Shown here: piece after piece, positions 1 to 64,000 of the stretch
How positions within the stretch are numbered: position 1 is the first letter of the stretch
Layout: the number at the start of each line of letters is the position of its first letter
Assembly: GCF_001887355.1 (NCBI RefSeq)
Contig: NZ_MPIN01000004.1
Coordinates: forward strand, 248,001-312,000
Length of the DNA: 64,000 nucleotides
Reading direction: 5' to 3'
Origin: Cystobacter ferrugineus
GTDB taxonomy: Bacteria; Myxococcota; Myxococcia; Myxococcales; Myxococcaceae
Translations under genes and position numbers: made by a program
Notes under the pieces: generated by a model
Seen by the model: only the letters and a program-made list of their open reading frames with translations
Database searches by the model: none
What the model was told of the DNA's origin: nothing

Positions 1-153
1 CTGCCCCGCGCGGCGACAAGGTGGCCCGGCTCACTCCTGCCCTTCCAGGTGTCGATCTCGTTGAGGGCCGGACAACCCGACAGCCCAGGAGACAGGAGAG
101 CGTTCACCATTGGCGACTGGAATCCCCGAGGTGTGTGTTAGACGACATCCGCC

Positions 154-573
154 ATGGCTTCTCAACGTGCCCCGTCCCAACCCACCCAGCCCACCAAGGA
201 GCTGCAGACCTTCCCCAACCCCGCGCCGGATCGCGACTACGAGATCGCCTTCGACGTGCCGGAGTTCACCTGCCTCTGCCCCCTCACGGGACAGCCGGAC
301 TTCGCCCGGTTCCGGATCCGCTACGTGCCGGACACACTGTGCGTGGAGCTCAAGAGCCTCAAGCTCTACATGTGGTCCTATCGGAACGAGGGCGCCTTCC
401 ACGAGAAGGTGACCAACACGATCGCCGACGACATCGTGCGCGCCATCCAGCCGCGCAAGCTCACGGTCGAGGGGGACTTCTTCGTGCGCGGCGGCATCGG
501 CACGGTGATCACCGTCACCCACGAGAAGCCGGCGCGCGGCGCGAAGAAGAGCGCCCCGGCGCGCCGCAAGTAG
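154..573 (+). CDS. queF: NADPH-dependent 7-cyano-7-deazaguanine reductase QueF
   Basis: Reduces preQ0 to preQ1 in queuosine tRNA modification, in the cytoplasm. The 139-residue product has the short, single-domain QueF form. The motif FTCLCPLTGQPD carries the thioimide-forming cysteine (C42) and the acid D49, and ELKSLKLY (about 65-72) followed by NEGAFHE is the QueF signature for substrate and NADPH binding. The lysine-rich tail (about 125-139) is probably disordered. The start is the first ATG that keeps the whole domain. The 153 bases upstream hold no other gene, and I could not fold a preQ1 riboswitch from them. No other queuosine gene is adjacent. Confidence 0.95.
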   Translation: MASQRAPSQPTQPTKELQTFPNPAPDRDYEIAFDVPEFTCLCPLTGQPDFARFRIRYVPDTLCVELKSLKLYMWSYRNEGAFHEKVTNTIADDIVRAIQPRKLTVEGDFFVRGGIGTVITVTHEKPARGAKKSAPARRK

Positions 574-579
574 GCCCCG

Positions 580-792
580 TCAGTCGGTCCGCATCTTCGC
601 TTCCAGCTCCTTCGCGCGCGCGTCCGCCTCCGATTCGATGCGGCTGGCGGCGCCGCGCACGTTGTCGAGCTGCCGCTTGGGCGCGCTACTACCGGAGGCG
701 GAGGAATCCACCGCCGCCGTGCGCTGAAGGGCGTACCACGCACCGCCCCCGAGCAGGGCGAGACCAAGAACCGCGGTGAGAACCTTTCCCAT
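580..792 (-). CDS. Small membrane-anchored hypothetical protein
   Basis: A 70-residue product with one hydrophobic segment at about residues 4-22 (signal anchor or cleavable signal), a small Ser/Ala-rich linker and a charged, helix-prone C-terminal half (about 40-70) of coiled-coil character. It is the last gene of a minus-strand series after the kinase gene, 18 bases downstream of it, so co-transcription is likely. Its 3' end faces queF with a 6-base gap. No family recognised; a periplasmic or envelope-attached helical peptide is the most that can be said. Confidence 0.6.
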   Translation of the reverse strand: MGKVLTAVLGLALLGGGAWYALQRTAAVDSSASGSSAPKRQLDNVRGAASRIESEADARAKELEAKMRTD

Positions 793-810
793 GGAGCCGC
801 TCCGGATGCG

Positions 811-1959
811 TCAGCGGACGGAGAGCCGCTGCACGAGGTCCATCCAATAGGATTGGGTGGACAGCAGTCCAGCCCCCACGCCCCCGGCGGCGATGGCGAA
901 GGCGGCGAGCCAGCGCTTCCACGGCCGCACGGGTGCCGACTCCCGGGCGAGGTTGCCCGCCACGCCCAGCTCCTCCAGGGTGAGGTGGGCCAGCGCCTCG
1001 CTCTCGGTGAGCTTCTCGCGGTGGCGCAGGAAGCCCACGAGGAAGGCCTCGCACGACATGCCCAGGCGGGGCGACAGGAAGGCTTCCAGATCGCGGCGCA
1101 TGGCGGCGGCGTTGGGGTAGCGCTCCTCGGGCTTCACGCGCAGGGCCCGGTGGACGATGTCCGCCAGGGCCTTGGGCACCTGGGGCGCCACCTTGTGCAG
1201 CGGCTTGCAGGCCCCCTCGCGGATGCGGGCGAACACCTCGCCCGCGTTGCGGCCCAGGAAGGGGCGCTGCCCGGCGAGCGACTCGTACATCAGAACCCCG
1301 AGGGAGAACAGGTCCGTGCGTCCGTCGATGGGCGCCCCCGTCACCTGCTCGGGGGACATGTACGAGGGCGTTCCCACCGCCATGCCCTGCGCGGTGAGCG
1401 CCTCCAGGCCCACGTCCTTGGCCACGCCGAAGTCCATCAGCTTCACGTCCCCGGCCTTGGTGAGCATCACGTTGGCGGGCTTCAGATCGCGGTGGATGAT
1501 GCGGCGGAAGTGGGCGTGCTCCAGCGCGTCGGCGATGCGCGCCGCCACCGCGGCTCCCACCTCGGGCGGCAGCGGGCCCTCCTTGATGAGCTCGTGCAGC
1601 GTGGGCCCATCCACGTACTCCATCACCATGAAGAGCACGTCGTTCTTCTCCACCAGATCGTACAGGGTGACGATGTTCTGGTGGCGGAAGGCGGCGAGCG
1701 CGAGCGCCTCGCGGCGGAAGCGCGACACGGACTCCTTGTCCCTCAGCGGGTCCGCGAGCATCTCCTTGATGGCCACCTCGCGCTGCAGCATCTCGTGCAG
1801 CCCTCGGTACACCTGGGCCATGCCGCCACGGCCCAGTTCTCCGAGCACGCGGTAGGCACCTATCTTGCGATGTTTGACGACGGGTTTGTCAGTGGGAGGC
1901 ACGGCCGCGAGGGTAGCGATTCGTCCCGGAGGCGTCGACCCATCCGGAGTCGCACACAC
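811..1959 (-). CDS. Hanks-type Ser/Thr protein kinase with C-terminal membrane anchor
   Basis: A eukaryotic-like kinase of 382 residues. Visible motifs are the glycine loop GRGGMAQVYRG (about 44-53), the ATP-binding lysine in VAIKE (K65), the catalytic loop HRDLKPAN (D158), DFG (176-178) and the APE-like SPEQ, so it should be active. A single hydrophobic helix near residues 350-368 with only a short tail after it would anchor the kinase to the membrane with the catalytic domain in the cytoplasm; there is no sensory extracellular domain. It follows the response-regulator gene by 65 bases on the same strand. The first start is a GTG; an internal GTG at 1902 would remove a non-conserved 19-residue leader and is equally possible. 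Confidence 0.9.
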   Translation of the reverse strand: MCATPDGSTPPGRIATLAAVPPTDKPVVKHRKIGAYRVLGELGRGGMAQVYRGLHEMLQREVAIKEMLADPLRDKESVSRFRREALALAAFRHQNIVTLYDLVEKNDVLFMVMEYVDGPTLHELIKEGPLPPEVGAAVAARIADALEHAHFRRIIHRDLKPANVMLTKAGDVKLMDFGVAKDVGLEALTAQGMAVGTPSYMSPEQVTGAPIDGRTDLFSLGVLMYESLAGQRPFLGRNAGEVFARIREGACKPLHKVAPQVPKALADIVHRALRVKPEERYPNAAAMRRDLEAFLSPRLGMSCEAFLVGFLRHREKLTESEALAHLTLEELGVAGNLARESAPVRPWKRWLAAFAIAAGGVGAGLLSTQSYWMDLVQRLSVR

Positions 1960-2024
1960 CCCCGCGGTAGAAATCGCCGGTCATCACACACGCGCATCCG
2001 TCACGGCACACGGAGAGTGAGGGC

Positions 2025-2393
2025 TCAGCTCCGCCCTTCCGGGGAGGACAGGCGGCCCACCGCGTCCAGGAGCTGCTCGAGCCGGAAGGGCTTCTTGAGG
2101 AAGAGCTGCCAGGAGAGGGAGGGAGCGGCGGACCTGGGGATTGCCTCGCTCATGAGGATGACGGGCACCTGGTCCAGGCCCGGCGTCTTGCGCATCACCT
2201 CCAGCACATGCATGCCGGAGAGCACGGGGAGCATGATGTCCATGAGGACGACATCCGGGCGGGACTCGCTCAGGCGCCGCAGCGCCTCGGCGCCGGTGCC
2301 ACACACGGACACCTCATAGCCCTCGTCCCTCAGCACGTCGGCGACGACCTGCTGCACGTCGAATTCGTCCTCGACAACCAGGATGGTCTTCAA
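2025..2393 (-). CDS. Single-domain response regulator (CheY-like)
   Basis: A stand-alone receiver domain of 122 residues. It shows the acidic pair VVEDE, the phospho-acceptor aspartate in VVLMDIMLP, the switch serine in VILMSEA and the conserved lysine in LKKPF. There is no output domain, so it acts by protein contact. I chose a TTG start at 2393: that TTG shares bases with the TGA stop of the KaiC-like gene (TTGA), a classic translational-coupling overlap, and the receiver fold begins at once (KTILVVEDE). The pairing argues that the two proteins act together. Confidence 0.88.
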   Translation of the reverse strand: MKTILVVEDEFDVQQVVADVLRDEGYEVSVCGTGAEALRRLSESRPDVVLMDIMLPVLSGMHVLEVMRKTPGLDQVPVILMSEAIPRSAAPSLSWQLFLKKPFRLEQLLDAVGRLSSPEGRS

Positions 2394-3976
2394 CGGCCCC
2401 TCCTGGAGGGCCGCGCGCGCCCCTTGCCCTTCGGACCGCGGGTTGCCGCGCCCTTCTTCTTCGCGGCCTTCCTGACCCGGGGCGCCGCGCGCACCTCGCG
2501 CACGTGCCCGCTGAGGATGGACTCGGCGCTCTGGAAGGACTCGGCCACGTCGATGCCGCCGGGGGTGATGTGGAACTCGCGCAGCGAGGTGTCGTAGCGG
2601 CTCTCTCGCATCTTCATGACGGACAGGAGCCGGTAGATCTGCGAGCGCAACTCCACGTAGCGCAGCAGCACCACGGACTCCGCCACGTTGGCCAGCTCGG
2701 GCGTGGGCAGCACCAGCTCGGACTGGAACAGCTCGAGCTCGTCGGTGATGACGGTGGTGATGTCCAGCGAGCGCAACTGGTTGGTGAGCGCCGACAGGAA
2801 GATGGGGACGCGCTCCGGGTAGACCGCCGCGGCGCGAAAGCCCTCGGCCCCGTCGATGAACAGGCGCCGGCGCTCGCTCGCCGAGTCGGCCCGGATCTTC
2901 TCCAGCAGTTGCTCGGCCAGCGAGTCCATGAGGTGCTCGAGCGGAGGCTGCCACACCAGCGAGATGCTGCCGTCCTGGACGTAGCGCTCCAGGGGGATGC
3001 CCACCGCCTCGGCCTTCTCGATGAGGCGGGGGGGAGGCTCATAGAAGCCGAAGTACGTGCCCCGCTGGCCCTGCCGGGCCCCCTCCACCAGGAAGGAGAG
3101 TCCGAGCAGCGTCTTGCCCGTGCCGGGCGAGCCCACGAGCGCGGTGGTGGACCCCGAGGGCAGACCTCCCCCGAGCATCTCGTCGAAGCGGGGCAGGCCG
3201 AAGGCCATGCGCAGACGCTGCTCGCGGGCGGAGGGGCCCGGGTGGGCGAACTGCACCTCGGTCCGGGGATGGATGGAGATTCCGTCGGAGGAGATCTCCA
3301 CCTCGTGACGGCCCCGGAGGTAGTCGCTGCCCCGGAACTTGTGCACCGTCAGCTCGCGCACCGCCCGCGGGCCGATGAGCCGATCCGACAGCTCGATGAC
3401 CCCATCGACCAGGGCGTTCTCCGTGTGCGTGCGATCACGCATGTTGGAGATGAGGAACGTGGTGCACCCCAGCAGACTGGCGAGCGCCTGGAGGGAGTGC
3501 ACGAATTCGCCGTAGGCCTGGACGGTGGGAGCGAACTGCTCGGCGCTCTCCATGCCATCGATGACGAACACGGTGGCCCGCCGCTCGCGCAGCGTGCCGC
3601 GGATGAGCTCCAGCAGCCCGCTGAAACCCTGGTCCCGCACCACCTTGTAGCCGCTGATGTAGTAGAGCTTGTCGGGAATTTCCTCCAACCGGAAGAAGCG
3701 CAAGGACTCGAGGTGGCGCAACATCTTCGCGTGCGACTCGATGAGCAGGGTCATGTAGACGCACCGCCCATCACTCTTGTCGATGTGGTTGAAGCACAGC
3801 TGGTTGGCGAGGATCGTCTTGCCACTGCCAGGCGGGCCCATCAGCGCGTAGATGCCGCCCTGCTTGAAGCCCCCCTTGAGGATGAAATCCAGGCGGGGAA
3901 TGCCACTCTCGACGCGCTCATCGCGCGGTGGCTGCACCGAATCGTCCGTGTCGGATCCGCTCATTCCGCCTGCCAT
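2390..3976 (-). CDS. Two-domain KaiC-like RecA-fold ATPase
   Basis: A 528-residue protein with two tandem KaiC/RadA domains. The first has Walker A GPPGSGKT (47-54) and a Walker B-like VFVIDG; the second has GSPGTGKT (282-289) and LFIDGAEG. The C-terminal 30 residues are a Lys/Arg-rich tail. This is the bacterial KaiC-homologue architecture outside cyanobacteria, where such proteins are linked to signalling and not to a full clock. No kaiA or kaiB is present and the cyanobacterial Ser-Thr phosphorylation pair is not evident. It heads a minus-strand unit with a receiver protein and a Ser/Thr kinase. The start could also be the ATG at 3964. Confidence 0.88.
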   Translation of the reverse strand: MAGGMSGSDTDDSVQPPRDERVESGIPRLDFILKGGFKQGGIYALMGPPGSGKTILANQLCFNHIDKSDGRCVYMTLLIESHAKMLRHLESLRFFRLEEIPDKLYYISGYKVVRDQGFSGLLELIRGTLRERRATVFVIDGMESAEQFAPTVQAYGEFVHSLQALASLLGCTTFLISNMRDRTHTENALVDGVIELSDRLIGPRAVRELTVHKFRGSDYLRGRHEVEISSDGISIHPRTEVQFAHPGPSAREQRLRMAFGLPRFDEMLGGGLPSGSTTALVGSPGTGKTLLGLSFLVEGARQGQRGTYFGFYEPPPRLIEKAEAVGIPLERYVQDGSISLVWQPPLEHLMDSLAEQLLEKIRADSASERRRLFIDGAEGFRAAAVYPERVPIFLSALTNQLRSLDITTVITDELELFQSELVLPTPELANVAESVVLLRYVELRSQIYRLLSVMKMRESRYDTSLREFHITPGGIDVAESFQSAESILSGHVREVRAAPRVRKAAKKKGAATRGPKGKGRARPSRRGR

Positions 3977-4091
3977 GCTCCCAAGTCGTTCCCGCGTGGA
4001 GGGATGTGCCACAAGCAGGGGACGTCCGAGCACGCGTAAAACCAGGGCCGCGCCAAACCGTCGCATGGCGGACGGATGCGCGTGAGCGGGC

Positions 4092-4814
4092 CTACCCGGC
4101 CCGGGCCGGCAGCAGACCCGCCCGTTCCAGCCGCTCGCGGACGCGCCCGGCCAGCTCCGCGTGCGCCGGATTGCCCGGAGAAAAGGGCTCCGGCGTGAGG
4201 ATGATGAGCGTGCCCAGTTCCTCCACCGGCTCGACGCGCACCGAGCGCGGCAGGGAGGGAACGCGCCCATGCGCTCGCGAGAAGTACATGAGCCAGCCGA
4301 TGCACGCGCCATCCGCCTCCACCACCCTCCTGGCGGAGGGATCCTCCTCGGACACCACCGCGCACCGGTCCGGCTCCCAGGCCAGCACCATGGCACGCAC
4401 CACCTGCTTGAGCACCGGCACGGTGAGCACGCGCTGCGCGGCCGCCCCCTCGCGCGGCAGGTGGAGCAGACAACCATTGGCGTAGAAGGGCGTCCCCGAG
4501 CCACAGGTGAGATTGAGCAGCCCACCCCGCCCCGTCTGCTCCTGCCCCGTCCACGCATCGAAGTAGAAGGCGTCCCGGCCGAGCCGGTACTTCTTGCGCT
4601 CGAAGAAGCGCAGGAAGGTCTCCGCGGTGGGCGTGAAAGGCAGCCGCAGCGCGTTCTTGCGGGAGTAGGCGTACTCGAACCAACGGGAATAGGCCGGATC
4701 GCACCCGGCCAGCAGACGGAAGAACTCCTCCGCCCGCGCGGCACACTCCGCGGCGGACTCCTTGCGGCCTCCCCAATGCGCCCCCGCCTGGAAACGTTCC
4801 ATCCGCCATGTCAT
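4092..4814 (-). CDS. Imm52-type immunity protein
   Basis: The N-terminal segment FQAGAHWGGRKESAAECAAR, followed by EEFFRLLAGCDP and later FEYAYSRKNAL, matches what I know of the Imm52 family, soluble immunity proteins of polymorphic toxin systems common in myxobacteria. The length (about 236-240 residues) fits. No toxin gene adjoins it: the neighbours are the KaiC-like gene and the exopolyphosphatase, so it is an orphan that may protect against toxins of other strains. The start is either ATG 4814 or ATG 4802 (MERF), the latter closer to the family's usual N-terminus. Family assignment is from motif memory. Confidence 0.72.
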   Translation of the reverse strand: MTWRMERFQAGAHWGGRKESAAECAARAEEFFRLLAGCDPAYSRWFEYAYSRKNALRLPFTPTAETFLRFFERKKYRLGRDAFYFDAWTGQEQTGRGGLLNLTCGSGTPFYANGCLLHLPREGAAAQRVLTVPVLKQVVRAMVLAWEPDRCAVVSEEDPSARRVVEADGACIGWLMYFSRAHGRVPSLPRSVRVEPVEELGTLIILTPEPFSPGNPAHAELAGRVRERLERAGLLPARAG

Positions 4815-4949
4815 ACGCCATGGGTAACAAAGGCACCACCCGGAAGCGCATCGGAGCCCGGGAGAAACGCCAGGATGCGGCGGCCCAGGGCCCGGCGGGC
4901 CCAATCTGTCACCGAAGATCCCCCTGGAACTTTGGTAAGCAGGGCCCCC

Positions 4950-6452
4950 ATGGCCACACCGCCCCTGCAAACCGTGCTCGCCGCCATTGACGTGGGCACG
5001 AACGCCGTGCGCCTGGAACTGGCGCGGCCGGACGCCGACGGCGCCCTGGAAACCCTGCACCAGGAGCGGGATCCCATCCGCCCGGGAGAAGGGGTGTTCG
5101 CCAGTGGGGTGATGCCCGAGGAGACCGCGGACCGGCTCCTGTCCACGCTGCGGCGCTACGCGGCGCTGTGCCGGCGGCACAAGGCCCGGGTGCGCGCGGT
5201 GGCCACCAGCGCCATGCGCGACGCGCGCAACCAGCAGGAGATCGTCCAGCGGGTACGCGACGAGGCGGGGCTCAACCTGGAGGTGGTCAGCGGCAAGGAG
5301 GAGGCGCGCCTCATCTGCCTGGGCGTGCTGCACCGCAAGCCGCCCAACGTCCGCTCGCTGCTGGTGGACATCGGCGGAGGCTCCACCGAGGTGGTGCTCG
5401 CCACCGGGGAGCGGCCGGATGAGCTGTGGAGCCTGCCCATGGGCTCGGTGCGGCTCACGGAGATGTTCGACGCGGCGGGCAAGGTGACGCCCAAGCAGTT
5501 GCGGCTGATGCGCAGCTACGTGGAGGAGCAGTTGCGCAAGGCCATCCCCGAGCGCCTTCCGGGCCTGCCGCGCATGGCCCTGGGCTCCTCGGGCACCATC
5601 AGCGCGGTGGTGGGCTTCGCGGCCAGCGAGGGCACGGCGCACGCGTCGCTGCGCCAGTTGCAGAACACGGTGGAGGCGCTGGCGGAGATGACGCCCGAGC
5701 GGCGGCGCAAGCGCTTCGATCCGCGGCGCGCGGACATCATCGTCGCGGGCGCCACCATCCTCGAGCGCACGGCGCGGCACCTGGGCGTGGAGAGCATCGC
5801 CGCGGTCAACCGGGGCCTGCGCGATGGGCTGCTGGTGGATCTGCTCTACCGGCAGGACGAGACGCGGGAGGACCACTCGCTCGCGGACGCGGCGGTGGCC
5901 ATGGGGAGGCGCCTGTTCTTCGACGAGAAGCACGCGCGCCAGGTGACGCGGCTGGCGCTCACGCTCTTCGACGAGCTGGCGGCGCTGCACAACCTGCCCC
6001 TGTCCGCCCGGCCCTACCTGGAGACGGCGGCACTGCTGCACGACGTGGGCAACGCCGTGAGCTACGAGCGCCACCACAAGCACTCCTACTACCTCATCCA
6101 CCACGGCGACATCCCGGGCCTGGCCGACCGCGAGCGCGAGCTGGTGGCGCGGGTGGCGCGCTACCACCAGCGCAGCCCGCCGGAGCTCAACCACTCGGGG
6201 ATGCAGGGGCTGAGCGCCGCCGAGGCCCGCCTGGTGCGCAAGCTGGCCACGCTGCTGCGCATCGCCAACGCGCTGGATGGCAGCCATCACCAACCCATCA
6301 AGGAGATGCGCGCCACGAATGGCCGGGACGCGGTGGCCCTGCACCTCAAGGCGCGCCAGCCGGTGGACCTGGAGCTGTGGACGGCCGAGCGAGAGGTGGT
6401 CCTCTTCCGCCGCGTCTTCGGCAAGCGGCTGACCTTCCACGTCGGCCGCTGA
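4950..6452 (+). CDS. ppx: Ppx/GppA-family exopolyphosphatase with HD-like C-terminal domain
   Basis: Predicted to hydrolyse polyphosphate or (p)ppGpp. The N-terminal half is an actin-fold phosphatase with the first phosphate loop AIDVGTNAVRLEL, a second loop VDIGGGSTEVVLA and a third, GSSGTISAV. The C-terminal part (about 320-500) is the helical HD-type domain with LHDVGNAVSYERHHKHS, in which the HD pair and further histidines are retained. At 500 residues it is the long, two-domain form. The ATG follows AGGGCCCCC. A divergent intergenic region of about 135 bases separates it from the Imm52 gene. Ppx and GppA activities cannot be told apart from sequence. Confidence 0.92.
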   Translation: MATPPLQTVLAAIDVGTNAVRLELARPDADGALETLHQERDPIRPGEGVFASGVMPEETADRLLSTLRRYAALCRRHKARVRAVATSAMRDARNQQEIVQRVRDEAGLNLEVVSGKEEARLICLGVLHRKPPNVRSLLVDIGGGSTEVVLATGERPDELWSLPMGSVRLTEMFDAAGKVTPKQLRLMRSYVEEQLRKAIPERLPGLPRMALGSSGTISAVVGFAASEGTAHASLRQLQNTVEALAEMTPERRRKRFDPRRADIIVAGATILERTARHLGVESIAAVNRGLRDGLLVDLLYRQDETREDHSLADAAVAMGRRLFFDEKHARQVTRLALTLFDELAALHNLPLSARPYLETAALLHDVGNAVSYERHHKHSYYLIHHGDIPGLADRERELVARVARYHQRSPPELNHSGMQGLSAAEARLVRKLATLLRIANALDGSHHQPIKEMRATNGRDAVALHLKARQPVDLELWTAEREVVLFRRVFGKRLTFHVGR

Positions 6453-6613
6453 CAACCCCTCTCACGACGGCCGGTCCCCCCGTCGCCTGCCCTCCACGAG
6501 GGGAAGCGCCCGCCGCTGGCACCCGCACGGGCACGTGTCCACTCCTCACGGGAAGAGTCCAGACCGGTGGCGCCCCTGGCGCCCGGCGTCCCCCGAGGGG
6601 AGAAGGAGCGGCA

Positions 6614-7834
6614 ATGAAGGCGGTCGTCTTTCATGGGATTGGAGACATCCGGCTCGACGACGTGAAGGAGCCGGAGCTGCAGGAGGACACGGATGCCATC
6701 GTCAAGCTGACGGCGAGCGCCATCTGTGGCACGGACCTGCACATGGTGCGCGGCACGATGCCGGGCATGGTGCCGGGCACCATCCTCGGGCACGAGGGCG
6801 TGGGCGTCATCGAGGCCCTGGGCAAGGACGTGCGCAACCTGCGCGTGGGCGACCGGGTGGTGATTCCCTCCACCATCGCCTGCGGGAGCTGCTCGTACTG
6901 CCGCGCGGGCTACTACGCGCAATGCGACGTGGCCAACCCCAATGGCAAGCGCGCGGGGACGGCCTTCTTCGGCGGGCCGGCGATGTCGGGCCCCTTCCAT
7001 GGCTTGCAGGCGGAGAAGGCTCGCATCCCCTACGCCCACGTGGGACTGGTGAAGCTGCCGGACGAGGTGACCGACGAGGAGGCCATCCTCCTGTCGGACA
7101 TCTTCCCCACGGGTTACTTCGGCGCGGACCTGGCGGAGATCAAGCCCGGTGACACGGTGGCGGTGTTCGGCTGCGGGCCAGTGGGTCAGTTCAGCATCCT
7201 GAGCGCCAGGCTCATGAACGCCGGGCGCATCTTCGCCATCGATTGCCACCAGGACCGGCTCGACGCCGCGCGGGCCCAGGGCGCCGAGGTCATCAACTTC
7301 GAGGAGGAGGATCCCGTCGAGACGCTCGTGCGGCTGACGGGCGGCATCGGCGTGGACCGGGCCATCGACGCGGTGGGCGTGGACTCGATGCACGCGCATC
7401 ACGGCCCCGCGGGCAAGAAGGCCGCCGAGCTCAAGGACGAGTTCAAGCGCGAGCAGAAGGAAGCAGCCCCCAAGACGAAGTCCCACGGGGACAACTGGGT
7501 CCAGGGCGATGCGCCCATGCAGGCGGTGATGTGGGCGGTGGAGGCACTCGCCAAGGCGGGCACCCTGTCCATCATCGGCGTGTACCCGCAGCAGATGAAC
7601 ACCTTCCCCATCGGCATGGCGATGAACAAGAACCTGTCGCTCCAGATGGGCAACTGCAATCACCGCAAGTACATCCCCCACCTCGTCGAGCTGGTGCGCA
7701 CGGGCGCCGTGGAGCCCACGGAGCTGCTCACGCGCGTGCAGCCCATCACCAGCGCCATCGAGGCCTACCAGTCCTTCGACATGCGCCAGCCGGGCTGGCT
7801 CAAGGTGGAGCTCGAGCCGCAGTTGCTCACCTGA
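6614..7834 (+). CDS. Zinc-dependent alcohol dehydrogenase (formaldehyde dehydrogenase-like MDR)
   Basis: A 406-residue medium-chain dehydrogenase. The catalytic-zinc ligands are in ICGTD and GHEGVG, the structural-zinc site is CGSCSYCRAGYYAQC, and the Rossmann motif is VFGCGPVGQF. An insert of about 45 charged residues between the cofactor domain and the end (around 265-310, KKAAELKDEFKREQKE) is typical of the glutathione-independent formaldehyde-dehydrogenase-like branch. A strong Shine-Dalgarno AGAAGGAG lies 5 bases before the ATG. The 161 bases separating it from the polyphosphatase suggest its own promoter. Substrate unknown; a short-chain alcohol or aldehyde is likely. Confidence 0.9.
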   Translation: MKAVVFHGIGDIRLDDVKEPELQEDTDAIVKLTASAICGTDLHMVRGTMPGMVPGTILGHEGVGVIEALGKDVRNLRVGDRVVIPSTIACGSCSYCRAGYYAQCDVANPNGKRAGTAFFGGPAMSGPFHGLQAEKARIPYAHVGLVKLPDEVTDEEAILLSDIFPTGYFGADLAEIKPGDTVAVFGCGPVGQFSILSARLMNAGRIFAIDCHQDRLDAARAQGAEVINFEEEDPVETLVRLTGGIGVDRAIDAVGVDSMHAHHGPAGKKAAELKDEFKREQKEAAPKTKSHGDNWVQGDAPMQAVMWAVEALAKAGTLSIIGVYPQQMNTFPIGMAMNKNLSLQMGNCNHRKYIPHLVELVRTGAVEPTELLTRVQPITSAIEAYQSFDMRQPGWLKVELEPQLLT

Positions 7835-7841
7835 GCCCGCG

Positions 7842-8453
7842 TCACCCCGCGTCGCGGCCGTAGAACCAGGCCGTGAGCGCGAGCCGGGGAGCCCGCGCGG
7901 CAAGGACTTCGTGCTCGATGCGCTCGCTGAGGAACACGACGAGCCGATCGAGCCGGGGCTCCACGTCCACGGGCTCCCCCTCGGGGTAGAGGCGCAAGAG
8001 GCCCCCGTGCTCCGGCGTCCACTCCGGATTGAGGTAGTAGATGGCCGTCACCCGCCGGTTGGACTGGCCGGGGAAGGCATCGGCGTGACGGGCATACCGC
8101 TCGCCTCCGCCTGGATACCAGGCGAGCTGGAGATCGAAGCGGCCGAGCCCCAGATAGGCCTCCGCCGACAAGGCGTCCCCGAGCACGGTGTACGTGTCCC
8201 GGAGCCGGCTGAACGCGGTGTCGGCCTCCCCCGGCTCCACCCAGGTGATGAAGTCACCCCGCGTGGCCCGGTCCAGGGAGAGATCCGCGCCCCGGCGGAT
8301 GCCCGCGGGCCGCAGCCGGCCGGCCTCCACGCAGGCCCTCGCCTCGACGAGCAGCGCCTGGGCCTCGGTCTCCCCGAGGAAGTTCTCGCGGGTGAACCAG
8401 CCGTGCTCACCGAGGGCTTGGATTTCCTCATCACGCAGGGACAGGGGGTGCAT
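7842..8453 (-). CDS. 2-oxoglutarate/Fe(II)-dependent oxygenase (prolyl 4-hydroxylase type)
   Basis: A 203-residue cupin-fold oxygenase with the iron triad H123-x-D125 (RYARHADAF) and H181 (ERIEHEV), and R190 to bind 2-oxoglutarate (RLALTAWFYGR). The segment RRVTAIYYLNPEW is characteristic of the P4Hc/SM-20 group, which hydroxylates protein side chains. I placed the start at ATG 8453, where the family fold begins; a longer frame upstream has unrelated composition. It converges on the alcohol dehydrogenase with 7 bases between stops. The 156-base region before the next gene shows only a GCTCGAGC palindrome (near 8565). Target protein unknown. Confidence 0.87.
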   Translation of the reverse strand: MHPLSLRDEEIQALGEHGWFTRENFLGETEAQALLVEARACVEAGRLRPAGIRRGADLSLDRATRGDFITWVEPGEADTAFSRLRDTYTVLGDALSAEAYLGLGRFDLQLAWYPGGGERYARHADAFPGQSNRRVTAIYYLNPEWTPEHGGLLRLYPEGEPVDVEPRLDRLVVFLSERIEHEVLAARAPRLALTAWFYGRDAG

Positions 8454-8609
8454 GGCGGGGGCGAACCCTACCGCACCTCCTCGATGCGACTCGGGTGAGT
8501 TCTGCTGGGGAATTACCAACAGGCACCTCGACACGACCGGACCGAGCAGGCAAACTACCGCGTTGCTCGAGCGAGGTGTGCAAGCAACCTGAGCCGGGGG
8601 GAGCGGAAC

Positions 8610-9153
8610 ATGGGACAACTCACCCTCGATAACCCGACACGATTTGCCGTTGAACCCTTTTCCTCGCGGACGAGGTGGGCACCCCTCTCATGGTGCCCAT
8701 AGTGAAGGCCACCTACGCGTTGAGCAAAAAGGGCCTCACGTTGGCCGATGAACAAGCTCCGGTGAACCCCGCAGGCACGCTCGGGGCAAGCCGGGGGAGT
8801 CCAGCTTCCGCTACGAGCCAGAGGTGGCTTTCACGAAGCTGGCTACGGATGTGGTGCTCATCGGCCATGCACGATGAGAGAGTTCGGCAAGCGGGTGCCG
8901 CCCGCCGGATTCGGCTTCACCTCCCCGGACTGGCAGCCTCGGGCTTCACTGGGACACGTCGTGGGAAACGACTCGCAGCCCCCTGCTATCAAAAGACTTC
9001 AACCGGCGCTTTTTCAACGCCGCCTCGGCAGGGCTCATAGCACCAAGCTACCTGCGCGGAGCCGAACCCGTCGTCGTTACCCATGCGTCACCGCAAGGGC
9101 GGCTCACCTTCAGTCTGCCGGGACTACCGCTGCCAACCGTCACGTCTAGCTAG
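8610..9153 (+). pseudogene. Decayed DUF2169 (type VI secretion cargo adaptor) gene
   Basis: Read across frames this region restores a DUF2169 protein: LTLDNPTRFAVEPF, then DEVGTPLMVPIVKATY, then GESSFRYEPEVAFTKLATDV and VLIGHA, then PPAGFGFTSPDWQP, then SPLLSKDFNRRFFNAA and PSYLRGAEPVVVTHASPQGR, ending at TAG 9151. At least three frame changes are needed, and the stretch between VLIGHA and PPAGFGF (roughly a hundred residues in the family) is missing. A good ribosome site (GGGGGGAG) still precedes ATG 8610. DUF2169 proteins are usually encoded beside PAAR and VgrG cargo genes and are thought to help load effectors. It sits in its expected place at the head of the cargo operon. Confidence 0.9.
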
Positions 9154-9167
9154 AAAGGACCCATGAC

Positions 9168-9686
9168 ATGAGCTCCCCCCGCGCCCTCTCCTACATGCCT
9201 TCCCCGCCATGCTCGGAGCCCAAGCGCATCTCCGGCCCGCGCACGGGTTGGGTCGCCGCCCTGGATGCAGACGGCATGCCCCTGGTGGATTTCGAGGACA
9301 ACCCGGCCGGCCGCCCCCTGCCCGCTCAGTGCGGAGCACTCGTAGAGGATACGGCTCTCGTGGACGCGGCCCGGAATCGCCAGGGCGCACTGCTCCTCTT
9401 CGAGGAGGAAGATGCCACGCGACCGGTGCTCGTGACGTTGCTGCGCTCCCGCCCGCGCCAACCCGGGGTGCAATCTCCACAGGGAACGGCGAGCACGCAT
9501 CCACGTGAGGTCCGGGTGGACGGCCAGCGAGTGGTACTCGAAGCCCGGGACGAGTTGGAGCTGCGCTGCGGCGACGCGAGCATCATCCTGCGCCGCAACG
9601 GGCGCATCGTCCTCGAAGGATTGCAGGTGGACTCCCGCTCGCGAGGGCTCCAGCGCATCCGCGGAGGAAAGGTGGAGATCAACTAA
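9168..9686 (+). CDS. DUF6484 domain protein of a type VI cargo cluster
   Basis: A 172-residue protein. Residues about 25-95 (GWVAALDADGMPLVDFEDNP through VLVTLLRS) form a beta-rich domain resembling DUF6484, and the C-terminal part (VRVDGQRVVLEARDEL to GGKVEIN) has the repetitive short beta-strand pattern of VgrG tip or spike-associated proteins. The start is set by AAAGGA 8 bases before ATG 9168; an ATG five bases upstream is followed at once by a stop. It is followed after 2 bases by the TIGR02270 gene, so the two are co-translated. Its role in the secretion apparatus is unknown; the association with PAAR-like and effector genes is the main clue. Confidence 0.75.
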   Translation: MSSPRALSYMPSPPCSEPKRISGPRTGWVAALDADGMPLVDFEDNPAGRPLPAQCGALVEDTALVDAARNRQGALLLFEEEDATRPVLVTLLRSRPRQPGVQSPQGTASTHPREVRVDGQRVVLEARDELELRCGDASIILRRNGRIVLEGLQVDSRSRGLQRIRGGKVEIN

Positions 9687-9688
9687 TC

Positions 9689-11014
9689 ATGTGGAGCCGT
9701 CCTGACCCGAGCCCGCGTTGGGACCTCCTCGAGGATGCGTTCGACGAGGCGCGCTACCAGTGGATGCAGCGAGAGTCCTTCCTGAATTCAGCTGAACTCT
9801 CGCCCGGGCAGGTCGCGGAACTCCACGAGGAGAGACTGCGCGCGTCCGTGGACATGCTGGTGTACAGCCACCAACAGGTATCCGAGCGCCTGTTATCGCC
9901 CAACCTCCAGGAGGACGACCGGGAGCGCATGGCGGTGGCGACCCTGGCGTTGCTGGGCCGGGGAGGCCCCGAGGAAGTAGCCACGGTGGTGAAGAAGCTG
10001 CGCGCGAGCACCCCGGAAGTCCGGGGATGGATTGTCGAGGCGCTGGCCCTCAGTGAGAACCGCTCCCTGACCAGCCACCTCGTGGCGTTACTCGGTGCGA
10101 AGGAGGAACCCGCGATCCAGGCCTCCGTGCTGGAAGCGCTGACCCTTCTGGGACAATCGCCGGGAGGAACCCTGCTGACAGAGGCCCTTGGACACCCGGA
10201 GTCCGAGATGCGGCTGGCGGCGCTGCGGGCGGCACGACGCTGGCCATGGGAAGCGGAGGCCGGACGGGTGAAGCAAGAGCTGGGAGCGGGGGCTCCGTCG
10301 CTCCGTGCGGCAGCGCTGGAGGCAGGGCTGGTCCAGGGACAGCGCGCGGTATGGCGCGCCTGCCAAACGGCCGCGGAAGCGCCAGATGCCGTGGGGCGCA
10401 CAGCGCGGCTGCTTCTGGCCCTGGGTGGAGAGCAAGAAGACGTGGCCCGGCTGGTGGAGTTCCTGGACGTGCCTCTCTTGAGGCGAGACACGATGTGGGC
10501 GTTGGGCTTCTCTGGACGGGAAGTGGCCGCCAACGCATGTCTCGAGTGGATGGATGATCCTCTGCTGGGTGGACTGGCGGCGGAAGCATTCTGCGCCATC
10601 ACCGGCTTGAAGCTGGAGGGTGGCTTCGCGCGAGAGCGCCCGGCGGACGACGCAATCCCACCCTTGGAAGAGGATCTGCGCACGCCCCTACTGCCCGGAC
10701 TCGACGACACGCTCCCTCTTGCCCGCGCTTCCGCAGTGGAGAAATGGTGGGGAGAGGCACGCAAGAATTTCGAGAAGGGAACACGTACACTGGGAGGCAA
10801 GCCCTTCACGGTCACAGGCCTCCTGGAGGCGCTGGAGCGAGTGCCCATGCGGCGCCGACCACCACTGGCCTTGGAGCTGGCCATCCGCACCGGGGGTCTG
10901 CACCCGGTGGAAACTCGAACCTGGGTGCACGCGCAGCGCCGCCAGTTGGTGGACGCGCGGGGGTGGAAGGGCGGCTCGACCCTACGCCCTTTCGCCAACT
11001 GGATGAGCCACTGA
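9689..11014 (+). CDS. TIGR02270-type HEAT-repeat protein
   Basis: A 441-residue soluble protein built from HEAT-like helical repeats (for example VATLALLGRGGPEEVATVV, LEALTLLGQSPGG, MRLAALRAARRWP) and ending with a conserved-looking segment around RTLGGKPFTVTGLLEALE. This composition and context match the TIGR02270 family, regularly found beside DUF4150/PAAR and DUF2169 genes in proteobacterial type VI cargo loci. No enzymatic motif is visible, so a scaffold or chaperone for effector delivery is a reasonable inference. It lies in one direction with its neighbours, 31 bases before the PAAR-like gene. Confidence 0.82.
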   Translation: MWSRPDPSPRWDLLEDAFDEARYQWMQRESFLNSAELSPGQVAELHEERLRASVDMLVYSHQQVSERLLSPNLQEDDRERMAVATLALLGRGGPEEVATVVKKLRASTPEVRGWIVEALALSENRSLTSHLVALLGAKEEPAIQASVLEALTLLGQSPGGTLLTEALGHPESEMRLAALRAARRWPWEAEAGRVKQELGAGAPSLRAAALEAGLVQGQRAVWRACQTAAEAPDAVGRTARLLLALGGEQEDVARLVEFLDVPLLRRDTMWALGFSGREVAANACLEWMDDPLLGGLAAEAFCAITGLKLEGGFARERPADDAIPPLEEDLRTPLLPGLDDTLPLARASAVEKWWGEARKNFEKGTRTLGGKPFTVTGLLEALERVPMRRRPPLALELAIRTGGLHPVETRTWVHAQRRQLVDARGWKGGSTLRPFANWMSH

Positions 11015-11045
11015 GACGTCTGTCGAGACGACCTGGAGGTCGGAC

Positions 11046-11510
11046 ATGAGCAACACCGTTGGCGTGAACAAGATGTCCGTGGTGACCAAGGACAGCAACG
11101 GAACCACGGTGGCCTTTCCGGACGTGTGCAAGACGCCCAGCCCCGCGGGACCCATTCCCATTCCCTATCCCAACATCGCCCGCTCCGCGGATACGGCGCA
11201 GGGCAGCAGTACGGTGCAGGTAGAGGGCAACCCCGTGTGCCTGAAGGACTCCCACTTCAGTACCAGCACCGGGGACGAGGCCGGCACGGCGGGTGGCGTG
11301 GTCTCCGGCAAGACAAAGGGCAAGGCGGAGTTCGTCAACTACTCCTTCGACGTCAAGATCGAGGGAAAGAACGTGGCGCGCGCCTTTGACCTCATGCTCC
11401 ACAACGACAAGAACACCCCGCCCTTTCCCCTGATCCAACCTCCCGTGGTGGCCATGGGGAAGCCCGTAGGGGACCTGTGCTGCCTCGCGTGCAAGGACAA
11501 GGTGAAGTAG
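11046..11510 (+). CDS. PAAR-like protein (DUF4150)
   Basis: A 154-residue protein with the DUF4150 hallmarks: MSNTVGVNKMSVV, FPDVCKTPSPAGPIPIPYPN, then SSTVQVEGNPVCLKDSHFST, and a cysteine-bearing end (LCCLACKDKVK). In this family the domain forms the conical tip on the VgrG spike of the type VI machine and either carries a toxin domain or binds a separate effector. Here no toxin is fused; the next gene, 25 bases on, encodes the nuclease. The ribosome site GGAGGT precedes the ATG. The histidine of DSHFST is a plausible metal ligand. Confidence 0.9.
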   Translation: MSNTVGVNKMSVVTKDSNGTTVAFPDVCKTPSPAGPIPIPYPNIARSADTAQGSSTVQVEGNPVCLKDSHFSTSTGDEAGTAGGVVSGKTKGKAEFVNYSFDVKIEGKNVARAFDLMLHNDKNTPPFPLIQPPVVAMGKPVGDLCCLACKDKVK

Positions 11511-11535
11511 CCGGATCGGGGCTGGGAGGAACACC

Positions 11536-12417
11536 ATGGCAACGGACGAACACGTCACCAACCCGGATGGGACCAGTCCTCACGTGGCGGTGAAGGAGAA
11601 CACAGAGGGTGGAGCGTGCCTGACCGGACATGACTCGACCCTGTCCCAAAACTCCTGCGCCTACCGCTGGCAGGCGCTCACGGAGTCGAAGAAGAACCGG
11701 ACGAGCCTGTACAACAAGACCCCCACCGCAGGAGCTTTGCTGAAGCCGGCTTCCCCGGGATTTCTAGCCACGTCGGCCTACCTGAGCAAACGGGGTAACC
11801 TCCATCCGAGCGAATACAGCACCCACATCCGCCTTCCGCAAGATGGGGACTGGCATCTGGATGGCCCCCTGCGCGACGACATGAAGGATGCCGCGGAAAA
11901 AGACATTCCCCGCGGGCAAAATTTCACGAAACACACCTGGCCGTACTGGCACAACTCCCACCACCTCATTCCCAAGGGGCTCTTCAACGAGACCATCGCG
12001 AAGATCGAGGACGCGGACTGCCAGACATTGCTGCGACTGGCGCTCCTGCGCGCTGAATACAACATCAATCACCACATCAACGTCATCATCCTTCCCCAGG
12101 ACATGGAAGTCGCACGCGTGCTGGGACTGCCCCGCCACCTCATCCTCGAGGATGGCTCCTGGATGGTCGAGAAAAGCCCCAAGTTCGACCACATGGCGTA
12201 CAATTTGAATGTCGAGGATCGGCTCAAACCAATCATCGACGAATACAAAGACGCTTGCGACAAAGAACTTCGAAAAAAATGCGACACATCGAAATTCAAA
12301 CTCTCCAAGAGGAAACTCGAGCGACTCTCTCGTATTTGCTATAAAAGCGTTACTGACCACGGAGCAGCCAATCCTGGCTCCCCCATCTCTGACATGCCTC
12401 CGCTTCCCACCAAGTAA
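11536..12417 (+). CDS. AHH-nuclease toxin, predicted type VI effector
   Basis: A 293-residue protein with an HNH/AHH-type nuclease core: NSHHLIPKGLF (S141-H142-H143), AEYNINHHINVIILPQ (N177, H179, H180) and a further histidine at about 219 (FDHMAYN). AHH domains are toxin modules of polymorphic and type VI systems that cut nucleic acid. Residues 1-90 show no known fold and may contact the PAAR-like protein encoded just upstream. The last third is lysine-rich and the DNA there is AT-rich (22 G+C in the 60 bases from 12241 by hand count) against the GC-rich 5' part, as expected of a transferred toxin module. The Imm11 gene follows 89 bases later. Confidence 0.85.
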   Translation: MATDEHVTNPDGTSPHVAVKENTEGGACLTGHDSTLSQNSCAYRWQALTESKKNRTSLYNKTPTAGALLKPASPGFLATSAYLSKRGNLHPSEYSTHIRLPQDGDWHLDGPLRDDMKDAAEKDIPRGQNFTKHTWPYWHNSHHLIPKGLFNETIAKIEDADCQTLLRLALLRAEYNINHHINVIILPQDMEVARVLGLPRHLILEDGSWMVEKSPKFDHMAYNLNVEDRLKPIIDEYKDACDKELRKKCDTSKFKLSKRKLERLSRICYKSVTDHGAANPGSPISDMPPLPTK

Positions 12418-12506
12418 CAACAACACACTGCCAGGCCCAAGCGACCACAAGACCCGCGAGTCGCTGATTTGAGCAGTCATGACTCTCCGCATATCGCGAT
12501 TCCACC

Positions 12507-13076
12507 ATGGACTACTTCAACATCAACAAGCTCCCGACTGTCGACCGAAGCCTTTGCATCCTGACTGATGAGCCCAAAGGAACCAACATGTACAGCCACC
12601 GGATGGGGCAGGGCCACCCCATGGGCGACAAGTACCCCCAGAACGCGGAGTGGCAGATGAGCGACAGATATGGGGGCACCAAACTGGCCTCATTGATCGC
12701 CTCTCACTATCTGGTGGTGGAGCGGAAGCTGAAGGAGGTTTTCGAGCGAACGGGGGTTCCCATGGAATGCCTGGGCTTCACGCTCTACGACCACAAGAGG
12801 CAGGTGGCCAGCCGCGACTACTTCCTCATCAACCCACTGGGCACCTTCGACTGCCTCAATCTCGAGAAGAGCGAGATCGAATATTCGGACGAGACGCCGG
12901 GAGAGATCATCGGCATCGACAAGTACGTGCTCGACAGAAACAAGTTGCGCTCGGCCCCGGACTTCTTCCGTATCAAGGAAGACCCGTACGTCTACGTGCT
13001 GAGCCACAAGCTGGTGGACGAACTGAAACAACTCAACCCCACCAACGTCTATCTCACCCAATTGGAACAGGCCTGA
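12507..13076 (+). CDS. Imm11-family (MXAN_0049-type) immunity protein
   Basis: A 189-residue soluble protein. Its pattern (an early PKGTNMYSHRMGQG segment, KLASLIASHYLVVERKLKEV, then DYFLINPLGTFDCLNLEKSE and IIGIDKYVLDRNKL, ending with a VLSHKLVDELK helix) corresponds to the Imm11/DUF1629 family first noted in Myxococcus. It directly follows the AHH toxin and is the best candidate for its cognate inhibitor, acting in the cytoplasm. Only a weak ribosome site precedes the ATG. The assignment is by motif recall and position. Confidence 0.78.
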   Translation: MDYFNINKLPTVDRSLCILTDEPKGTNMYSHRMGQGHPMGDKYPQNAEWQMSDRYGGTKLASLIASHYLVVERKLKEVFERTGVPMECLGFTLYDHKRQVASRDYFLINPLGTFDCLNLEKSEIEYSDETPGEIIGIDKYVLDRNKLRSAPDFFRIKEDPYVYVLSHKLVDELKQLNPTNVYLTQLEQA

Positions 13077-13117
13077 ACGTCCGGCCTGATTCGCCGCACT
13101 CAGCCGGGAAGCCCCGC

Positions 13118-13930
13118 ATGGTGCAAACACCCCTGCCGCTCATCGAGAAGAACAGCATCATCCAACTCCAGGAGGTCCTGCCCCGCGTCCTCGCCGGCGA
13201 GGTGACGCAGGCTCAGATGATGAGCGTCTGCGCTCTCTACCGGCGCACGGGCATTGCCCGGATGTTCCTCTCTGGCCTGCCGGACGGCTTCTTCGAGGAG
13301 CTCTCCCGCTCCGCCCGCGCCTTGCTCTTCTTCCTCCAGAGCAAGGATGACCTGGCCAAGACGACGAGCCGCTCCGAGCCGTTCTTCGACGCCATCGTGT
13401 GTGGCGACAGCGAAGCCGAGCGCGCGATTGCCCGAAGCTCCCGTACGACCTGGAACCCGGGTGAAGAGTATGAAGACGACTTCCTGTATGCCCGTCTCCT
13501 GATGGAACGATTCACCTTGGAGATCCCGCCCCCCCAGCTCGAAGCGAAGTTGGACCGCTACGCGGCGTTCCTGGGGAACGGAGAAGACCCACGGCTGGAC
13601 CTCTGCCGGGCGCTTGTCGCCACGGACGCGGAACTCTTCGAGGAGAGTCTTGGCCGCCTGCTGGATGCGCGCACCCGGGAATTGCGCAAGAAAATCGAAG
13701 CCGAGCGACTACCCCCCGACGACGTCACCACCACTGCCCACCTCTCCGTCGAGGTGCTCGCGCTGTTACGGCTGGCCGAGCGCGCGGGCCTGACGCCCCG
13801 CGAACACTACCCGCTGGCCCCCTCCGTGGCCCGCCGCATCCACCGAGCACGGCTGCCGCCTCGGGACTCATGGCGGCAATGGCTGACCGGAGCCGCAGGC
13901 ATGCTGAACACGCCTCGGAGGACACCGTGA
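13118..13930 (+). CDS. Imm49-family immunity protein
   Basis: A mostly helical 270-residue protein with no signal peptide. The C-terminal pattern, LLDARTRELRKKIEAERL then TTAHLSVEVLALLRLAERAG and HYPLAPSVARRIH, fits the Imm49 family of helical immunity proteins found with polymorphic toxins in myxobacteria. It follows the Imm11 gene by 41 bases and its TGA overlaps the GTG start of the next gene, so the two are translationally coupled. Whether it neutralises the AHH toxin or a toxin since lost cannot be told from sequence. Confidence 0.75.
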   Translation: MVQTPLPLIEKNSIIQLQEVLPRVLAGEVTQAQMMSVCALYRRTGIARMFLSGLPDGFFEELSRSARALLFFLQSKDDLAKTTSRSEPFFDAIVCGDSEAERAIARSSRTTWNPGEEYEDDFLYARLLMERFTLEIPPPQLEAKLDRYAAFLGNGEDPRLDLCRALVATDAELFEESLGRLLDARTRELRKKIEAERLPPDDVTTTAHLSVEVLALLRLAERAGLTPREHYPLAPSVARRIHRARLPPRDSWRQWLTGAAGMLNTPRRTP

Positions 13931-15036
13931 GGCTCTCCGTCACGGGGCTCGGACTCGTCACGTCGGTCGGATATGGCGTCGTGGGGTCCTGCACCGCCTT
14001 GCGCGCAGGCGTCTCCCGGCCCAGGCCCCTCCTGGCCTTCACCGTCGAAGAGGAGCCAGGGGAAGTCACGCCCGTCACTGGCTACCCCGTTGTCCCTTTC
14101 GCGGAGGGATTCTTCCAAACGGGAGCCTGGGTGCGCCTGGCCTCCGGCGCATTCGAGGATCTCCGGGATGGAGCCGGACTGCCCTCGCACACGGATACGC
14201 AGTTCTGGCACCGCACCGGGCTACTGGCCCTGGCACCCCTCATTGACAATGAGCGTTTCGGCTGGTCGCTCGAGACCCTGCCCGACGCGCTGAAGACGGC
14301 CTACCTCCGGCCACTCCTGTCGCTCATGGAAGTCCCCCTGCGAGAAGAGAACGCCCGGTCGCTCGCCCTGGGCCACTGCGGTCTGGCGGTAGCCTTTCAT
14401 CAGGCAGAAGCCATGCTGTCCTCGAGAACGGTGGACCGGGTGCTCGTGCTGGCCGCTGACTCCTACGTGGATTCGGAGAGCCTCGCGTGGCTCTCCTCGC
14501 GTCACCGGCTCAAGTCCCCCCAGCGCCATGTCGGACTCATGCCGGGCGAGGCCGGAGCCGCCATCCTGGTAGAGCGCCCCACGGTGGCCCGCAGACGAAA
14601 CGCTCCCACGCACGTGCACATCGAAGCGGTGGCTCTCGGCACACTTCCCAAACCAGGGGCAACCCTCGCGCAGCTCGGGCGCGCGTTCGCACAAGCCACG
14701 CAACAAGTCCTCGCCGCGTCCACATCCACCAAGCCCTTCCAGGGAGACCTCTTTGTCGACCTCAACGGCGAGGAGTGGAAGGCGCAGGCGTGGGGCCATG
14801 CTCAGGTCCTGCTCACCGACCATGTGGACTTCCCGCGCTGTCGCGTCCTGCATCCGGCGGAGTCGCTGGGTGAGACAGGAGCCGCAGGCGCTCCCGTGTC
14901 GCTCGCGATGGCTGCCTGGGCATTTTTCCGGGGCCACGCAACCGGAGAGAGCGCCCTGGTGTGCTCTCTCTCCGACGCTGGTCAGGTCGCCTCCGTCCTA
15001 TCAACCCGTGCCGGGGCAACATCCTCGACCGGATGA
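13927..15036 (+). CDS. Thiolase-fold (beta-ketoacyl-synthase-like) protein, catalytic histidines absent
   Basis: The 369-residue product begins like a ketosynthase (SVTGLGLVTSVGYG) and keeps the general thiolase layout, including a cysteine where the nucleophile is expected (ALGHCGLAVAFHQAEAML) and VLVLAADSYVD after it. The NAHGT-type histidine motif is replaced by FVDLNGEEWKAQAWG and the GHxxGAAG histidine by ESLGETGAAG, so decarboxylative condensation is unlikely. The GTG start at 13927 overlaps the Imm49 stop (GTGA) and has GGAGG 5 bases upstream. Position at the end of a type VI cargo operon suggests a binding or accessory role; function unknown. Confidence 0.75.
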   Translation: MRLSVTGLGLVTSVGYGVVGSCTALRAGVSRPRPLLAFTVEEEPGEVTPVTGYPVVPFAEGFFQTGAWVRLASGAFEDLRDGAGLPSHTDTQFWHRTGLLALAPLIDNERFGWSLETLPDALKTAYLRPLLSLMEVPLREENARSLALGHCGLAVAFHQAEAMLSSRTVDRVLVLAADSYVDSESLAWLSSRHRLKSPQRHVGLMPGEAGAAILVERPTVARRRNAPTHVHIEAVALGTLPKPGATLAQLGRAFAQATQQVLAASTSTKPFQGDLFVDLNGEEWKAQAWGHAQVLLTDHVDFPRCRVLHPAESLGETGAAGAPVSLAMAAWAFFRGHATGESALVCSLSDAGQVASVLSTRAGATSSTG

Positions 15037-15156
15037 GAATCGGACGCCAGTCCCCCTGATACCTCAGGGTCATCGCCGAGCCTTCCCTCCTGCTGGACGA
15101 GCAACGATGAGTGCCCCCTGAACGGACCTCGTCCAGATAGCCTAGAATGGCGGACC

Positions 15157-15777
15157 ATGGTGCGTCTGCTCGTACGGGTGGTGGTCATCGTTCTCGCCCT
15201 GGTTGCCGGAGCCCTGGGCACGTTCCTGTTGATGCGTCCCAAGGCGCCCGCCCTGCCGGACACGCCCGCGCTCGTCACCCGCGTGCGCGAGGTGGCCCGG
15301 CTGGAGACCCTGACGGTCTCCCTCTACAAGAAGGTGGAGTTCTCACCGGAGCCCCAGAGCACCAACTCGCTCTGGAAGGACGTCATCAACTGGGCGAGCT
15401 ACTCGCTGCACACGCCGCGCGGCCGCGCCATCGTCTTCGCCGACGTGCACCTGGGCTATGACTTCGGCCGGCTCGATGATTCCGCGCTGCGCGTGCAGGG
15501 CTCGCGCGTGGACGTGGTGCTCCCGCCCCTGGAGACGAAGGTGGAGCTCAAGCCGGGCGAGACGGAGATCATCGGCTCCAACCTGGACAGCGCCGAGACC
15601 ACCCAGCTCCTGGAGAAGGCGCGCGAAGCCTTCGAGCGCGAGGTGAAGGCGGACGCCCGGCTGAAGGAGCGGGCCCGGCGCTCGGCGGAGAACACCCTGC
15701 GGGTGCTGTTCTTCTCCGTGGGCTTTCGCGAGGTGAACGTGGTGGACGTGCTCCCGCCCAAGGCCACCGCGGGGTGA
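15157..15777 (+). CDS. DUF4230 membrane-anchored protein
   Basis: A 206-residue protein with an N-terminal membrane helix (about 5-26, RVVVIVLALVAGALGTFLLM) and a soluble domain matching DUF4230: LETLTVSLYKKVEF, a GRAIVFADVHLGYDFGRL strand pair, then VDVVLPPLETKVELKPGE, and a C-terminal long helix (about 145-185) resembling SPFH-like extensions. The helix would anchor it in the inner membrane with the domain outside the cytoplasm. It stands alone: 120 bases separate it from the preceding operon and the next gene converges on it. Molecular role unknown for the family. Confidence 0.78.
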   Translation: MVRLLVRVVVIVLALVAGALGTFLLMRPKAPALPDTPALVTRVREVARLETLTVSLYKKVEFSPEPQSTNSLWKDVINWASYSLHTPRGRAIVFADVHLGYDFGRLDDSALRVQGSRVDVVLPPLETKVELKPGETEIIGSNLDSAETTQLLEKAREAFEREVKADARLKERARRSAENTLRVLFFSVGFREVNVVDVLPPKATAG

Positions 15778-15792
15778 GGCACGCCGCGGGAC

Positions 15793-17037
15793 TCAGAGTG
15801 CCTCGAGTCCCCCGTCCGCGAGCCGGAAGAGGCCCTCGATTCCATCCGGGGCCGCCCCCAGCCGGGAGAGCGCGCCGCGCGAGGCCTCATCCGACTCCCG
15901 GCACACCAGGGCGAACTCGCGCCAGCCCAGGTGGACGCACCACGGCCCCTCCCCCACGTGCGCGACGAGCCGGCGCCGCTGGGCCTCCGTGAGCAGCCGG
16001 GCCCCATCCAACCCGTCTCCACCCGCCACCGTCCAGATACCGGTGCCCCGCTCCACGAGCACCACCCGCCCCTCCTCCAGCACCACGGCGCGCACCGGCG
16101 CGGGGTGCGCCTCCAGGTGGCTCCAGGCGAGCGCGTCCACCTGGGGCGCGGACAGCCCGGCCGGCCCGAGCGACGTCTCGGGCAGGTAGCGCACGAAGGC
16201 CTCGTCCTCCAGGACATAGAAGACCTCGAGCCCCGCGCCCGCGGGCCGGTGCAGCGCGCCCACCGCCCGCTCGGCGAAGCGCGCGGGCCGCAGCACCGGG
16301 CGCACCCGCCGCTCCCACCCGTCCTCCGCCCCCGCGGGCCCCGACAATCCCCGCAGCCGCGCCACCAACTCCGCCACGTGCTCCGTCAGGGGCTGCGTGC
16401 CCTCGCGGTAGGCGGCATGGAGCGAGTCCACGTCCACCCGGCCCACCCCTCCCGAGGCGAACTTCACCAGCAGGTGCGTCCCCTGCCGCCGGCAGGCCAC
16501 GCCCGCCCGGTGCAGCGCGGCGAGCAGCGCGGCGAGGAACTCCGCGCGCGAGGCCGGAGCCGGGGGCGCGGGCGGTGGAGGAAGCTCACCGGACTCCAGC
16601 TCCTCCTTGAGCAGACGCGCCTCCGCGTCGAAGGGATCCCGCTCCAGCGCGTCCGCCACGAAGGCCCGCGCGCGACCGTGCTCACCCCGCCGCAGGGCGA
16701 GCACCGCGAGCACCTTGAGCGCCTCGGGATCTCCCGGGTTGAGGGCGAGCACCTCGCGCAGCACGGTCTCCGCCTCGCCCATCCGCTCCAACCCGAGCAG
16801 CGCCCGCGCCAGCCCCAGGCGCACTTGAATCTCCCGGGGAAAGTCACGCCGCAGGGACTCGAGCAGTGGCAGCGCCTCGCGCTCGGCCCCCGCGTTCACC
16901 CACGCATGCGCCAGGGTGAGCCGCAGCGTGGGCCCCGGGGTGTCCCGGGCCGCGGCGCGCAGCACCTCCCACTCCCCTTCCTCCAGGGGCTCACCAGCCT
17001 CCACCTTGCGACGGATCCGCTCCAGGGCAGTCAGCAC
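15793..17037 (-). CDS. Tetratricopeptide-repeat protein
   Basis: A 414-residue soluble protein. TPR-like helices occupy about residues 1-150 (LRLTLAHAWVNAGAEREALPL; IQVRLGLARALLGLERMGEA; ALKVLAVLALRRGEHGRARA), followed by a proline-rich linker and a C-terminal domain of about 240 residues that I do not recognise. That domain starts ASRAEFLAALLAALHRAG and ends LFRLADGGLEAL. I set the start at GTG 17037 because reading frame upstream of it loses protein-like character. It is 35 bases downstream of the DUF2378 series on the same strand. Probably a protein-interaction component; no enzyme motif. Confidence 0.7.
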   Translation of the reverse strand: MLTALERIRRKVEAGEPLEEGEWEVLRAAARDTPGPTLRLTLAHAWVNAGAEREALPLLESLRRDFPREIQVRLGLARALLGLERMGEAETVLREVLALNPGDPEALKVLAVLALRRGEHGRARAFVADALERDPFDAEARLLKEELESGELPPPPAPPAPASRAEFLAALLAALHRAGVACRRQGTHLLVKFASGGVGRVDVDSLHAAYREGTQPLTEHVAELVARLRGLSGPAGAEDGWERRVRPVLRPARFAERAVGALHRPAGAGLEVFYVLEDEAFVRYLPETSLGPAGLSAPQVDALAWSHLEAHPAPVRAVVLEEGRVVLVERGTGIWTVAGGDGLDGARLLTEAQRRRLVAHVGEGPWCVHLGWREFALVCRESDEASRGALSRLGAAPDGIEGLFRLADGGLEAL

Positions 17038-17072
17038 GGGGTGAGTGTAACCCTCCGGCGCCGCCCTGGCCC

Positions 17073-17684
17073 TCAGCGCCAGGAGATGTCGTACGCCCCC
17101 TCGAGCGTGTCCAGTTGCCGGCCGAACACCGTCACGCCGAGGATCCGCGCCTCCTCGAACAGGCCCTGGATGACGCCCTCCTGGAACGGCATGGGCATGA
17201 AGTCGCGGTGCATGGTCCACTCACAGTGATTGGGCCCCAGCCACCGCAAGGAATGCACGCTGCCGCTCACCGCGATCCGGTAGGCCTCGGGGGCATGGCT
17301 CAACAGCCGCCTCGCGTCACTGCCCGCCGCCACGAGCAGCGCCCGGCCGATGTGGGACGCCAGGAAGTCGCGGACGCACCGCCTCCCCAGCATCCGCAGC
17401 ACCCGGGCGGGGCCTCCGTGCCGGGCGGCCAGGGGCGAGAGGGCGACGTCCAGCACCTCGAGCTGCAGCCGGGAGGGGTAATAGAAGGAGTCCACGTACG
17501 TGTCGTGCTGAGCCCACACCTGGCGGCAGCGCTCCAGCACCTCCGCGTCCCCCTCGCCGAGCGCGAGGACCGCCGCCTGGAAGCTGCGCACGAACAGGCC
17601 CCGCGTCGTGTGCGTGGGCGTCACGAGTTCCAGCCGCCGCGAGAGATCGGGAACCCACCCGTCCCCTGAAGGAGAAGCAATCAC
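17073..17684 (-). CDS. DUF2378 (TIGR02265) family protein, copy 1
   Basis: A 203-residue member of a family essentially confined to myxobacteria. Shared landmarks are TTRGLFVRSFQAAVLALGE near the N-terminus, YVDSFYYPSRLQLEVLDVAL, the LRMLGRRCVRDF helix and the closing half SLRWLGPNHCEWTMHRDFMP and DISWR. The fold is predicted alpha/beta with no catalytic motif; it resembles ligand-binding haem-NO-like proteins in helix layout, but I would not push that. GTG start with GAGGTCC before it. It is the last of three same-strand copies; the four copies differ too much to be recent duplicates. Confidence 0.83.
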   Translation of the reverse strand: MIASPSGDGWVPDLSRRLELVTPTHTTRGLFVRSFQAAVLALGEGDAEVLERCRQVWAQHDTYVDSFYYPSRLQLEVLDVALSPLAARHGGPARVLRMLGRRCVRDFLASHIGRALLVAAGSDARRLLSHAPEAYRIAVSGSVHSLRWLGPNHCEWTMHRDFMPMPFQEGVIQGLFEEARILGVTVFGRQLDTLEGAYDISWR

Positions 17685-17745
17685 TCGGACCTCGGATTCG
17701 AAGGGGGGCGCGGAGCCCGGGTTCCAGCTACCTCATCCCCACCAC

Positions 17746-18348
17746 TCACCGCCAGGAGATGTCGTACTCACTGTCCAGCACGCCTGTCTGGACACCGACC
17801 ACGTGGACGCGGCGGGCATCCATCCGCTCCAACATGGCCACCAGCATGCCCTCGTGGAACGCGGCGGGCGCGAAGTCACGCTTCATGGTGAAGCGGCAGT
17901 GCTGGGGACCCAACCACTCCACCGAGCGCGTGCCATTGACCGACACCAGATAGGTGGAAGGCAGGTGATTGACGAGCCGCCGCGCCTCGCCGCGCACCAG
18001 CACCTGCATGGCCCTGCCGGCCTCCGACTCCATGAAGTCCGTCGCCACGCAATGCCCCATCAACCACAGGGTGCACTCCGCCTCGCCATGGCGCTCCATG
18101 AGCGGGGGCAGCGCCGTGGACGCCATCTCCAGGAAGAGCCGGATGGAATAGTTGAAGAAGTCGAAGAACCAGGCCTGTCCGCACGCGGCGGCACACCGCG
18201 CCGCCAACTCCTCGTCACCCAGCACCCGGATGGCCCGCAGGGCCCCCTGGCAGAACAATCCACGCGCCATGTCCTCCGAGGTCGCCTGGGCCAGCCGTGG
18301 CGCCCACAACGCGGCCTCACGTCCCGGAAAATCGAGGGGGGGGCTCAC
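17746..18348 (-). CDS. DUF2378 (TIGR02265) family protein, copy 2
   Basis: Second tandem copy, 200 residues. It keeps the family pattern: DMARGLFCQGALRAIRVLGD, then FFDFFNYSIRLFLEMASTAL, LWLMGHCVATDFMESEAG, SVEWLGPQHCRFTMKRDFAP, and ends EYDISWR like copy 1 (AYDISWR). The GTG start at 18348 is chosen because GAGGGAG lies just upstream and because a longer frame would run back into copy 3. A 28-base gap to copy 3 and 61 bases to copy 1 indicate one transcript. Confidence 0.83.
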   Translation of the reverse strand: MSPPLDFPGREAALWAPRLAQATSEDMARGLFCQGALRAIRVLGDEELAARCAAACGQAWFFDFFNYSIRLFLEMASTALPPLMERHGEAECTLWLMGHCVATDFMESEAGRAMQVLVRGEARRLVNHLPSTYLVSVNGTRSVEWLGPQHCRFTMKRDFAPAAFHEGMLVAMLERMDARRVHVVGVQTGVLDSEYDISWR

Positions 18349-18376
18349 CGTGCTCCCTCGCCCATGAAGGAGCCGC

Positions 18377-19000
18377 TCACTGCCACCAGAAGTCGCATTC
18401 ACTGTCGAGCCCACCTGTCTGCCTGCCGCTGACACGTACTGCGCGCCCCCCCCACAAATCCAACGATGTCTTCACCATGCCCTCGTGGAACGGATAGGGC
18501 ATGAAGTCCTGCTTGAGCGTGAGCCGTCCACTGCACGGCCCCATCCAACGCACCTCGTACTCGCCGAAACTCACCGACGTCCGGTAGGCCATGGGCAGCG
18601 CGGACTGGAGCTGCCGGGGACTGAGCGGCGACAACGACAGCATCACCTTGCCCACCCCGAGCCCCCACACCCTTTGCGCCACCTGCTGTCCCAACCGCCG
18701 CAGCCCCTCCTCCGCCCCTCCGTACTCCTCCGCCAGGGCCGGCAGCGCCGTGGAGACCATCTGGTAGTGCATCCTCGCGGGGTAGCTGAAGAAATCCAGG
18801 AAGCGGGACTCGCCACTCTCCTCCACACACCGTCGCACCAGCGGCTCGCGTCCCAGGGAGCGCAGCGCCTCGAGCGTGCCGTTGAAGTACATCCCCCGCA
18901 CCGTGTGCCGCTCCGCGACCAGATTGCTGCGCCGCGCCAGCTCTCGTTCCCAGGCGTCTGCCTTTGCCCCACCAAGGCCCACGCTGTCATTCACGGCCAT
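18377..19000 (-). CDS. DUF2378 (TIGR02265) family protein, copy 3
   Basis: First gene of the tandem trio, 207 residues, with HTVRGMYFNGTLEALRSLGR, FLDFFSYPARMHYQMVSTAL, VRWMGPCSGRLTLKQDFMPY and the shared closing motif (SECDFWWQ). The start is ATG 19000, preceded by AGGGGG. The 231 bases upstream lack a gene but hold two inverted repeats, listed separately, which may control this group. The conserved tryptophan-glycine-proline turn (WxGP) and the following RDFMP/KQDFMP segment are the most constant features among the four copies here. Confidence 0.83.
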   Translation of the reverse strand: MAVNDSVGLGGAKADAWERELARRSNLVAERHTVRGMYFNGTLEALRSLGREPLVRRCVEESGESRFLDFFSYPARMHYQMVSTALPALAEEYGGAEEGLRRLGQQVAQRVWGLGVGKVMLSLSPLSPRQLQSALPMAYRTSVSFGEYEVRWMGPCSGRLTLKQDFMPYPFHEGMVKTSLDLWGGRAVRVSGRQTGGLDSECDFWWQ

Positions 19001-19087
19001 GAGTGCCCCCTGAGCGGCAACCCGCTTGAACGACCAATCTCTAGCGTAGGGCATCCCCTCCGGGATGTCAGTAACAGCCCGCCACAT

Positions 19088-19117
19088 CCTATTCCTTTTT
19101 CCCTAGGAAAGGATAGG
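19088..19117. promoter_or_regulatory. Inverted repeat upstream of the DUF2378 trio
   Basis: CCTATTCCTTT (19088-19098) pairs with AAAGGATAGG (19108-19117) with one bulged base, and the loop is itself partly symmetrical (TTTCCCTAGGAAA). It lies 88 bases before the first DUF2378 start, in an AT-richer pocket of otherwise GC-rich DNA. It may be an operator or a transcript hairpin; no poly-T tract follows on either strand to support a terminator. Confidence 0.4.
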
Positions 19118-19181
19118 CATTGTCTGTCTTTCCATCCCTCTTGTGGGATTGCGCTGTCATCACCCGGCCCCTACCGGAGCG

Positions 19182-19195
19182 TTGAAAGCTTTCAA
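19182..19195. promoter_or_regulatory. Perfect 14-bp palindrome, possible operator
   Basis: TTGAAAGCTTTCAA reads identically on both strands and stands in the 231-base gap between the HAD phosphatase (ending at 19232) and the DUF2378 trio (starting at 19000). AT-rich perfect palindromes of this length are rare in DNA of this composition and resemble binding sites for dimeric repressors. No regulator gene is adjacent. Confidence 0.4.
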
Positions 19196-19231
19196 TCCGG
19201 CCACAGCGCGAGGCCGCGCGTGGTGTGAGGA

Positions 19232-19930
19232 TCAGCGCGCGTTCAGCAGCCAGTGCTCGAGTTCCTCGGGCAGCGAGGCGAAGTCACGAATGACCCAATG
19301 GGCGCCCGCCTCACGCAGCGTCTGTTCAGGAATGAGGGTGGTCACACCCACGGCGAACATGCCGGCCGCGCGCGCCGCGAGGATGCCATTGACGGCGTCC
19401 TCGAAGACGACACACCTGGAGGGCTCCACGCCGAGCGCCCGGGCGGTGGCGAGGAAGATGTCCGGCGCGGGCTTGCCCCGCGTCACGTCCTCGGCACCGA
19501 CGACGCGCGAGAAGAAGGGGCGCAGCGCGAGCCCATCGAGCACGAAGTCACGGTTGGCCGCGGGTGCGGCCGTGGCCACCGCGAGCCCCCGCCCCGCTTG
19601 ACGCAAGCGGGTGAGCAGCTCCGGGGCGCCGCGCAGGGCCACCCGGTGCGGCCCGTACAGCTCGCGGTAGTGCGCTTCCTTCTGATCGGCCAGGCGTGCC
19701 ACCTCGTCGGCGGCCATGGGGCGGCCCAGCAGCGCGGGGAGGATCTCCTCGTTGCGCTTGCCGGCGAACTCCCGCTCGAAGCGCTCCTCGGGCGCCCCGG
19801 CCGCATCGAGGCCGAGCGAGCGCGCCAGGGCCACCCAGGCCTGGACGTGGAAGCGCATGTTGTCGACGAGGGTGCCGTCCATGTCGAAGAGGACGGCGGA
19901 GGGGGGAGGCAGGGACGGGGACAGGGACAT
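19232..19930 (-). CDS. HAD-family phosphatase (beta-phosphoglucomutase/sugar-phosphatase-like)
   Basis: A 232-residue HAD subfamily IA enzyme. Motif I is VLFDMDGTLVDN (nucleophile and acid aspartates D16 and D18), motif II lies in VATAAP, motif III is RGKPAPDIFL and motif IV is VVFEDAVNGILAA. A helical cap of about 70 residues follows motif I, as in beta-phosphoglucomutases and phosphoglycolate phosphatases. The likely substrate is a sugar or organic monophosphate. It interrupts the DUF2378 series: copy 4 is 12 bases upstream on the same strand, so all may share a transcript. Confidence 0.88.
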   Translation of the reverse strand: MSLSPSLPPPSAVLFDMDGTLVDNMRFHVQAWVALARSLGLDAAGAPEERFEREFAGKRNEEILPALLGRPMAADEVARLADQKEAHYRELYGPHRVALRGAPELLTRLRQAGRGLAVATAAPAANRDFVLDGLALRPFFSRVVGAEDVTRGKPAPDIFLATARALGVEPSRCVVFEDAVNGILAARAAGMFAVGVTTLIPEQTLREAGAHWVIRDFASLPEELEHWLLNAR

Positions 19931-19942
19931 GCCCCAGCCCTA

Positions 19943-20569
19943 TCACGTCTGCCAGGAGACCTCGTATTCACTCTCGAGCGTGGAGAGCTGGTGGCCGCGC
20001 ACCTGGGCATCGCGCGCGCTCGCCTTGTCCAGCACCCCCATCAACACGCCCTCGAGGAAGGGATAGGGCATGAACTCCCGGCGCATGATGAGCCGGCCAC
20101 GCGTGGGGCCCGTCCACACGATGGAGCGGCTGCCAAAGCTCACCGAGGCCCGGTACGTCGCCGGCAGGTTGTCCACCAGCTTCTTCACGTCCCCATTGGC
20201 CAGGAGCTGCAGCGCCATGCCCGCCGCCGAGCACAGGAAGCCATCCGCGGCACGGTAGCCCAGGGCCCGCAGCGCCTCGTCGATGCCTCCACAGCGCTGC
20301 TCCAGCATGCGCGCCGCGATGAACATCATCCGCAGGCTGGCGCTCACCGGATAGGCGAAGAAGTCGACGAGCTTGTCCTCGCCACTGGCCCGCTGGCAGT
20401 CGCGCACCGCCTCCTCGTCGCCCAGACAGCGGACCGCCTCCAGCGTGGTGCGCAAGAACATGCCCCGCGCCGTATCCGAGGGCGACGCCATGGCCAGACG
20501 CCGCGCCAGATCTTCATCCGAGCCAGGCGGGACCACGTCCCATGGGTCCTGTTCAACGTGTCTGTGCAT
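19943..20569 (-). CDS. DUF2378 (TIGR02265) family protein, copy 4
   Basis: A 208-residue family member with DTARGMFLRTTLEAVRCLGD, VDFFAYPVSASLRMMFIAA, IVWTGPTRGRLIMRREFMPY and the closing EYEVSWQT. It is separated from copies 1-3 by the HAD gene, 12 bases upstream of it. The preferred start is ATG 20569; an upstream in-frame start at 20608 would add 13 residues without family support. The region 20609-20717 before it is AT-richer and could hold the promoter, but I see no convincing -35/-10 pair on this strand. Confidence 0.8.
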   Translation of the reverse strand: MHRHVEQDPWDVVPPGSDEDLARRLAMASPSDTARGMFLRTTLEAVRCLGDEEAVRDCQRASGEDKLVDFFAYPVSASLRMMFIAARMLEQRCGGIDEALRALGYRAADGFLCSAAGMALQLLANGDVKKLVDNLPATYRASVSFGSRSIVWTGPTRGRLIMRREFMPYPFLEGVLMGVLDKASARDAQVRGHQLSTLESEYEVSWQT

Positions 20570-20717
20570 GCCCCCCAACTTCACACCGCCCACCCCCGTG
20601 GCGTCCACACCCCCCGCGCATCTTTCCCTCCATCCGCGCCGACATGTCTAATCATTGACCAGCTCAACCCGGCTGGATAAATCCATTCAGCCTGCAAACC
20701 AGAACTGAAGAGAGGGA

Positions 20718-22778
20718 TTAACCGGGAAAAGAGGGCGAGGAAGTGCCGGTGGAGGAGAGGTCGGATTGGCCGAGGAACTCGTCCAGGGCCCCCACGTCGA
20801 TGGGTTTGCGGAACACGGCGTCCACGAGGGCGAGGTTGGCGCGATTCTGCCCGCGCACGTCCATGCCGGTGACGATGGCGAGCAGGGCATGGGGAGAGCG
20901 CTGGCGCAGCTCGCGCGCCACCTCCCACCCGGACAGGTCCGGCATCACCGCGTCCAGGAGCGCCGCGTCGTAGAGCCGCTCGTCCCACATCTTGAGCGCC
21001 ACCTCGCCGCCCGGAGCCACCTTCACGTCGTAGCCCTCCTCGCTGAGCAGCTCCGCCATCATCCGCGCGTTGTCCGGATCGTCGTCCACCACCAGTACCC
21101 GGCGTGTGCGCTGGAAGCGCCGGGGGCCCACCATGCCCCAGCTCTCCCCCGCGAGCCGCTCGTCCTCTTCCCGCTCCTGGGCGGAGCGCACCAGCGGCAT
21201 GCGCACGACGAAGGCCGCGCCCGGGCGCCCGACGAGGTTCTCCACCGTCAGCTCCCCGCCCCAGCGCCGCACCTGCTCGCGCGCCACCGCGAGCAGCAAC
21301 GACAACTGGGGAGCGCCCACCTCGCGGCTGAGCGGATCGAACATGCGCGTCATCTCCCCGGCGGAGTAGGACGCCCCCGAGTCCTCCACGCGCAGCACGC
21401 CCTGGCCTCCCGGCTCCGCCCGCGTCTGGACCACCACGCGCCCGCCCCCGTCCCCCAGCCGCTCGCGCTCGGCCAGCAACAGGTTCACCACCAGCTCGCG
21501 GAAGAAGCCCGGATCGGCCCGCACCGCGCCGGGACTGCCCAGGCGCAGCTCCACCGATACCGGATGCTCGCGCTGCTCCAGCTCCCCGCGCGCCAGCTCC
21601 AGCGCCTCGCGCACCGTGGCATCCACCTGCACGTCGTGCAGGTGCTCCTCGGTGCGCTGCACGTTGAACTCCTGCAGCCGGGCCACCAGCTCCCCCACCT
21701 GCCCCACCGTCCTGTCCAGCGAGTCCAGGTGCTCGGGGTTGTACTCGCGCCGCAAGAGCGTGATGCGCAGGCGCAGCACGTTGAGCAGGTTGTTGAGCGC
21801 GTGCGCCGCGCCACTGGCGAGCTGCCCCAGCGCCTGCGTGCGCGTGCGCTGCAACAGCCGGCCCTGCAACCGGCGCAGCTCGTCATGCGCGCTCAAGAGC
21901 GCCTTGTTCTGGTTGGCCGCCTCGGTGCGATCCGTGAAGGTTTGAATGACGCCGGCGAGCTCGTCGCCCTCCTGCCGCAGGGGCGTGGCGCTCAGCTCCA
22001 GGGTGGCCTCGTCCCCGCCGGGCCGCTCCACCACCATCAGCACGCCGCGCACCGGCCCGTGCTCGTGCAGCGCCTGCATGAAGGGCATGTCGGCCACCTT
22101 GAAGGGCGTGCCGTCCGGGTGGCGCGCGTTCACCTGCGAGAGCACCGTCGCCAGCGACGTGTGCGAGCGCGCGCCCACCACGGCACGCATGGGCATGCCG
22201 ATGAGGCGGCTGACCGGTGGCGTGGCGAAGGACACCGTCCCATCCGGTTCGGCCAGCAGGATGCCCACCTCCACGTGGTTGAGCACCGACTCCATCACCG
22301 CCGCCTCGCGAAAGCGCACCTCCTCCGTCTTGAGCACCCGCGTGAAGGAGGCCTGCGCCGAGGCGTGCGCCTCGCCCACCAGCTCCACCACGAAGGTGGC
22401 CACCTCCGGCTCCAGCCGCTGGCGGTTGCGCCGCGCGTACACGTAGAGCAGCACCTCCCCCAGGGCCTTGAACTCGCGCGCCAGGTCCTCCGCGTCGAAG
22501 CGCTGGTCGTAGCGCCGCGCCCCGTGCGAGCGCACCACCTCCGGCCAGAGGATGAGGGCATCCTTCCCCCGGTCCCTGAGCAGGCGGACGAGCTCGTCCA
22601 CCAGCGGGCGCAAGGGGGCGCGCAGATCCCTGCCGGGCACGTCCAGTTCATGGGTCTCGGCCCGGATGCGCTTGGCCCACAGACGCACCACGCGCTCGCC
22701 CTCCTCTTCCAGCAGGGAGAGCAGGGCCGTCACTGGGTCCACGGGCGGTGGGATGTTTTGGAGGAAGGGAATGACCAT
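20718..22778 (-). CDS. Hybrid histidine kinase/response regulator with degenerate kinase core
   Basis: A 686-residue cytosolic protein. Order: helical RsbR-N-like domain (about 15-150), PAS domain (about 160-285), histidine-kinase dimerisation helix with AAHALNNLLN (H326), ATPase-like domain (about 425-530) and a receiver (about 558-670: VLVVDDD, D609 in LLDAVMPD, K658 in FRKPI). The kinase core is abnormal: the acid after H326 is alanine, the N-box asparagine position reads AERER (about 436-440), and the G1 box is DSGAS in place of DxGxG. The receiver looks intact. Start set by GGGAGGAACC before ATG 22778. It may be a pseudokinase scaffold or phosphate sink fed by another kinase. Confidence 0.87.
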   Translation of the reverse strand: MVIPFLQNIPPPVDPVTALLSLLEEEGERVVRLWAKRIRAETHELDVPGRDLRAPLRPLVDELVRLLRDRGKDALILWPEVVRSHGARRYDQRFDAEDLAREFKALGEVLLYVYARRNRQRLEPEVATFVVELVGEAHASAQASFTRVLKTEEVRFREAAVMESVLNHVEVGILLAEPDGTVSFATPPVSRLIGMPMRAVVGARSHTSLATVLSQVNARHPDGTPFKVADMPFMQALHEHGPVRGVLMVVERPGGDEATLELSATPLRQEGDELAGVIQTFTDRTEAANQNKALLSAHDELRRLQGRLLQRTRTQALGQLASGAAHALNNLLNVLRLRITLLRREYNPEHLDSLDRTVGQVGELVARLQEFNVQRTEEHLHDVQVDATVREALELARGELEQREHPVSVELRLGSPGAVRADPGFFRELVVNLLLAERERLGDGGGRVVVQTRAEPGGQGVLRVEDSGASYSAGEMTRMFDPLSREVGAPQLSLLLAVAREQVRRWGGELTVENLVGRPGAAFVVRMPLVRSAQEREEDERLAGESWGMVGPRRFQRTRRVLVVDDDPDNARMMAELLSEEGYDVKVAPGGEVALKMWDERLYDAALLDAVMPDLSGWEVARELRQRSPHALLAIVTGMDVRGQNRANLALVDAVFRKPIDVGALDEFLGQSDLSSTGTSSPSFPG

Positions 22779-22856
22779 GGTTCCTCCCGTACAGGGTGGG
22801 CATGGGGGCTGGGAGCGGCCAGCCGTAAATGCGACGGTCCCCCGCGGAGGGCGAGG

Positions 22857-23621
22857 ATGGTGAATGACGGCAATGATCGCGACAAGAACGAGTTCGAGGT
22901 CTCTCCCATCTCGGACTCGGCCATGGCGCAGCTCTTCCGGGGTGAGCTCAGCCGCTCGGACACCTGGCGCTCGCGCCTGGACAACACCACCAACTGGTCG
23001 CTCACCACCACCGCGGCCGTCGTCTCCTTCGGCTTCACCACCTCGGCCTCTCCGGTGGTGTTCCTGGTGGGCATCTGGATGGTGCTGATGTTCCTGCTCA
23101 TCGAGGCGCGGCGCTACCGCTACTACGACCTGTGGATCCGCCGGGTGCGACTGTTGGAAAACGGCTATTGGGTGCCGCTCCTGCGCCGCGAGCCGGTGGA
23201 CCCGGACGCCCTCCGCGAGCTGGTCAACCTGGTGGAACGGCCGCAAATCCAGCTCTCGCTCTTCTCGGCCATCTCCACGCGGCTCAACCGCGCCTACGGC
23301 CCCATCCTGCTCGTGTTGACGCTCACCTGGTTCGTCAAGGTGTACAGCCACCCCGACGCCCCCGAGGATGTCGGCGAGTTCATGGAGCGGGCGAGCGTGG
23401 GTCCGGTGTCGGGCGGGGTGGTGACGGTGGTGCTGGGGCTGGTGGTGCTCGTCTTCGCCTACATCTTCGCGTCCTCCTTCTTCACCCGGGCGCCCATGGG
23501 CGAGCTGCGCCCGTTGCCGCGAGGTCGACGCGCCGCGCTGTGGGAGTCGTTCTACCGGCCCTACGCCACGCTCGCTCCCCGCCGCCGGAGCCGCCGCCCC
23601 GCGTCTCCCCCATTGCATTAG
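22857..23621 (+). CDS. DUF2270 membrane protein
   Basis: A 254-residue integral membrane protein. After a soluble N-terminus comes LRGELSRSDTWRSRLDNTTN-type sequence (here LFRGELSRSDTWRSRLD), then paired hydrophobic helices at about 46-82 (TTTAAVVSFGF; VVFLVGIWMVLMFLLIEARR) and two more at about 140-155 and 180-205. The RRYRYYDLWIRRVRLLE turn after the first pair is characteristic of DUF2270. GGAGG precedes ATG 22857 by 6 bases. It diverges from the hybrid kinase with 78 bases between starts. Function of the family is unknown. Confidence 0.85.
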   Translation: MVNDGNDRDKNEFEVSPISDSAMAQLFRGELSRSDTWRSRLDNTTNWSLTTTAAVVSFGFTTSASPVVFLVGIWMVLMFLLIEARRYRYYDLWIRRVRLLENGYWVPLLRREPVDPDALRELVNLVERPQIQLSLFSAISTRLNRAYGPILLVLTLTWFVKVYSHPDAPEDVGEFMERASVGPVSGGVVTVVLGLVVLVFAYIFASSFFTRAPMGELRPLPRGRRAALWESFYRPYATLAPRRRSRRPASPPLH

Positions 23622-23687
23622 CCCGGCTCCTCCAGGGAGGGCTTTCCTCCTTCCGGCCCCCTGGCTTTTGTGGTTGAAGCAAAAGCC

Positions 23688-24692
23688 ATGGCGACTCCGC
23701 GTACGGTCACGGTCATCAATGGCGACGGTATCGGCCCCGAGGTCATGGCGGCCACCCTCCGAGTCCTCCAGGCGCTCGAGGTTCCCCTGGAGTTCGAGCA
23801 CCGCGACGCGGGAGCCGAGTGCATCGCCAAGTTCGGCACCAACCTGCCCGATACGACGGTGGAGTCGGTGCTGCGCAATGGCGTGGCGCTCAAGGGCCCC
23901 ACGGGCACGGTGGTGGGCGGCGGCATGGCGTCCGCCAACGTGGGGCTGCGCAAGCGCCTGGACCTGTACGCCGCGCTGCGCCCGGTCAAGAGCGTGCCCG
24001 GCGTGAAGACGCGCTACGAGGGCGTGGACCTGGTGGTGGTGCGCGAGAACACGGAGAGCCTCTACGCGGGCCTCGAGCACATCATCGTGCCGGGCGTGGT
24101 GGAGTCGCTGAAGATCATCACCGAGAAGGCCTCCACCCGCATCGCGCGCTTCGCCTTCGAGCACGCGCGCAAGAACGGCCGCAAGAAGGTCACCGCGGTG
24201 CACAAGGCCAACATCATGAAGCTGTCGGATGGCCTCTTCCTCGACTGCGCGCGCAAGGTGGGCCGCGAGTTCCCGGAAATCCAGTACGAGGAGGTCATCG
24301 TCGACAACATGTGCATGCAGCTCGTGAAGGATCCGAGCCGTTATGACGTGCTGGTGATGGAGAACCTCTACGGGGACATCCTCAGCGACCTGTGCGCGGG
24401 GCTCGTGGGCGGCCTGGGCCTGGTGCCGGGCGCCAACATCGGCGAGCGCACGGCGATGTTCGAGGCGGTGCACGGCACGGCGCCGGACATCGCGGGCAAG
24501 GGCCTGGCCAACCCCACCGCGCTGATGATGTCGGCGGTGATGATGCTCGACTGGTTGGACATGAAGGAGGCCGCGCGCCGCTTCGAGAACGCGCTCGCCC
24601 GCGTGCACTCCGAGGCGAAGGTGCGCACCGGAGACCTGGGCGGCACCTCCAGCACGCGCGACTTCACCGACGCCATCATCGCCGCGCTGTAG
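23688..24692 (+). CDS. NAD-dependent isocitrate/isopropylmalate dehydrogenase family, isocitrate type
   Basis: A 334-residue beta-decarboxylating dehydrogenase. NGDGIGPEV opens the fold; [13 protein letters not shown] is the isocitrate-type substrate loop (isopropylmalate enzymes read RELTGG); [12 protein letters not shown] and NLYGDILSD hold the catalytic lysine/tyrosine partner region and the metal aspartates; [17 protein letters not shown] is the nucleotide loop of NAD-using members. This fits a TCA-cycle NAD-isocitrate dehydrogenase, though homoisocitrate dehydrogenase cannot be fully excluded. It stands alone between DUF2270 and the convergent SUI1 gene (3 bases between stops). Confidence 0.88.
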
Positions 24693-24695
24693 CGC

Positions 24696-25073
24696 TCAGC
24701 CCACGGTGACGCGGCGCACGCCGCGGGCCTCGAGCAGCGCGGGCAGCCGCTCGCGCTGGTCCCCCTGGAGCACCAGGGTGTCCTCCTCCACCGCCCCGCC
24801 ACAGCCGAGCGCCCCCTTGAGCGCCTTGAGCCACTTGTCGCGCTCGGCCTCGGGCAGCCCCAACTGCTCCACCACCGTCACCTCCTTGCCGCCGCGGCCC
24901 TTGCGCTCCAGACGCACCACGGCGCGCGCGGGCCCCTTCGCCGGCTCGTCCTTCACGGGCGCGGGCGCCGGCCCGGGGGGCAGCGCCTCGCGGTCGAGCG
25001 CGAGCGAGGCGAAGGGGTTGTGGAAGGGCGCCGCGGGGGCGGGCGCCTCGGGCTTCTTGTCGCGCTTGCCCAT
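24696..25073 (-). CDS. SUI1/eIF1-like translation factor (YciH family)
   Basis: A 125-residue protein: a proline/alanine-rich N-terminus (1-50) followed by an eIF1/SUI1 domain with [39 protein letters not shown] and a closing [13 protein letters not shown] strand. The Lys/Arg-Gly-Arg-Gly-Gly-Lys segment and the GCGG turn are the diagnostic parts. Family members tune start-codon fidelity, but the bacterial role is not well defined. It follows the VKOR-DsbA gene by 9 bases and is probably co-transcribed. Confidence 0.9.
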
Positions 25074-25082
25074 GACACCCGC

Positions 25083-26417
25083 TCAGTGCTCGTGGTGGGC
25101 CTGGAGGGCTCGCGGCGCGGGCAGCATGCCGAAGGCGCTCGCGTCCGGATTGCCGTCCGCCAGCACCAGCGCATAGAGGAACGCCGGGAACGCGGCGGCT
25201 TCCCGGCCATTGACGACCACCAGGGGCGTGCCGTGCAGGTCATGCTGCCTGGCGTAGGCGATGTCGTCGCGCAGCTTGCGCTCGGTGTCCTGCCGGGCGA
25301 TGCACCCATCGAGCTGCATGCGGGACACGCTGCCCGAGGAGAGCACCTGCAGCACCACGTCGCGGCTGGTGAGCGAGCGCTGGACGGCGAAGAGCTTCTC
25401 GCGCAGTTCCCAGTAGTCCGGAGCGTCCTCGATGCAGATCTGCGCCTTGGCGGCGACACAGCGGATGCCGGAGCCATCGGTGGCCTGGGGCGGCATGGTG
25501 AAGTTGCACTCGCTGTCGAGCGGGAACTGGCGGGCCTCGAGGGACAGCTTGCCCTCGGGCAGGCGCTTCTTCATGACGGCGAGCGCCTCCACCAGGGACT
25601 TGCAGTGGGGGCAGCGGCTGTCGGTCCACTCCACCATCTTCACCGGCGCGCTCGTCGTCCCATACAGGCGGCGCGCGGCGGAGAGGGCCGGCAGGGGGAT
25701 GTCCCGGCGATAGGCCGCGAGCGCATCGGAGACGGCCTGCTGCTCCTGGGCGGACAGGCTCTTGAGGTAGGCCTCCAGGGAGCCCGGCAGCGGGGCCGTC
25801 TGGGCGACGGTCGCCGAGGACGAGGAGGAGGAGCGGGGCGTCTGCATGCCGGGCACGAGCAGCGCGACATAGGCGGCCGCGGTGAAACCCACCGTCCACT
25901 TCAGGGTCGTGCCCCACTCTCCGGCCTGGGGCAGGAGCGCGCCGGGCAGTCCCTTCCAGGCCACGGCGGCGAAGGCGAGCGTGAGGACGTAGGTGCCCAG
26001 ACACGTGGGGCACAGCACGCCGGTGCTCGCGCTCACGGCGGCGAACACGGCGCAGGCCGCCACGCCCGCGGCGGCCGTCAGGCGCAACCCGTTGACGGCG
26101 GGCCGCACGGGACGTCCCCCCCGCTGCCAGACGAGGTAGAGCGCGGAGAGCGCCACGGCGACGAGGCCCCACACGAGCCCGAGTCCCGCCACGGGCATGC
26201 GCAGGTACTCATGCACCGCGCCGGCGAAGGGCGTGTTCCACACCGTCTCGCAGTTGACGTGATCGGAGACGCCACACACGGTGGCGCCCCCCTGGCGCAG
26301 GGTGAGCAGCTGGCTCCACTGGAAGAGGGAGAGGGCGCTCTCGGCGAGTCCCAGGGCGAGCAGCACCTGGGCTCCGCGAGCGGGAGGGGGAGGGGGCGGA
26401 TTGGCCTTCTTGCTCAT
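25083..26417 (-). CDS. VKOR-DsbA fusion, disulfide-forming membrane oxidoreductase
   Basis: A 444-residue fusion. Residues about 15-190 form a four-helix VKOR domain with loop cysteines C48 and C56 (VCGVSDHVNCET) and the quinone-side pair C136/C139 (CPTC). After a serine-rich linker (about 194-205), the C-terminal thioredoxin-fold DsbA part has SRCPHC (C268, C271) and the cis-proline region HGTPLVVVNG. It would introduce disulfides into periplasmic proteins while passing electrons to quinone. Its ATG overlaps the stop of the cupin gene (ATGA), so the two are translationally coupled. Confidence 0.92.
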   Translation of the reverse strand: MSKKANPPPPPPARGAQVLLALGLAESALSLFQWSQLLTLRQGGATVCGVSDHVNCETVWNTPFAGAVHEYLRMPVAGLGLVWGLVAVALSALYLVWQRGGRPVRPAVNGLRLTAAAGVAACAVFAAVSASTGVLCPTCLGTYVLTLAFAAVAWKGLPGALLPQAGEWGTTLKWTVGFTAAAYVALLVPGMQTPRSSSSSSATVAQTAPLPGSLEAYLKSLSAQEQQAVSDALAAYRRDIPLPALSAARRLYGTTSAPVKMVEWTDSRCPHCKSLVEALAVMKKRLPEGKLSLEARQFPLDSECNFTMPPQATDGSGIRCVAAKAQICIEDAPDYWELREKLFAVQRSLTSRDVVLQVLSSGSVSRMQLDGCIARQDTERKLRDDIAYARQHDLHGTPLVVVNGREAAAFPAFLYALVLADGNPDASAFGMLPAPRALQAHHEH

Positions 26418-26752
26418 GCGTGCTCCGGAGGGGGGGTCATCAGGACGAGGAGGCGGGCGTTGCCGGGACCATCATTGGTGACGCCGTGCTCGACGCCCGC
26501 GGGTGCGAAGAGGGCGGCGCCGGGGCCATGGGAGGCCTCGTCCGCGCCGATGCGGAAGCGGCACTGCCCTTCCAGGACGAGGTACACCTTGTCCGAGTGG
26601 GCGTGCTGGTGGGGCTTCTGGGCCTGGCCGGGCGCGACGCAATACACGTCCAGGAAGAAGCGCTCCGACTTGAAGAGGTTGTGCTTCTGGAGCTTCTCGG
26701 CGGAGAAGCCCAGGAAGTCGGACAGGTGTTTCACATCCATCGTGGCATTCAC
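26414..26752 (-). CDS. Small cupin-domain protein
   Basis: A single-domain cupin of 112 residues. The metal-binding histidines lie in KPHQHAHSDKVYLVLEG (cupin motif 1, with the usual glutamate at EG) and a second motif is APAGVEHGVTN. No enzyme class can be assigned; stand-alone cupins of this size often bind small ligands or metal. The GTG start at 26752 has GAGG 7 bases before it; an in-frame ATG at 26740 is possible. Only 26 bases separate this start from the divergent ygfZ start, so the two promoters must overlap coding DNA. Confidence 0.85.
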   Translation of the reverse strand: MNATMDVKHLSDFLGFSAEKLQKHNLFKSERFFLDVYCVAPGQAQKPHQHAHSDKVYLVLEGQCRFRIGADEASHGPGAALFAPAGVEHGVTNDGPGNARLLVLMTPPPEHA

Positions 26753-26778
26753 TCCCGGGCCTCTATATAGCGACGCTC

Positions 26779-27846
26779 ATGCAACCGCTGTCTCTGCATT
26801 TTCTTCACGAGCAGGCAGGCGCCCGCTTCCAGGACACCAACGGCCGGGAAGTCGTGGCCGACCATGGGGACGCGGAGGCCGAATACCGGGCGGCCCGGGA
26901 AAGCGTGGCCCTGCACGATGCCACCTACCGCGAAGCGCTGCGGATAACCGGGGAGGACCGTACAAGCTTCCTGCACGGCATGGTGACCCAGGACGTGAAG
27001 GGGCTGGCGGCCGGGGCCTCGGCCTACACCGCCCTCATCACCGTCAAGGGCGCCATGGTGGCCGACGCCCGGATCCTCCGCCGCGAGAGCGACCTGGTGC
27101 TCGACCTGGAGCCGGGGCTGGGCGTTAAGGTCCGGGAGTTCCTGGAGAAGTTCCTCATCTCCGAGGACGCGGAGCTGCACGACGCCACGGGCGAGCAAGG
27201 GGTGCTGCGGCTGCTCGGCCCCCGGACACCCGAGCTGCTCGGCGCCGTCCTGGGCCAGCCCTTCGCCCCCCTCGCCCCGAACACCACCCGGGCGGCTACC
27301 CTGGCCGGCCAGGACGTCCTGCTCCAGGGCGCCACCTGGCCCTCCCCCCAGGGCGTGGACGTGTGGGTGCCGCGCTCCGGTCTGGAAGCGGTCTGGAAGG
27401 CGCTGGTGGCGGCCGGCTCGGGCCTCGGGCTGAGGCCCCTGGGCTGGCGCGCCCTGGAGGTGCTGCGGGTGGAGGCCGGGGTGCCGCGCTACGGCCAGGA
27501 CATGGTCGACACCACCATCCCCCTGGAAGCCAACCTCACGCACGGCATCTCGTACAACAAGGGGTGCTACATCGGGCAGGAGGTCATCGCCCGCGCCACC
27601 TTCCGCGGGCACATGAACCGGAAGCTCGCGGGCCTGCGCCTCGGCCCGGCCGAGGCGGCGCCCGGGACCGAGCTGAAGAAGGACGGCAAGAAGGTCGGCT
27701 GGCTCACCAGCGTGGTGCGCTCCCCGGGCTCCGGCCAGTACCTGGCGCTGGGCTACGTGCACCGCGACCACCTGGAGCCGGGAACGGTGCTGACCGTGGG
27801 CGACGGGCCCGCCGAGGCCACCGTGTCCGCGCTCCCCTTCACCTGA
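26779..27846 (+). CDS. ygfZ: Folate-binding YgfZ/GcvT-like iron-sulfur protein
   Basis: A 355-residue aminomethyltransferase-fold protein. The signature KGCYIGQEVIAR (about 254-265) with its conserved cysteine marks YgfZ, a folate-dependent factor for iron-sulfur enzyme assembly; glycine-cleavage T proteins lack it. The N-terminal part has HDATYREALRITGEDRTSFL and the end has a beta-barrel domain. Not adjacent to other iron-sulfur genes. Divergent from the cupin-VKOR operon. Confidence 0.92.
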   Translation: MQPLSLHFLHEQAGARFQDTNGREVVADHGDAEAEYRAARESVALHDATYREALRITGEDRTSFLHGMVTQDVKGLAAGASAYTALITVKGAMVADARILRRESDLVLDLEPGLGVKVREFLEKFLISEDAELHDATGEQGVLRLLGPRTPELLGAVLGQPFAPLAPNTTRAATLAGQDVLLQGATWPSPQGVDVWVPRSGLEAVWKALVAAGSGLGLRPLGWRALEVLRVEAGVPRYGQDMVDTTIPLEANLTHGISYNKGCYIGQEVIARATFRGHMNRKLAGLRLGPAEAAPGTELKKDGKKVGWLTSVVRSPGSGQYLALGYVHRDHLEPGTVLTVGDGPAEATVSALPFT

Positions 27847-27875
27847 CGTCCGCGCCCTGCGCCCCTCGGCCCGGC

Positions 27876-28712
27876 TCATCCGGGACCCGGCGCATCGCGC
27901 ACGGCGGCGGCCTGCTCCTCACGCGAGTAGTACGCGTGCCCGGGCACGGACTGGAGGCCCTCCGCGGGCAGCTCCGCTCCCGGCCCGGCCGACAGCATCA
28001 ACCGGGGCCGGGCCACGCACAGCACCGTCTGCTCGCTGCCCGTGGGGTTGTCATAGCGGTGCGCCACCCCCCGCGGCCAGTGGAAGGCCGTGCCGCGCGC
28101 CACTGGCTGGCCCTGCGCCAACAGCCCGGAGCCCAGCACCAGCTCGCTCTCCTCCCCCTCCGGGTGCGCGGGCACGGAGACGACGCCGCCAGGCTTCACG
28201 CGCAGCCGGTAGACACCATAGCCGGTGCCCTCGTGCAGCACCTCCACGCGCCCGAACGACGTCTCCCGCTCCGCGTAGACCATCTCCCGCGACGAGCGGT
28301 GCACCTGGAGCGAGGGCACCACCGCGCCGCCGAGCGCCTGGGGCTTGGTGATGCGCACGGAGGCGGCCTCCAGCCGCGTGCGGGGCGAGTCCTCGCGGGG
28401 AGGCGCGAGGAGATAGTGGCACACCGCCTCCGCCGCGGACTCCAGCAGCTCGAAGCGGCAGGCCTCCAGCAGGAAGCGCAGCTCTCCGGCGAGCCGCCCG
28501 TAGTGCACCGTCTCCCCGAGCCTTCCGCTGGCCCCGGCCGAGCGCGTGTCCAGGAAGAGCGCCACGTCGAGCCGCAGCGGCTGGGCCGCCACGCGCTCGC
28601 GGTTGTAGATGCCCACGATGCAGTCCACCGTGAGTCCCCGCAGCGTGATGACGTCCAGCGGCCGGCCCCGCTCGTCCATCACCTGGGGCGGATTGAAGGG
28701 CTCCGCGCTCAC
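27876..28712 (-). CDS. folB: Dihydroneopterin aldolase (FolB) fused to a cupin-like domain
   Basis: Residues about 18-140 are a FolB domain: VITLRGLTVDCIVGIYNRE (glutamate of the active site), TVHYGRLA, FELLESAAEAV (pterin-anchoring glutamate) and the catalytic lysine in RITKPQALGG. Residues about 150-278 add a beta-rich cupin-like domain (GYGVYRLRVKPGGVVSVPAH, WPRGVAHRYDN). Ordinary FolB is about 120 residues, so this is a genuine fusion. The GTG start overlaps the stop of the upstream reductase gene (GTGA). Predicted role is pterin metabolism; the cupin may bind a pterin or control activity. Confidence 0.87.
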   Translation of the reverse strand: MSAEPFNPPQVMDERGRPLDVITLRGLTVDCIVGIYNRERVAAQPLRLDVALFLDTRSAGASGRLGETVHYGRLAGELRFLLEACRFELLESAAEAVCHYLLAPPREDSPRTRLEAASVRITKPQALGGAVVPSLQVHRSSREMVYAERETSFGRVEVLHEGTGYGVYRLRVKPGGVVSVPAHPEGEESELVLGSGLLAQGQPVARGTAFHWPRGVAHRYDNPTGSEQTVLCVARPRLMLSAGPGAELPAEGLQSVPGHAYYSREEQAAAVRDAPGPG

Positions 28713-29434
28713 AGTTGCGCGCTCCGGCCACCGTCCACGGCGATCACCTGCCCGGTGACATACGGCGCCTCGCGGGCGAGGAAGACCACCGTGCGGGCCA
28801 CGTCCTCCACGTTGCCCTCGCGGCCAAACGGGATGCGCGCGAGGATGGCCTCGCGCTCGGCCGCGCCGAAGTTCTCGGGAAAGGCCACCGTGCCAGGAGA
28901 CACGGCGTTGACGCGCACGTGCGGCGCCAGCTCCACCGCCAGCGCCCGGGTGAGCATGATCAGCGCGGCCTTGCTCACCGTGTAGTGCGCATATCCGCGC
29001 TCCGCCCGCTCCCCGCCGATGTCGGTGATGTGCACCACCAGCGGCCGCGTGCCCTGGCGCAGGGACGGCAGCAGCACCTGCGTCAGGAAGAAGGGCGCCT
29101 CCAGGTTCACCCCGAGCATCGTCCGGTACTGCTCGCGAGAGATGGAGCCGAAGGCCACCCGCTCATAGAGCCCCGCGTTGTGGACCACCACGTCCAGGGC
29201 CGGGTGCTCCGCGCGCACGCGCGCTCCCAGCTCATCCACCGCCGCGGGCTGGGACAGGTCCGCTGAGTAGACGGTGACGCGGCGGCCGAGCGCCCGCAGC
29301 TCCTCGGCCAGCGCCTCCGCGGGTTCCATGGAGCGGTTCACGTGGAGCACGAGGTCATACCCGGCGCGGCCCAGCGCACGAGCCACCGCGCTGCCCACGC
29401 GGACTCCAGCCCCTGTGACGAATGCGGTTCCCAT
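28709..29434 (-). CDS. Short-chain dehydrogenase, pteridine-reductase (FolM)-like
   Basis: A 241-residue Rossmann-fold reductase. TGAGVRVG fits the TGxxxRxG cofactor motif that sets pteridine reductases apart from the usual TGxxxGIG, and YAHYTVSKAAL gives the catalytic Tyr and Lys. VTGQVIAVDGGRSAQL is the typical end. Together with the overlapping FolB gene it suggests reduction of dihydropterin or dihydrofolate. The start is ATG 29434, with AAGG 9 bases upstream; ATG 29443 is in frame too. It diverges from the glycosylase gene. Confidence 0.85.
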   Translation of the reverse strand: MGTAFVTGAGVRVGSAVARALGRAGYDLVLHVNRSMEPAEALAEELRALGRRVTVYSADLSQPAAVDELGARVRAEHPALDVVVHNAGLYERVAFGSISREQYRTMLGVNLEAPFFLTQVLLPSLRQGTRPLVVHITDIGGERAERGYAHYTVSKAALIMLTRALAVELAPHVRVNAVSPGTVAFPENFGAAEREAILARIPFGREGNVEDVARTVVFLAREAPYVTGQVIAVDGGRSAQL

Positions 29435-29574
29435 GGGCGGCATCCTTATCTCGGGCCGAGCAGGCGGGCGAGCCCCTCGACCCACCCCACCCCAAAAGTC
29501 CCTTCGCCCGGGATGACTGGTTGAGTCTCCCCCGCTGGCTGCTTACGTTGGGCGGGAGAGGAGGACTCCAGGAC

Positions 29575-30429
29575 ATGGCGGAAGTGCCCGAGGTGGAAAC
29601 GCTGGTGCGCGACCTGCAACAAGCGGTGGTGGGACGGCGCCTCACCGGCGCGGAGGTGCTCGATCCCGCGGCGGTGCGCTTCCCCTCGCACCGGGAGCTG
29701 TCCTCGCTCTTGGAGGGACGCCGTGTCACCGCCGCGCGGCGACGGGCCAAGCTCATGCTCCTGTCACTGGACGACGGACAGGTGCTGGCCCTGCACCTGA
29801 TGCTCTGGGGCAACCTCTCGCTGCGGCCCGTGAGTGGCACGCGGCCCGAGGCCACCCTCGTCGTGTTCGGCCTGGAAGGGGGCGAGGAGCTGATCTTCAG
29901 CGACACGCTCGGCTATGCACGGGCCGCGCTCGCCCCCGCGGACGAGCTGGCCGAGCGCCTGAAGCTGTCGGAGCTCGGGCCCGAGGCGCTCGCGGATGAC
30001 TTCACCCCCGAACTGCTCGCGCGGCAACTGCGCCGGCGCCGGGGGCCGCTCAAGACGGTGCTCCTCAACCAGCGCGTCCTCGCGGGGCTCGGCAACCGCG
30101 ACGCCGACGAGAGCCTGTGGAGCGCGGGACTCCACCCCCGCCGCTCCGCCTCCTCGCTGACACCGCCCGAGGTGGGCCGCCTCCACGAGGCCATCCGCGA
30201 GGTGCTCGACGAGGGCATCCGCCTGCGGGGCACCCAGCGGGATCTCTTCGGCATCCAGGGACAGGCCCGTCACCACCGCCACGTGTTCGGCCGCACGGGC
30301 GAGCCCTGTCCCCGCTGTGGCATGCCGGTACACGCGAGCAAGCTCGGCGGCCGCAACACCCACTGGTGCCCGCATTGCCAGCCCGAGCACCTGCCTGGCC
30401 ACGCGCCCCCCCTGCCCCTGGGGCCCTGA
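29575..30429 (+). CDS. Fpg/Nei-family DNA glycosylase-like protein lacking the N-terminal proline
   Basis: A 284-residue Fpg/Nei fold. The N-terminus reads MAEVPEVET where functional enzymes read MPELPEVE; after Met removal the Schiff-base proline is alanine, although the following Glu is kept. Other parts are intact: the lysine of RRAKLMLL, the helix-two-turn-helix with an altered GNRDADESLW (usual GNIYADEAL), and a complete zinc finger CPRC-x16-CPHC with GGRNTHWC. GGAGGACTCCAGGAC precedes the ATG. It can probably bind damaged DNA; lyase chemistry through proline is not possible as encoded. No in-frame alternative start restores a proline. Confidence 0.85.
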   Translation: MAEVPEVETLVRDLQQAVVGRRLTGAEVLDPAAVRFPSHRELSSLLEGRRVTAARRRAKLMLLSLDDGQVLALHLMLWGNLSLRPVSGTRPEATLVVFGLEGGEELIFSDTLGYARAALAPADELAERLKLSELGPEALADDFTPELLARQLRRRRGPLKTVLLNQRVLAGLGNRDADESLWSAGLHPRRSASSLTPPEVGRLHEAIREVLDEGIRLRGTQRDLFGIQGQARHHRHVFGRTGEPCPRCGMPVHASKLGGRNTHWCPHCQPEHLPGHAPPLPLGP

Positions 30430-30454
30430 GAGACGGGCCCCGGGGACATGCGGC

Positions 30455-31618
30455 TCAGACCCGGCCTTCCGCCTGCTGCGCGCGCTCGATGCTCTCGAAG
30501 AGGGCGCGGAAGTTGCCGAAGCCGAAGCCCTGGTCGCCCTTGCGCTGGATGAGCTCGTAGAAGAAGGGTCCCGCCTTCTGGTCCTTGTAGAGCCCCGCCC
30601 CATCCTGCATGAAGATCTGCAGCATGTAGCTGTGCTCGCCGCCACCATCCACGAGCACCTGCAGGTCGCGCAGCACCTCGACGTCCTCGTCGATCTTCTT
30701 GATGCCCAGCTTCTGGATGTGCTCGGGCAGCGCGTCGTAGTAGGCGCCCGGCGTCGGCATGAAGTTCACGGCCTTCGAGTCCCTCATCTCGCGCACGGTG
30801 GTGAGGATGTCCTTCACGATGAGCGCCAGGTGCTGCACGCCATCGCCCCGGTTGTCCTCGTTGAAGAGGTTGACCTGCGAGGCCTTGAAGAACGGGCGCA
30901 GGGGCTCGTTGTTGGCGAACTTCACCCGGCTCGCCGGATCCCACATCACCTCGGAGCGCAGGCCCGAGCCGTGCGAGCGCTTCTGCTGCGCCTTCACGTC
31001 GTCGGTGTGGAACTGCACCTCCCAGAACTTCTCGAAGCCCATGACGTGCTCCATCCACAGGAGCATGGGCTTCATCGTCTGGAAGTTGGTGGTGATGTGG
31101 TCCACGTGGCTGAAGCCGTAGCGGTTGCTGCCGCCGCGCGGCTCGGGGTGCGCCACGAAGCCCGGAAAGAGCGGCTGATACCCATCGCGCTGGATGAAGC
31201 GGAAGGTGGTGTCGCCAAAGGGCGTGGTGATGGAGAACTGGGCGAGCTTGCCGCCCTTGTCGTCCGTGTAGCGCTCGATGTCGTTGATGAAGGTGGCGCC
31301 GCGCTCCTCCAACAGGCGGAAGGTCTTCTCGATGTCCTCCACCTGGAAGTTGAGCGTGCCCACCCCGTCCGGGTGCTTGCGCAGATAGCGCCACGCCCGG
31401 CCGCCCTCTCCCACCGGCTGGCTCACCACCAGCACGATCTGCCCCGCCTGGAAGACGGCGGACTTCTGCTTGCCCTTGGCCTCCACCTCGGGGGAGGACA
31501 CTCCCCGCTCCGTGAAATCCAGACCGTTCACGTAGAAGCGGCGGCTGCGCTCCAGGTCGGACACATACCAGTGAACGCTCTCCAAACCCTTGATGCCCAG
31601 CGATTCAAGCTTTGCCAT
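30455..31618 (-). CDS. hppD: 4-hydroxyphenylpyruvate dioxygenase
   Basis: Converts 4-hydroxyphenylpyruvate to homogentisate in tyrosine breakdown. A 387-residue, two-fold vicinal-oxygen-chelate protein. The iron ligands are visible in HVDHITTNF, in HLALIV and in the glutamate of GNFRALFESIER; FFYELIQRKGDQGFGFGNF is the C-terminal gating region. It is last in a minus-strand operon after maiA (50-base gap) and fahA. Homogentisate 1,2-dioxygenase, needed between this step and maiA, is not in the window. Confidence 0.95.
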   Translation of the reverse strand: MAKLESLGIKGLESVHWYVSDLERSRRFYVNGLDFTERGVSSPEVEAKGKQKSAVFQAGQIVLVVSQPVGEGGRAWRYLRKHPDGVGTLNFQVEDIEKTFRLLEERGATFINDIERYTDDKGGKLAQFSITTPFGDTTFRFIQRDGYQPLFPGFVAHPEPRGGSNRYGFSHVDHITTNFQTMKPMLLWMEHVMGFEKFWEVQFHTDDVKAQQKRSHGSGLRSEVMWDPASRVKFANNEPLRPFFKASQVNLFNEDNRGDGVQHLALIVKDILTTVREMRDSKAVNFMPTPGAYYDALPEHIQKLGIKKIDEDVEVLRDLQVLVDGGGEHSYMLQIFMQDGAGLYKDQKAGPFFYELIQRKGDQGFGFGNFRALFESIERAQQAEGRV

Positions 31619-31668
31619 GTGTCATCGGCTCCTTCGGTGCGTCGAGATTCGGTGCTGCGAAAACCAGT

Positions 31669-32316
31669 TCAAGCGGGGACCGCGTCGGGTTGCCGGTCCG
31701 CGTGAGCCGCCTGGAAGGCGGGAAGGGAAGCACACGCCGCTTCCACGCGGGTGAGCAGTCCATAAGGCTGGAGATCCACTCCAAAACGCCGGGCGGAATA
31801 AAGCTGGGGCACCAGGCACACGTCGGCGAACGACACGCTGTCTCCCACGCAATAACGGCCCGCCGTCTCCTGGGCCATCGCGTGGAGCGCCCCCAGCCCC
31901 CGGTCTATCCAATGCGCGGCCCAGGCCTTGTCGTCCCCTTTCCACTCGGCCTTGATCCGCTGGAGGACCATCAGGTTCTGCAGCGGCTGGATGCCCGAGT
32001 TCACCACCTCCGACAACATCCGGACCTTCGCCCGGAGCACAGGGTCGGCGGGCAGCAGGGCAGGCGAGGGATGACGCTCCTCGAGGTACTCGAGGATGGC
32101 CAGGGACTGGCTCAAGTGGTGGACGCGGCCCCCTTCGGTGAACTCCAGCGTGGGCACCGTGCGCAGGGGGTTGAGGGCCCGGTAGGCCTCGGAGTGCTGC
32201 TGGCCGCCGTCCTTCACCAGGTGCACGGGCACGTACTCGTACGACAGGCCCTTGAGGTTCAGCGCGATACGCACCCGCCAGGAAGCGGACGAGCGCCAAT
32301 AGCCATGGAGCTTCAT
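31669..32316 (-). CDS. maiA: Maleylacetoacetate isomerase (zeta-class GST)
   Basis: A 215-residue glutathione transferase-fold protein that isomerises maleylacetoacetate to fumarylacetoacetate. The zeta-class N-terminal signature is clear (LHGYWRSSASWRVRIALNLK), with the catalytic Ser-Ser pair, followed by the glutathione-binding TVPTLEF and QSLAILEYLEERHP. The start overlaps the stop of fahA by four bases (ATGA), so it is translationally coupled to it. Confidence 0.94.
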   Translation of the reverse strand: MKLHGYWRSSASWRVRIALNLKGLSYEYVPVHLVKDGGQQHSEAYRALNPLRTVPTLEFTEGGRVHHLSQSLAILEYLEERHPSPALLPADPVLRAKVRMLSEVVNSGIQPLQNLMVLQRIKAEWKGDDKAWAAHWIDRGLGALHAMAQETAGRYCVGDSVSFADVCLVPQLYSARRFGVDLQPYGLLTRVEAACASLPAFQAAHADRQPDAVPA

Positions 32317-33290
32317 CCCGCCACCACCTTCTGGGAGATGCGGCCGAACAGACTCGTCCCGTCGGGGCCGAACATCTCGATGTCGATCCTGTCGCCCACC
32401 TTCATGAAGGGCGTCCGGGGCGCGCCCTGCTCGATGGTCTCGATCATCCGCCGCTCGGCGAGGCAGGAGATGCCCCGGGAGCGATCCTCGTTGGACACGG
32501 TGCCGCTGCCGAGGATCGTCCCCGCGGTGAAGGGGCGCGTCCTGGCGATGTGCTGGATCAAATCGAAGAAGGAGAAGTGCATCTCCGGGCCGGCGTCCGT
32601 GTCACCCACCACCTGGCCATTGAGGGTGGAGCGCAGGCGCAGGTGGACCCGGCCGTCCTTCCACGCCGCGCCCAGCTCGTCCGGGGTGATGGCAATGGGG
32701 CTGAAGGCGGTGGAGGGCTTGCCCTGGAAGAAGCCAAACCCCTTGGCGAGCTCGGCGGGGATGAGGTTGCGCAGGGTGACGTCATTGCAGAGCATCACCA
32801 GCTTCACGTACCGGCCCGCGTCCTTCGCCTGGGTGCCTGGCGGCACGTCACCGAGGATGACGGCCACTTCGGACTCGAAGTCCAGGCCCCAGCTCTCGTC
32901 GGGCAGCACCAGGTCCTGCGTGGGCGCGAGGAAGGTGCCCGAGCCGCCCTGGTAGACGAGCGGATCCGTCTTGAGCGTGGCGGGGGGCTCGGCGTTGCGC
33001 GCCTTGCGCACCAGCACCACGTGGTTGAGGTAGGCGCTGCCGTCCACCCACTCGTAGGCGCGAGGCAGGGGCGAGTGCAGGGCGCGCACGTCGAGCGGCT
33101 CGCCGCGCACGCGGCCGGACTCCAACTCCTCGGCCAGGGCGCGCAGCCGGGGCTCCAGCACGTCCCATTGATCCAACGCGGCCTGAAGCGTGGGCGCCAC
33201 GGCGGTGGCGGGCACGAAGGCCGACAGATCCCGCTTGACGACGATGAGCCGTCCGTCGCGCGTTCCGTCCTTGAGGGTGGCGAGCTTCAT
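32313..33290 (-). CDS. fahA: Fumarylacetoacetate hydrolase
   Basis: The last step of tyrosine catabolism, giving fumarate and acetoacetate. A 325-residue FAH-fold protein with metal ligands in LDFESEVAVILGD, the conserved VMLCNDVTLRN and FFQGKPSTAFSPIAI, the GTILGSGTVSNED loop and a closing VGDRIDIEMFG strand. This is the two-domain bacterial form with a small N-terminal domain. GGAG stands 8 bases before ATG 33290. It is the first gene of the fahA-maiA-hppD operon; two hairpins or operators lie upstream. Confidence 0.93.
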   Translation of the reverse strand: MKLATLKDGTRDGRLIVVKRDLSAFVPATAVAPTLQAALDQWDVLEPRLRALAEELESGRVRGEPLDVRALHSPLPRAYEWVDGSAYLNHVVLVRKARNAEPPATLKTDPLVYQGGSGTFLAPTQDLVLPDESWGLDFESEVAVILGDVPPGTQAKDAGRYVKLVMLCNDVTLRNLIPAELAKGFGFFQGKPSTAFSPIAITPDELGAAWKDGRVHLRLRSTLNGQVVGDTDAGPEMHFSFFDLIQHIARTRPFTAGTILGSGTVSNEDRSRGISCLAERRMIETIEQGAPRTPFMKVGDRIDIEMFGPDGTSLFGRISQKVVAG

Positions 33291-33329
33291 GCGTCGAGCT
33301 CCTGGCAGGTGGCTTGCCCCCCGGCTTTT

Positions 33330-33345
33330 CCGTGCCGGAGCACGG
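33330..33345. promoter_or_regulatory. Inverted repeat 5' of the tyrosine-degradation operon (proximal)
   Basis: CCGTGC-CGGA-GCACGG: a perfect 6-bp inverted repeat with a 4-base spacer, 40 bases upstream of the fahA start. It could be an operator or a leader hairpin. No regulator gene adjoins. Confidence 0.4.
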
Positions 33346-33388
33346 GGTGTCAAGCGGAAGGCGGGCACCTCGCACCGCGTCATGCGGA

Positions 33389-33406
33389 GCATCGCTCATG
33401 CGATGC
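33389..33406. promoter_or_regulatory. Inverted repeat 5' of the tyrosine-degradation operon (distal)
   Basis: GCATCGC-TCAT-GCGATGC: a perfect 7-bp inverted repeat, about 100 bases before fahA and 45 bases after the stop of the hotdog gene. It is either an operator or a terminator stem for the hotdog gene; no T tract follows on the minus strand. Confidence 0.4.
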
Positions 33407-33450
33407 CAGGACTTCGATTCATGGACACCATTCAGCTCGCGGGAATGGTC

Positions 33451-34449
33451 TCAATCCAGACAGGTGAGCGTCAGCTCCATCACCGCCACCACGCGGCCCT
33501 CCACCGACGCCCAGCAGTCGAAGTAATGGTCGCGGCCCTTCACGGCCAGCCGGTGGGCATCGAAGCGCACCGTCTCGCCGGCGTGGGCGAAGCTCTCGGT
33601 GCGCACATCCCCGCGCGTCACGAAGTAGCGCGCCGATTGCTGGCCCTCCCCCTGGCCCAGCAGCGTGCCCGCCAGCCCACACAGCCCCTCCACCACCGCC
33701 GCCATCGGCAGCACCGGGAACAGGACGAAGTGGCCCTGGCACAGTTCCACACCCACCGGGCCGAGCGTGCCCCGCAGGCACTCCCCCTCGCGCACCACGT
33801 CGCGCAGGGACGGACGCGGGACCTGGACGGCGGGGCTCCAGCACGGGCTCTCGGGCCGGGGATCCTGCCGCGTCCCCTGGAACAGCCGCACGAAGGACTC
33901 CGCGTGCAGCACGTTGTAATCCACGCCCATCGCGAAGAGCGGCTGGCCGTCGGGCTCCGACAGCAGCGCGTGCGCGATCGCCGTGCGCCGCTGGTTGAAC
34001 TCCGCCTTCGCCGAGCCGTGCAACGGCTGGATGGCCCGGGGCAGCGGCCCCTCGTGCAGCCGCTCCACCCACGCGCGCCGGGGCAGATAGCAGTGCGGAC
34101 CCTCGCTCGGATTCACCAGCGACGCCGCGCACGCGCCGAGCACCGACAGGTGCTGGTACACCTCCGAGGCATGCAGGGGCGAGCACTCCATCCCCGACCG
34201 CGGCTCCACGGGCAGACGCGCCACCACCTCGCCCCGCCCCTCCCCCTTCACCTCCTGCAACGCGAAGTAGGGCTCACTCACACAGATGCGCGAGAACAAC
34301 TCCAGCCGGCCCAGCTCCCGCTGGAGCTTTTCCCTTTCGGGCGCGAAGGGCAGGTGGCCCCCCCAGAGCGTCATCAACGCGGGAGTCGCCAGCGTGGAGA
34401 TGGCGGGTGTGAACGACATGCCCGTGGAAGACCGGGGGGCGCGTTCCAT
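33451..34449 (-). CDS. Double-hotdog protein, FabA/FabZ-like (degenerate)
   Basis: A 332-residue soluble protein in which two hotdog domains seem to follow each other. The second (about 235-332) has the order GHFVLFPVLPMAAVVEGLCG, a central long helix, then FAHAGETVRFDAHRLAVKG and ending strands, like FabZ HFPxxPVLPG, but the usual His/Glu catalytic pair is not clearly kept. The first (about 50-200) contains HCYLPRRAWVERL and AEFNQRRTAIAHALL. Likely an acyl-thioester binding or dehydrating protein in secondary metabolism or lipid modification. GAGG stands 9 bases before ATG 34449. No partner synthase is nearby. Confidence 0.6.
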   Translation of the reverse strand: MERAPRSSTGMSFTPAISTLATPALMTLWGGHLPFAPEREKLQRELGRLELFSRICVSEPYFALQEVKGEGRGEVVARLPVEPRSGMECSPLHASEVYQHLSVLGACAASLVNPSEGPHCYLPRRAWVERLHEGPLPRAIQPLHGSAKAEFNQRRTAIAHALLSEPDGQPLFAMGVDYNVLHAESFVRLFQGTRQDPRPESPCWSPAVQVPRPSLRDVVREGECLRGTLGPVGVELCQGHFVLFPVLPMAAVVEGLCGLAGTLLGQGEGQQSARYFVTRGDVRTESFAHAGETVRFDAHRLAVKGRDHYFDCWASVEGRVVAVMELTLTCLD

Positions 34450-34788
34450 GTGGAAAGCCTCGGGTAGAGAGACCCACCAGAGCGGAATGGGTCCGTGGCG
34501 ACAGCGAACGTGTCGGAGCCGACACGAGCTGAATTCTACCCCATTCAGGGGGTGGCGTCTTGATTTGTCCTCTATTGGGCAACCCCATGAAAACCCTGAG
34601 GCCGCCGCTCGCGATTCATACGTTCTCACCGCGTGAGAGCCCACCCGGGAGGCGCAAATGCGACGTGTAGGATTCGGCTTGTCATGGGACCCGACTCCTC
34701 CGACGCGAAGGCCATGCGACGTGCTGGCCCAGGTGCCACCGGGCACGCTGGTACTCCAGGCCTTCAGTTCCCTCGCGCGTGTACCGGC

Positions 34789-34996
34789 GGATGATCGCCG
34801 CGCAACAAGAGGCCCACCGTCTCCAGGCGCTGGAGCAACTCGCGGAGAGCGAGCGCCTGCGGGAGCGCGCCGAGCGGGAGCGGCTTACGTGTCGCGGGCC
34901 GGGGGCTCGCTTCACGCGGAGAACCGCCCCGAGGGCGGTGCTCGCTTCGTGATGCGCCTGCCCCTGGTGGCGCAACCCCCTCCGAGTCCGCCATGA
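34789..34996 (+). pseudogene. Remnant of a histidine kinase gene
   Basis: One frame reads a coiled-coil linker (YRRMIAAQQEAHRLQALEQL, AESERLRERAERERL); after a frame change it reads the final turns of a HATPase domain (GGSLHAENRPEGGARFVMRL, PLVAQ) and stops at 34996. The catalytic region between them is missing, so a large internal deletion fused linker to tail. It is the only recognisable content of the 690-base stretch 34450-35139; the rest (34450-34788 and 34997-35139) shows no protein-like frame and no RNA I can recognise. Confidence 0.75.
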
Positions 34997-35139
34997 CACC
35001 CGACGGACGCAAGTGGACGTTGCGGCAGGCCTGACGTCGGGAACCTACCGGCCCTGGTGAATGGGGTGCCGTGGGAGGGGCTCGGGATTATCTTCCAAGA
35101 AGTCCGATACGACAGTCACCTCATGAAGGGAGCCACGCC

Positions 35140-35331
35140 ATGACGTTCGCTGCTCTCGCTGTCCAGGATGCATGCCTTTTCGATGAGGCCGCGGAGACAC
35201 TCGCTCAGGTGTACGCCATCCTGTTCGAGGAAGGGAACTCCAACAAACTCAGCCGGTTCGCGCGGATGCCGGGAGCCCCCGGCTGCTTCGTTCAAATTCC
35301 GCCCGCCTCGCGCGCGAAGCTGCGCGGCTGA
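35140..35331 (+). CDS. Small hypothetical protein (63 residues)
   Basis: AAGGGAG 7 bases before ATG 35140 and a protein-like composition support a gene. The N-terminal half is a predicted helix (FAALAVQDACLFDEAAETLA, QVYAILFEEG), and the C-terminal half is Pro/Gly/Arg-containing. No signal peptide, membrane helix or known family. It lies alone in a gene-poor region next to the kinase remnant. Confidence 0.5.
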   Translation: MTFAALAVQDACLFDEAAETLAQVYAILFEEGNSNKLSRFARMPGAPGCFVQIPPASRAKLRG

Positions 35332-35453
35332 GGCGCGCGGGCACGCGCCTTCCCCGCCTGCTCTCCCCGCGGGCGCACGGCCCGTTGTCTCCTCCGCGCC
35401 ATGCGCCCACCGTGTTCAATCCTCACCTTTGGATGACAACGGAGGTGATCGAC

Positions 35454-35618
35454 ATGGCAGGCGTTCGCGCATCCAAGGCCAAGAAGATGCAGGCCGAGGC
35501 ATCCCAGGTGTCGGACCGCTCGCGCAAGGGGCGCAACAAGGTGCCCAAGGTGCCTCGGGCCGACAAGAAGAAGGGCAGTGAGTCCCGGGGACGTGGGGGC
35601 CAGCCCCCGAGGGGGTAG
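35454..35618 (+). CDS. Small basic hypothetical protein (54 residues)
   Basis: ATG 35454 is preceded by GGAGGTGATC, a near-perfect anti-16S match, 6 bases upstream, which is unusually strong for this window. The peptide is very basic (lysine clusters ASKAKKMQ, RSRKGRNKVPKVPRADKKKG) and should be disordered, with nucleic-acid binding possible. The last 14 codons overlap a GC hairpin (GGGGG-CCAG-CCCCC, 35595-35608). No family recognised. Confidence 0.55.
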   Translation: MAGVRASKAKKMQAEASQVSDRSRKGRNKVPKVPRADKKKGSESRGRGGQPPRG

Positions 35619-35640
35619 GCCCCATCCGCTCCGCCTCGCG

Positions 35641-35702
35641 GAGTGGCTCGTCCACGAAGAAGAAGCGACGACGTCCGGCGCGATGGAGTTCCGTGGCCAC
35701 CC
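35641..35702. repeat. Direct repeat, left copy, bordering the NTPase-TPR module
   Basis: 62 bases matching 40358-40419 in the same orientation at 58 of 62 positions. It begins GAGTGGCTCGTCCACGAAGA. The surrounding sequences do not match. It stands 134 bases before the NTPase gene. On the minus strand both copies could encode a HRAGRRRF-x-FVDEPL-like peptide, so an origin as a gene fragment is possible. Confidence 0.85.
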
Positions 35703-35835
35703 GGCTCCATCCGCCTGGGCGTCCGAGCCGAGGACTTCCGGACGTCACGAGGACAGCGTCAGTCATCGGACTCCGGAACGATACGCCCCTCGGCGTGCTC
35801 GCCCGGTCCGGGGGCAGGTGATAGAAGCCGACGTC

Positions 35836-37200
35836 ATGTCACGCCGCGACCTCTGGCGAAAACTCTACGAGCGATTCGACCCGGAGTTGCCCGCTCCAAT
35901 TGAGTGGCGGGCTCCCCGTCCGCACAGTCCAGCGAAGAAGATGCTGGAGACGTTGGATCGACCCTTCGGCACGCCGCGCATCCTGCTGATGGGAACGGTG
36001 GGCACGGGGAAGACGACGGAGTTGATGCGTGTCGCCGAGGAGCGCGAACAACGCGAGCTGGTCGTCTTCCTGGACCTTGAGCAACACTTCACCAACGTGG
36101 TGAAGGATCTCAACGCGCTCTACCGCATCCAGGCGTGGGAGGTGTGCTTCCTCGCGGGGCTTGCGCTGGTGTTCCGATTCAAGGAGCGGTTGGGAACCGA
36201 GCTGGACCCGGAGATGGTGAAGCAACTCGGCCAAGCTTGGCAGGGGCTGGCCGAAGCCACCAAGACACCCGCCCCCCAACTCGACCTGGGCTCGTTCGCG
36301 AAGGAGGCCCTGGACCTGGGGGCGACCCTCGCTAGCACGGGAGCGCTGGGCCCAGAGGCCGCCGGAGCCGCTCTGGCGCTCAAGGGAGCCAAGACCGTGA
36401 TGGGCTCCCTGCGCTCCTGGAACCTGCCGCTGGGACGCAGTGAGAAGGCAGTACCCGACCAGGATCGGCAGGTGCAGGAACTGCTCGGTGCCGTCAACCT
36501 GCTGTTGGGTGAGGTGCAGCAGAAACACCGCAAGGTGCTGCTCGTCATCGATGGCTTGGATCGGATCCGGGATCTGCCTCGCGCCAAGGCACTCTTCGTC
36601 GAGTCGCAGCTCCTCTCCCAGCTCAGCTGCCCCCTGGTGGTATGTGGCCCCTTCGCGCTCCGCCACGACGTCGCCACGGCTGGAGTGCGCGGCTTCAAGG
36701 CCAACGCACTGGTGAACGAGCCCGTACTGAACCATGACGACCCGAGCCAACCCGGGGACGGGGTGGGCTTCTTCCTCAAGCTGTACACGCAGCGAGTGAA
36801 CGACCTGGGGAAAGAGGCCCTCGAACTGGTGAGCCCAGAGTTGCTAGGTGAGCTCGCCTACCGCTCGGGCGGGAGGGCCAGAGACTTCGTCCGGTTCATC
36901 CGCTCCCTATCCGAGGTGGCGTGGGACCAGGATGCTCCTGCCGCCACACCGGAACTGGTGAAGCAGATATTGGATGAGTGGCGATTGAGACAGGAGACAG
37001 GACTGAACACGGACCACATCCGGCTCCTGCAAGAAGTCATGAAGGATCCAGAGCACCGGCTACCTCCAGGAGAGCTGGCGCATGAGCTGCTCGACTACCA
37101 ACACCTGCTGCCCTACCCCAACGACTCTGAATGGTACTACCCCCATCCGCTCTTGACGATGCATCTGGTTCGGCAACCCCCGGCTGGCTCCGCAGACTGA
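35836..37200 (+). CDS. P-loop NTPase, first gene of a two-gene NTPase/TPR module
   Basis: A 454-residue soluble ATPase. Walker A is GTVGTGKT (53-60), Walker B is LLVIDGLD (D239-D242), and the helical C-terminal part ends YYPHPLLTMHLVR. The middle (about 140-185) carries two alanine/glycine-rich weakly hydrophobic helices (LGATLASTGALGPEAAGAAL). It resembles STAND/KAP-like regulatory ATPases more than AAA unfoldases; exact clade unknown. ATG 35836 is chosen because protein-like sequence begins there. The next gene starts 70 bases before this stop in another frame, implying strong coupling. DNA composition is normal for the genome (39 G+C of 60 from 36121). Confidence 0.8.
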   Translation: MSRRDLWRKLYERFDPELPAPIEWRAPRPHSPAKKMLETLDRPFGTPRILLMGTVGTGKTTELMRVAEEREQRELVVFLDLEQHFTNVVKDLNALYRIQAWEVCFLAGLALVFRFKERLGTELDPEMVKQLGQAWQGLAEATKTPAPQLDLGSFAKEALDLGATLASTGALGPEAAGAALALKGAKTVMGSLRSWNLPLGRSEKAVPDQDRQVQELLGAVNLLLGEVQQKHRKVLLVIDGLDRIRDLPRAKALFVESQLLSQLSCPLVVCGPFALRHDVATAGVRGFKANALVNEPVLNHDDPSQPGDGVGFFLKLYTQRVNDLGKEALELVSPELLGELAYRSGGRARDFVRFIRSLSEVAWDQDAPAATPELVKQILDEWRLRQETGLNTDHIRLLQEVMKDPEHRLPPGELAHELLDYQHLLPYPNDSEWYYPHPLLTMHLVRQPPAGSAD

Positions 37201-39986
37201 GGGTCTCGCTCGGGCTGTCTCGCGCCGGGTTGCTGGTGCTGGTGGACCACGCCCGCCCCGAGCGACTGGGGGAGTTGGTGCGGGCATTGCTCCCCATCGC
37301 CCCGGAGCTGGAAGTCCACACCAAGGCCCAGCAGCTCGTGGAGACCTGTCCCGGCTCGACGCTGGTGCTGATTCCGCGCGCGGAGGACGCTGACTGGCTG
37401 AACCTCAACCGGCCCCTCTTCTCCTCGCGTGCGCTACGCGTGGTGCTGTTCTGCACGCGTGAGGTGTCCGTGGCACTGTCACGAGGCGCCGTGGACTTCC
37501 TCGACTGGGTCTCGCTCCGGCTGGAGTGTCCCGCAGGGCCGCCCCCATATGCGGTGGCGGGACTCCGCCGTGCACTGGCAGCCCGGGTACCCGGCATCGT
37601 CTGGACAGGAGGCGACCTGGAAGCGAGCTTCGCGGCGGCGAGGCCACACCGGGTGCTACGGAAGATCAGTGCGGCGCTGCCGTACTCGGAACTCGTCGCA
37701 GAGGCCAGGGCTGGTAGCCCTAGTGAGTGGCTCGCGTGGACGGATGTGGATGGAGACTTTCGACTCCGGCGGGTACGCTGGGCGCTGGCCGAGGCGAGGC
37801 GTCGGACACGAACGCTCCTGGTCAAACCGGCTGTGCAATCCCCGGGTTGGTGGGAGGTCCATGGCCAGGTCGCAGAGCCAGGAGAAGCCTACGAGGGATT
37901 GAGGAGAGCCGGAGCCAAGCAACCGGGCCGACTCGCTGCGCTGGTGGACTTGGAGCCCGAAGCCATCCAATTGATAGGCAGGCTCCTGAAACAAGGTGTC
38001 GACGAGCGCTCCTTGGAGGAGGAAATCTTAAAAAAGACAGATCCAGGAGCGCTCATTGGGAAGCTGGCCATTGAGCAAGCCTTCATAAAAGACAAACAGC
38101 TAGTCAGGGGAAGCGCACCTCCACCTTCGATGCGAGCATTGGGATTGGATCTCGGCCAAATGCGGTCACTCCAACGGGCCGAGATCGAAACCATTGAACA
38201 TCGATTGAGCAATGGAGAACAGATCAACGCCGAGGATGCTGGGTGGTGGTGCGCATGGACCAGCGCACTTGCAAATCCCAATTGGCTGAAGAACTTCGAA
38301 GAACGAGGCGAAGCCGCAGAAGTGATACTTCGGCATCTGCCGCGAATGGGTTTGGCGTGGAAAGCCGTGACCTCCATTGCCCTTTCCACAGGCGACATAG
38401 AGACGGCTCAAGCCTGGGCTGAATATGCGGTGAATGACGATCCAACAGATTGGAAACTACTCGTCAGAGTGCTTGGCGCACAGGGGAAATTCAGTGAGGT
38501 CGAATCACTGCTTCGTCATCAACTTACCGATCATGAGCAGGAAGCCGACACGACTCGTTCGTGGATTCTTCATGAACTAGGCCATGCTCTCTACCAACAA
38601 GGCCGCTACAAGGACGCAGAGGAATATCTACGCCAAACTCTTGCGCTCATGGAACAGACAGTTGGCACGCAGCAAATAGACTACAGCGCCGCACTCAACC
38701 TATTGGCCATGGTACTCGAAAAACAAGGCCAACACGCCGAGTCCGAAAACCTGCTGCGCAGGTCTCTTGCTGTAAGCGAGAAGATATTCGGCACACAACA
38801 TCCCGACCATGGTACGGCTCTTCACGGACTGGCCATCTCACTAGGCAAACAGGGCCGCTACGCCGAGGCAGAAAACCTGCTGCGGCAATCTCTCAATATT
38901 GACGAGCAATCTCTCGGCACTCACCATCCTAATTATCGCGCATCACTTCACGAACTGGCTGGCGTGCTAGAAAGACAGGGCCGCTATACCGAAGCAGAGG
39001 AGCTACTGCGCAGGTCGCTCAGCCTGAACAAGCCACCCACAAACAACGCCCCTCATATCCCTGCATCTCTTCATTCCCTGGCTGTCGTTCTCGCAAAACA
39101 GGGCCGCTACAATGAGGCTGAGACTCTACTACGCCAATCCCTCACACTGTCAGAACAATCACTTGGAACACAACATCCAAATTATGGCGCTTCGCTCCGT
39201 GAACTAGCTGTCGTGATAGAGCAACAGGGGCGGACTGCGGAGGCAGAGGACTTGTTGCGTCAATCGCTCAGTATCCTAGAGAAGTCACTTGGCTCTCAGC
39301 ACTCCGACTATGCCGCTGCGCTTCACGAACTGGCCGTAGTACTCGAGCAACAGGGACGTTACCCTGAAGCAGAAAAGCTACTGCGACAAACCCTTACGAT
39401 TATCGGCCGCACACTTGGTCCAAAACACCCATTTTATGGCTCCGCCCTTCACACTTTATCCTCGCTCCTTGTAAAACAAGGTCTCTATTCCGAAGCGGAA
39501 GAACTGTTGAAACAATCTCTTGAAATCAAGCAGCAAGCTCTCGGCATCGAACATCCTGACTATGCCGCTTCGCTCAGCCAAATGGCCATGGTAATCGGAA
39601 GCCAAGGCCGTTACAGTGAAGCAGAGAAACTTCTGCGCCAATCTCTTATGATCGATGAACAGGCGCTAGGCCCTCGGCATCCCCAGCTCTGCGCTCCGCT
39701 AGCGAACCTTGGTTTCAACCTGACGCTGCAGGGGCGTCCACAGGAAGGGGAACCGTTCCTGTTGCGTTCCGTGGACATCGCTCAAGAAGCCTGGGGGTTA
39801 CACCACTTTGAGACTGCACAAGGACTCAACTTGCTGGCACGAACCCAGGCCGCATTGAAGAAGCCCGAAGCCGTCACGACAGCCCGACAGGCCATGGAGG
39901 CTCTGCGCCATACATTGGGAGAAGAGCACCCCATCACGAAGAATGCACTCCCTGCACTGCGCCGTATCATCGCGGACGGCGAATGA
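37131..39986 (+). CDS. Alpha/beta-domain-TPR protein, second gene of the NTPase/TPR module
   Basis: A 951-residue soluble protein. Residues about 20-190 form an alpha/beta region (GLLVLVDHARPERLGELVRA; TLVLIPRAED; LRVVLFCTREVSVALSRGAV; GIVWTGGDLEASF) I cannot place. A linker domain (190-470) follows, then about ten 42-residue kinesin-light-chain-type TPRs (480-945; consensus LHxLAxxLxxQGRYxEAExL, LRQSL, SLGxxHPxY). The DNA changes from GC-rich to AT-rich near 37960, inside the gene: 29 G+C of 60 from 38881 and 26 of 60 from 39481. The gene overlaps the NTPase gene by 70 bases. Splitting NTPase and TPR over two genes, which STAND proteins fuse, suggests a ligand-sensing partner for the ATPase. 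Confidence 0.82.
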   Translation: MVLPPSALDDASGSATPGWLRRLRVSLGLSRAGLLVLVDHARPERLGELVRALLPIAPELEVHTKAQQLVETCPGSTLVLIPRAEDADWLNLNRPLFSSRALRVVLFCTREVSVALSRGAVDFLDWVSLRLECPAGPPPYAVAGLRRALAARVPGIVWTGGDLEASFAAARPHRVLRKISAALPYSELVAEARAGSPSEWLAWTDVDGDFRLRRVRWALAEARRRTRTLLVKPAVQSPGWWEVHGQVAEPGEAYEGLRRAGAKQPGRLAALVDLEPEAIQLIGRLLKQGVDERSLEEEILKKTDPGALIGKLAIEQAFIKDKQLVRGSAPPPSMRALGLDLGQMRSLQRAEIETIEHRLSNGEQINAEDAGWWCAWTSALANPNWLKNFEERGEAAEVILRHLPRMGLAWKAVTSIALSTGDIETAQAWAEYAVNDDPTDWKLLVRVLGAQGKFSEVESLLRHQLTDHEQEADTTRSWILHELGHALYQQGRYKDAEEYLRQTLALMEQTVGTQQIDYSAALNLLAMVLEKQGQHAESENLLRRSLAVSEKIFGTQHPDHGTALHGLAISLGKQGRYAEAENLLRQSLNIDEQSLGTHHPNYRASLHELAGVLERQGRYTEAEELLRRSLSLNKPPTNNAPHIPASLHSLAVVLAKQGRYNEAETLLRQSLTLSEQSLGTQHPNYGASLRELAVVIEQQGRTAEAEDLLRQSLSILEKSLGSQHSDYAAALHELAVVLEQQGRYPEAEKLLRQTLTIIGRTLGPKHPFYGSALHTLSSLLVKQGLYSEAEELLKQSLEIKQQALGIEHPDYAASLSQMAMVIGSQGRYSEAEKLLRQSLMIDEQALGPRHPQLCAPLANLGFNLTLQGRPQEGEPFLLRSVDIAQEAWGLHHFETAQGLNLLARTQAALKKPEAVTTARQAMEALRHTLGEEHPITKNALPALRRIIADGE
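38565..39960 (+). repeat. Array of about ten 42-codon TPR units within the TPR gene
   Basis: The protein repeats every 42 residues (one unit 41) from ILHELGHALYQQGRY to the C-terminus. Key constant positions are QGRY, AE, LLRQSL, LG and HP. At DNA level the units use different synonymous codons, so they are old or were acquired as a set and are not freshly duplicated. Confidence 0.85.
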
Positions 39987-40029
39987 GCCAGTTCTCGACG
40001 CCGACAGTGCGACTCACTCGCTCGAAGGG

Positions 40030-40355
40030 GCCAAGGGGGCCTCCCCCCCTCCTTCTTGTTGAAGACCCGCTTGAGCAAGGCGCATGCACCCACGGCGAGC
40101 AGGACGATGGCGTTCTTGCCGGCCACGAACACGCCCAGGATGACATTCCAGCGCTTGGCGAAGAAGCCCACCTTCACCAGCTTGGCGGCCCCCACGCCTA
40201 CGAGCACTGAGTCGGCGAGGCCATATTCGGCCATTTTGGCGGTGCCATCCTGGAGGTTCTCGTAGCGCGCGCCCGGGTTGAATCGGTGTTCGCGAGCAGC
40301 TTCGACACGTGCGGCTTGCTGTCCTCGATGCCAGCCGGATCCACCACGAGCTTTG
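40030..40355 (-). pseudogene. 5'-truncated, frameshifted DUF2167 gene (C-terminal remnant)
   Basis: The minus strand reads VVDPAGIEDSKPHVSKLLAN, T, then after a frame change FNPGARYENLQDGTAKMAEY, GLADSVLVGVGAAKLVKVGF and a hydrophobic tail to LLKRVFNKKEGG, the C-terminal end of DUF2167 membrane proteins. The frame is restored by adding one T near 40282 (GATTC for GATTTC). The whole N-terminal part is absent, cut off at the right-hand direct repeat. The original stop is lost and reading runs into antisense of the TPR gene. The rest of 39987-40712 holds the repeat and the promoter region below. Confidence 0.78.
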
Positions 40356-40357
40356 TG

Positions 40358-40419
40358 GAGTGGCTCGTCCACGAAGAGGAAGCGACGACGTCCGGCGCGA
40401 TGGAACTCCGTGTCCACCC
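40358..40419. repeat. Direct repeat, right copy, bordering the NTPase-TPR module
   Basis: Same orientation as 35641-35702, with 4 mismatches in 62 bases. Recombination between the copies would remove 4717 bases including both module genes and the DUF2167 remnant. It abuts the broken end of the DUF2167 remnant. Confidence 0.85.
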
Positions 40420-40598
40420 CACAGGAGGGAGATGATTTCGCAAATCAATCTCAGGATCTCCGCCCGTGTCAAGCCCGATCGGCCGAGACACTCGAATATT
40501 CCAATACCAGTCACTGCTGTGGAGCGGGCCCCCACACCATCTCACCGTCCATTCCCAGGCCCTGAGAAAGGAAAAGACAGACTTCCGGGTCAAATCCG

Positions 40599-40652
40599 TT
40601 GACATGTCTCGGTGGCACGTGCCAGCCTTTACATCGTCTCGAACGGAGACGA
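40599..40652 (+). promoter_or_regulatory. Putative promoter/operator of the oxidative gene cluster
   Basis: TTGACA (40599-40604) fits a sigma-70 -35 box but no good -10 lies at 17 bases. It is followed by a perfect 12-bp palindrome TGGCACGTGCCA (40613-40624) and an inverted repeat TCGTCTC-GAACG-GAGACGA (40634-40652). All lie within 115 bases of the first gene. A dimeric repressor site is likely; the regulator is not in the cluster. Confidence 0.45.
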
Positions 40653-40712
40653 CGAGGGGCCCCCCGGCATCGAGACGTTTCACACGATGCCCCTCGAGAA
40701 GACGACACCACC

Positions 40713-42287
40713 ATGGATTACCTCATCATCGGCGCTGGCCCGGCGGGGCTGCAATTGGGCTATCTGCTCGCCAAGTCGGGCCGGAGCTTCCGCATCCTCG
40801 AGGCGGGCTCCTCCGCGGGTACGTTCTTCAAGACCTATCCGCGCCACCGCACGCTCATCTCCAGCAACAAGGTCTACAACGGGACGAGCGACCCCGAGCT
40901 CAACCTGCGCATGGACTGGAACTCGATCCTGTCCGATGACCCGGAGCTCCTGTTCACCAAATACACGGACCGCTACTTCCCGCCCGCCGACGTGCTCGTG
41001 AAGTACTTGAGTGACTACGCGAGCAAGAACCAGTTGCCCATCGAGTACGACACCCGCGTCTCCCGCGTCAGCCGCACCCCGGACGGCGGCTTCCGCGTCG
41101 AGACCCAGCAGGGACGCACCTTCGAGGCGAAGCGGCTCATCGCCGCCACGGGCGTCACCCAGCACAACATCCCCCCCATCCCCGGCATCGAGCACGCGGA
41201 GCTCTACGGGGAGGTGTCCGTGGACCCCAAGGACTTCATCAACAAGCGCGTGCTCATCATCGGCAAGGGCAACTCCGCCTTCGAGACCGCCGACAACCTC
41301 ATCCCCACCGCCGCCGTCATCCACGTCGCGGGCCCGTCCTCCGTCCGCATGGCGTGGCGCACCCACTACGTGGGCCACCTGCGCGCGGTGAACAACAACT
41401 TCCTGGACACCTACCAGCTCAAGTCCCAGAACGCCGTGCTGGACGGCAACATCCAGCGCATCGAGAAGCAGGACAACGGCTTCGTCGTCACCCTGAGCTT
41501 CTCGCGCGCCAACGAGGTCACGAAGGACCTGCGCTACGACCGCATCATCCTCTGCACGGGCTTCCGCTTCGACGCGTCCATCTTCGACGAGAGCTGCCGG
41601 CCCGAGCTGGTCATCCGCGACCGCTTCCCCAACCAGACCGCAGAGTGGGAGTCCACCAACGTCCCGGGCCTGCACTTCGCGGGCACCATCGGCCAGGTGC
41701 GCGACTTCAAGAAGTCCACCGGCGGCTTCATCCACGGCTTCCGCTACAGCGTGCGCGCCCTGCACCGCATCCTCGAGCGCAAGTACCACGGCGCCGAGTG
41801 GCCCCATCAGACGCCCCCGGCCACGCCCGACGCACTCATGGAGGCGGTGCTCGCCCGCGTCAACCGCAGCTCCGGCCTCTGGCAGCAGTTCTCCTTCCTC
41901 GCCGACTCCATCCTCATCGGTGAGGGCGGTCAGGCGAAGTACCTCGAGGAGGTGCCGCTCGCCTACACCCAGGACAGCTCGTTCGGCGACACCCCGTGCC
42001 ACTTCACCGTCAGCCTCGAGTACGGCCCGGGCCACGCGGACGTGGATCCCTTCGACGTCGAGGTGGGCCGCATCGCCCAGAACGATGCCATGCGCTCCGG
42101 CGAGGGCCGCTACCTGCACCCCGTGGTGCGCTGCTACCACAAGCGCGAGCTCGTGGCGACGCACCACGTGACCGAGAACCTCGAGAACGACTGGACGAGC
42201 GAGACCGTCCACCGCGCCCCCCTGCGCGCCTTCTTCGAGCGGGAACTCGCCCGGGCCGCCGAGAAGAACAACCGGCCCGCGGCCTGA
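40713..42287 (+). CDS. FAD/NAD(P)-binding oxidoreductase, FOXRED2/flavin-monooxygenase-like
   Basis: A 524-residue flavoprotein. The FAD site is IIGAGPAGLQLGYLL (residues 4-18) with E30 of the second strand; VLIIGKGNSAFETADNL is the NAD(P)H Rossmann motif; YDRIILCTGF is the ATG-type third motif. FKTYPRHRTLISSNKVY after the FAD loop is like FOXRED2 and bacterial relatives; Baeyer-Villiger enzymes differ there. The C-terminal 130 residues are extra and unrecognised. First gene of a five-gene run; the next begins 21 bases on. Likely oxidises or hydroxylates a small molecule; substrate unknown. Confidence 0.85.
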   Translation: MDYLIIGAGPAGLQLGYLLAKSGRSFRILEAGSSAGTFFKTYPRHRTLISSNKVYNGTSDPELNLRMDWNSILSDDPELLFTKYTDRYFPPADVLVKYLSDYASKNQLPIEYDTRVSRVSRTPDGGFRVETQQGRTFEAKRLIAATGVTQHNIPPIPGIEHAELYGEVSVDPKDFINKRVLIIGKGNSAFETADNLIPTAAVIHVAGPSSVRMAWRTHYVGHLRAVNNNFLDTYQLKSQNAVLDGNIQRIEKQDNGFVVTLSFSRANEVTKDLRYDRIILCTGFRFDASIFDESCRPELVIRDRFPNQTAEWESTNVPGLHFAGTIGQVRDFKKSTGGFIHGFRYSVRALHRILERKYHGAEWPHQTPPATPDALMEAVLARVNRSSGLWQQFSFLADSILIGEGGQAKYLEEVPLAYTQDSSFGDTPCHFTVSLEYGPGHADVDPFDVEVGRIAQNDAMRSGEGRYLHPVVRCYHKRELVATHHVTENLENDWTSETVHRAPLRAFFERELARAAEKNNRPAA

Positions 42288-42308
42288 GCACGCACGGAGC
42301 CCGTCGCG

Positions 42309-43388
42309 ATGAAGGCCCTCTCCCTGCGGGAACTCGAGGCCGCGGCCCGCGCCCTCCTCGAGCCCGGTATCCATGATCTCTTCGCGGGGGGCTCCGATGA
42401 CGAGGTGTCGCTCCGGGCGAACGAGGACGCGTTCGCCCGGGTCGGCCTCGTGCCGCGGGTGCTCCGCGGACGGGGCGCCCCCCGGCTCGACACCGAGCTG
42501 CTCGGCTGCCGCGCCTCCATGCCCATCGTCCTCGCCCCCACCGCCTTCCACCGGCTGGCCCACCCGGAGGGCGAGCGGGCCACGGCCCGGGCCGCCGCGG
42601 CCGCGGGCGCCATCTACACCGTGAGCATGGCGTCCACCACCGCCATCGAGGACATCGCCCAGGCGGGCGGTCCCCTGTGGTTCCAGCTCTACCTCCAGCC
42701 CGACCGCGGCTTCACCGAGGCGCTCGTGCGGCGCGTGGAGGCGGCGGGCTGCAAGGCCCTCGTCGTCACCGTCGACTCGCCCGTGTTCGGCCGCCGCGAG
42801 CGCGACCTGCGCAACGGCTTCATGGATCTACCGGCCGGCATGTGCTGCGAGAACATGCGCCCGCTCGGCCCCAACTGCGAGCGGGGCCCGGCGCGCTCCA
42901 TCGCGTTCTCCCCCACCCTCTCCTGGGCGGACGTGGACTGGTTGCGCGAGCTCACCTCGCTGCCCATCGCCCTCAAGGGCGTGCTGCACCCGGAGGACGC
43001 GAAGCGGGCCCTGGACAGCGGCGTCGACGCGCTCTTCGTCTCCAACCACGGAGGCCGGCAGCTCGACACCGTCCCCGCCCCCCTCGAGCTGCTTCCACCC
43101 ATCGCCGACGCCGTCGGGGACCGGCTTCCCCTGGTGCTCGATGGAGGGGTGCGGCGCGGCACGGATGCCCTCAAGGCCTTCGCCCTCGGCGCCCGCGCCG
43201 TCGCCATCGGCCGCCCCGTGCTCTGGGGACTCGCGGTGGGCGGCGAGGCCGGGGTGGCCCATGTCCTCACGATGTTGCGCTCGGAGCTCGAGCGCGCCCT
43301 GGCCCTGTGCGGTTGCGGCTCGGCCGACGACGCCAGCCCCGAACTGCTGCACTTCTCACGATGGGAGCCCCGATGGCGAACCTCCTGA
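42309..43388 (+). CDS. FMN-dependent alpha-hydroxy-acid oxidase/dehydrogenase
   Basis: A 359-residue TIM-barrel flavoenzyme of the glycolate/lactate oxidase group. Landmarks: APTAFHRLAHPEGE (FMN side), WFQLYLQPD, VVTVDSPVFGRRERDLRNGF, the FMN lysine in IALKGVLHPEDA, the catalytic SNHGGRQLD with its histidine and arginine, and DGGVRRGTDALKA/GRPVLWGLAVGG binding phosphate. All catalytic residues seem present. Its 3' end overlaps the P450 gene by 16 bases. In this context it may oxidise an alpha-hydroxy acid intermediate to a keto acid. Confidence 0.9.
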   Translation: MKALSLRELEAAARALLEPGIHDLFAGGSDDEVSLRANEDAFARVGLVPRVLRGRGAPRLDTELLGCRASMPIVLAPTAFHRLAHPEGERATARAAAAAGAIYTVSMASTTAIEDIAQAGGPLWFQLYLQPDRGFTEALVRRVEAAGCKALVVTVDSPVFGRRERDLRNGFMDLPAGMCCENMRPLGPNCERGPARSIAFSPTLSWADVDWLRELTSLPIALKGVLHPEDAKRALDSGVDALFVSNHGGRQLDTVPAPLELLPPIADAVGDRLPLVLDGGVRRGTDALKAFALGARAVAIGRPVLWGLAVGGEAGVAHVLTMLRSELERALALCGCGSADDASPELLHFSRWEPRWRTS

Positions 43389-44770
43389 CGTCCCGCCTGC
43401 CCGCCGCGATCATCGGGCTGCGCACGCGCATCTTCACGCGCATCAACGGCGAGGAAGGCATCCCCGTCCCCAGCGAGCGCATCGACGTGTCGCGCTTCAA
43501 GGAGCTGTACTCGCACCCCGCCGCCAACGGCCGGAGCGAGGGCGCGGGCCTGTCCGACCTCTTCTGGTACTGGCTGTCCCCTGGCGCCGAGCTGCACCAG
43601 GAGCACCTCGAGCCCGGTGAGCGCTACGAGGAGGTCGCCCGGGTGACGAAGCGCATCCTCGCGCTGCCGAGGAAGAGCGCGGAGGAGCGCGCGGCCCGGT
43701 GCGCCGCGCGCGTGCTCGACGAGCAGGGCTTCCAGAAGCCCACGAGCGTGCGCCTGCGCGACCTGATGATGCCCATCTGGGCCGAGTTCTATTACGAGGT
43801 CGTCTTCGGCGAGCCGTGCCCGCGCGAGGCGCGCGAGCTCATCGTGGGCAACGCGGACGACGTCGTCACCTCGCTCAAGGGCTCGAGCCTGCGCCACATG
43901 CGCCGGCGCCTGCGGCTCACGCGCTATCTGCGCGGACGGCTCGAGGCGGGCCACGTCGCGCACGAGTTGCCCTCCTGGATGTCCCTCGAACAGCGGGCGC
44001 TCTACCTGCAAGGCGTCTACTTCAACACCGCCGTGGTGCAGATGTCCGAGGCCATGGCCCACCTGCTGCTCTTCCTCGCGCAGGACCCGGGCGTCCAGGA
44101 GCGGCTCGCGGACACCCTGGAGGACGATCGCTACCTGGACCGGATCATCACCGAGTCCCTCCGGGTCCATCCCCTCTTCGGCATCGCCCACCGCATCACC
44201 ACCGACGACATCGCGCTCGAAGGCGTGCCCCCCATCCCCAAGGGCTCGGTCCTCTGTTTCAACTATCAGGCCTACCACCACGCGGGCTTCGAGGACCCGG
44301 GCCGCTTCGATCCGGATCGCTGGCTGAAGCAGTCCACGAAGGACGTGAACTACATGCCCTTCGGGGCCCCGGCGAACCGGCCCTGCCCCGCGCAGGCCAT
44401 CGCCCTCGTCACCATGCGGGCCGTGGCACGAGAGACGATCCGGCGCTTCCGGGCCTTCTCGACGGCGACCCACACCCGCTCGCTGCCCCACCGCGGGCCG
44501 TGCGTGCTGGAGCCGAGGAACAAGCCCCCCGAGCCCCGCGCGCGCGAGCGCCTCCTCGCGGCCATGAGCGCCCGCGAGCCGTGGGAGGACGTCGGGCGAA
44601 GCGTCCTGCAGCTCGTCCTGGGCACGTACATGGTCCTCGACGCGCGCCGCCTGAAGCTGTGCCAGCGCTACTTCGAGGCGGAGCACAAGGCCGCGCCCCC
44701 CAGCGCCCAACCCTCCGGGTGTCCCTTCTCCAGGGTCCGCCCCCCCTTGAACGAAAAACGGAGTGCATGA
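43373..44770 (+). CDS. Divergent cytochrome P450
   Basis: A 465-residue soluble P450. The K-helix ESLR (E261-R264) and the PERF-like DPGRFDPDRW region are clear, and the haem cysteine is C338 in FGAPANRPCPAQ. That loop has one residue more than FxxGxxxCxG and lacks its glycines. The I-helix (YFNTAVVQMSEAMAHLL) lacks the acid-threonine pair for oxygen activation, so chemistry may differ from plain hydroxylation (for example peroxide use or rearrangement). ATG 43373 is favoured by GGGAG 5 bases upstream. A C-terminal extension of about 85 residues ends SGCPFSRVRPPLNEKRSA. Confidence 0.85.
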   Translation: MANLLTSRLPAAIIGLRTRIFTRINGEEGIPVPSERIDVSRFKELYSHPAANGRSEGAGLSDLFWYWLSPGAELHQEHLEPGERYEEVARVTKRILALPRKSAEERAARCAARVLDEQGFQKPTSVRLRDLMMPIWAEFYYEVVFGEPCPREARELIVGNADDVVTSLKGSSLRHMRRRLRLTRYLRGRLEAGHVAHELPSWMSLEQRALYLQGVYFNTAVVQMSEAMAHLLLFLAQDPGVQERLADTLEDDRYLDRIITESLRVHPLFGIAHRITTDDIALEGVPPIPKGSVLCFNYQAYHHAGFEDPGRFDPDRWLKQSTKDVNYMPFGAPANRPCPAQAIALVTMRAVARETIRRFRAFSTATHTRSLPHRGPCVLEPRNKPPEPRARERLLAAMSAREPWEDVGRSVLQLVLGTYMVLDARRLKLCQRYFEAEHKAAPPSAQPSGCPFSRVRPPLNEKRSA

Positions 44771-45594
44771 TGGAACGTCCCACGGATTCAGAGCTGATGA
44801 AGGCGTGCGTGGCCCGGATGGGCTCACGCCTCGAGCCGGCGGAGGAGAGCGCGCTGCGCCACTGGTGGGCACGAGAGCACGGACACCGGAGCGCCTTCGC
44901 GCACACGCTCCTCGCGCTCCCCGAGTCCCAGTGGGCAGCCGCCGTCCTCCAGCACCCGGCGGCCCGCCACCCCTGGTATGGCCGGCTGGCCCACGAGGTG
45001 AGCGTGCGCGAGTACGCGGCGTTCCTCCTGGAGAACGCCGCCTACCCCTCCTTCCTCCCGCTCGTGCGGCGCACGCTCGACCTGCCGCTCACCGACACCG
45101 CGCGCGCCGCCATCGTCCGCAACATCGAGGACGAGCAGGTGCCCGTCCCCCACGCCGACCTGATGCGGCGGCTGTTCCTCGCGGTGAAGGCGAAGGCCAG
45201 CCCAGAGCTCCCGCTCGCGACGTACCCGAGCCTCGTCGATCGCTGCCTCGTCCTCTATTACGGCTACTACCTCGAGCCCTGGAACCTCATCGGCTCGCTC
45301 TTCGCGACCGAGGCCATCGCCCATTACCGGCTCGAGCACATGGGCAAGGGGCTCGAGCGCCTGGGCTTCGCGGCCGCCGACATGGAGTTCATCAGCGTCC
45401 ACCTCGCCTGCGACGACGACCACGCCCGCGACTGGGGCGACAACGTCATCGAGGAGAGCGTGCGGCGCGATCCGCGCGTGCGCGTGACCATCGCGGAAGG
45501 GATCGCCGCGGCCCTCGAGACGTCCGCGCACTACTTCGACGACCTGTGCCTCCGGGCCACCCGCCCGGACTTCTCCTTCGAGGTGCACCCATGA
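44767..45594 (+). CDS. Haem-oxygenase-like di-iron oxidase
   Basis: A 275-residue all-helical protein. A glutamate in NIEDEQVPVPH and the histidine 6 residues later, a second glutamate in FATEAIAHYRLEHM, and the H-x3-D-x2-H motif in VHLACDDDHARDW form a complete set of metal ligands like those of CADD, UndA and related enzymes, which cleave or desaturate fatty acids or amino acids. Its ATG overlaps the P450 stop (ATGA) and its own stop overlaps the antiporter start, so the three genes are translated together. Substrate unknown. Confidence 0.82.
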   Translation: MMERPTDSELMKACVARMGSRLEPAEESALRHWWAREHGHRSAFAHTLLALPESQWAAAVLQHPAARHPWYGRLAHEVSVREYAAFLLENAAYPSFLPLVRRTLDLPLTDTARAAIVRNIEDEQVPVPHADLMRRLFLAVKAKASPELPLATYPSLVDRCLVLYYGYYLEPWNLIGSLFATEAIAHYRLEHMGKGLERLGFAAADMEFISVHLACDDDHARDWGDNVIEESVRRDPRVRVTIAEGIAAALETSAHYFDDLCLRATRPDFSFEVHP

Positions 45595-46949
45595 GCCCGC
45601 TCGCGCTACTCCCCTCCCTCGTCCAGGCCACCGCCGATGGGGCCCAGTCGGCCGTTGGCAGCAAGGCGGAAGAACTCGTCCTGCACCTGCTCTTTCAGTT
45701 CATCGCCATCCTCGCCACGACGCGCCTGGTCGTGTACGTGGCCCGCAAGCTCGGCCAGACGGACGTCTCGGGGGAGATCCTCGCGGGACTGGTGCTCGGC
45801 CCCAGCATCCTGGGCGCCCTCGCGCCGGGACTGATGAACACCTTGTTCGACGGCTCCACCTCGCAGACCTTCGTCGGAATCTCCCAGATCGGCCTCATCC
45901 TGTTGATGTTCCAGATCGGCCTCGAGTTCGAGTTCAAGGCCAACCTGGGCACGTCGAAGAAGTCCATCGTGGTGGTGAGCCTGGTGGGGCTGCTGCTGCC
46001 CTTCGCCATGGGCTACCTGACCGCGCCCTGGTTCCATGAGCGGCTCGCCGAGCCCCGCCCTCCCCTGTTCGGGTTCCAGCTCTTCTTCGGCATCGCCATG
46101 TCCATCACCGCCATCCCCATCCTGGGGCGGATCTTCATGGAGTTGCGCCTGTCCCACACGCGCGTCGCGGCCCTGAGCATCGGGGCGGCGGCCATCGACG
46201 ACATCGCCGGGTGGCTGCTGCTGGGCGTCGTGACACTGCTCGTGCAGCACCAGTTCGCGCCCTCCAAGCTCCTCTTCCGGGCGGGAACGCTCGCCGCGTA
46301 CGTCGCCTTCGCGCTGCTGGTGGTGCGGCCGCTCCTCAAGCGCTTCGTGAGCACCCACCTGCGGCGCCGCGGCGGGCTCCAGGCGAGTGCCGTGGCCCTG
46401 ATCCTGCTCGTGGTCTTCGCGTCCGCGTCCATCACGTCGCTCATCGGCGTGTTCGCCATCATCGGCGGGTTCGTCATGGGCGCGGCCCTGCACGACGACC
46501 GCCAGTTCGTGAACGAGTGGAAGACGAGGGTATCCCCCCTGGTGAACACCTTCTTCCTCCCCCTCTTCTTCACGTACACGGGACTGCGCACCAACGTCGG
46601 CTCGCTGTCCTCCCTGAGCGAAGTGGGCATCTGCCTGCTCGTGATGGCGGTGGCGTTCGTCTCCAAGTTCGGAGGCGCCTACGTGGGGGCCCGCCTCGTC
46701 GGTGAAGACCATCGCTCGGCCATGGTGCTCGGCGTCTGCATGAACACCCGGGCACTCATGGAGCTGATCGCGCTCAACGTGGGGTACGACCTGGGCGTGC
46801 TGCCCCGGAACATGTTCACCATGCTCGTGCTCATGGCCATCGTCTCCACCTTCATCGCCACCCCGCTCATCCGCTGGTTGATGCGCGGAGAGGAGCGCGA
46901 CCCCACCCCCATCCCCCTGGACGCTCCCTCGCTCCCACACGGAGCGTGA
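45591..46949 (+). CDS. CPA2-family cation/proton antiporter (KefB-like membrane domain)
   Basis: A 452-residue integral membrane protein with about 12-13 hydrophobic helices. The conserved SGEILAGLVLGPSILG, the double aspartate in SIGAAAIDDIAGWLLLG and the NTRALMELIALNVGYDLG helix are typical of CPA2 exchangers. There is no C-terminal TrkA/RCK domain. Overlap of four bases with the oxidase gene places it in the oxidative cluster; it may export or ionically support the product, or give resistance, a role also seen for antiporters in some antibiotic clusters. Confidence 0.92.
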   Translation: MSPLALLPSLVQATADGAQSAVGSKAEELVLHLLFQFIAILATTRLVVYVARKLGQTDVSGEILAGLVLGPSILGALAPGLMNTLFDGSTSQTFVGISQIGLILLMFQIGLEFEFKANLGTSKKSIVVVSLVGLLLPFAMGYLTAPWFHERLAEPRPPLFGFQLFFGIAMSITAIPILGRIFMELRLSHTRVAALSIGAAAIDDIAGWLLLGVVTLLVQHQFAPSKLLFRAGTLAAYVAFALLVVRPLLKRFVSTHLRRRGGLQASAVALILLVVFASASITSLIGVFAIIGGFVMGAALHDDRQFVNEWKTRVSPLVNTFFLPLFFTYTGLRTNVGSLSSLSEVGICLLVMAVAFVSKFGGAYVGARLVGEDHRSAMVLGVCMNTRALMELIALNVGYDLGVLPRNMFTMLVLMAIVSTFIATPLIRWLMRGEERDPTPIPLDAPSLPHGA

Positions 46950-47021
46950 GAGCGCGCCGTAATATTTCTTCATCCAGGGGAAGCCCGCCCGACATGTCCC
47001 GGCGGCATCCTGCGGTGCGGC

Positions 47022-47041
47022 ATGGGGGAGCAACCCCCCAT
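47022..47041. terminator. GC-rich hairpin after the oxidative cluster
   Basis: ATGGGGG-AGCAAC-CCCCCAT, a perfect 7-bp stem, 72 bases after the antiporter stop and 71 bases before the next gene. No T run follows, so a rho-independent terminator is only a possibility. Confidence 0.35.
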
Positions 47042-47112
47042 CCGCCTCGCCCAGACCGTATCTTCACCCCGGTGGACCTGGGCAGGCCCCGCGCGGCAGG
47101 AGGAATCGGGAC

Positions 47113-47841
47113 ATGGAGGAGACAACACACTCCCCTTCGGAGGAAGGCACCATCCAGGTGCTGCTGGTGGAGGACGATGACCGGCTGGCGCGGCTCACCA
47201 GCCGCTACCTCCAGGAGCATGGGCTGCTCGTCACCGTGGCGAGCACGGGCCCCGAGGGCCTCTCCGAGGCCAACCGCCACGCCTACGACGTCATCCTCCT
47301 GGACGTCATGCTCCCCGGGAGAGATGGCATCGAGGTGTGCCGCGAGCTGCGCACCCGCAGCGACATCCCCATCATCATGGTGACGGCGCGCGGCGAGGAG
47401 GTCGATCGGGTGATTGGCCTGGAGACGGGCGCGGACGACTACCTGGCCAAGCCCTACTCCCCCCGCGAGCTGCTCGCGCGCATCCGCGCCCAGGTGCGCC
47501 GGGCCCGCGGACGTGCCGGCCCCTCGTCCCAGCCCATCCAGGCGGGCAAGCTGTCGCTCGATCCCCGGAGCCTGCGCGCCACGCTGGATGGCAAGGTGCT
47601 GCCACTCACCACCTATGAGTTCGCCCTCCTGCGGGTGCTCGCCGAGCGCGCCGGCCGCGTGCTCAGCCGCGAGCAACTGCTGGATCTGGTCAAGGGCAAC
47701 GCGGAAGAGGTCTTCGACCGCTCCGTGGACGTCCACATCTTCCGCATCCGCCAGAAAATAGAAGAGGACCCGCGCAACCCGAAGCTGCTGCGCACCGTGC
47801 GCGGCGCGGGCTATCTGCTCGCCAGCGGAGAGGAGTCGTGA
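47113..47841 (+). CDS. OmpR/PhoB-family response regulator
   Basis: A 242-residue two-domain regulator. Receiver (about 14-130): VLLVEDDDR, phospho-acceptor D in VILLDVMLPG, threonine in IIMVTARG and lysine in YLAKPYSPREL. The winged-helix DNA-binding domain (about 140-235) has LTTYEFALLRVLAERAGRVL, SREQLL and the VHIFRIRQKIEEDP recognition region. GGAGG precedes the ATG. It overlaps the sensor kinase start by four bases and lies just before the efflux genes, which it probably controls. Confidence 0.95.
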   Translation: MEETTHSPSEEGTIQVLLVEDDDRLARLTSRYLQEHGLLVTVASTGPEGLSEANRHAYDVILLDVMLPGRDGIEVCRELRTRSDIPIIMVTARGEEVDRVIGLETGADDYLAKPYSPRELLARIRAQVRRARGRAGPSSQPIQAGKLSLDPRSLRATLDGKVLPLTTYEFALLRVLAERAGRVLSREQLLDLVKGNAEEVFDRSVDVHIFRIRQKIEEDPRNPKLLRTVRGAGYLLASGEES

Positions 47842-49214
47842 GCCTCCGGAGGCCTCGTTTCGCCAGCCGGCTGCTGCTGCGCATCTACCTGGTGGGCGTC
47901 GCGCAGGTGGTGCTCTTCCTCGTGTGCATGACGTTCCTGCAGAAGTACGTCCTGGATGCGCCCTGGAAGGAGGGCGTGGAGCGCGACATGGCCAGCCGGG
48001 TGGCCGAATGGTCCGCCTCGAGGAACGACCCCGACGCGCTCCAGGCCGCGCTGCGGCAGATGCGCCCGGGAGCCAGGGCGACGGTGCTCACCCCCGGTGG
48101 CCGGCTGCTCGGCGCCAACATCTCACCGCCCCTCGAGGCCCTTTCTCCGAAGATGCTCCGCGAGCTCGAGGAGAAGCGGGTGATGCTCTACTCCGAGCGG
48201 CCACACCGGGTCGCGGTGGCCATCCCCGAGACGGGTCCCCTGGAGGCCTATGCCCTCATGCAGGAGGGACGGCCACCGCGGCCGCCCCCACCCCCCAGCC
48301 GCCTGATGGTGCCCCTCTTCATCATGCTAGGCAGCCTGGCCGTCACGTCGCTCTTCTTCGCCCGGACCCTGGCGGTGCCCCTGCAAAAGCTGGCGGCCGC
48401 GGCGCGCTCGCTCGGCGAGGGCAACCTGAGCACGCGCGTGGGCCTGCGCCGCCGCGACGAGCTGGGGCAGGTGTCCGATGCGTTCGACGAGATGGCCGAG
48501 CGCATCACCCACCTCTTGCGCTCGCAGAAGGAGCTGCTCGCCAACGTGTCACACGAGCTGCGCACGCCCCTGGCCCGCATCCGCGTGGCGTTGGACCTGG
48601 CCAACGAGGGCGACGCCGTGCTCGCGCGCGAGTCGCTCGCGGACATCGCCGAGGACCTGGGTGAGTTGGAGCGGCTGGTGGACGACGTGCTCACCACGGC
48701 CCGGTTGGACCTCACCACCACGCAGACGCCGGGAGCCACCCCGCCCCTGCGCCTGGAGCGCGTGGAGACGCGCGCCCTGGTGGACAAGGCCGCCGCGCGC
48801 TTCCGCTCCGCCCGGCCCGAGCACACACTGGACGTGCGGATGGACTCCACGCTGCCCGAGCTGGAGGCGGATCCGGTGCTGCTGCGCCGGGCCCTGGACA
48901 ACCTGCTCGACAACGCGGGCAAGTACTCCGAGCCCCACACCACGGTGCGCCTGAGCGCCCGGCGCACGGAACAGGGCCTGGAGGTGGAGGTCGCCGACCA
49001 GGGCATCGGCATCGACGCGAAGGACATGGAGCACCTCTTCACGCCCTTCTTCCGCAGCGACCGGAGCCGGGCGCGGCGGACCGGCGGCGTGGGGCTGGGG
49101 CTCGCCCTGGCGCGCCGCATCGTCGTCGCCCACGGCGGCTCCCTTTCCCTGGAAAGCCAGCCAGGTCAAGGAACAACGGCCCGGGTCCAGCTCCCGGGGG
49201 CTCCCGCCGCATAG
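47838..49214 (+). CDS. Two-component sensor histidine kinase
   Basis: A 458-residue membrane kinase. Helix 1 is at about 12-33 (LLRIYLVGVAQVVLFLVCM), then a periplasmic domain of about 120 residues, helix 2 at about 155-175 (LFIMLGSLAVTSLFFA), a HAMP domain, HisKA with SHELRTPLARI, the N box LLDNAGKYSEPH and glycine boxes DQGIGIDAKD and GVGLGLALA. All catalytic motifs are complete. A GTG start (GTGAGCCTC) overlaps the response-regulator stop. It resembles CpxA/BaeS-type envelope sensors, in keeping with the efflux operon downstream. Confidence 0.94.
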   Translation: MSLRRPRFASRLLLRIYLVGVAQVVLFLVCMTFLQKYVLDAPWKEGVERDMASRVAEWSASRNDPDALQAALRQMRPGARATVLTPGGRLLGANISPPLEALSPKMLRELEEKRVMLYSERPHRVAVAIPETGPLEAYALMQEGRPPRPPPPPSRLMVPLFIMLGSLAVTSLFFARTLAVPLQKLAAAARSLGEGNLSTRVGLRRRDELGQVSDAFDEMAERITHLLRSQKELLANVSHELRTPLARIRVALDLANEGDAVLARESLADIAEDLGELERLVDDVLTTARLDLTTTQTPGATPPLRLERVETRALVDKAAARFRSARPEHTLDVRMDSTLPELEADPVLLRRALDNLLDNAGKYSEPHTTVRLSARRTEQGLEVEVADQGIGIDAKDMEHLFTPFFRSDRSRARRTGGVGLGLALARRIVVAHGGSLSLESQPGQGTTARVQLPGAPAA

Positions 49215-49292
49215 CAACCAACCAGGCTCGGCGTCACATTTCGTAATCTACACTTCATCCATCCAAATGCTCTGGCGCTTAATTCTTGGACC

Positions 49293-50663
49293 ATGAGGCC
49301 CATGAGTGAGCTGCCACAGCGAGTCGAGACGTCCTCCCCTTCCACCCAGAACCGCCCCGCGCCCGGTGAGCCCGCGCAGCGCAGGGGCCCGCCCCGAGGC
49401 TGGGGCTGGTGGTTGCTGGGCCTCGCGGTCATCGCGGCCGCGGGCGCCTGGTTCTTCTGGCCCCGGCCCAAGGATCCCGCCGCCAGCTTCGAGCTGGCGC
49501 GGGTGCAGCGGCGCACCGTCGAGGCGCGTGTGTCGGCCACCGGCACGCTGTCCGCGCTCGTCACGGTGCAGGTCGGCAGTCAGGTGTCCGGCCGCATCCA
49601 GGAGATCCTCGTCGACTACAACTCGCCGGTGAAGAAGGGCCAGGTGATCGCCCGTATCGATCCCCAGCTTCTCCAGGCGGCCCTGGAGCGTAGCCGGGCC
49701 AACCTGATGTCCGCGAGGGCGGGCCTGCAGCGCGCCCGCGTGGAGGCGCAGAACTCCAAACTGCAGGCGGATCGGGCCCGGGCGCTGCGTGCCCAGCAGT
49801 TCATCGCCCAGGCGGACCTGGACACCGCCGAGGCCACCGCCCAATCGGCCCAGGCCCAGGTGACGTCCGCCGAGGCGGCGCTCGCGCAGGCCCAGGCGGC
49901 GCAGAACGAGGCGGAGGTGAACGTGCGCTACGCCACCATCGTGTCGCCCACGGACGGCATCGTCATCTCGCGCAGCGTGGACGTGGGCCAGACGGTGGCC
50001 GCGTCGCTGCAGGCGCCCACCCTGTTCACCATCGCCGAGGACCTGCGCAAGATGCAGGTGAACACCAGCATCGCCGAGTCCGACGTGGGCCGGCTGAGCG
50101 ACGGCATGGCCGCGACCTTCACCGTGGACGCGTGGCCGGGGCAGACCTTCGACGGCGTCATCCGGCAGATCCGCAACGCGGCCCAGACGGTGCAGAACGT
50201 CGTCACCTACGACGCCGTCATCGACGTGCAGAACCCGGAGATGAAGCTCAAGCCGGGCATGACGGCCAACGTCAACATCGTCACCGCGCGCGGCGAGAAC
50301 GTGCTCACCGTGCCCAACGCGGCGCTGCGCTTCCGTCCCCCCGCTCCCCCCGAGGGCAGCAGGCCCGGAGGCCGCGGAGGCGCGGAGGGGCAGGAAGCCG
50401 CCGCGGCGCCGCCGCCCGCCGGCACCAAGACGGTGTACGTGCTGAGCCAGGGGCGTCCCGTGCGCGTGAACGTGAAGACCGGCGTGACGGATGGCTCGTA
50501 CACGGAGGTCGAGGGTGAGCTGAACGAGGGCGACCAGGTCATCACCTCCCTGAGCACGGCGGGGGCGGCGTCGGGCACGGGCGCGGCTCCGGGCGCGGGC
50601 GGCGGCCAGCGTCCCGGCGGAGGGGGCGGCTTCGGCGGCGGCCGGCGCGGAGGCCTCTTCTAG
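49293..50663 (+). CDS. macA: Efflux periplasmic adaptor (MacA-like)
   Basis: A 456-residue membrane-fusion protein. One N-terminal helix (about 31-50, WWLLGLAVIAAAGAWFFWP), then a lipoyl/barrel-sandwich segment (VGSQVSGRIQEILVDYNSPV, KKGQVIARIDP), a coiled-coil hairpin (about 120-190), the matching half APTLFTIAED and beta-barrel parts. The end is an unusual glycine-rich tail (GGGQRPGGGGGFGGGRRGG). It bridges an inner-membrane MacB and outer-membrane TolC. The 78-base AT-richer gap before it probably holds the operon's promoter. An ATG at 49302 is an alternative start. Confidence 0.92.
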   Translation: MRPMSELPQRVETSSPSTQNRPAPGEPAQRRGPPRGWGWWLLGLAVIAAAGAWFFWPRPKDPAASFELARVQRRTVEARVSATGTLSALVTVQVGSQVSGRIQEILVDYNSPVKKGQVIARIDPQLLQAALERSRANLMSARAGLQRARVEAQNSKLQADRARALRAQQFIAQADLDTAEATAQSAQAQVTSAEAALAQAQAAQNEAEVNVRYATIVSPTDGIVISRSVDVGQTVAASLQAPTLFTIAEDLRKMQVNTSIAESDVGRLSDGMAATFTVDAWPGQTFDGVIRQIRNAAQTVQNVVTYDAVIDVQNPEMKLKPGMTANVNIVTARGENVLTVPNAALRFRPPAPPEGSRPGGRGGAEGQEAAAAPPPAGTKTVYVLSQGRPVRVNVKTGVTDGSYTEVEGELNEGDQVITSLSTAGAASGTGAAPGAGGGQRPGGGGGFGGGRRGGLF

Positions 50664-50685
50664 GGCTGGCGGAGGCACGACGACC

Positions 50686-52663
<1,978 letters not shown>

Positions 52664-52664
<1 letters not shown>

Positions 52665-54046
52665 TGCGTTCCTTCCTCCCGATGACCGCCCTCCTGCTCG
52701 CCGCCACTCCGGCGCTGTCCCAGGAGCCGCCGGAACAACGACCCCAGCAGCAGCAACCGGCGCCGGCCCAGCCCGCCCCGGCCCAGCCCCCACCGGAGCA
52801 GCCGCAACAGCGCGTGCTCACCCTGGCCGAGGCGCTGCGCACCGCCCAGGAGCGCCAGCCCCAATTGCGCCAGGCCCAGGCCAGCACCACCGCGGCCAAT
52901 GCCCGCGTGGACCAGAGCTTCTCCTCGCTGCTGCCCCAGGTGAGCGCCAACGCCTCCTACCAGCGCTCCTTCTCCAGCAACACGAACTTCGGCACCGCGG
53001 ACCCCACCTCCGGCATCATCCGCCGCGAGGGCTTCAACGTGGGCGCCACCGTCAACCAGCTCATCTGGGACTTCGGCCGCACCACGGGCCGCTGGCGCGC
53101 CTCCCAGGAGACCGCCGCCGCCCAGCGCAGCAACGAGCAGCAGACCCAGAGCGACGTGCTGGCCAACGTGCAGACCGTCTACTTCAACGCGCTCGCCCAG
53201 CAGGTGCTCGTGCAGGTCGCGGAGGAGACGCTGCGCAACCAGCAGGCACACCTGGACCAGGTGCAGGCCCAGGTGCAGGTCGGCACCCGGCCGGAGATCG
53301 ATCTGGTCCAGCAGCGCACCCTGGTGGCCAATGCCCGGCTGCAGCTCATCCAGGCGCGCAACAACTCCGCCACCCTCAAGGCCCAGCTCAACCAGGCCAT
53401 GGGCGTGGAGGGCCCCACCGACTACGCCGTGCAGGAGGAAGTCGTCGGACTGGTGCGGGGCGAGGACGAGCCCACGGGCACCCTGGTGGACATGGCGTTC
53501 CAGAACCGCGCGGACCTGGCCGCCACCGACCACCAGTTGCTCGCCCAGGAGCAGCAGCTATCCGCCACCCGGGGCAACTTCTTCCCGAGCATCAACGTCT
53601 CGCTGTCGGCGAACGAGTCGGGGCCCACCCCGGCCGAGTTGCAGTGGGGCATCACCGGACAGGTGGGCCTGAGCTGGCCCCTCTTCCAGGGCGGCATCAC
53701 GCTCGCCCAGATGCGCGAGCAGCGGGCCAACATCTCCAGCGTCCAGGCCCAGCGCGATGCGTTGCGGCAACAGGTGCGGCTGGAGGTGGAGCGCGCCCAG
53801 CTCGCCGTGCACGCCGCGCGCGAGAGCGTCACCGCCGCGGACGAGGCCCTGACCAACGCCCGCGAGCGGCTGCGGATGGCCGAGGGCCGCTACCGCGCGG
53901 GCGTCGGCAACATCATCGAGCTGTCCGACGCCCAGCTCTCCGCCACCAACGCCGAAGTCCAGCGCGTCCAGGCCTCCTACGACCTGGCCACCGCGCGCAC
54001 GGAGCTCGCCCGCTCGCTCGGACAGCAGACCGGCCCCCAGACCTGA
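52664..54046 (+). CDS. TolC-family outer-membrane efflux protein
   Basis: A 460-residue precursor with a signal peptide (MRSFLPMTALLLAATPALS, cleaved near 19-20), a Gln/Pro-rich linker (22-52) and two outer-membrane-factor repeats (ADQ..LLP-like VDQSFSSLLPQVSANASY; WDFGRT; the second with TRGNFFPSINVSLSANES and WPLFQGG), each with long coiled-coil helices. Completes the MacA-MacB-TolC system, exporting across both membranes. The 230 bases after it hold no gene. Confidence 0.94.
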
Positions 54047-54276
54047 GCCGGGCGCGGTGGGCCCGTCCGCCCGCCCTCCCGGCGGCCCAACGGGCCATGG
54101 CCCTCTCGTTCGAACGGATGCGCGAGCAGGGAAGCCAGCGCATCTGATGAACCCTACCTTTTGGCAAACGGCACCACACCGCCCCCCTTGGCACCGCACC
54201 GCGCGGTCCCAAGCTTGTCGGTGGACGTGCCGACCCCATCACGTCGTGGTGGTGCGACCCGAGGGGAGGGGCTTTC

Positions 54277-57200
54277 ATGTCGGAGGGCTACGAACAGGTG
54301 GGACCCTCACGGGAAGGCGTGCACGCGGGCCGCAGGCTGGGTAACCGCTTCGAATTGACCCAGCGCATCAAGCAGGGCCGGGGCATCGTCACGTGGTTGG
54401 GGACCGACCTGCATACCGGCGCCCGGCTCGTCATCAAGACGACCGCCGCCCACGCCCTCGTGCCCACGGCCCGTCAGCGATTGGAACACGAGGCCCGGGT
54501 CCTCGGCTCGCTGCGCAACCCCCACCTCGTGCCCCTGCTGCACTTCGGCACCGGTGGGGAGCTGCTCTTCCTGGTGACGCCCTTCGTGCCCGGCCGGTCG
54601 CTCCAGGAGCGGCTGGCCAGCGGAACGCTGTCCGTCTCCGAGGCACTCACGCTGGGCCAGGGCGTGCTGTCCGCGCTCGCCGAGGCCCATGTCCAGGGCG
54701 TCCTCCACCGGGACGTCAAACCCTCCAACATCATCGTCGACGGCTTTCCCAACATCACCCACGTCACCCTGGTGGACTTCGGACTGGCGCGCAGCGAGCG
54801 TCTGGACCCGTCCCTGCGCGACCTGCCGGTGGGCACCGCGCGCTACCTCTCGCCCGAGCAGGCGGGACTGCTCAACCGCCCGGTGGAGGCCACCTCGGAC
54901 CTGTACGCGCTGGGCGCCGTCCTCTTCGAGGCGCTCGCGGGCCATCCGGCATTCGACGGCGCCTCGGTGGGCGAGGTGTTGCGGCAACACCTCACCTCCC
55001 GCCCGCGCCTGCGCGCCACGGGCGTCGAGGTCCCCCGCGCCCTGGAGGAAGTCGTCGCCCGTCTGCTGCAGACCGATCCCCAGGACCGCTACCAGTCCGC
55101 CGAGTCCGCGCGCGAGGACCTGCGCGCCATCGAGGAGGCCCTGGCCCAGGGCGAGCAGGATCCGGAGCTGGTGGCGGGCGCGCACGACACGCGCCGCAGC
55201 CTCACCGAGCCGTCCTTCGTGGGCCGCCACGAGGAGCTGGCGCAGATGGAGCGGGAGCTGGAGCGCGCCCGCGTGGAGCCCGGACGGCTGGTGGTGGTGG
55301 AGGCCGAGAGCGGCGGGGGCAAGAGCCGGCTCTTGGAGGAGTTCGCCTCGCGAGCCCCCCGCCACCGCGCCGCGTTGCTCGAGGGACAGGCCGTGGCCCA
55401 CGCCGCGCAGCGCCCCTTCCAGCTCTTCACGGACGTGGCCGCGGGCATCACCCAGACGGCCCTGGAGCGGCCCGAGCTGGGCGAGCGGTTGCGTGAGCGG
55501 CTCAAGGAGCAGGCGGTGGCGGTGTGCACCGTGCTGCCGCAGCTCAAGCCCATCCTGCGTCCGGAGCAGCAGAGCCTCGGGCCCGAGTCGCTCGGCGCCA
55601 GCCGCGGCATCGCCGCCCTGGCGGCCCTGCTCGGGGCGTTGGGCAGCGAGACCGAGCCCGCCATGGTGCTGCTCGACGACTGCCAGTGGGCCGATGAGCC
55701 GACGCTCAAGGCCCTGGAGGGCTTCCAGCGAGGGCCGCTCCGGGACGGGCCGGGCCACGTGCTGCTCGTCATCGCCTTTCGCACCGAGGAAGTGGGCGCC
55801 GACCACCCGCTGCGCCGGCTGCGCCCGGACGCGCACCTGCGGCTGGCGGCCTTCGGCCCCGAGGATCTCACCCGCCTCTTGGAGTCCATGGCGGGCCCGC
55901 TCCCCCGCGAGGCCATGGAGCTGGTGGTGCGCCTGTCCGAGGGCAATCCCTTCATGGCCTCGGCGGTGATGCATGGACTGGTGGAGGACGGGGCGCTGGT
56001 GCCCGGCGAGCGGGGCTGGAAGGTGCAGCCGGCGGCCATGGCGCACGTGCGCTCCTCGCGGCAGGCCGCGTCCTTCCTCGTGCGCCGGCTCAAGCTCCTG
56101 CCCGCCGAGTCCCTGCACCTGCTGTCCGTGGGAGCGGTGCTGGGCAAGAGCTTCGCGCTGGAGCATGTCGCCGCGCTCTCGGGCACCCCGCAGGAGCAGG
56201 TGGTGGCGGCGCTCGTGGAGCCCCAGCACCGCCACATGCTGTGGGCGGGACAGGAGGGCCACTACACCTTCGTCCACGACAAGCTGCGCGAGGCGCTCCT
56301 GGGCATGCTCAAGCCGGACGAGCGCCGGGAGCTGCACCGCCTGGCGGCGCGCACCTTCGCCGCCCGCGCCAGGGCGGACTCCTTCGAGCTGGCCTACCAC
56401 TTCGACGCCGCGGGCGAGCATGCCCAGGCGCTCCCCCACGCCATCGTGGCCGCGGAGCGCGCGCGCACCCAGTTCGCCCTGGGCACCGCGGAGCTCAACT
56501 ACCGCATCGCCGAGCGCGGCGCGGCCCAGGCCGATGCGAGCACCCGCTTCCGCATCGCCACCGGCCTCGGCGACGTGCTCATGCTGCTCGGCCGCTACGA
56601 CGACGCCCAGCCCCAGTTCGAGCTGGCCCAGAAGCTGGCCCACAACGCCCTGGAGCAGGCGCGCATCTCCTCGAAGCTGGGAGAGCTCGAGTTCAAGCGC
56701 GGCAACATGGAGGAGAGCAACGCCGCCAACGAGCAGGGGCTCGCCCTGCTGCGGCGCTGGGTGCCTGGCCACGACATCACCTATGGCCTGCGCGCCGTCT
56801 GGGAGCTGCTCATCCAGGCGGGCCATACGCTGATGCCCAAGCGGCTCGCGCGCCGCTCGCTGGAGCACGCCGAGGAGGATCTCCTGGCCGTGCACTTCTA
56901 CAACCGGCTGACGTATGGCTATTGGTACAAGCGCGGCCCGGTGCCCACCTTCTGGGCCCACCTGCGCGAGGTGAACACCGCCGAGCGCTATCCGCCCACG
57001 CCCGAGCTCGCCCAGGCCTACTCCACGCACTCGCCCGTGATGACCCAGGTGCCCTGGTTCTCCCGGGCCATCGCCTACCTGGAGAAGTCGCTGGCCATGC
57101 GCCGCAAGTGGGGCGACACGTGGGGCCAGGGCCAGACGCTGCACTTCTACTCGCTCGCGCTCTACGTCTCCGGCCGCTTCGAGGAGAGCATCGAGAAGGC

Positions 57201-59271
57201 GCGCGAGGGGATGCGGCTGCTCGCACGCACCGGGGACAAGTGGGAGATGCACAACGCCCACTACCACCTGGCCATGTCGCTCTACCGCCTGGGCCGGCTG
57301 CGCGAGGCGGAGGAGTCCAGCCAGCAACTGCACGCCTCCGCGCTCGCCATCGGCGACCGGTACGCCGTGCGCCTCAGCCTGGAGGTCTGGGGCAAGGCCT
57401 CCGTGGGCCGCATCGCCAAGGGCCTGCTGGACGAGGGGCTGGCCGACGCGGGGCTCGACACGCAGACGCACACGGGGCTGCTCCAGGTGGAGGCCCTGCG
57501 GCGCATGCGCGAGGAGGACCTGGAGGGCGCGGTGGCCACACTGGAGACGGCCCACCGGATGGTGGAGAAGGCGAAGTTGCGCAACGAGTACGTGACGCCC
57601 GTGGGCCCCTGGTTCATCACCGCGCTGCGCCTGCTGGCCTCGCGGGCGTCACCGATCGCGCCCCACCGCCGCGCGGCGCTGCTCAAGCGGGCGTGGCAGG
57701 TGGAGAGACGCTCCCGCTCCTCGGCGGAGTCCTTCCGCAACAACCTCGCCCACCTGATGCGCGAGCGCGGCCTGCTGCATGCCATGGAGGGCCACCCCCG
57801 CCGCGCCCGCAGGTGTCTCGACGAGAGCCTGCACGTGGCCGAGTCCCTGAAGATGCGCCACGAGGCCGCCCAGACGCGGCTCGCGCGCGGCCAGGTGGGC
57901 CAGGAGCTCGGCTGGCCCGGAGCGGCGGAGGACGTGGAGACGGCCCAGCGCGAGTTGCAGGAGATGGAGCAGGGCCTGGGGACGTCGGGGCCCTCCGCGC
58001 CCGACAAGGGGCCGGAGCGCCCGGAGACGCTGTCGCTCGTGGACCGCTTCCCGCGCGTGCTCGAGGCGGGGCGGCGCATCGCCTCCGCGCTCACGGGCGA
58101 GGCGGTGTTCGACGCCGTGCGCCAGTCCATGCAGGAATTGCTGCGCGCGGAGCACTGCGTGGTGTTCGAGCCGAGGACGCTGCTGCCCGAGGAGGAGCTG
58201 GCCGCCGCGGGCGTGGCGCGCACGGCCCTGCACCGCACGCTGGAGACGGGGCGCCCGGCCATCATGGGCCAGGGCATGCCCGGAGGGGTGAGCGAGAGCA
58301 TGGAGATGCTCGGGGTGCGCTCGCTCCTGTGCGCGCCCATCCAGGTGCGCGGCAAGACGGTGGCGTGCGTGTGCGCGAGCCACCGTCAGGTGGGGGAGCT
58401 GTTCGGCGAGGACGAGGAGCGGCTGGCGTCCTTCGTCTGCATCCTGGCGGGCACCGCCCTGGAGAACGCCGAGGGCTTCGAGCGCATGGCGGCGCTGTCC
58501 GAGGAGCGCGGCCGGCTCTACCGCGAGGAGCAGGAGGCGGTGCGGCGCCGGGACGACTTCCTCTCCATCGCCGCGCACGAGCTCAAGACGCCCCTCACCT
58601 CGCTCCAGCTCCACCTGCAGGGGTTGATGTCGCAGTTGCGCCCGAGTGCCCGGCCCATGCCTCCCGAGCGGCTGGCCACCAGGCTGGAGTCGGCCAACCT
58701 CCAGACGCAGCGCATGGGCAAGCTGGTGAACGAGCTGCTGGACATCTCGCGCATCGCCCAGGGCAACCTGCTCGGGGACCTGGAGCCGGTGGACCTGGGG
58801 AAGGTGGTGAACACCGTGGTGGAGCGCTCGCGCGACGGCCTGGCGCGCGCCGAGTGCGAGCCACGGCTGCACCTGGCCCCCGAGGTCGTGGGCCAGTGGG
58901 ACGCCATGCGCCTGGAGCAGGTGGTGCTCAACCTGCTCACCAACGCGATGAAGTACGGCGCCGGCCGGCCCATCGACATCACCGTGGACAAGGACGCCAC
59001 CCACGCGCGGCTCGTGGTGCGCGACGAGGGCATCGGCATCGCCCCGGAGGACACCGAGCGCATCTTCGAGCGCTTCGAGCGCGCGGTGTCCGTGCGCCAC
59101 TACGGCGGCTTCGGTATCGGCCTGTGGATCGTCCGGGAAATCATCCAGGCACTCGGTGGCCGCGTCGAGGTGCACAGCGCGCCCGGGCAGGGCGCCACCT
59201 TCACCGTGCGGCTTCCGCTCGAAGGCCCGAAGCCCCGCGCCCTCAATGGCGCTCCAGCTCCAGATAGATGA
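54277..59271 (+). CDS. Giant Ser/Thr kinase - AAA-type ATPase - GAF - histidine kinase
   Basis: A 1664-residue cytoplasmic signalling protein. Order: Ser/Thr kinase (about 20-290; K54, HRDVKPSN with D146, VDFGLAR, SPEQ), predicted STAND-like ATPase (P-loop ESGGGKSR, K349; LLDDCQWADEP), a long TPR-like helical region (about 700-1230), GAF domain (about 1255-1400), HisKA with AHELKTPLTSL (H1434) and HATPase (about 1540-1651; LLTNAMKYG, DEGIGIAPED, GGFGIGL). All catalytic motifs look intact, so one protein could phosphorylate Ser/Thr and His. No receiver domain is attached. Strong AGGGGAGGGG before ATG 54277. Its 3' end overlaps the methyltransferase gene by 29 bases, tail to tail. Confidence 0.93.
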   Translation: MSEGYEQVGPSREGVHAGRRLGNRFELTQRIKQGRGIVTWLGTDLHTGARLVIKTTAAHALVPTARQRLEHEARVLGSLRNPHLVPLLHFGTGGELLFLVTPFVPGRSLQERLASGTLSVSEALTLGQGVLSALAEAHVQGVLHRDVKPSNIIVDGFPNITHVTLVDFGLARSERLDPSLRDLPVGTARYLSPEQAGLLNRPVEATSDLYALGAVLFEALAGHPAFDGASVGEVLRQHLTSRPRLRATGVEVPRALEEVVARLLQTDPQDRYQSAESAREDLRAIEEALAQGEQDPELVAGAHDTRRSLTEPSFVGRHEELAQMERELERARVEPGRLVVVEAESGGGKSRLLEEFASRAPRHRAALLEGQAVAHAAQRPFQLFTDVAAGITQTALERPELGERLRERLKEQAVAVCTVLPQLKPILRPEQQSLGPESLGASRGIAALAALLGALGSETEPAMVLLDDCQWADEPTLKALEGFQRGPLRDGPGHVLLVIAFRTEEVGADHPLRRLRPDAHLRLAAFGPEDLTRLLESMAGPLPREAMELVVRLSEGNPFMASAVMHGLVEDGALVPGERGWKVQPAAMAHVRSSRQAASFLVRRLKLLPAESLHLLSVGAVLGKSFALEHVAALSGTPQEQVVAALVEPQHRHMLWAGQEGHYTFVHDKLREALLGMLKPDERRELHRLAARTFAARARADSFELAYHFDAAGEHAQALPHAIVAAERARTQFALGTAELNYRIAERGAAQADASTRFRIATGLGDVLMLLGRYDDAQPQFELAQKLAHNALEQARISSKLGELEFKRGNMEESNAANEQGLALLRRWVPGHDITYGLRAVWELLIQAGHTLMPKRLARRSLEHAEEDLLAVHFYNRLTYGYWYKRGPVPTFWAHLREVNTAERYPPTPELAQAYSTHSPVMTQVPWFSRAIAYLEKSLAMRRKWGDTWGQGQTLHFYSLALYVSGRFEESIEKAREGMRLLARTGDKWEMHNAHYHLAMSLYRLGRLREAEESSQQLHASALAIGDRYAVRLSLEVWGKASVGRIAKGLLDEGLADAGLDTQTHTGLLQVEALRRMREEDLEGAVATLETAHRMVEKAKLRNEYVTPVGPWFITALRLLASRASPIAPHRRAALLKRAWQVERRSRSSAESFRNNLAHLMRERGLLHAMEGHPRRARRCLDESLHVAESLKMRHEAAQTRLARGQVGQELGWPGAAEDVETAQRELQEMEQGLGTSGPSAPDKGPERPETLSLVDRFPRVLEAGRRIASALTGEAVFDAVRQSMQELLRAEHCVVFEPRTLLPEEELAAAGVARTALHRTLETGRPAIMGQGMPGGVSESMEMLGVRSLLCAPIQVRGKTVACVCASHRQVGELFGEDEERLASFVCILAGTALENAEGFERMAALSEERGRLYREEQEAVRRRDDFLSIAAHELKTPLTSLQLHLQGLMSQLRPSARPMPPERLATRLESANLQTQRMGKLVNELLDISRIAQGNLLGDLEPVDLGKVVNTVVERSRDGLARAECEPRLHLAPEVVGQWDAMRLEQVVLNLLTNAMKYGAGRPIDITVDKDATHARLVVRDEGIGIAPEDTERIFERFERAVSVRHYGGFGIGLWIVREIIQALGGRVEVHSAPGQGATFTVRLPLEGPKPRALNGAPAPDR

Positions 59272-60262
59272 CGTGGCCCACGGAGTCGCGGAACAGGTTC
59301 ATGCGGGAGATCTGCGCGGGGTCGATCTCCGCCGCCAGGTCGCGCATCTGCTCCTCGTCCCGGTAGACGAGCCACCAGTCCATGAAGGCCTCCAGGTAGC
59401 CCGCGTCGGGGGTGCTCAGGGCGAAGTTGGCGATCACCAGCCGGCCCCCCGGGCGCAACATCTCGAAGAGCCGCCGGGTGAGGCGTTGGGCCACGTTCTG
59501 CGACAGGTAGTCGTACAGGCCCGCCGAGTAGATGAGATCCTGCGGCTCGAAGACGCTGCGGCCCAGGACGATGGAGCGCACGTTGTCACAGACGGGACGC
59601 ACGAGGTCCCCCGGGTGCTGGCGCGCCACCTCTTCCAGGCTCGAGGTGTCCTGGTCCATCGCGAGGAACAGCCCCACGCGGCGCTCGGCCACGGCGCGTG
59701 ACCGCTCGGCTTCTCGCAGGTGGCCGCACGCAATGGAGAGCACCCGCGGCTTGTGCACCCGCTCGGCGATGGTGTCGATCTCCCGCGCGAGGATCATCCG
59801 CCGCTCCCGCACGCATTGGGGTCCCGTCTGCTGATACAGGAAGCGGTAGATGGATTGACCGATGAGAGGGTCCTCGGTCTTGCGCTGGGAGTAGACGTAA
59901 TCGATGAGATCCGCGTCCCCCGCGTAGCCCCGCGGACGCTCATAGCCGTGGCGCGAATAGGGACACAGGTGCAGCAGCTTCCGCAGCGGATGGGCGCGCG
60001 TGGACTCGAGGCAGAACACGTGCCACTCCTCCCGGTCGCATTTGCGGCGCAACAGGTGGAGCCCCTGGTACAGCGCCGACATGTTGGCCTCGACATTGCC
60101 CCGCTGAAGCCGGACGAAGATGTCGTGCAACCACACGTCCGCCTGCAGGAAGGCATCACTTCGCTCGACCCACTCCATCACGGGCGCGGCCAATTCATTT
60201 CGGTGGGACCAGGACTCACCATGACCGATGGCGTGTTTGAAGGGGAGGGAGGGATCGTCCAT
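59243..60262 (-). CDS. SAM-dependent methyltransferase, 3-hydroxypalmitate methyl ester synthase-like
   Basis: A 339-residue class I methyltransferase. A helical N-terminal domain ends with HLCPYSRHGYERPRGYAGDA, a motif I associate with the group annotated as extracellular-factor (3-OH palmitic acid methyl ester) synthases. The SAM-binding motif I is VLSIACGHLREAE, with later FLAMDQDTSSL and MLRPGGRLVIANF. It lies 89 bases after an acyl carrier protein gene on the same strand, which fits methylation of an acyl chain. Start at ATG 60262; a longer frame upstream is unsupported. Exact product unknown. Confidence 0.8.
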   Translation of the reverse strand: MDDPSLPFKHAIGHGESWSHRNELAAPVMEWVERSDAFLQADVWLHDIFVRLQRGNVEANMSALYQGLHLLRRKCDREEWHVFCLESTRAHPLRKLLHLCPYSRHGYERPRGYAGDADLIDYVYSQRKTEDPLIGQSIYRFLYQQTGPQCVRERRMILAREIDTIAERVHKPRVLSIACGHLREAERSRAVAERRVGLFLAMDQDTSSLEEVARQHPGDLVRPVCDNVRSIVLGRSVFEPQDLIYSAGLYDYLSQNVAQRLTRRLFEMLRPGGRLVIANFALSTPDAGYLEAFMDWWLVYRDEEQMRDLAAEIDPAQISRMNLFRDSVGHVIYLELERH

Positions 60263-60351
60263 GCCCCGCACAACGGGAAATCTTCTCCGATCCTTTCCGA
60301 AGAATGCGGTCGTGTGTCCTCCGCACGCTCCTCCGCCCGGAGGGCGACGCG

Positions 60352-60645
60352 TCAACGCGCGAGGGGCTCGCTTCCCTCCCGCGTCTCCTCCCTGCCCCCG
60401 CCCTCCGCGCGCTTCGCCTCGATGAAGGCCGTGATGCGCTCGAGGGTGTCCAGGTTCTTCGGCCCGGATTCGTCGTCACCCACGGTGATGCCGAACTCAC
60501 TCTCCATATAAAGGAGCAGCTCGAGCGTGTCCGTTGAATCCAACAGTCCCGAGGTGATGAGCGGTGTGGTGTCGGACAACTCGAGGCTGTCTCCTCGCAG
60601 GAAGGTCGTCCGAATGAACTCGCGCAGTTGGTTGGAGATCTCCAT
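60352..60645 (-). CDS. Acyl carrier protein
   Basis: A 97-residue four-helix carrier. The phosphopantetheine serine is in GLLDSTDTLELLLYMESEFG, equivalent to the DSL motif but with Thr after Ser. An acidic helix 2-3 and a charged C-terminal tail (KRAEGGGREETREGSEPLA) follow. It is a stand-alone carrier with no synthase nearby; the methyltransferase downstream on the same strand is the obvious partner. Distinct from fatty-acid AcpP by the DST variation. Confidence 0.9.
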   Translation of the reverse strand: MEISNQLREFIRTTFLRGDSLELSDTTPLITSGLLDSTDTLELLLYMESEFGITVGDDESGPKNLDTLERITAFIEAKRAEGGGREETREGSEPLAR

Positions 60646-60855
60646 GCTCTTTCGAACGGCCAATCCCACCCCGCTGCATTCCCGGCTCCACCCACCTCGC
60701 CCCCTGGGATCATGCCACTTCTCCCCACAGCCGCTCCCATGGCGGACGAGAGAACGAGGGCCGAGGGAGGGCGGCGAGGGGAGAAACCAGCGAGGTTGTC
60801 GACCCGGGCCGCGCAGCGGGTAGAGTGCGCCGCCACCGGGAGCACCGAGCAACAC

Positions 60856-61233
60856 ATGCCCTTTCAGATCACCGTCCACGAGGCGGATCGCATCATCGAC
60901 GTCGTCTATCCTCCGCACCCCAGCGCGGAGGACGTGGCGGACTACCTCAAGCGCATCCGCGAGGCGATCCTCCGCCTCAACGGCCCGTGGAGCGCACTGG
61001 TGGACCAGGAGCAGCTCCGGGTGATGTCGCCGGAGATGGTGGACACCATGGCGAGCCTCAACGCCTTCGCGCAGCTCAACGGCATGAAGCGCTCGGCGCG
61101 CGTGGTGAGCGACGCGGCGTCGGGACTGCAGGCCTGGCGCATGACCAAGCGGGCGCTGTTGACCATTCCCACCCGGACCTTCGAGACGAGAGAAGCGGCC
61201 CTGGCGTGGCTGCGCCATCCCGACGACGAGTGA
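60856..61233 (+). CDS. STAS/SpoIIAA-like protein
   Basis: A 125-residue alpha/beta protein. MPFQITVHEADRIIDVVYPP, SAEDVADYLKRIREAI, then WSALVDQEQLRVMSPEMVDT and ARVVSDAASGLQAWRM are like the STAS/SpoIIAA-like fold (strand, helix, strand with the DQ turn where DxS stands in anti-sigma-factor antagonists). No serine sits at the phosphorylation position, so phospho-switching is doubtful. The 210-base gap from the divergent ACP gene holds both promoters. Role unknown. Confidence 0.65.
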   Translation: MPFQITVHEADRIIDVVYPPHPSAEDVADYLKRIREAILRLNGPWSALVDQEQLRVMSPEMVDTMASLNAFAQLNGMKRSARVVSDAASGLQAWRMTKRALLTIPTRTFETREAALAWLRHPDDE

Positions 61234-61283
61234 TGGGCGATGACGCTTGACAGTGTGGAGGGCGGGATCTAACGCGCGGAGCC

Positions 61284-62534
61284 ATGAGCACGTCTCCATT
61301 CCCGTCGCCCTCCACGCCGATCTCCATCGAAGGTCCCCCGAAGGTTCTGCTGCTGGAGAACATCCACCCATCCGCGGAGGAGATGTTCCGCGCGGAGGGC
61401 TTCGAGGTGGAGCGGCTCAAGGTAGCGCTCAAGCCCGAGGAGCTGGAACAGCGCATCCAGGGCGTGCACGTGCTGGGCATCCGCAGCAAGACGAACGTGT
61501 GGGAGCCGGCGCTCGCCAAGGCGCCGAACCTGCTGGCCATCGGCGCGTTCTGCATCGGCACCAACCAGGTGGACTTGAAGGCGGCCAACCGCCACGGCAC
61601 GCCCGTGTTCAACGCGCCCTTCAGCAACACGCGCAGCGTGGCGGAGCTGGTGATCGCGGAGATCATCATGCTCAGCCGCCAGCTCGTGGACCGCAACCGC
61701 GAGGTGCACGCGGGCCAGTGGCGCAAGGTGGCGCTGGGCAGCTACGAGGTGCGCGGCAAGACGCTGGGCATCATCGGCTATGGGCACATCGGCTCGCAGC
61801 TCGGCGTGCTGGCCGAGTCCATGGGCATGCGCGTCATCTTCCATGACGTGATGACGAAGCTGCCGCTGGGCAACACGCGCGCCACGGCCACGCTGGACGA
61901 GCTGCTCGCGTCCTCGGACTTCGTGACGCTGCACGTGCCGGCCACGGCCTCCACGGAGAAGATGCTGGGCGAGGCGGAGCTGGCGCGCATGCGCAAGGGC
62001 GCCTACCTCATCAACGCGAGCCGGGGCACGGTGGTGGATATCGAAGCGCTGGCGCGGACCATCCGCTCCGGCCACATCGGCGGCGCCGCGGTGGACGTGT
62101 ACCCGGAGGAGCCGGAGACCAACAGCGACGGCTTCACCACCCCGCTGCAGGGCCTGCCCAACGTCATCCTCACCCCGCACATCGGCGGCTCCACCGAGGA
62201 GGCCCAGGCGTCCATCGGCAAGGAGGTGGCCACCTCGCTCATCAAGTTCGTCAAGAGCGGCGCCACCACGGGCGCGGTGAACTTCCCCCAGGTGGAGGCG
62301 CCGCTGATTCCCAAGACGCACCGCATCCTCAACGTGCACCGCAACACGCCGGGCGTGCTGCGCGACATCAACCGCATCGTCTCGGACCTCAACGCCAACA
62401 TCCACGCCCAGGTGCTCAGCACGGACGCGGACATCGGCTACCTGCTCATGGACCTGGACCAGAACGTGGGCCGTCCGGTGTGCGAGGCCATCGCGGGCCT
62501 CAAGACCGACATCAAGACGCGCATCGTCACCTGA
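61284..62534 (+). CDS. serA: D-3-phosphoglycerate dehydrogenase
   Basis: First enzyme of serine biosynthesis. A 416-residue protein: substrate-binding and NAD domains with LGIIGYGHIGSQLGVLAES (GxGxxG), the catalytic arginine in NASRGTVVDIEAL, the glutamate in PEEPE and HIGGSTEEAQ with the catalytic histidine, then a C-terminal ACT domain (VHRNTPGVLRDINRIVSDLN) for feedback by serine. This is the E. coli-like short form without the extra ASB domain. Convergent with the flavoenzyme downstream (48 bases between stops). Confidence 0.95.
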   Translation: MSTSPFPSPSTPISIEGPPKVLLLENIHPSAEEMFRAEGFEVERLKVALKPEELEQRIQGVHVLGIRSKTNVWEPALAKAPNLLAIGAFCIGTNQVDLKAANRHGTPVFNAPFSNTRSVAELVIAEIIMLSRQLVDRNREVHAGQWRKVALGSYEVRGKTLGIIGYGHIGSQLGVLAESMGMRVIFHDVMTKLPLGNTRATATLDELLASSDFVTLHVPATASTEKMLGEAELARMRKGAYLINASRGTVVDIEALARTIRSGHIGGAAVDVYPEEPETNSDGFTTPLQGLPNVILTPHIGGSTEEAQASIGKEVATSLIKFVKSGATTGAVNFPQVEAPLIPKTHRILNVHRNTPGVLRDINRIVSDLNANIHAQVLSTDADIGYLLMDLDQNVGRPVCEAIAGLKTDIKTRIVT

Positions 62535-62582
62535 TGCGCGGACGCGGGGGCGCTCCCGGCGCGGAGGGCCCCCCGTGCCGGC

Positions 62583-63983
<1,401 letters not shown>

Positions 63984-64000
63984 GAGCCGAGCACTAGTGC

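Follow-up and report, generated by a model that had tools for sequence, protein, structure and literature searches.

Can a STAND-type switch be divided between two proteins, and what would such a divided machine do? The question is raised by two adjoining genes in the window analysed here, a stretch of 64,000 nucleotides from Cystobacter ferrugineus (NZ_MPIN01000004.1, 248,001 to 312,000, forward strand; host genome 12.05 Mb, high GC), which a first-pass annotation had read as a candidate undescribed conflict system consisting of a P-loop NTPase and a TPR-bearing partner. The upstream gene has the following features:

35836..37200, + strand: gene 1, catalytic STAND/AAA+-type NTPase of 454 aa (homologue-common start, predicted model, weak AAA_16 match)
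35992..36018, + strand: Walker A GTVGTGKTT, NTPase residues 53-61 (G56, G58 and K59 invariant in 30 homologues)
36535..36564, + strand: Walker B VLLVIDGLDR, residues 234-243 (D239 invariant; G240, L241 and D242 conserved in at least 90% of a 30-member alignment)
36793..36894, + strand: R320 and the SGGRARDFVR motif (residues 344-353), candidate arginine-finger/sensor-2 region (conservation)

The reading frame of gene 1 is open from 35578, but the start lies further in: close homologues all begin at the equivalent of ATG 35836, with the common start MSRRDxW. The left of two direct repeats described below therefore lies in upstream non-coding DNA. Walker A is accompanied by a Walker B, VLLVIDGLD, that matches the STAND signature hhhhD-G-hD. 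R320, S344, G345 and G346 are invariant in the 30-member alignment, and the region around R320 and SGGRARDFVR may supply the arginine finger or sensor 2. The AlphaFold model (pLDDT 85, pTM 0.83), compared over residues 1-454 with VIA, has an Orc/NLR-type AAA+ core with a helical lid and a predicted winged-helix-like C-terminus. Its matches include Drosophila ORC (Z 16.2), archaeal Orc1/Cdc6 (Z ~15), the NRC4 resistosome (Z 14.8), SSO1545 (Z 14.4) and CED-4 (Z 13.8), with TnsC loaders and Orc/Cdc6 among the strong ones; on this predicted fold the gene 1 product is an Orc/STAND-type AAA+ NTPase. Pfam matches to AAA_16, NACHT and nSTAND_NTPase5 all fall below the gathering score, the weak AAA_16 match recurring in 27/30 family members. 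The NTPase had no match in the PADLOC scan, and PDB sequence searches returned nothing significant.

The downstream gene starts inside gene 1, in a different frame:

37131..37200, + strand: overlap of the two genes, 70 bases (ORF coordinates; overlaps in homologous loci)
37131..39986, + strand: gene 2, 951-aa partner with a putative dead AAA+-like N-terminus and a TPR array (ORF, Pfam, predicted model)
37170..37538, + strand: lobe 1, residues 14-136, predicted AAA+-like fold lacking Walker A and B (AlphaFold, VIA, 31-member conservation)
37539..37916, + strand: lobe 2, approximately residues 137-262, tentatively a second degenerate AAA+-like lobe (p97-type alignments)
38565..39950, + strand: eleven 42-aa kinesin-light-chain-type TPR units from residue 479, with low GC3 (Pfam, repeat reading)

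Most of what the annotation had said of this part of the locus was borne out, namely the two plus-strand genes with their 70-base overlap, the 951-residue length of the second protein and its roughly ten kinesin-light-chain-type TPRs, which Pfam identifies as TPR_12 (1.6e-98) with TPR_10 in 10 stretches. The AT-rich character of the repeats is likewise real, third-position GC falling from 0.79 in the NTPase and 0.74 in the partner N-terminal domain to 0.53 in the TPR part. The N-terminal domain had been called unplaced; it indeed has no Pfam family match, but its predicted fold can be placed as AAA+-like. The AlphaFold model of this domain (pLDDT 91.5, pTM 0.87) aligns over residues 14-136 with AAA+ cores at Z ~10 (rmsd 2.8, ~116 residues). 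VIA alignments to D1+D2 of p97-type double-ring ATPases cover residues 14-246 across both AAA+ domains, suggesting two tandem lobes, of which the second is a probable, still tentative, degenerate AAA+-like lobe. Walker A is absent from all 31/31 partner N-terminal domains, and N91, R94 and D122 of lobe 1 are invariant in the same 31/31. The partner N-terminus is thus probably a dead AAA+-like NTPase, perhaps two in tandem; profile-profile comparison with hhalign detected no sequence link among the lobes or between the lobes and the NTPase, and the assignment is made from the predicted fold. A metabolic enzyme, the identity that would have counted against a conflict module, was rejected, given the empty Pfam result, weak Foldseek rows (none with E <0.001) and VIA matches that favour AAA+. 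No recognised effector domain was found in either protein of the window pair; for the partner, PADLOC returned a generic TPR and a TPR-region PrimPol match only.

The overlap probably reflects translational coupling, and its length is itself a recurrent trait: several homologous loci share the value of 70 nt to the base, most of the remaining close loci have 49-88 and distant ones 4 nt. In 27/27 named homologous loci with sequence beyond the NTPase, the partner gene comes directly after it in the same orientation, the two overlapping by at most 88 nt or lying no more than ~40 nt apart. In a second locus set, 28/38 downstream ORFs match the lobe-1 profile at E <= 1e-3, six of the 28 having also belonged to the profile training set. 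Pairwise-identity matrices of the NTPase and of lobe 1 are strongly correlated (r = 0.93; 0/5000 permutations). The NTPase and the dead domain are thus a constant core whose two parts vary together, and the rest of the partner is swapped. Adjacency, overlap, congruent divergence, folds and swappable C-termini together lend good support to the earlier proposal of a STAND machine split over two chains.

Homologous pairs are scattered through Myxococcota, Chloroflexota and Cyanobacteria at unrelated loci, with Archangium and Hyalangium the nearest named relatives of the window pair. Profile searches in the window's own phylum found the NTPase in 16/195 genomes and the partner N-terminal domain in 11/195. 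In the phylum sampled by way of L053, 31/284 genomes have matches at E <= 1e-20, with as many as five copies in one genome; in the phylum of an Anaerolineae member 11/301 do. Some of the weaker matches are partial. The genes flanking the pair of a congeneric genome (G001), those flanking a second pair in the same genome and those flanking pairs in other genera are all unrelated to the window's. The pair is therefore real, strongly coupled, patchily distributed and recurrent across social and filamentous bacteria, and it is not housekeeping; patchy presence and differing positions were the outcome of a test of this last point set beforehand.

Scanning the relatives with Pfam revealed what is exchanged behind the constant partner N-terminus. 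The C-termini comprise KLC-TPR; other TPR; NACHT; NNH3 with pentapeptide repeats; metallophosphoesterase with AAA_16 and TPR; NACHT with metallophosphoesterase; TPR with protein kinase and FGE-sulfatase; TPR with sigma-70 region 4; and nSTAND1-WD40. One partner (L166:4128-7664) combines NACHT and TPR with cNMP-binding and guanylate cyclase domains and may give the family a cyclic-nucleotide output. On Nostoc plasmids the gene after the NTPase encodes a single protein that combines lobe 1, TPR-like sequence, a P-loop and WD40 repeats. A Calothrix plasmid (L192:5848-13119) carries an NTPase, then an NTPase-TIR fusion (TIR_2 1.5e-33), then a protein with two copies of lobe 1 and nSTAND1, so that the number of NTPases in this row equals the number of dead adaptor domains. 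On the plasmid of Nostoc C057 (L190:6318-9242), a SAV_2336_NTERM protein (1e-161) ends in a homologue of the NTPase; next to it stands a MoxR-type ATPase, and genes for an XcyI restriction endonuclease and an FGE-like protein lie nearby. Conflict biology is indicated most clearly by the TIR and MoxR contexts, ordinary signalling by those with kinase, cyclase or sigma modules.

Comparison with sister species at the same locus disclosed exchange on a finer scale. G003 holds the pair at the same place, its NTPase and N-terminal DNA ~80-97% identical to the window. Residues ~300-525 of its partner reach only 49-68% against the best match anywhere in the window partner, and the last ~130 residues are back up to 74-84%. 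This divergent middle between conserved ends shows that the TPR array has been replaced, with exact breakpoints that are uncertain owing to repeat register. The dN/dS ratio is below 1 throughout (about 0.1-0.4), indicating purifying selection. Positive selection on the TPRs was accordingly rejected: dS in the array is saturated or register-confused, and the divergence resembles array replacement. The G003 NTPase has become a pseudogene: 8 nt are duplicated after the start, and a TGG codon has turned into the stop TAG. In G002, whose flanks are 95% identical, the pair is absent; the apparent last few codons are kept, which suggests that it was lost there by deletion.

On balance, we regard the pair as a split STAND-type switch whose sensor is exchangeable and whose role is probably in conflict, a reading that we hold with modest preference. 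Gene 1 would provide the ATP-binding and hydrolysing module. Gene 2 would join it through the N-terminal dead AAA+-like domain, with N91, R94 and D122 as candidate interface residues, and its TPR superhelix would act as the sensor, the part found on the NTPase's own chain in ordinary STAND proteins. A ligand caught by the TPRs may change the partner's grip on the NTPase, leading to nucleotide exchange, a mixed oligomer and an output. The fused TIR, NACHT, nSTAND1, kinase, cyclase, phosphoesterase or sigma-like module of relatives would serve as this output or as a second stage; with no output module recognisable in the window pair, the response here may run through the oligomer itself or through an unlinked protein. 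The exchange of sensors, the scattered occurrence and the decay all suggest that the system is accessory and serves conflict or self/non-self recognition. Weighing against this are the lack of a recognised effector in the window pair, the ordinary signalling modules of some partners and the dN/dS values below 1.

The surroundings of the pairs bear on that last step. The annotation had proposed scoring enrichment near defence genes, and no defence-island signal was seen: in PADLOC scans of genes within ~10 kb of eight pairs and of eight random stretches, a small sample, the pairs showed no defence enrichment, and the main flank matches (PD-T4-6 and kinase models) were at least as frequent in the random controls. 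This lowers, without abolishing, the likelihood of a defence role, which the TIR and MoxR/SAV_2336 fusions of relatives make plausible. Phage or viral origin was rejected, as tblastn against 50,697 phage records gave no match and viral contigs contained no relative. The same split switch could instead serve ordinary intracellular signalling or regulation in development, stress or predation, its TPRs recognising a protein or peptide of the cell itself, in the manner of MalT- or AfsR-like STAND regulators. The empty flanks and phage searches are in keeping with this alternative, as are the relatives with protein kinase, guanylate cyclase with cNMP-binding, or sigma-70 region 4. We nevertheless judge it unlikely, if worth serious weight, in view of the patchy presence, the loss and pseudogene in sister species, the replaced sensor array, the TIR and MoxR/SAV_2336 fusions and the NACHT and nSTAND1 partners.

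A more sceptical account is suggested by the wider locus, which has these features:

35416..39963 (right end approximate), + strand: segment missing from the otherwise collinear G002 locus (locus alignment)
35433..35618, + strand: small basic 61-aa ORF upstream of the NTPase, of doubtful relevance (G003 comparison)
35633..35702, no strand assigned: left copy of the direct repeat, upstream of the NTPase and shared with G003 (repeat search)
40350..40419, no strand assigned: direct repeat, right copy, beside a DUF2167 remnant, in the window only (repeat search)

The broken neighbour genes of the first-pass annotation are real. A C-terminal DUF2167 remnant (Pfam; minus strand, ~40063-40290) is joined to the right repeat; downstream, at this position, G002 and G003 instead carry a transposase-like gene, and the upstream neighbour gene in the window is eroded relative to both. 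The pair might thus be a passive or decaying accessory cassette, once in a mobile segment and now lacking a selected function here. The G003 pseudogene, the G002 absence, these broken neighbours and the adjoining transposase-like genes all fit such a history. We consider it improbable nonetheless: neither window gene is broken and all catalytic motifs are present, the dN/dS values given above indicate purifying selection, and a second intact pair, 57% identical, stands elsewhere in the same genome. Least probable is an AAA+ of chaperone or loader type, assembling or remodelling client complexes bound to the TPRs with no threshold-triggered effector response, since the strong Orc/Cdc6 and TnsC matches and the use of TPRs as client adaptors that would recommend it are offset by equally close NLR/CED-4 switch ATPases and by TIR, NACHT and nSTAND1 fusions typical of switches.

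The split switch has a published counterpart, and 'undescribed' was too strong a word for it. nSTAND2 (Kaur, Iyer, Burroughs and Aravind 2021, PMC8195603, Fig. 6C) is a predicted mobile two-gene operon of an active and a motif-eroded STAND protein with a predicted counter-invader role; the eroded protein carries variable modules, most commonly, though not universally, GT4 or a HEPN RNase, and an arginine finger is conserved in both proteins (PMC8195603). It is the closest published description of the window pair and follows the same working logic, the comparison being with the published description: the pair is not filed as nSTAND2 and has no nSTAND2-named Pfam match. Shared traits are the two-gene operon, the missing Walker A of the partner domains and the variable modules on the eroded protein. 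R320 (NTPase) and R94 (partner) are invariant here and might correspond to the arginine fingers. nSTAND2 has a STAND module in each protein; for the partner here such a module is suggested by the predicted AAA+-like structure, with hhalign negative. Neither GT4 nor HEPN was found among more than 30 partners scanned with Pfam, which instead carry TPR, NACHT, nSTAND1-WD40, kinase, cyclase and phosphoesterase modules.

Classical STAND/NLR proteins (NACHT, AP-ATPase, NPHP3- and MalT-type) resemble the pair in combining a STAND/AAA+ NTPase with a superstructure-forming repeat sensor and in their CED-4/NRC4 fold; they differ in placing NTPase and repeats on one chain, whereas the window pair would use two chains bridged by a dead domain. 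Inactive STAND domains also serve as a constant component of the iSTAND MoxR-vWA ternary systems (Kaur et al. 2020, PMC7159879). The likeness lies in this use of a dead STAND domain and in the Nostoc C057 fusion to SAV_2336_NTERM; a reading of the flank ORFs turned up neither MoxR nor vWA next to the window pair, and MoxR was seen only with the C057 homologue. Plant NLRs, too, can work in pairs, divided into a sensor partner and an executor partner. This is an analogy only, as the pairs are not homologous and there is no evidence for shared ancestry of the pairing.

A broader reading of the split switch, possible but put forward tentatively, is that the two-gene superfamily of multicellular bacteria amounts to a two-chain NLR. 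The constant parts would be an ATPase and the dead AAA+ adaptor on which it docks; the adaptor chain would take up sensors and outputs like cassettes, recombination at a fixed locus would exchange the sensor arrays, and every copy of the adaptor would bring in its own ATPase, as the two-to-two Calothrix row suggests. If true, NLR/STAND logic, an ATPase plus a repeat sensor, would be divisible between two proteins through a dead ATPase adaptor, and bacteria would have an unchanging engine into which different sensors and outputs can be plugged. PADLOC lacks the family and no Pfam model matched the adaptor domain, so the pair would escape current defence surveys. Replacement of the TPR array between sister species at one locus offers a direct handle on what the sensors recognise.

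Two candidate components of the locus were set aside. The annotation had placed the unit between direct repeats. The repeats themselves are real: the copies are 90% identical (94% over 63 bp), and the 12-Mb genome holds only two strong copies (E 5e-30 and 6e-21; next 0.009), which therefore are not due to chance. They do not mark the unit ends. The G002 and G003 junctions lie elsewhere, the G002 gap running from 35416 to ~39963, and relatives have no copy or one, G003 only the left; their role as mobile-element ends was rejected. The 61-aa upstream ORF was likewise rejected as a third component, since among the loci compared only G003 has it (92%) and other pairs do without.

Elsewhere in the same genome, the second intact pair (L028:6727-10514; NTPase 57% identical) has its own TPR partner and lies near P450 and MarR-like genes. 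At 11046-12417 of the window, an ORF resembling a DUF4150/PAAR-like protein is followed by a possible effector gene, as read by eye, suggesting a type VI secretion cargo region.
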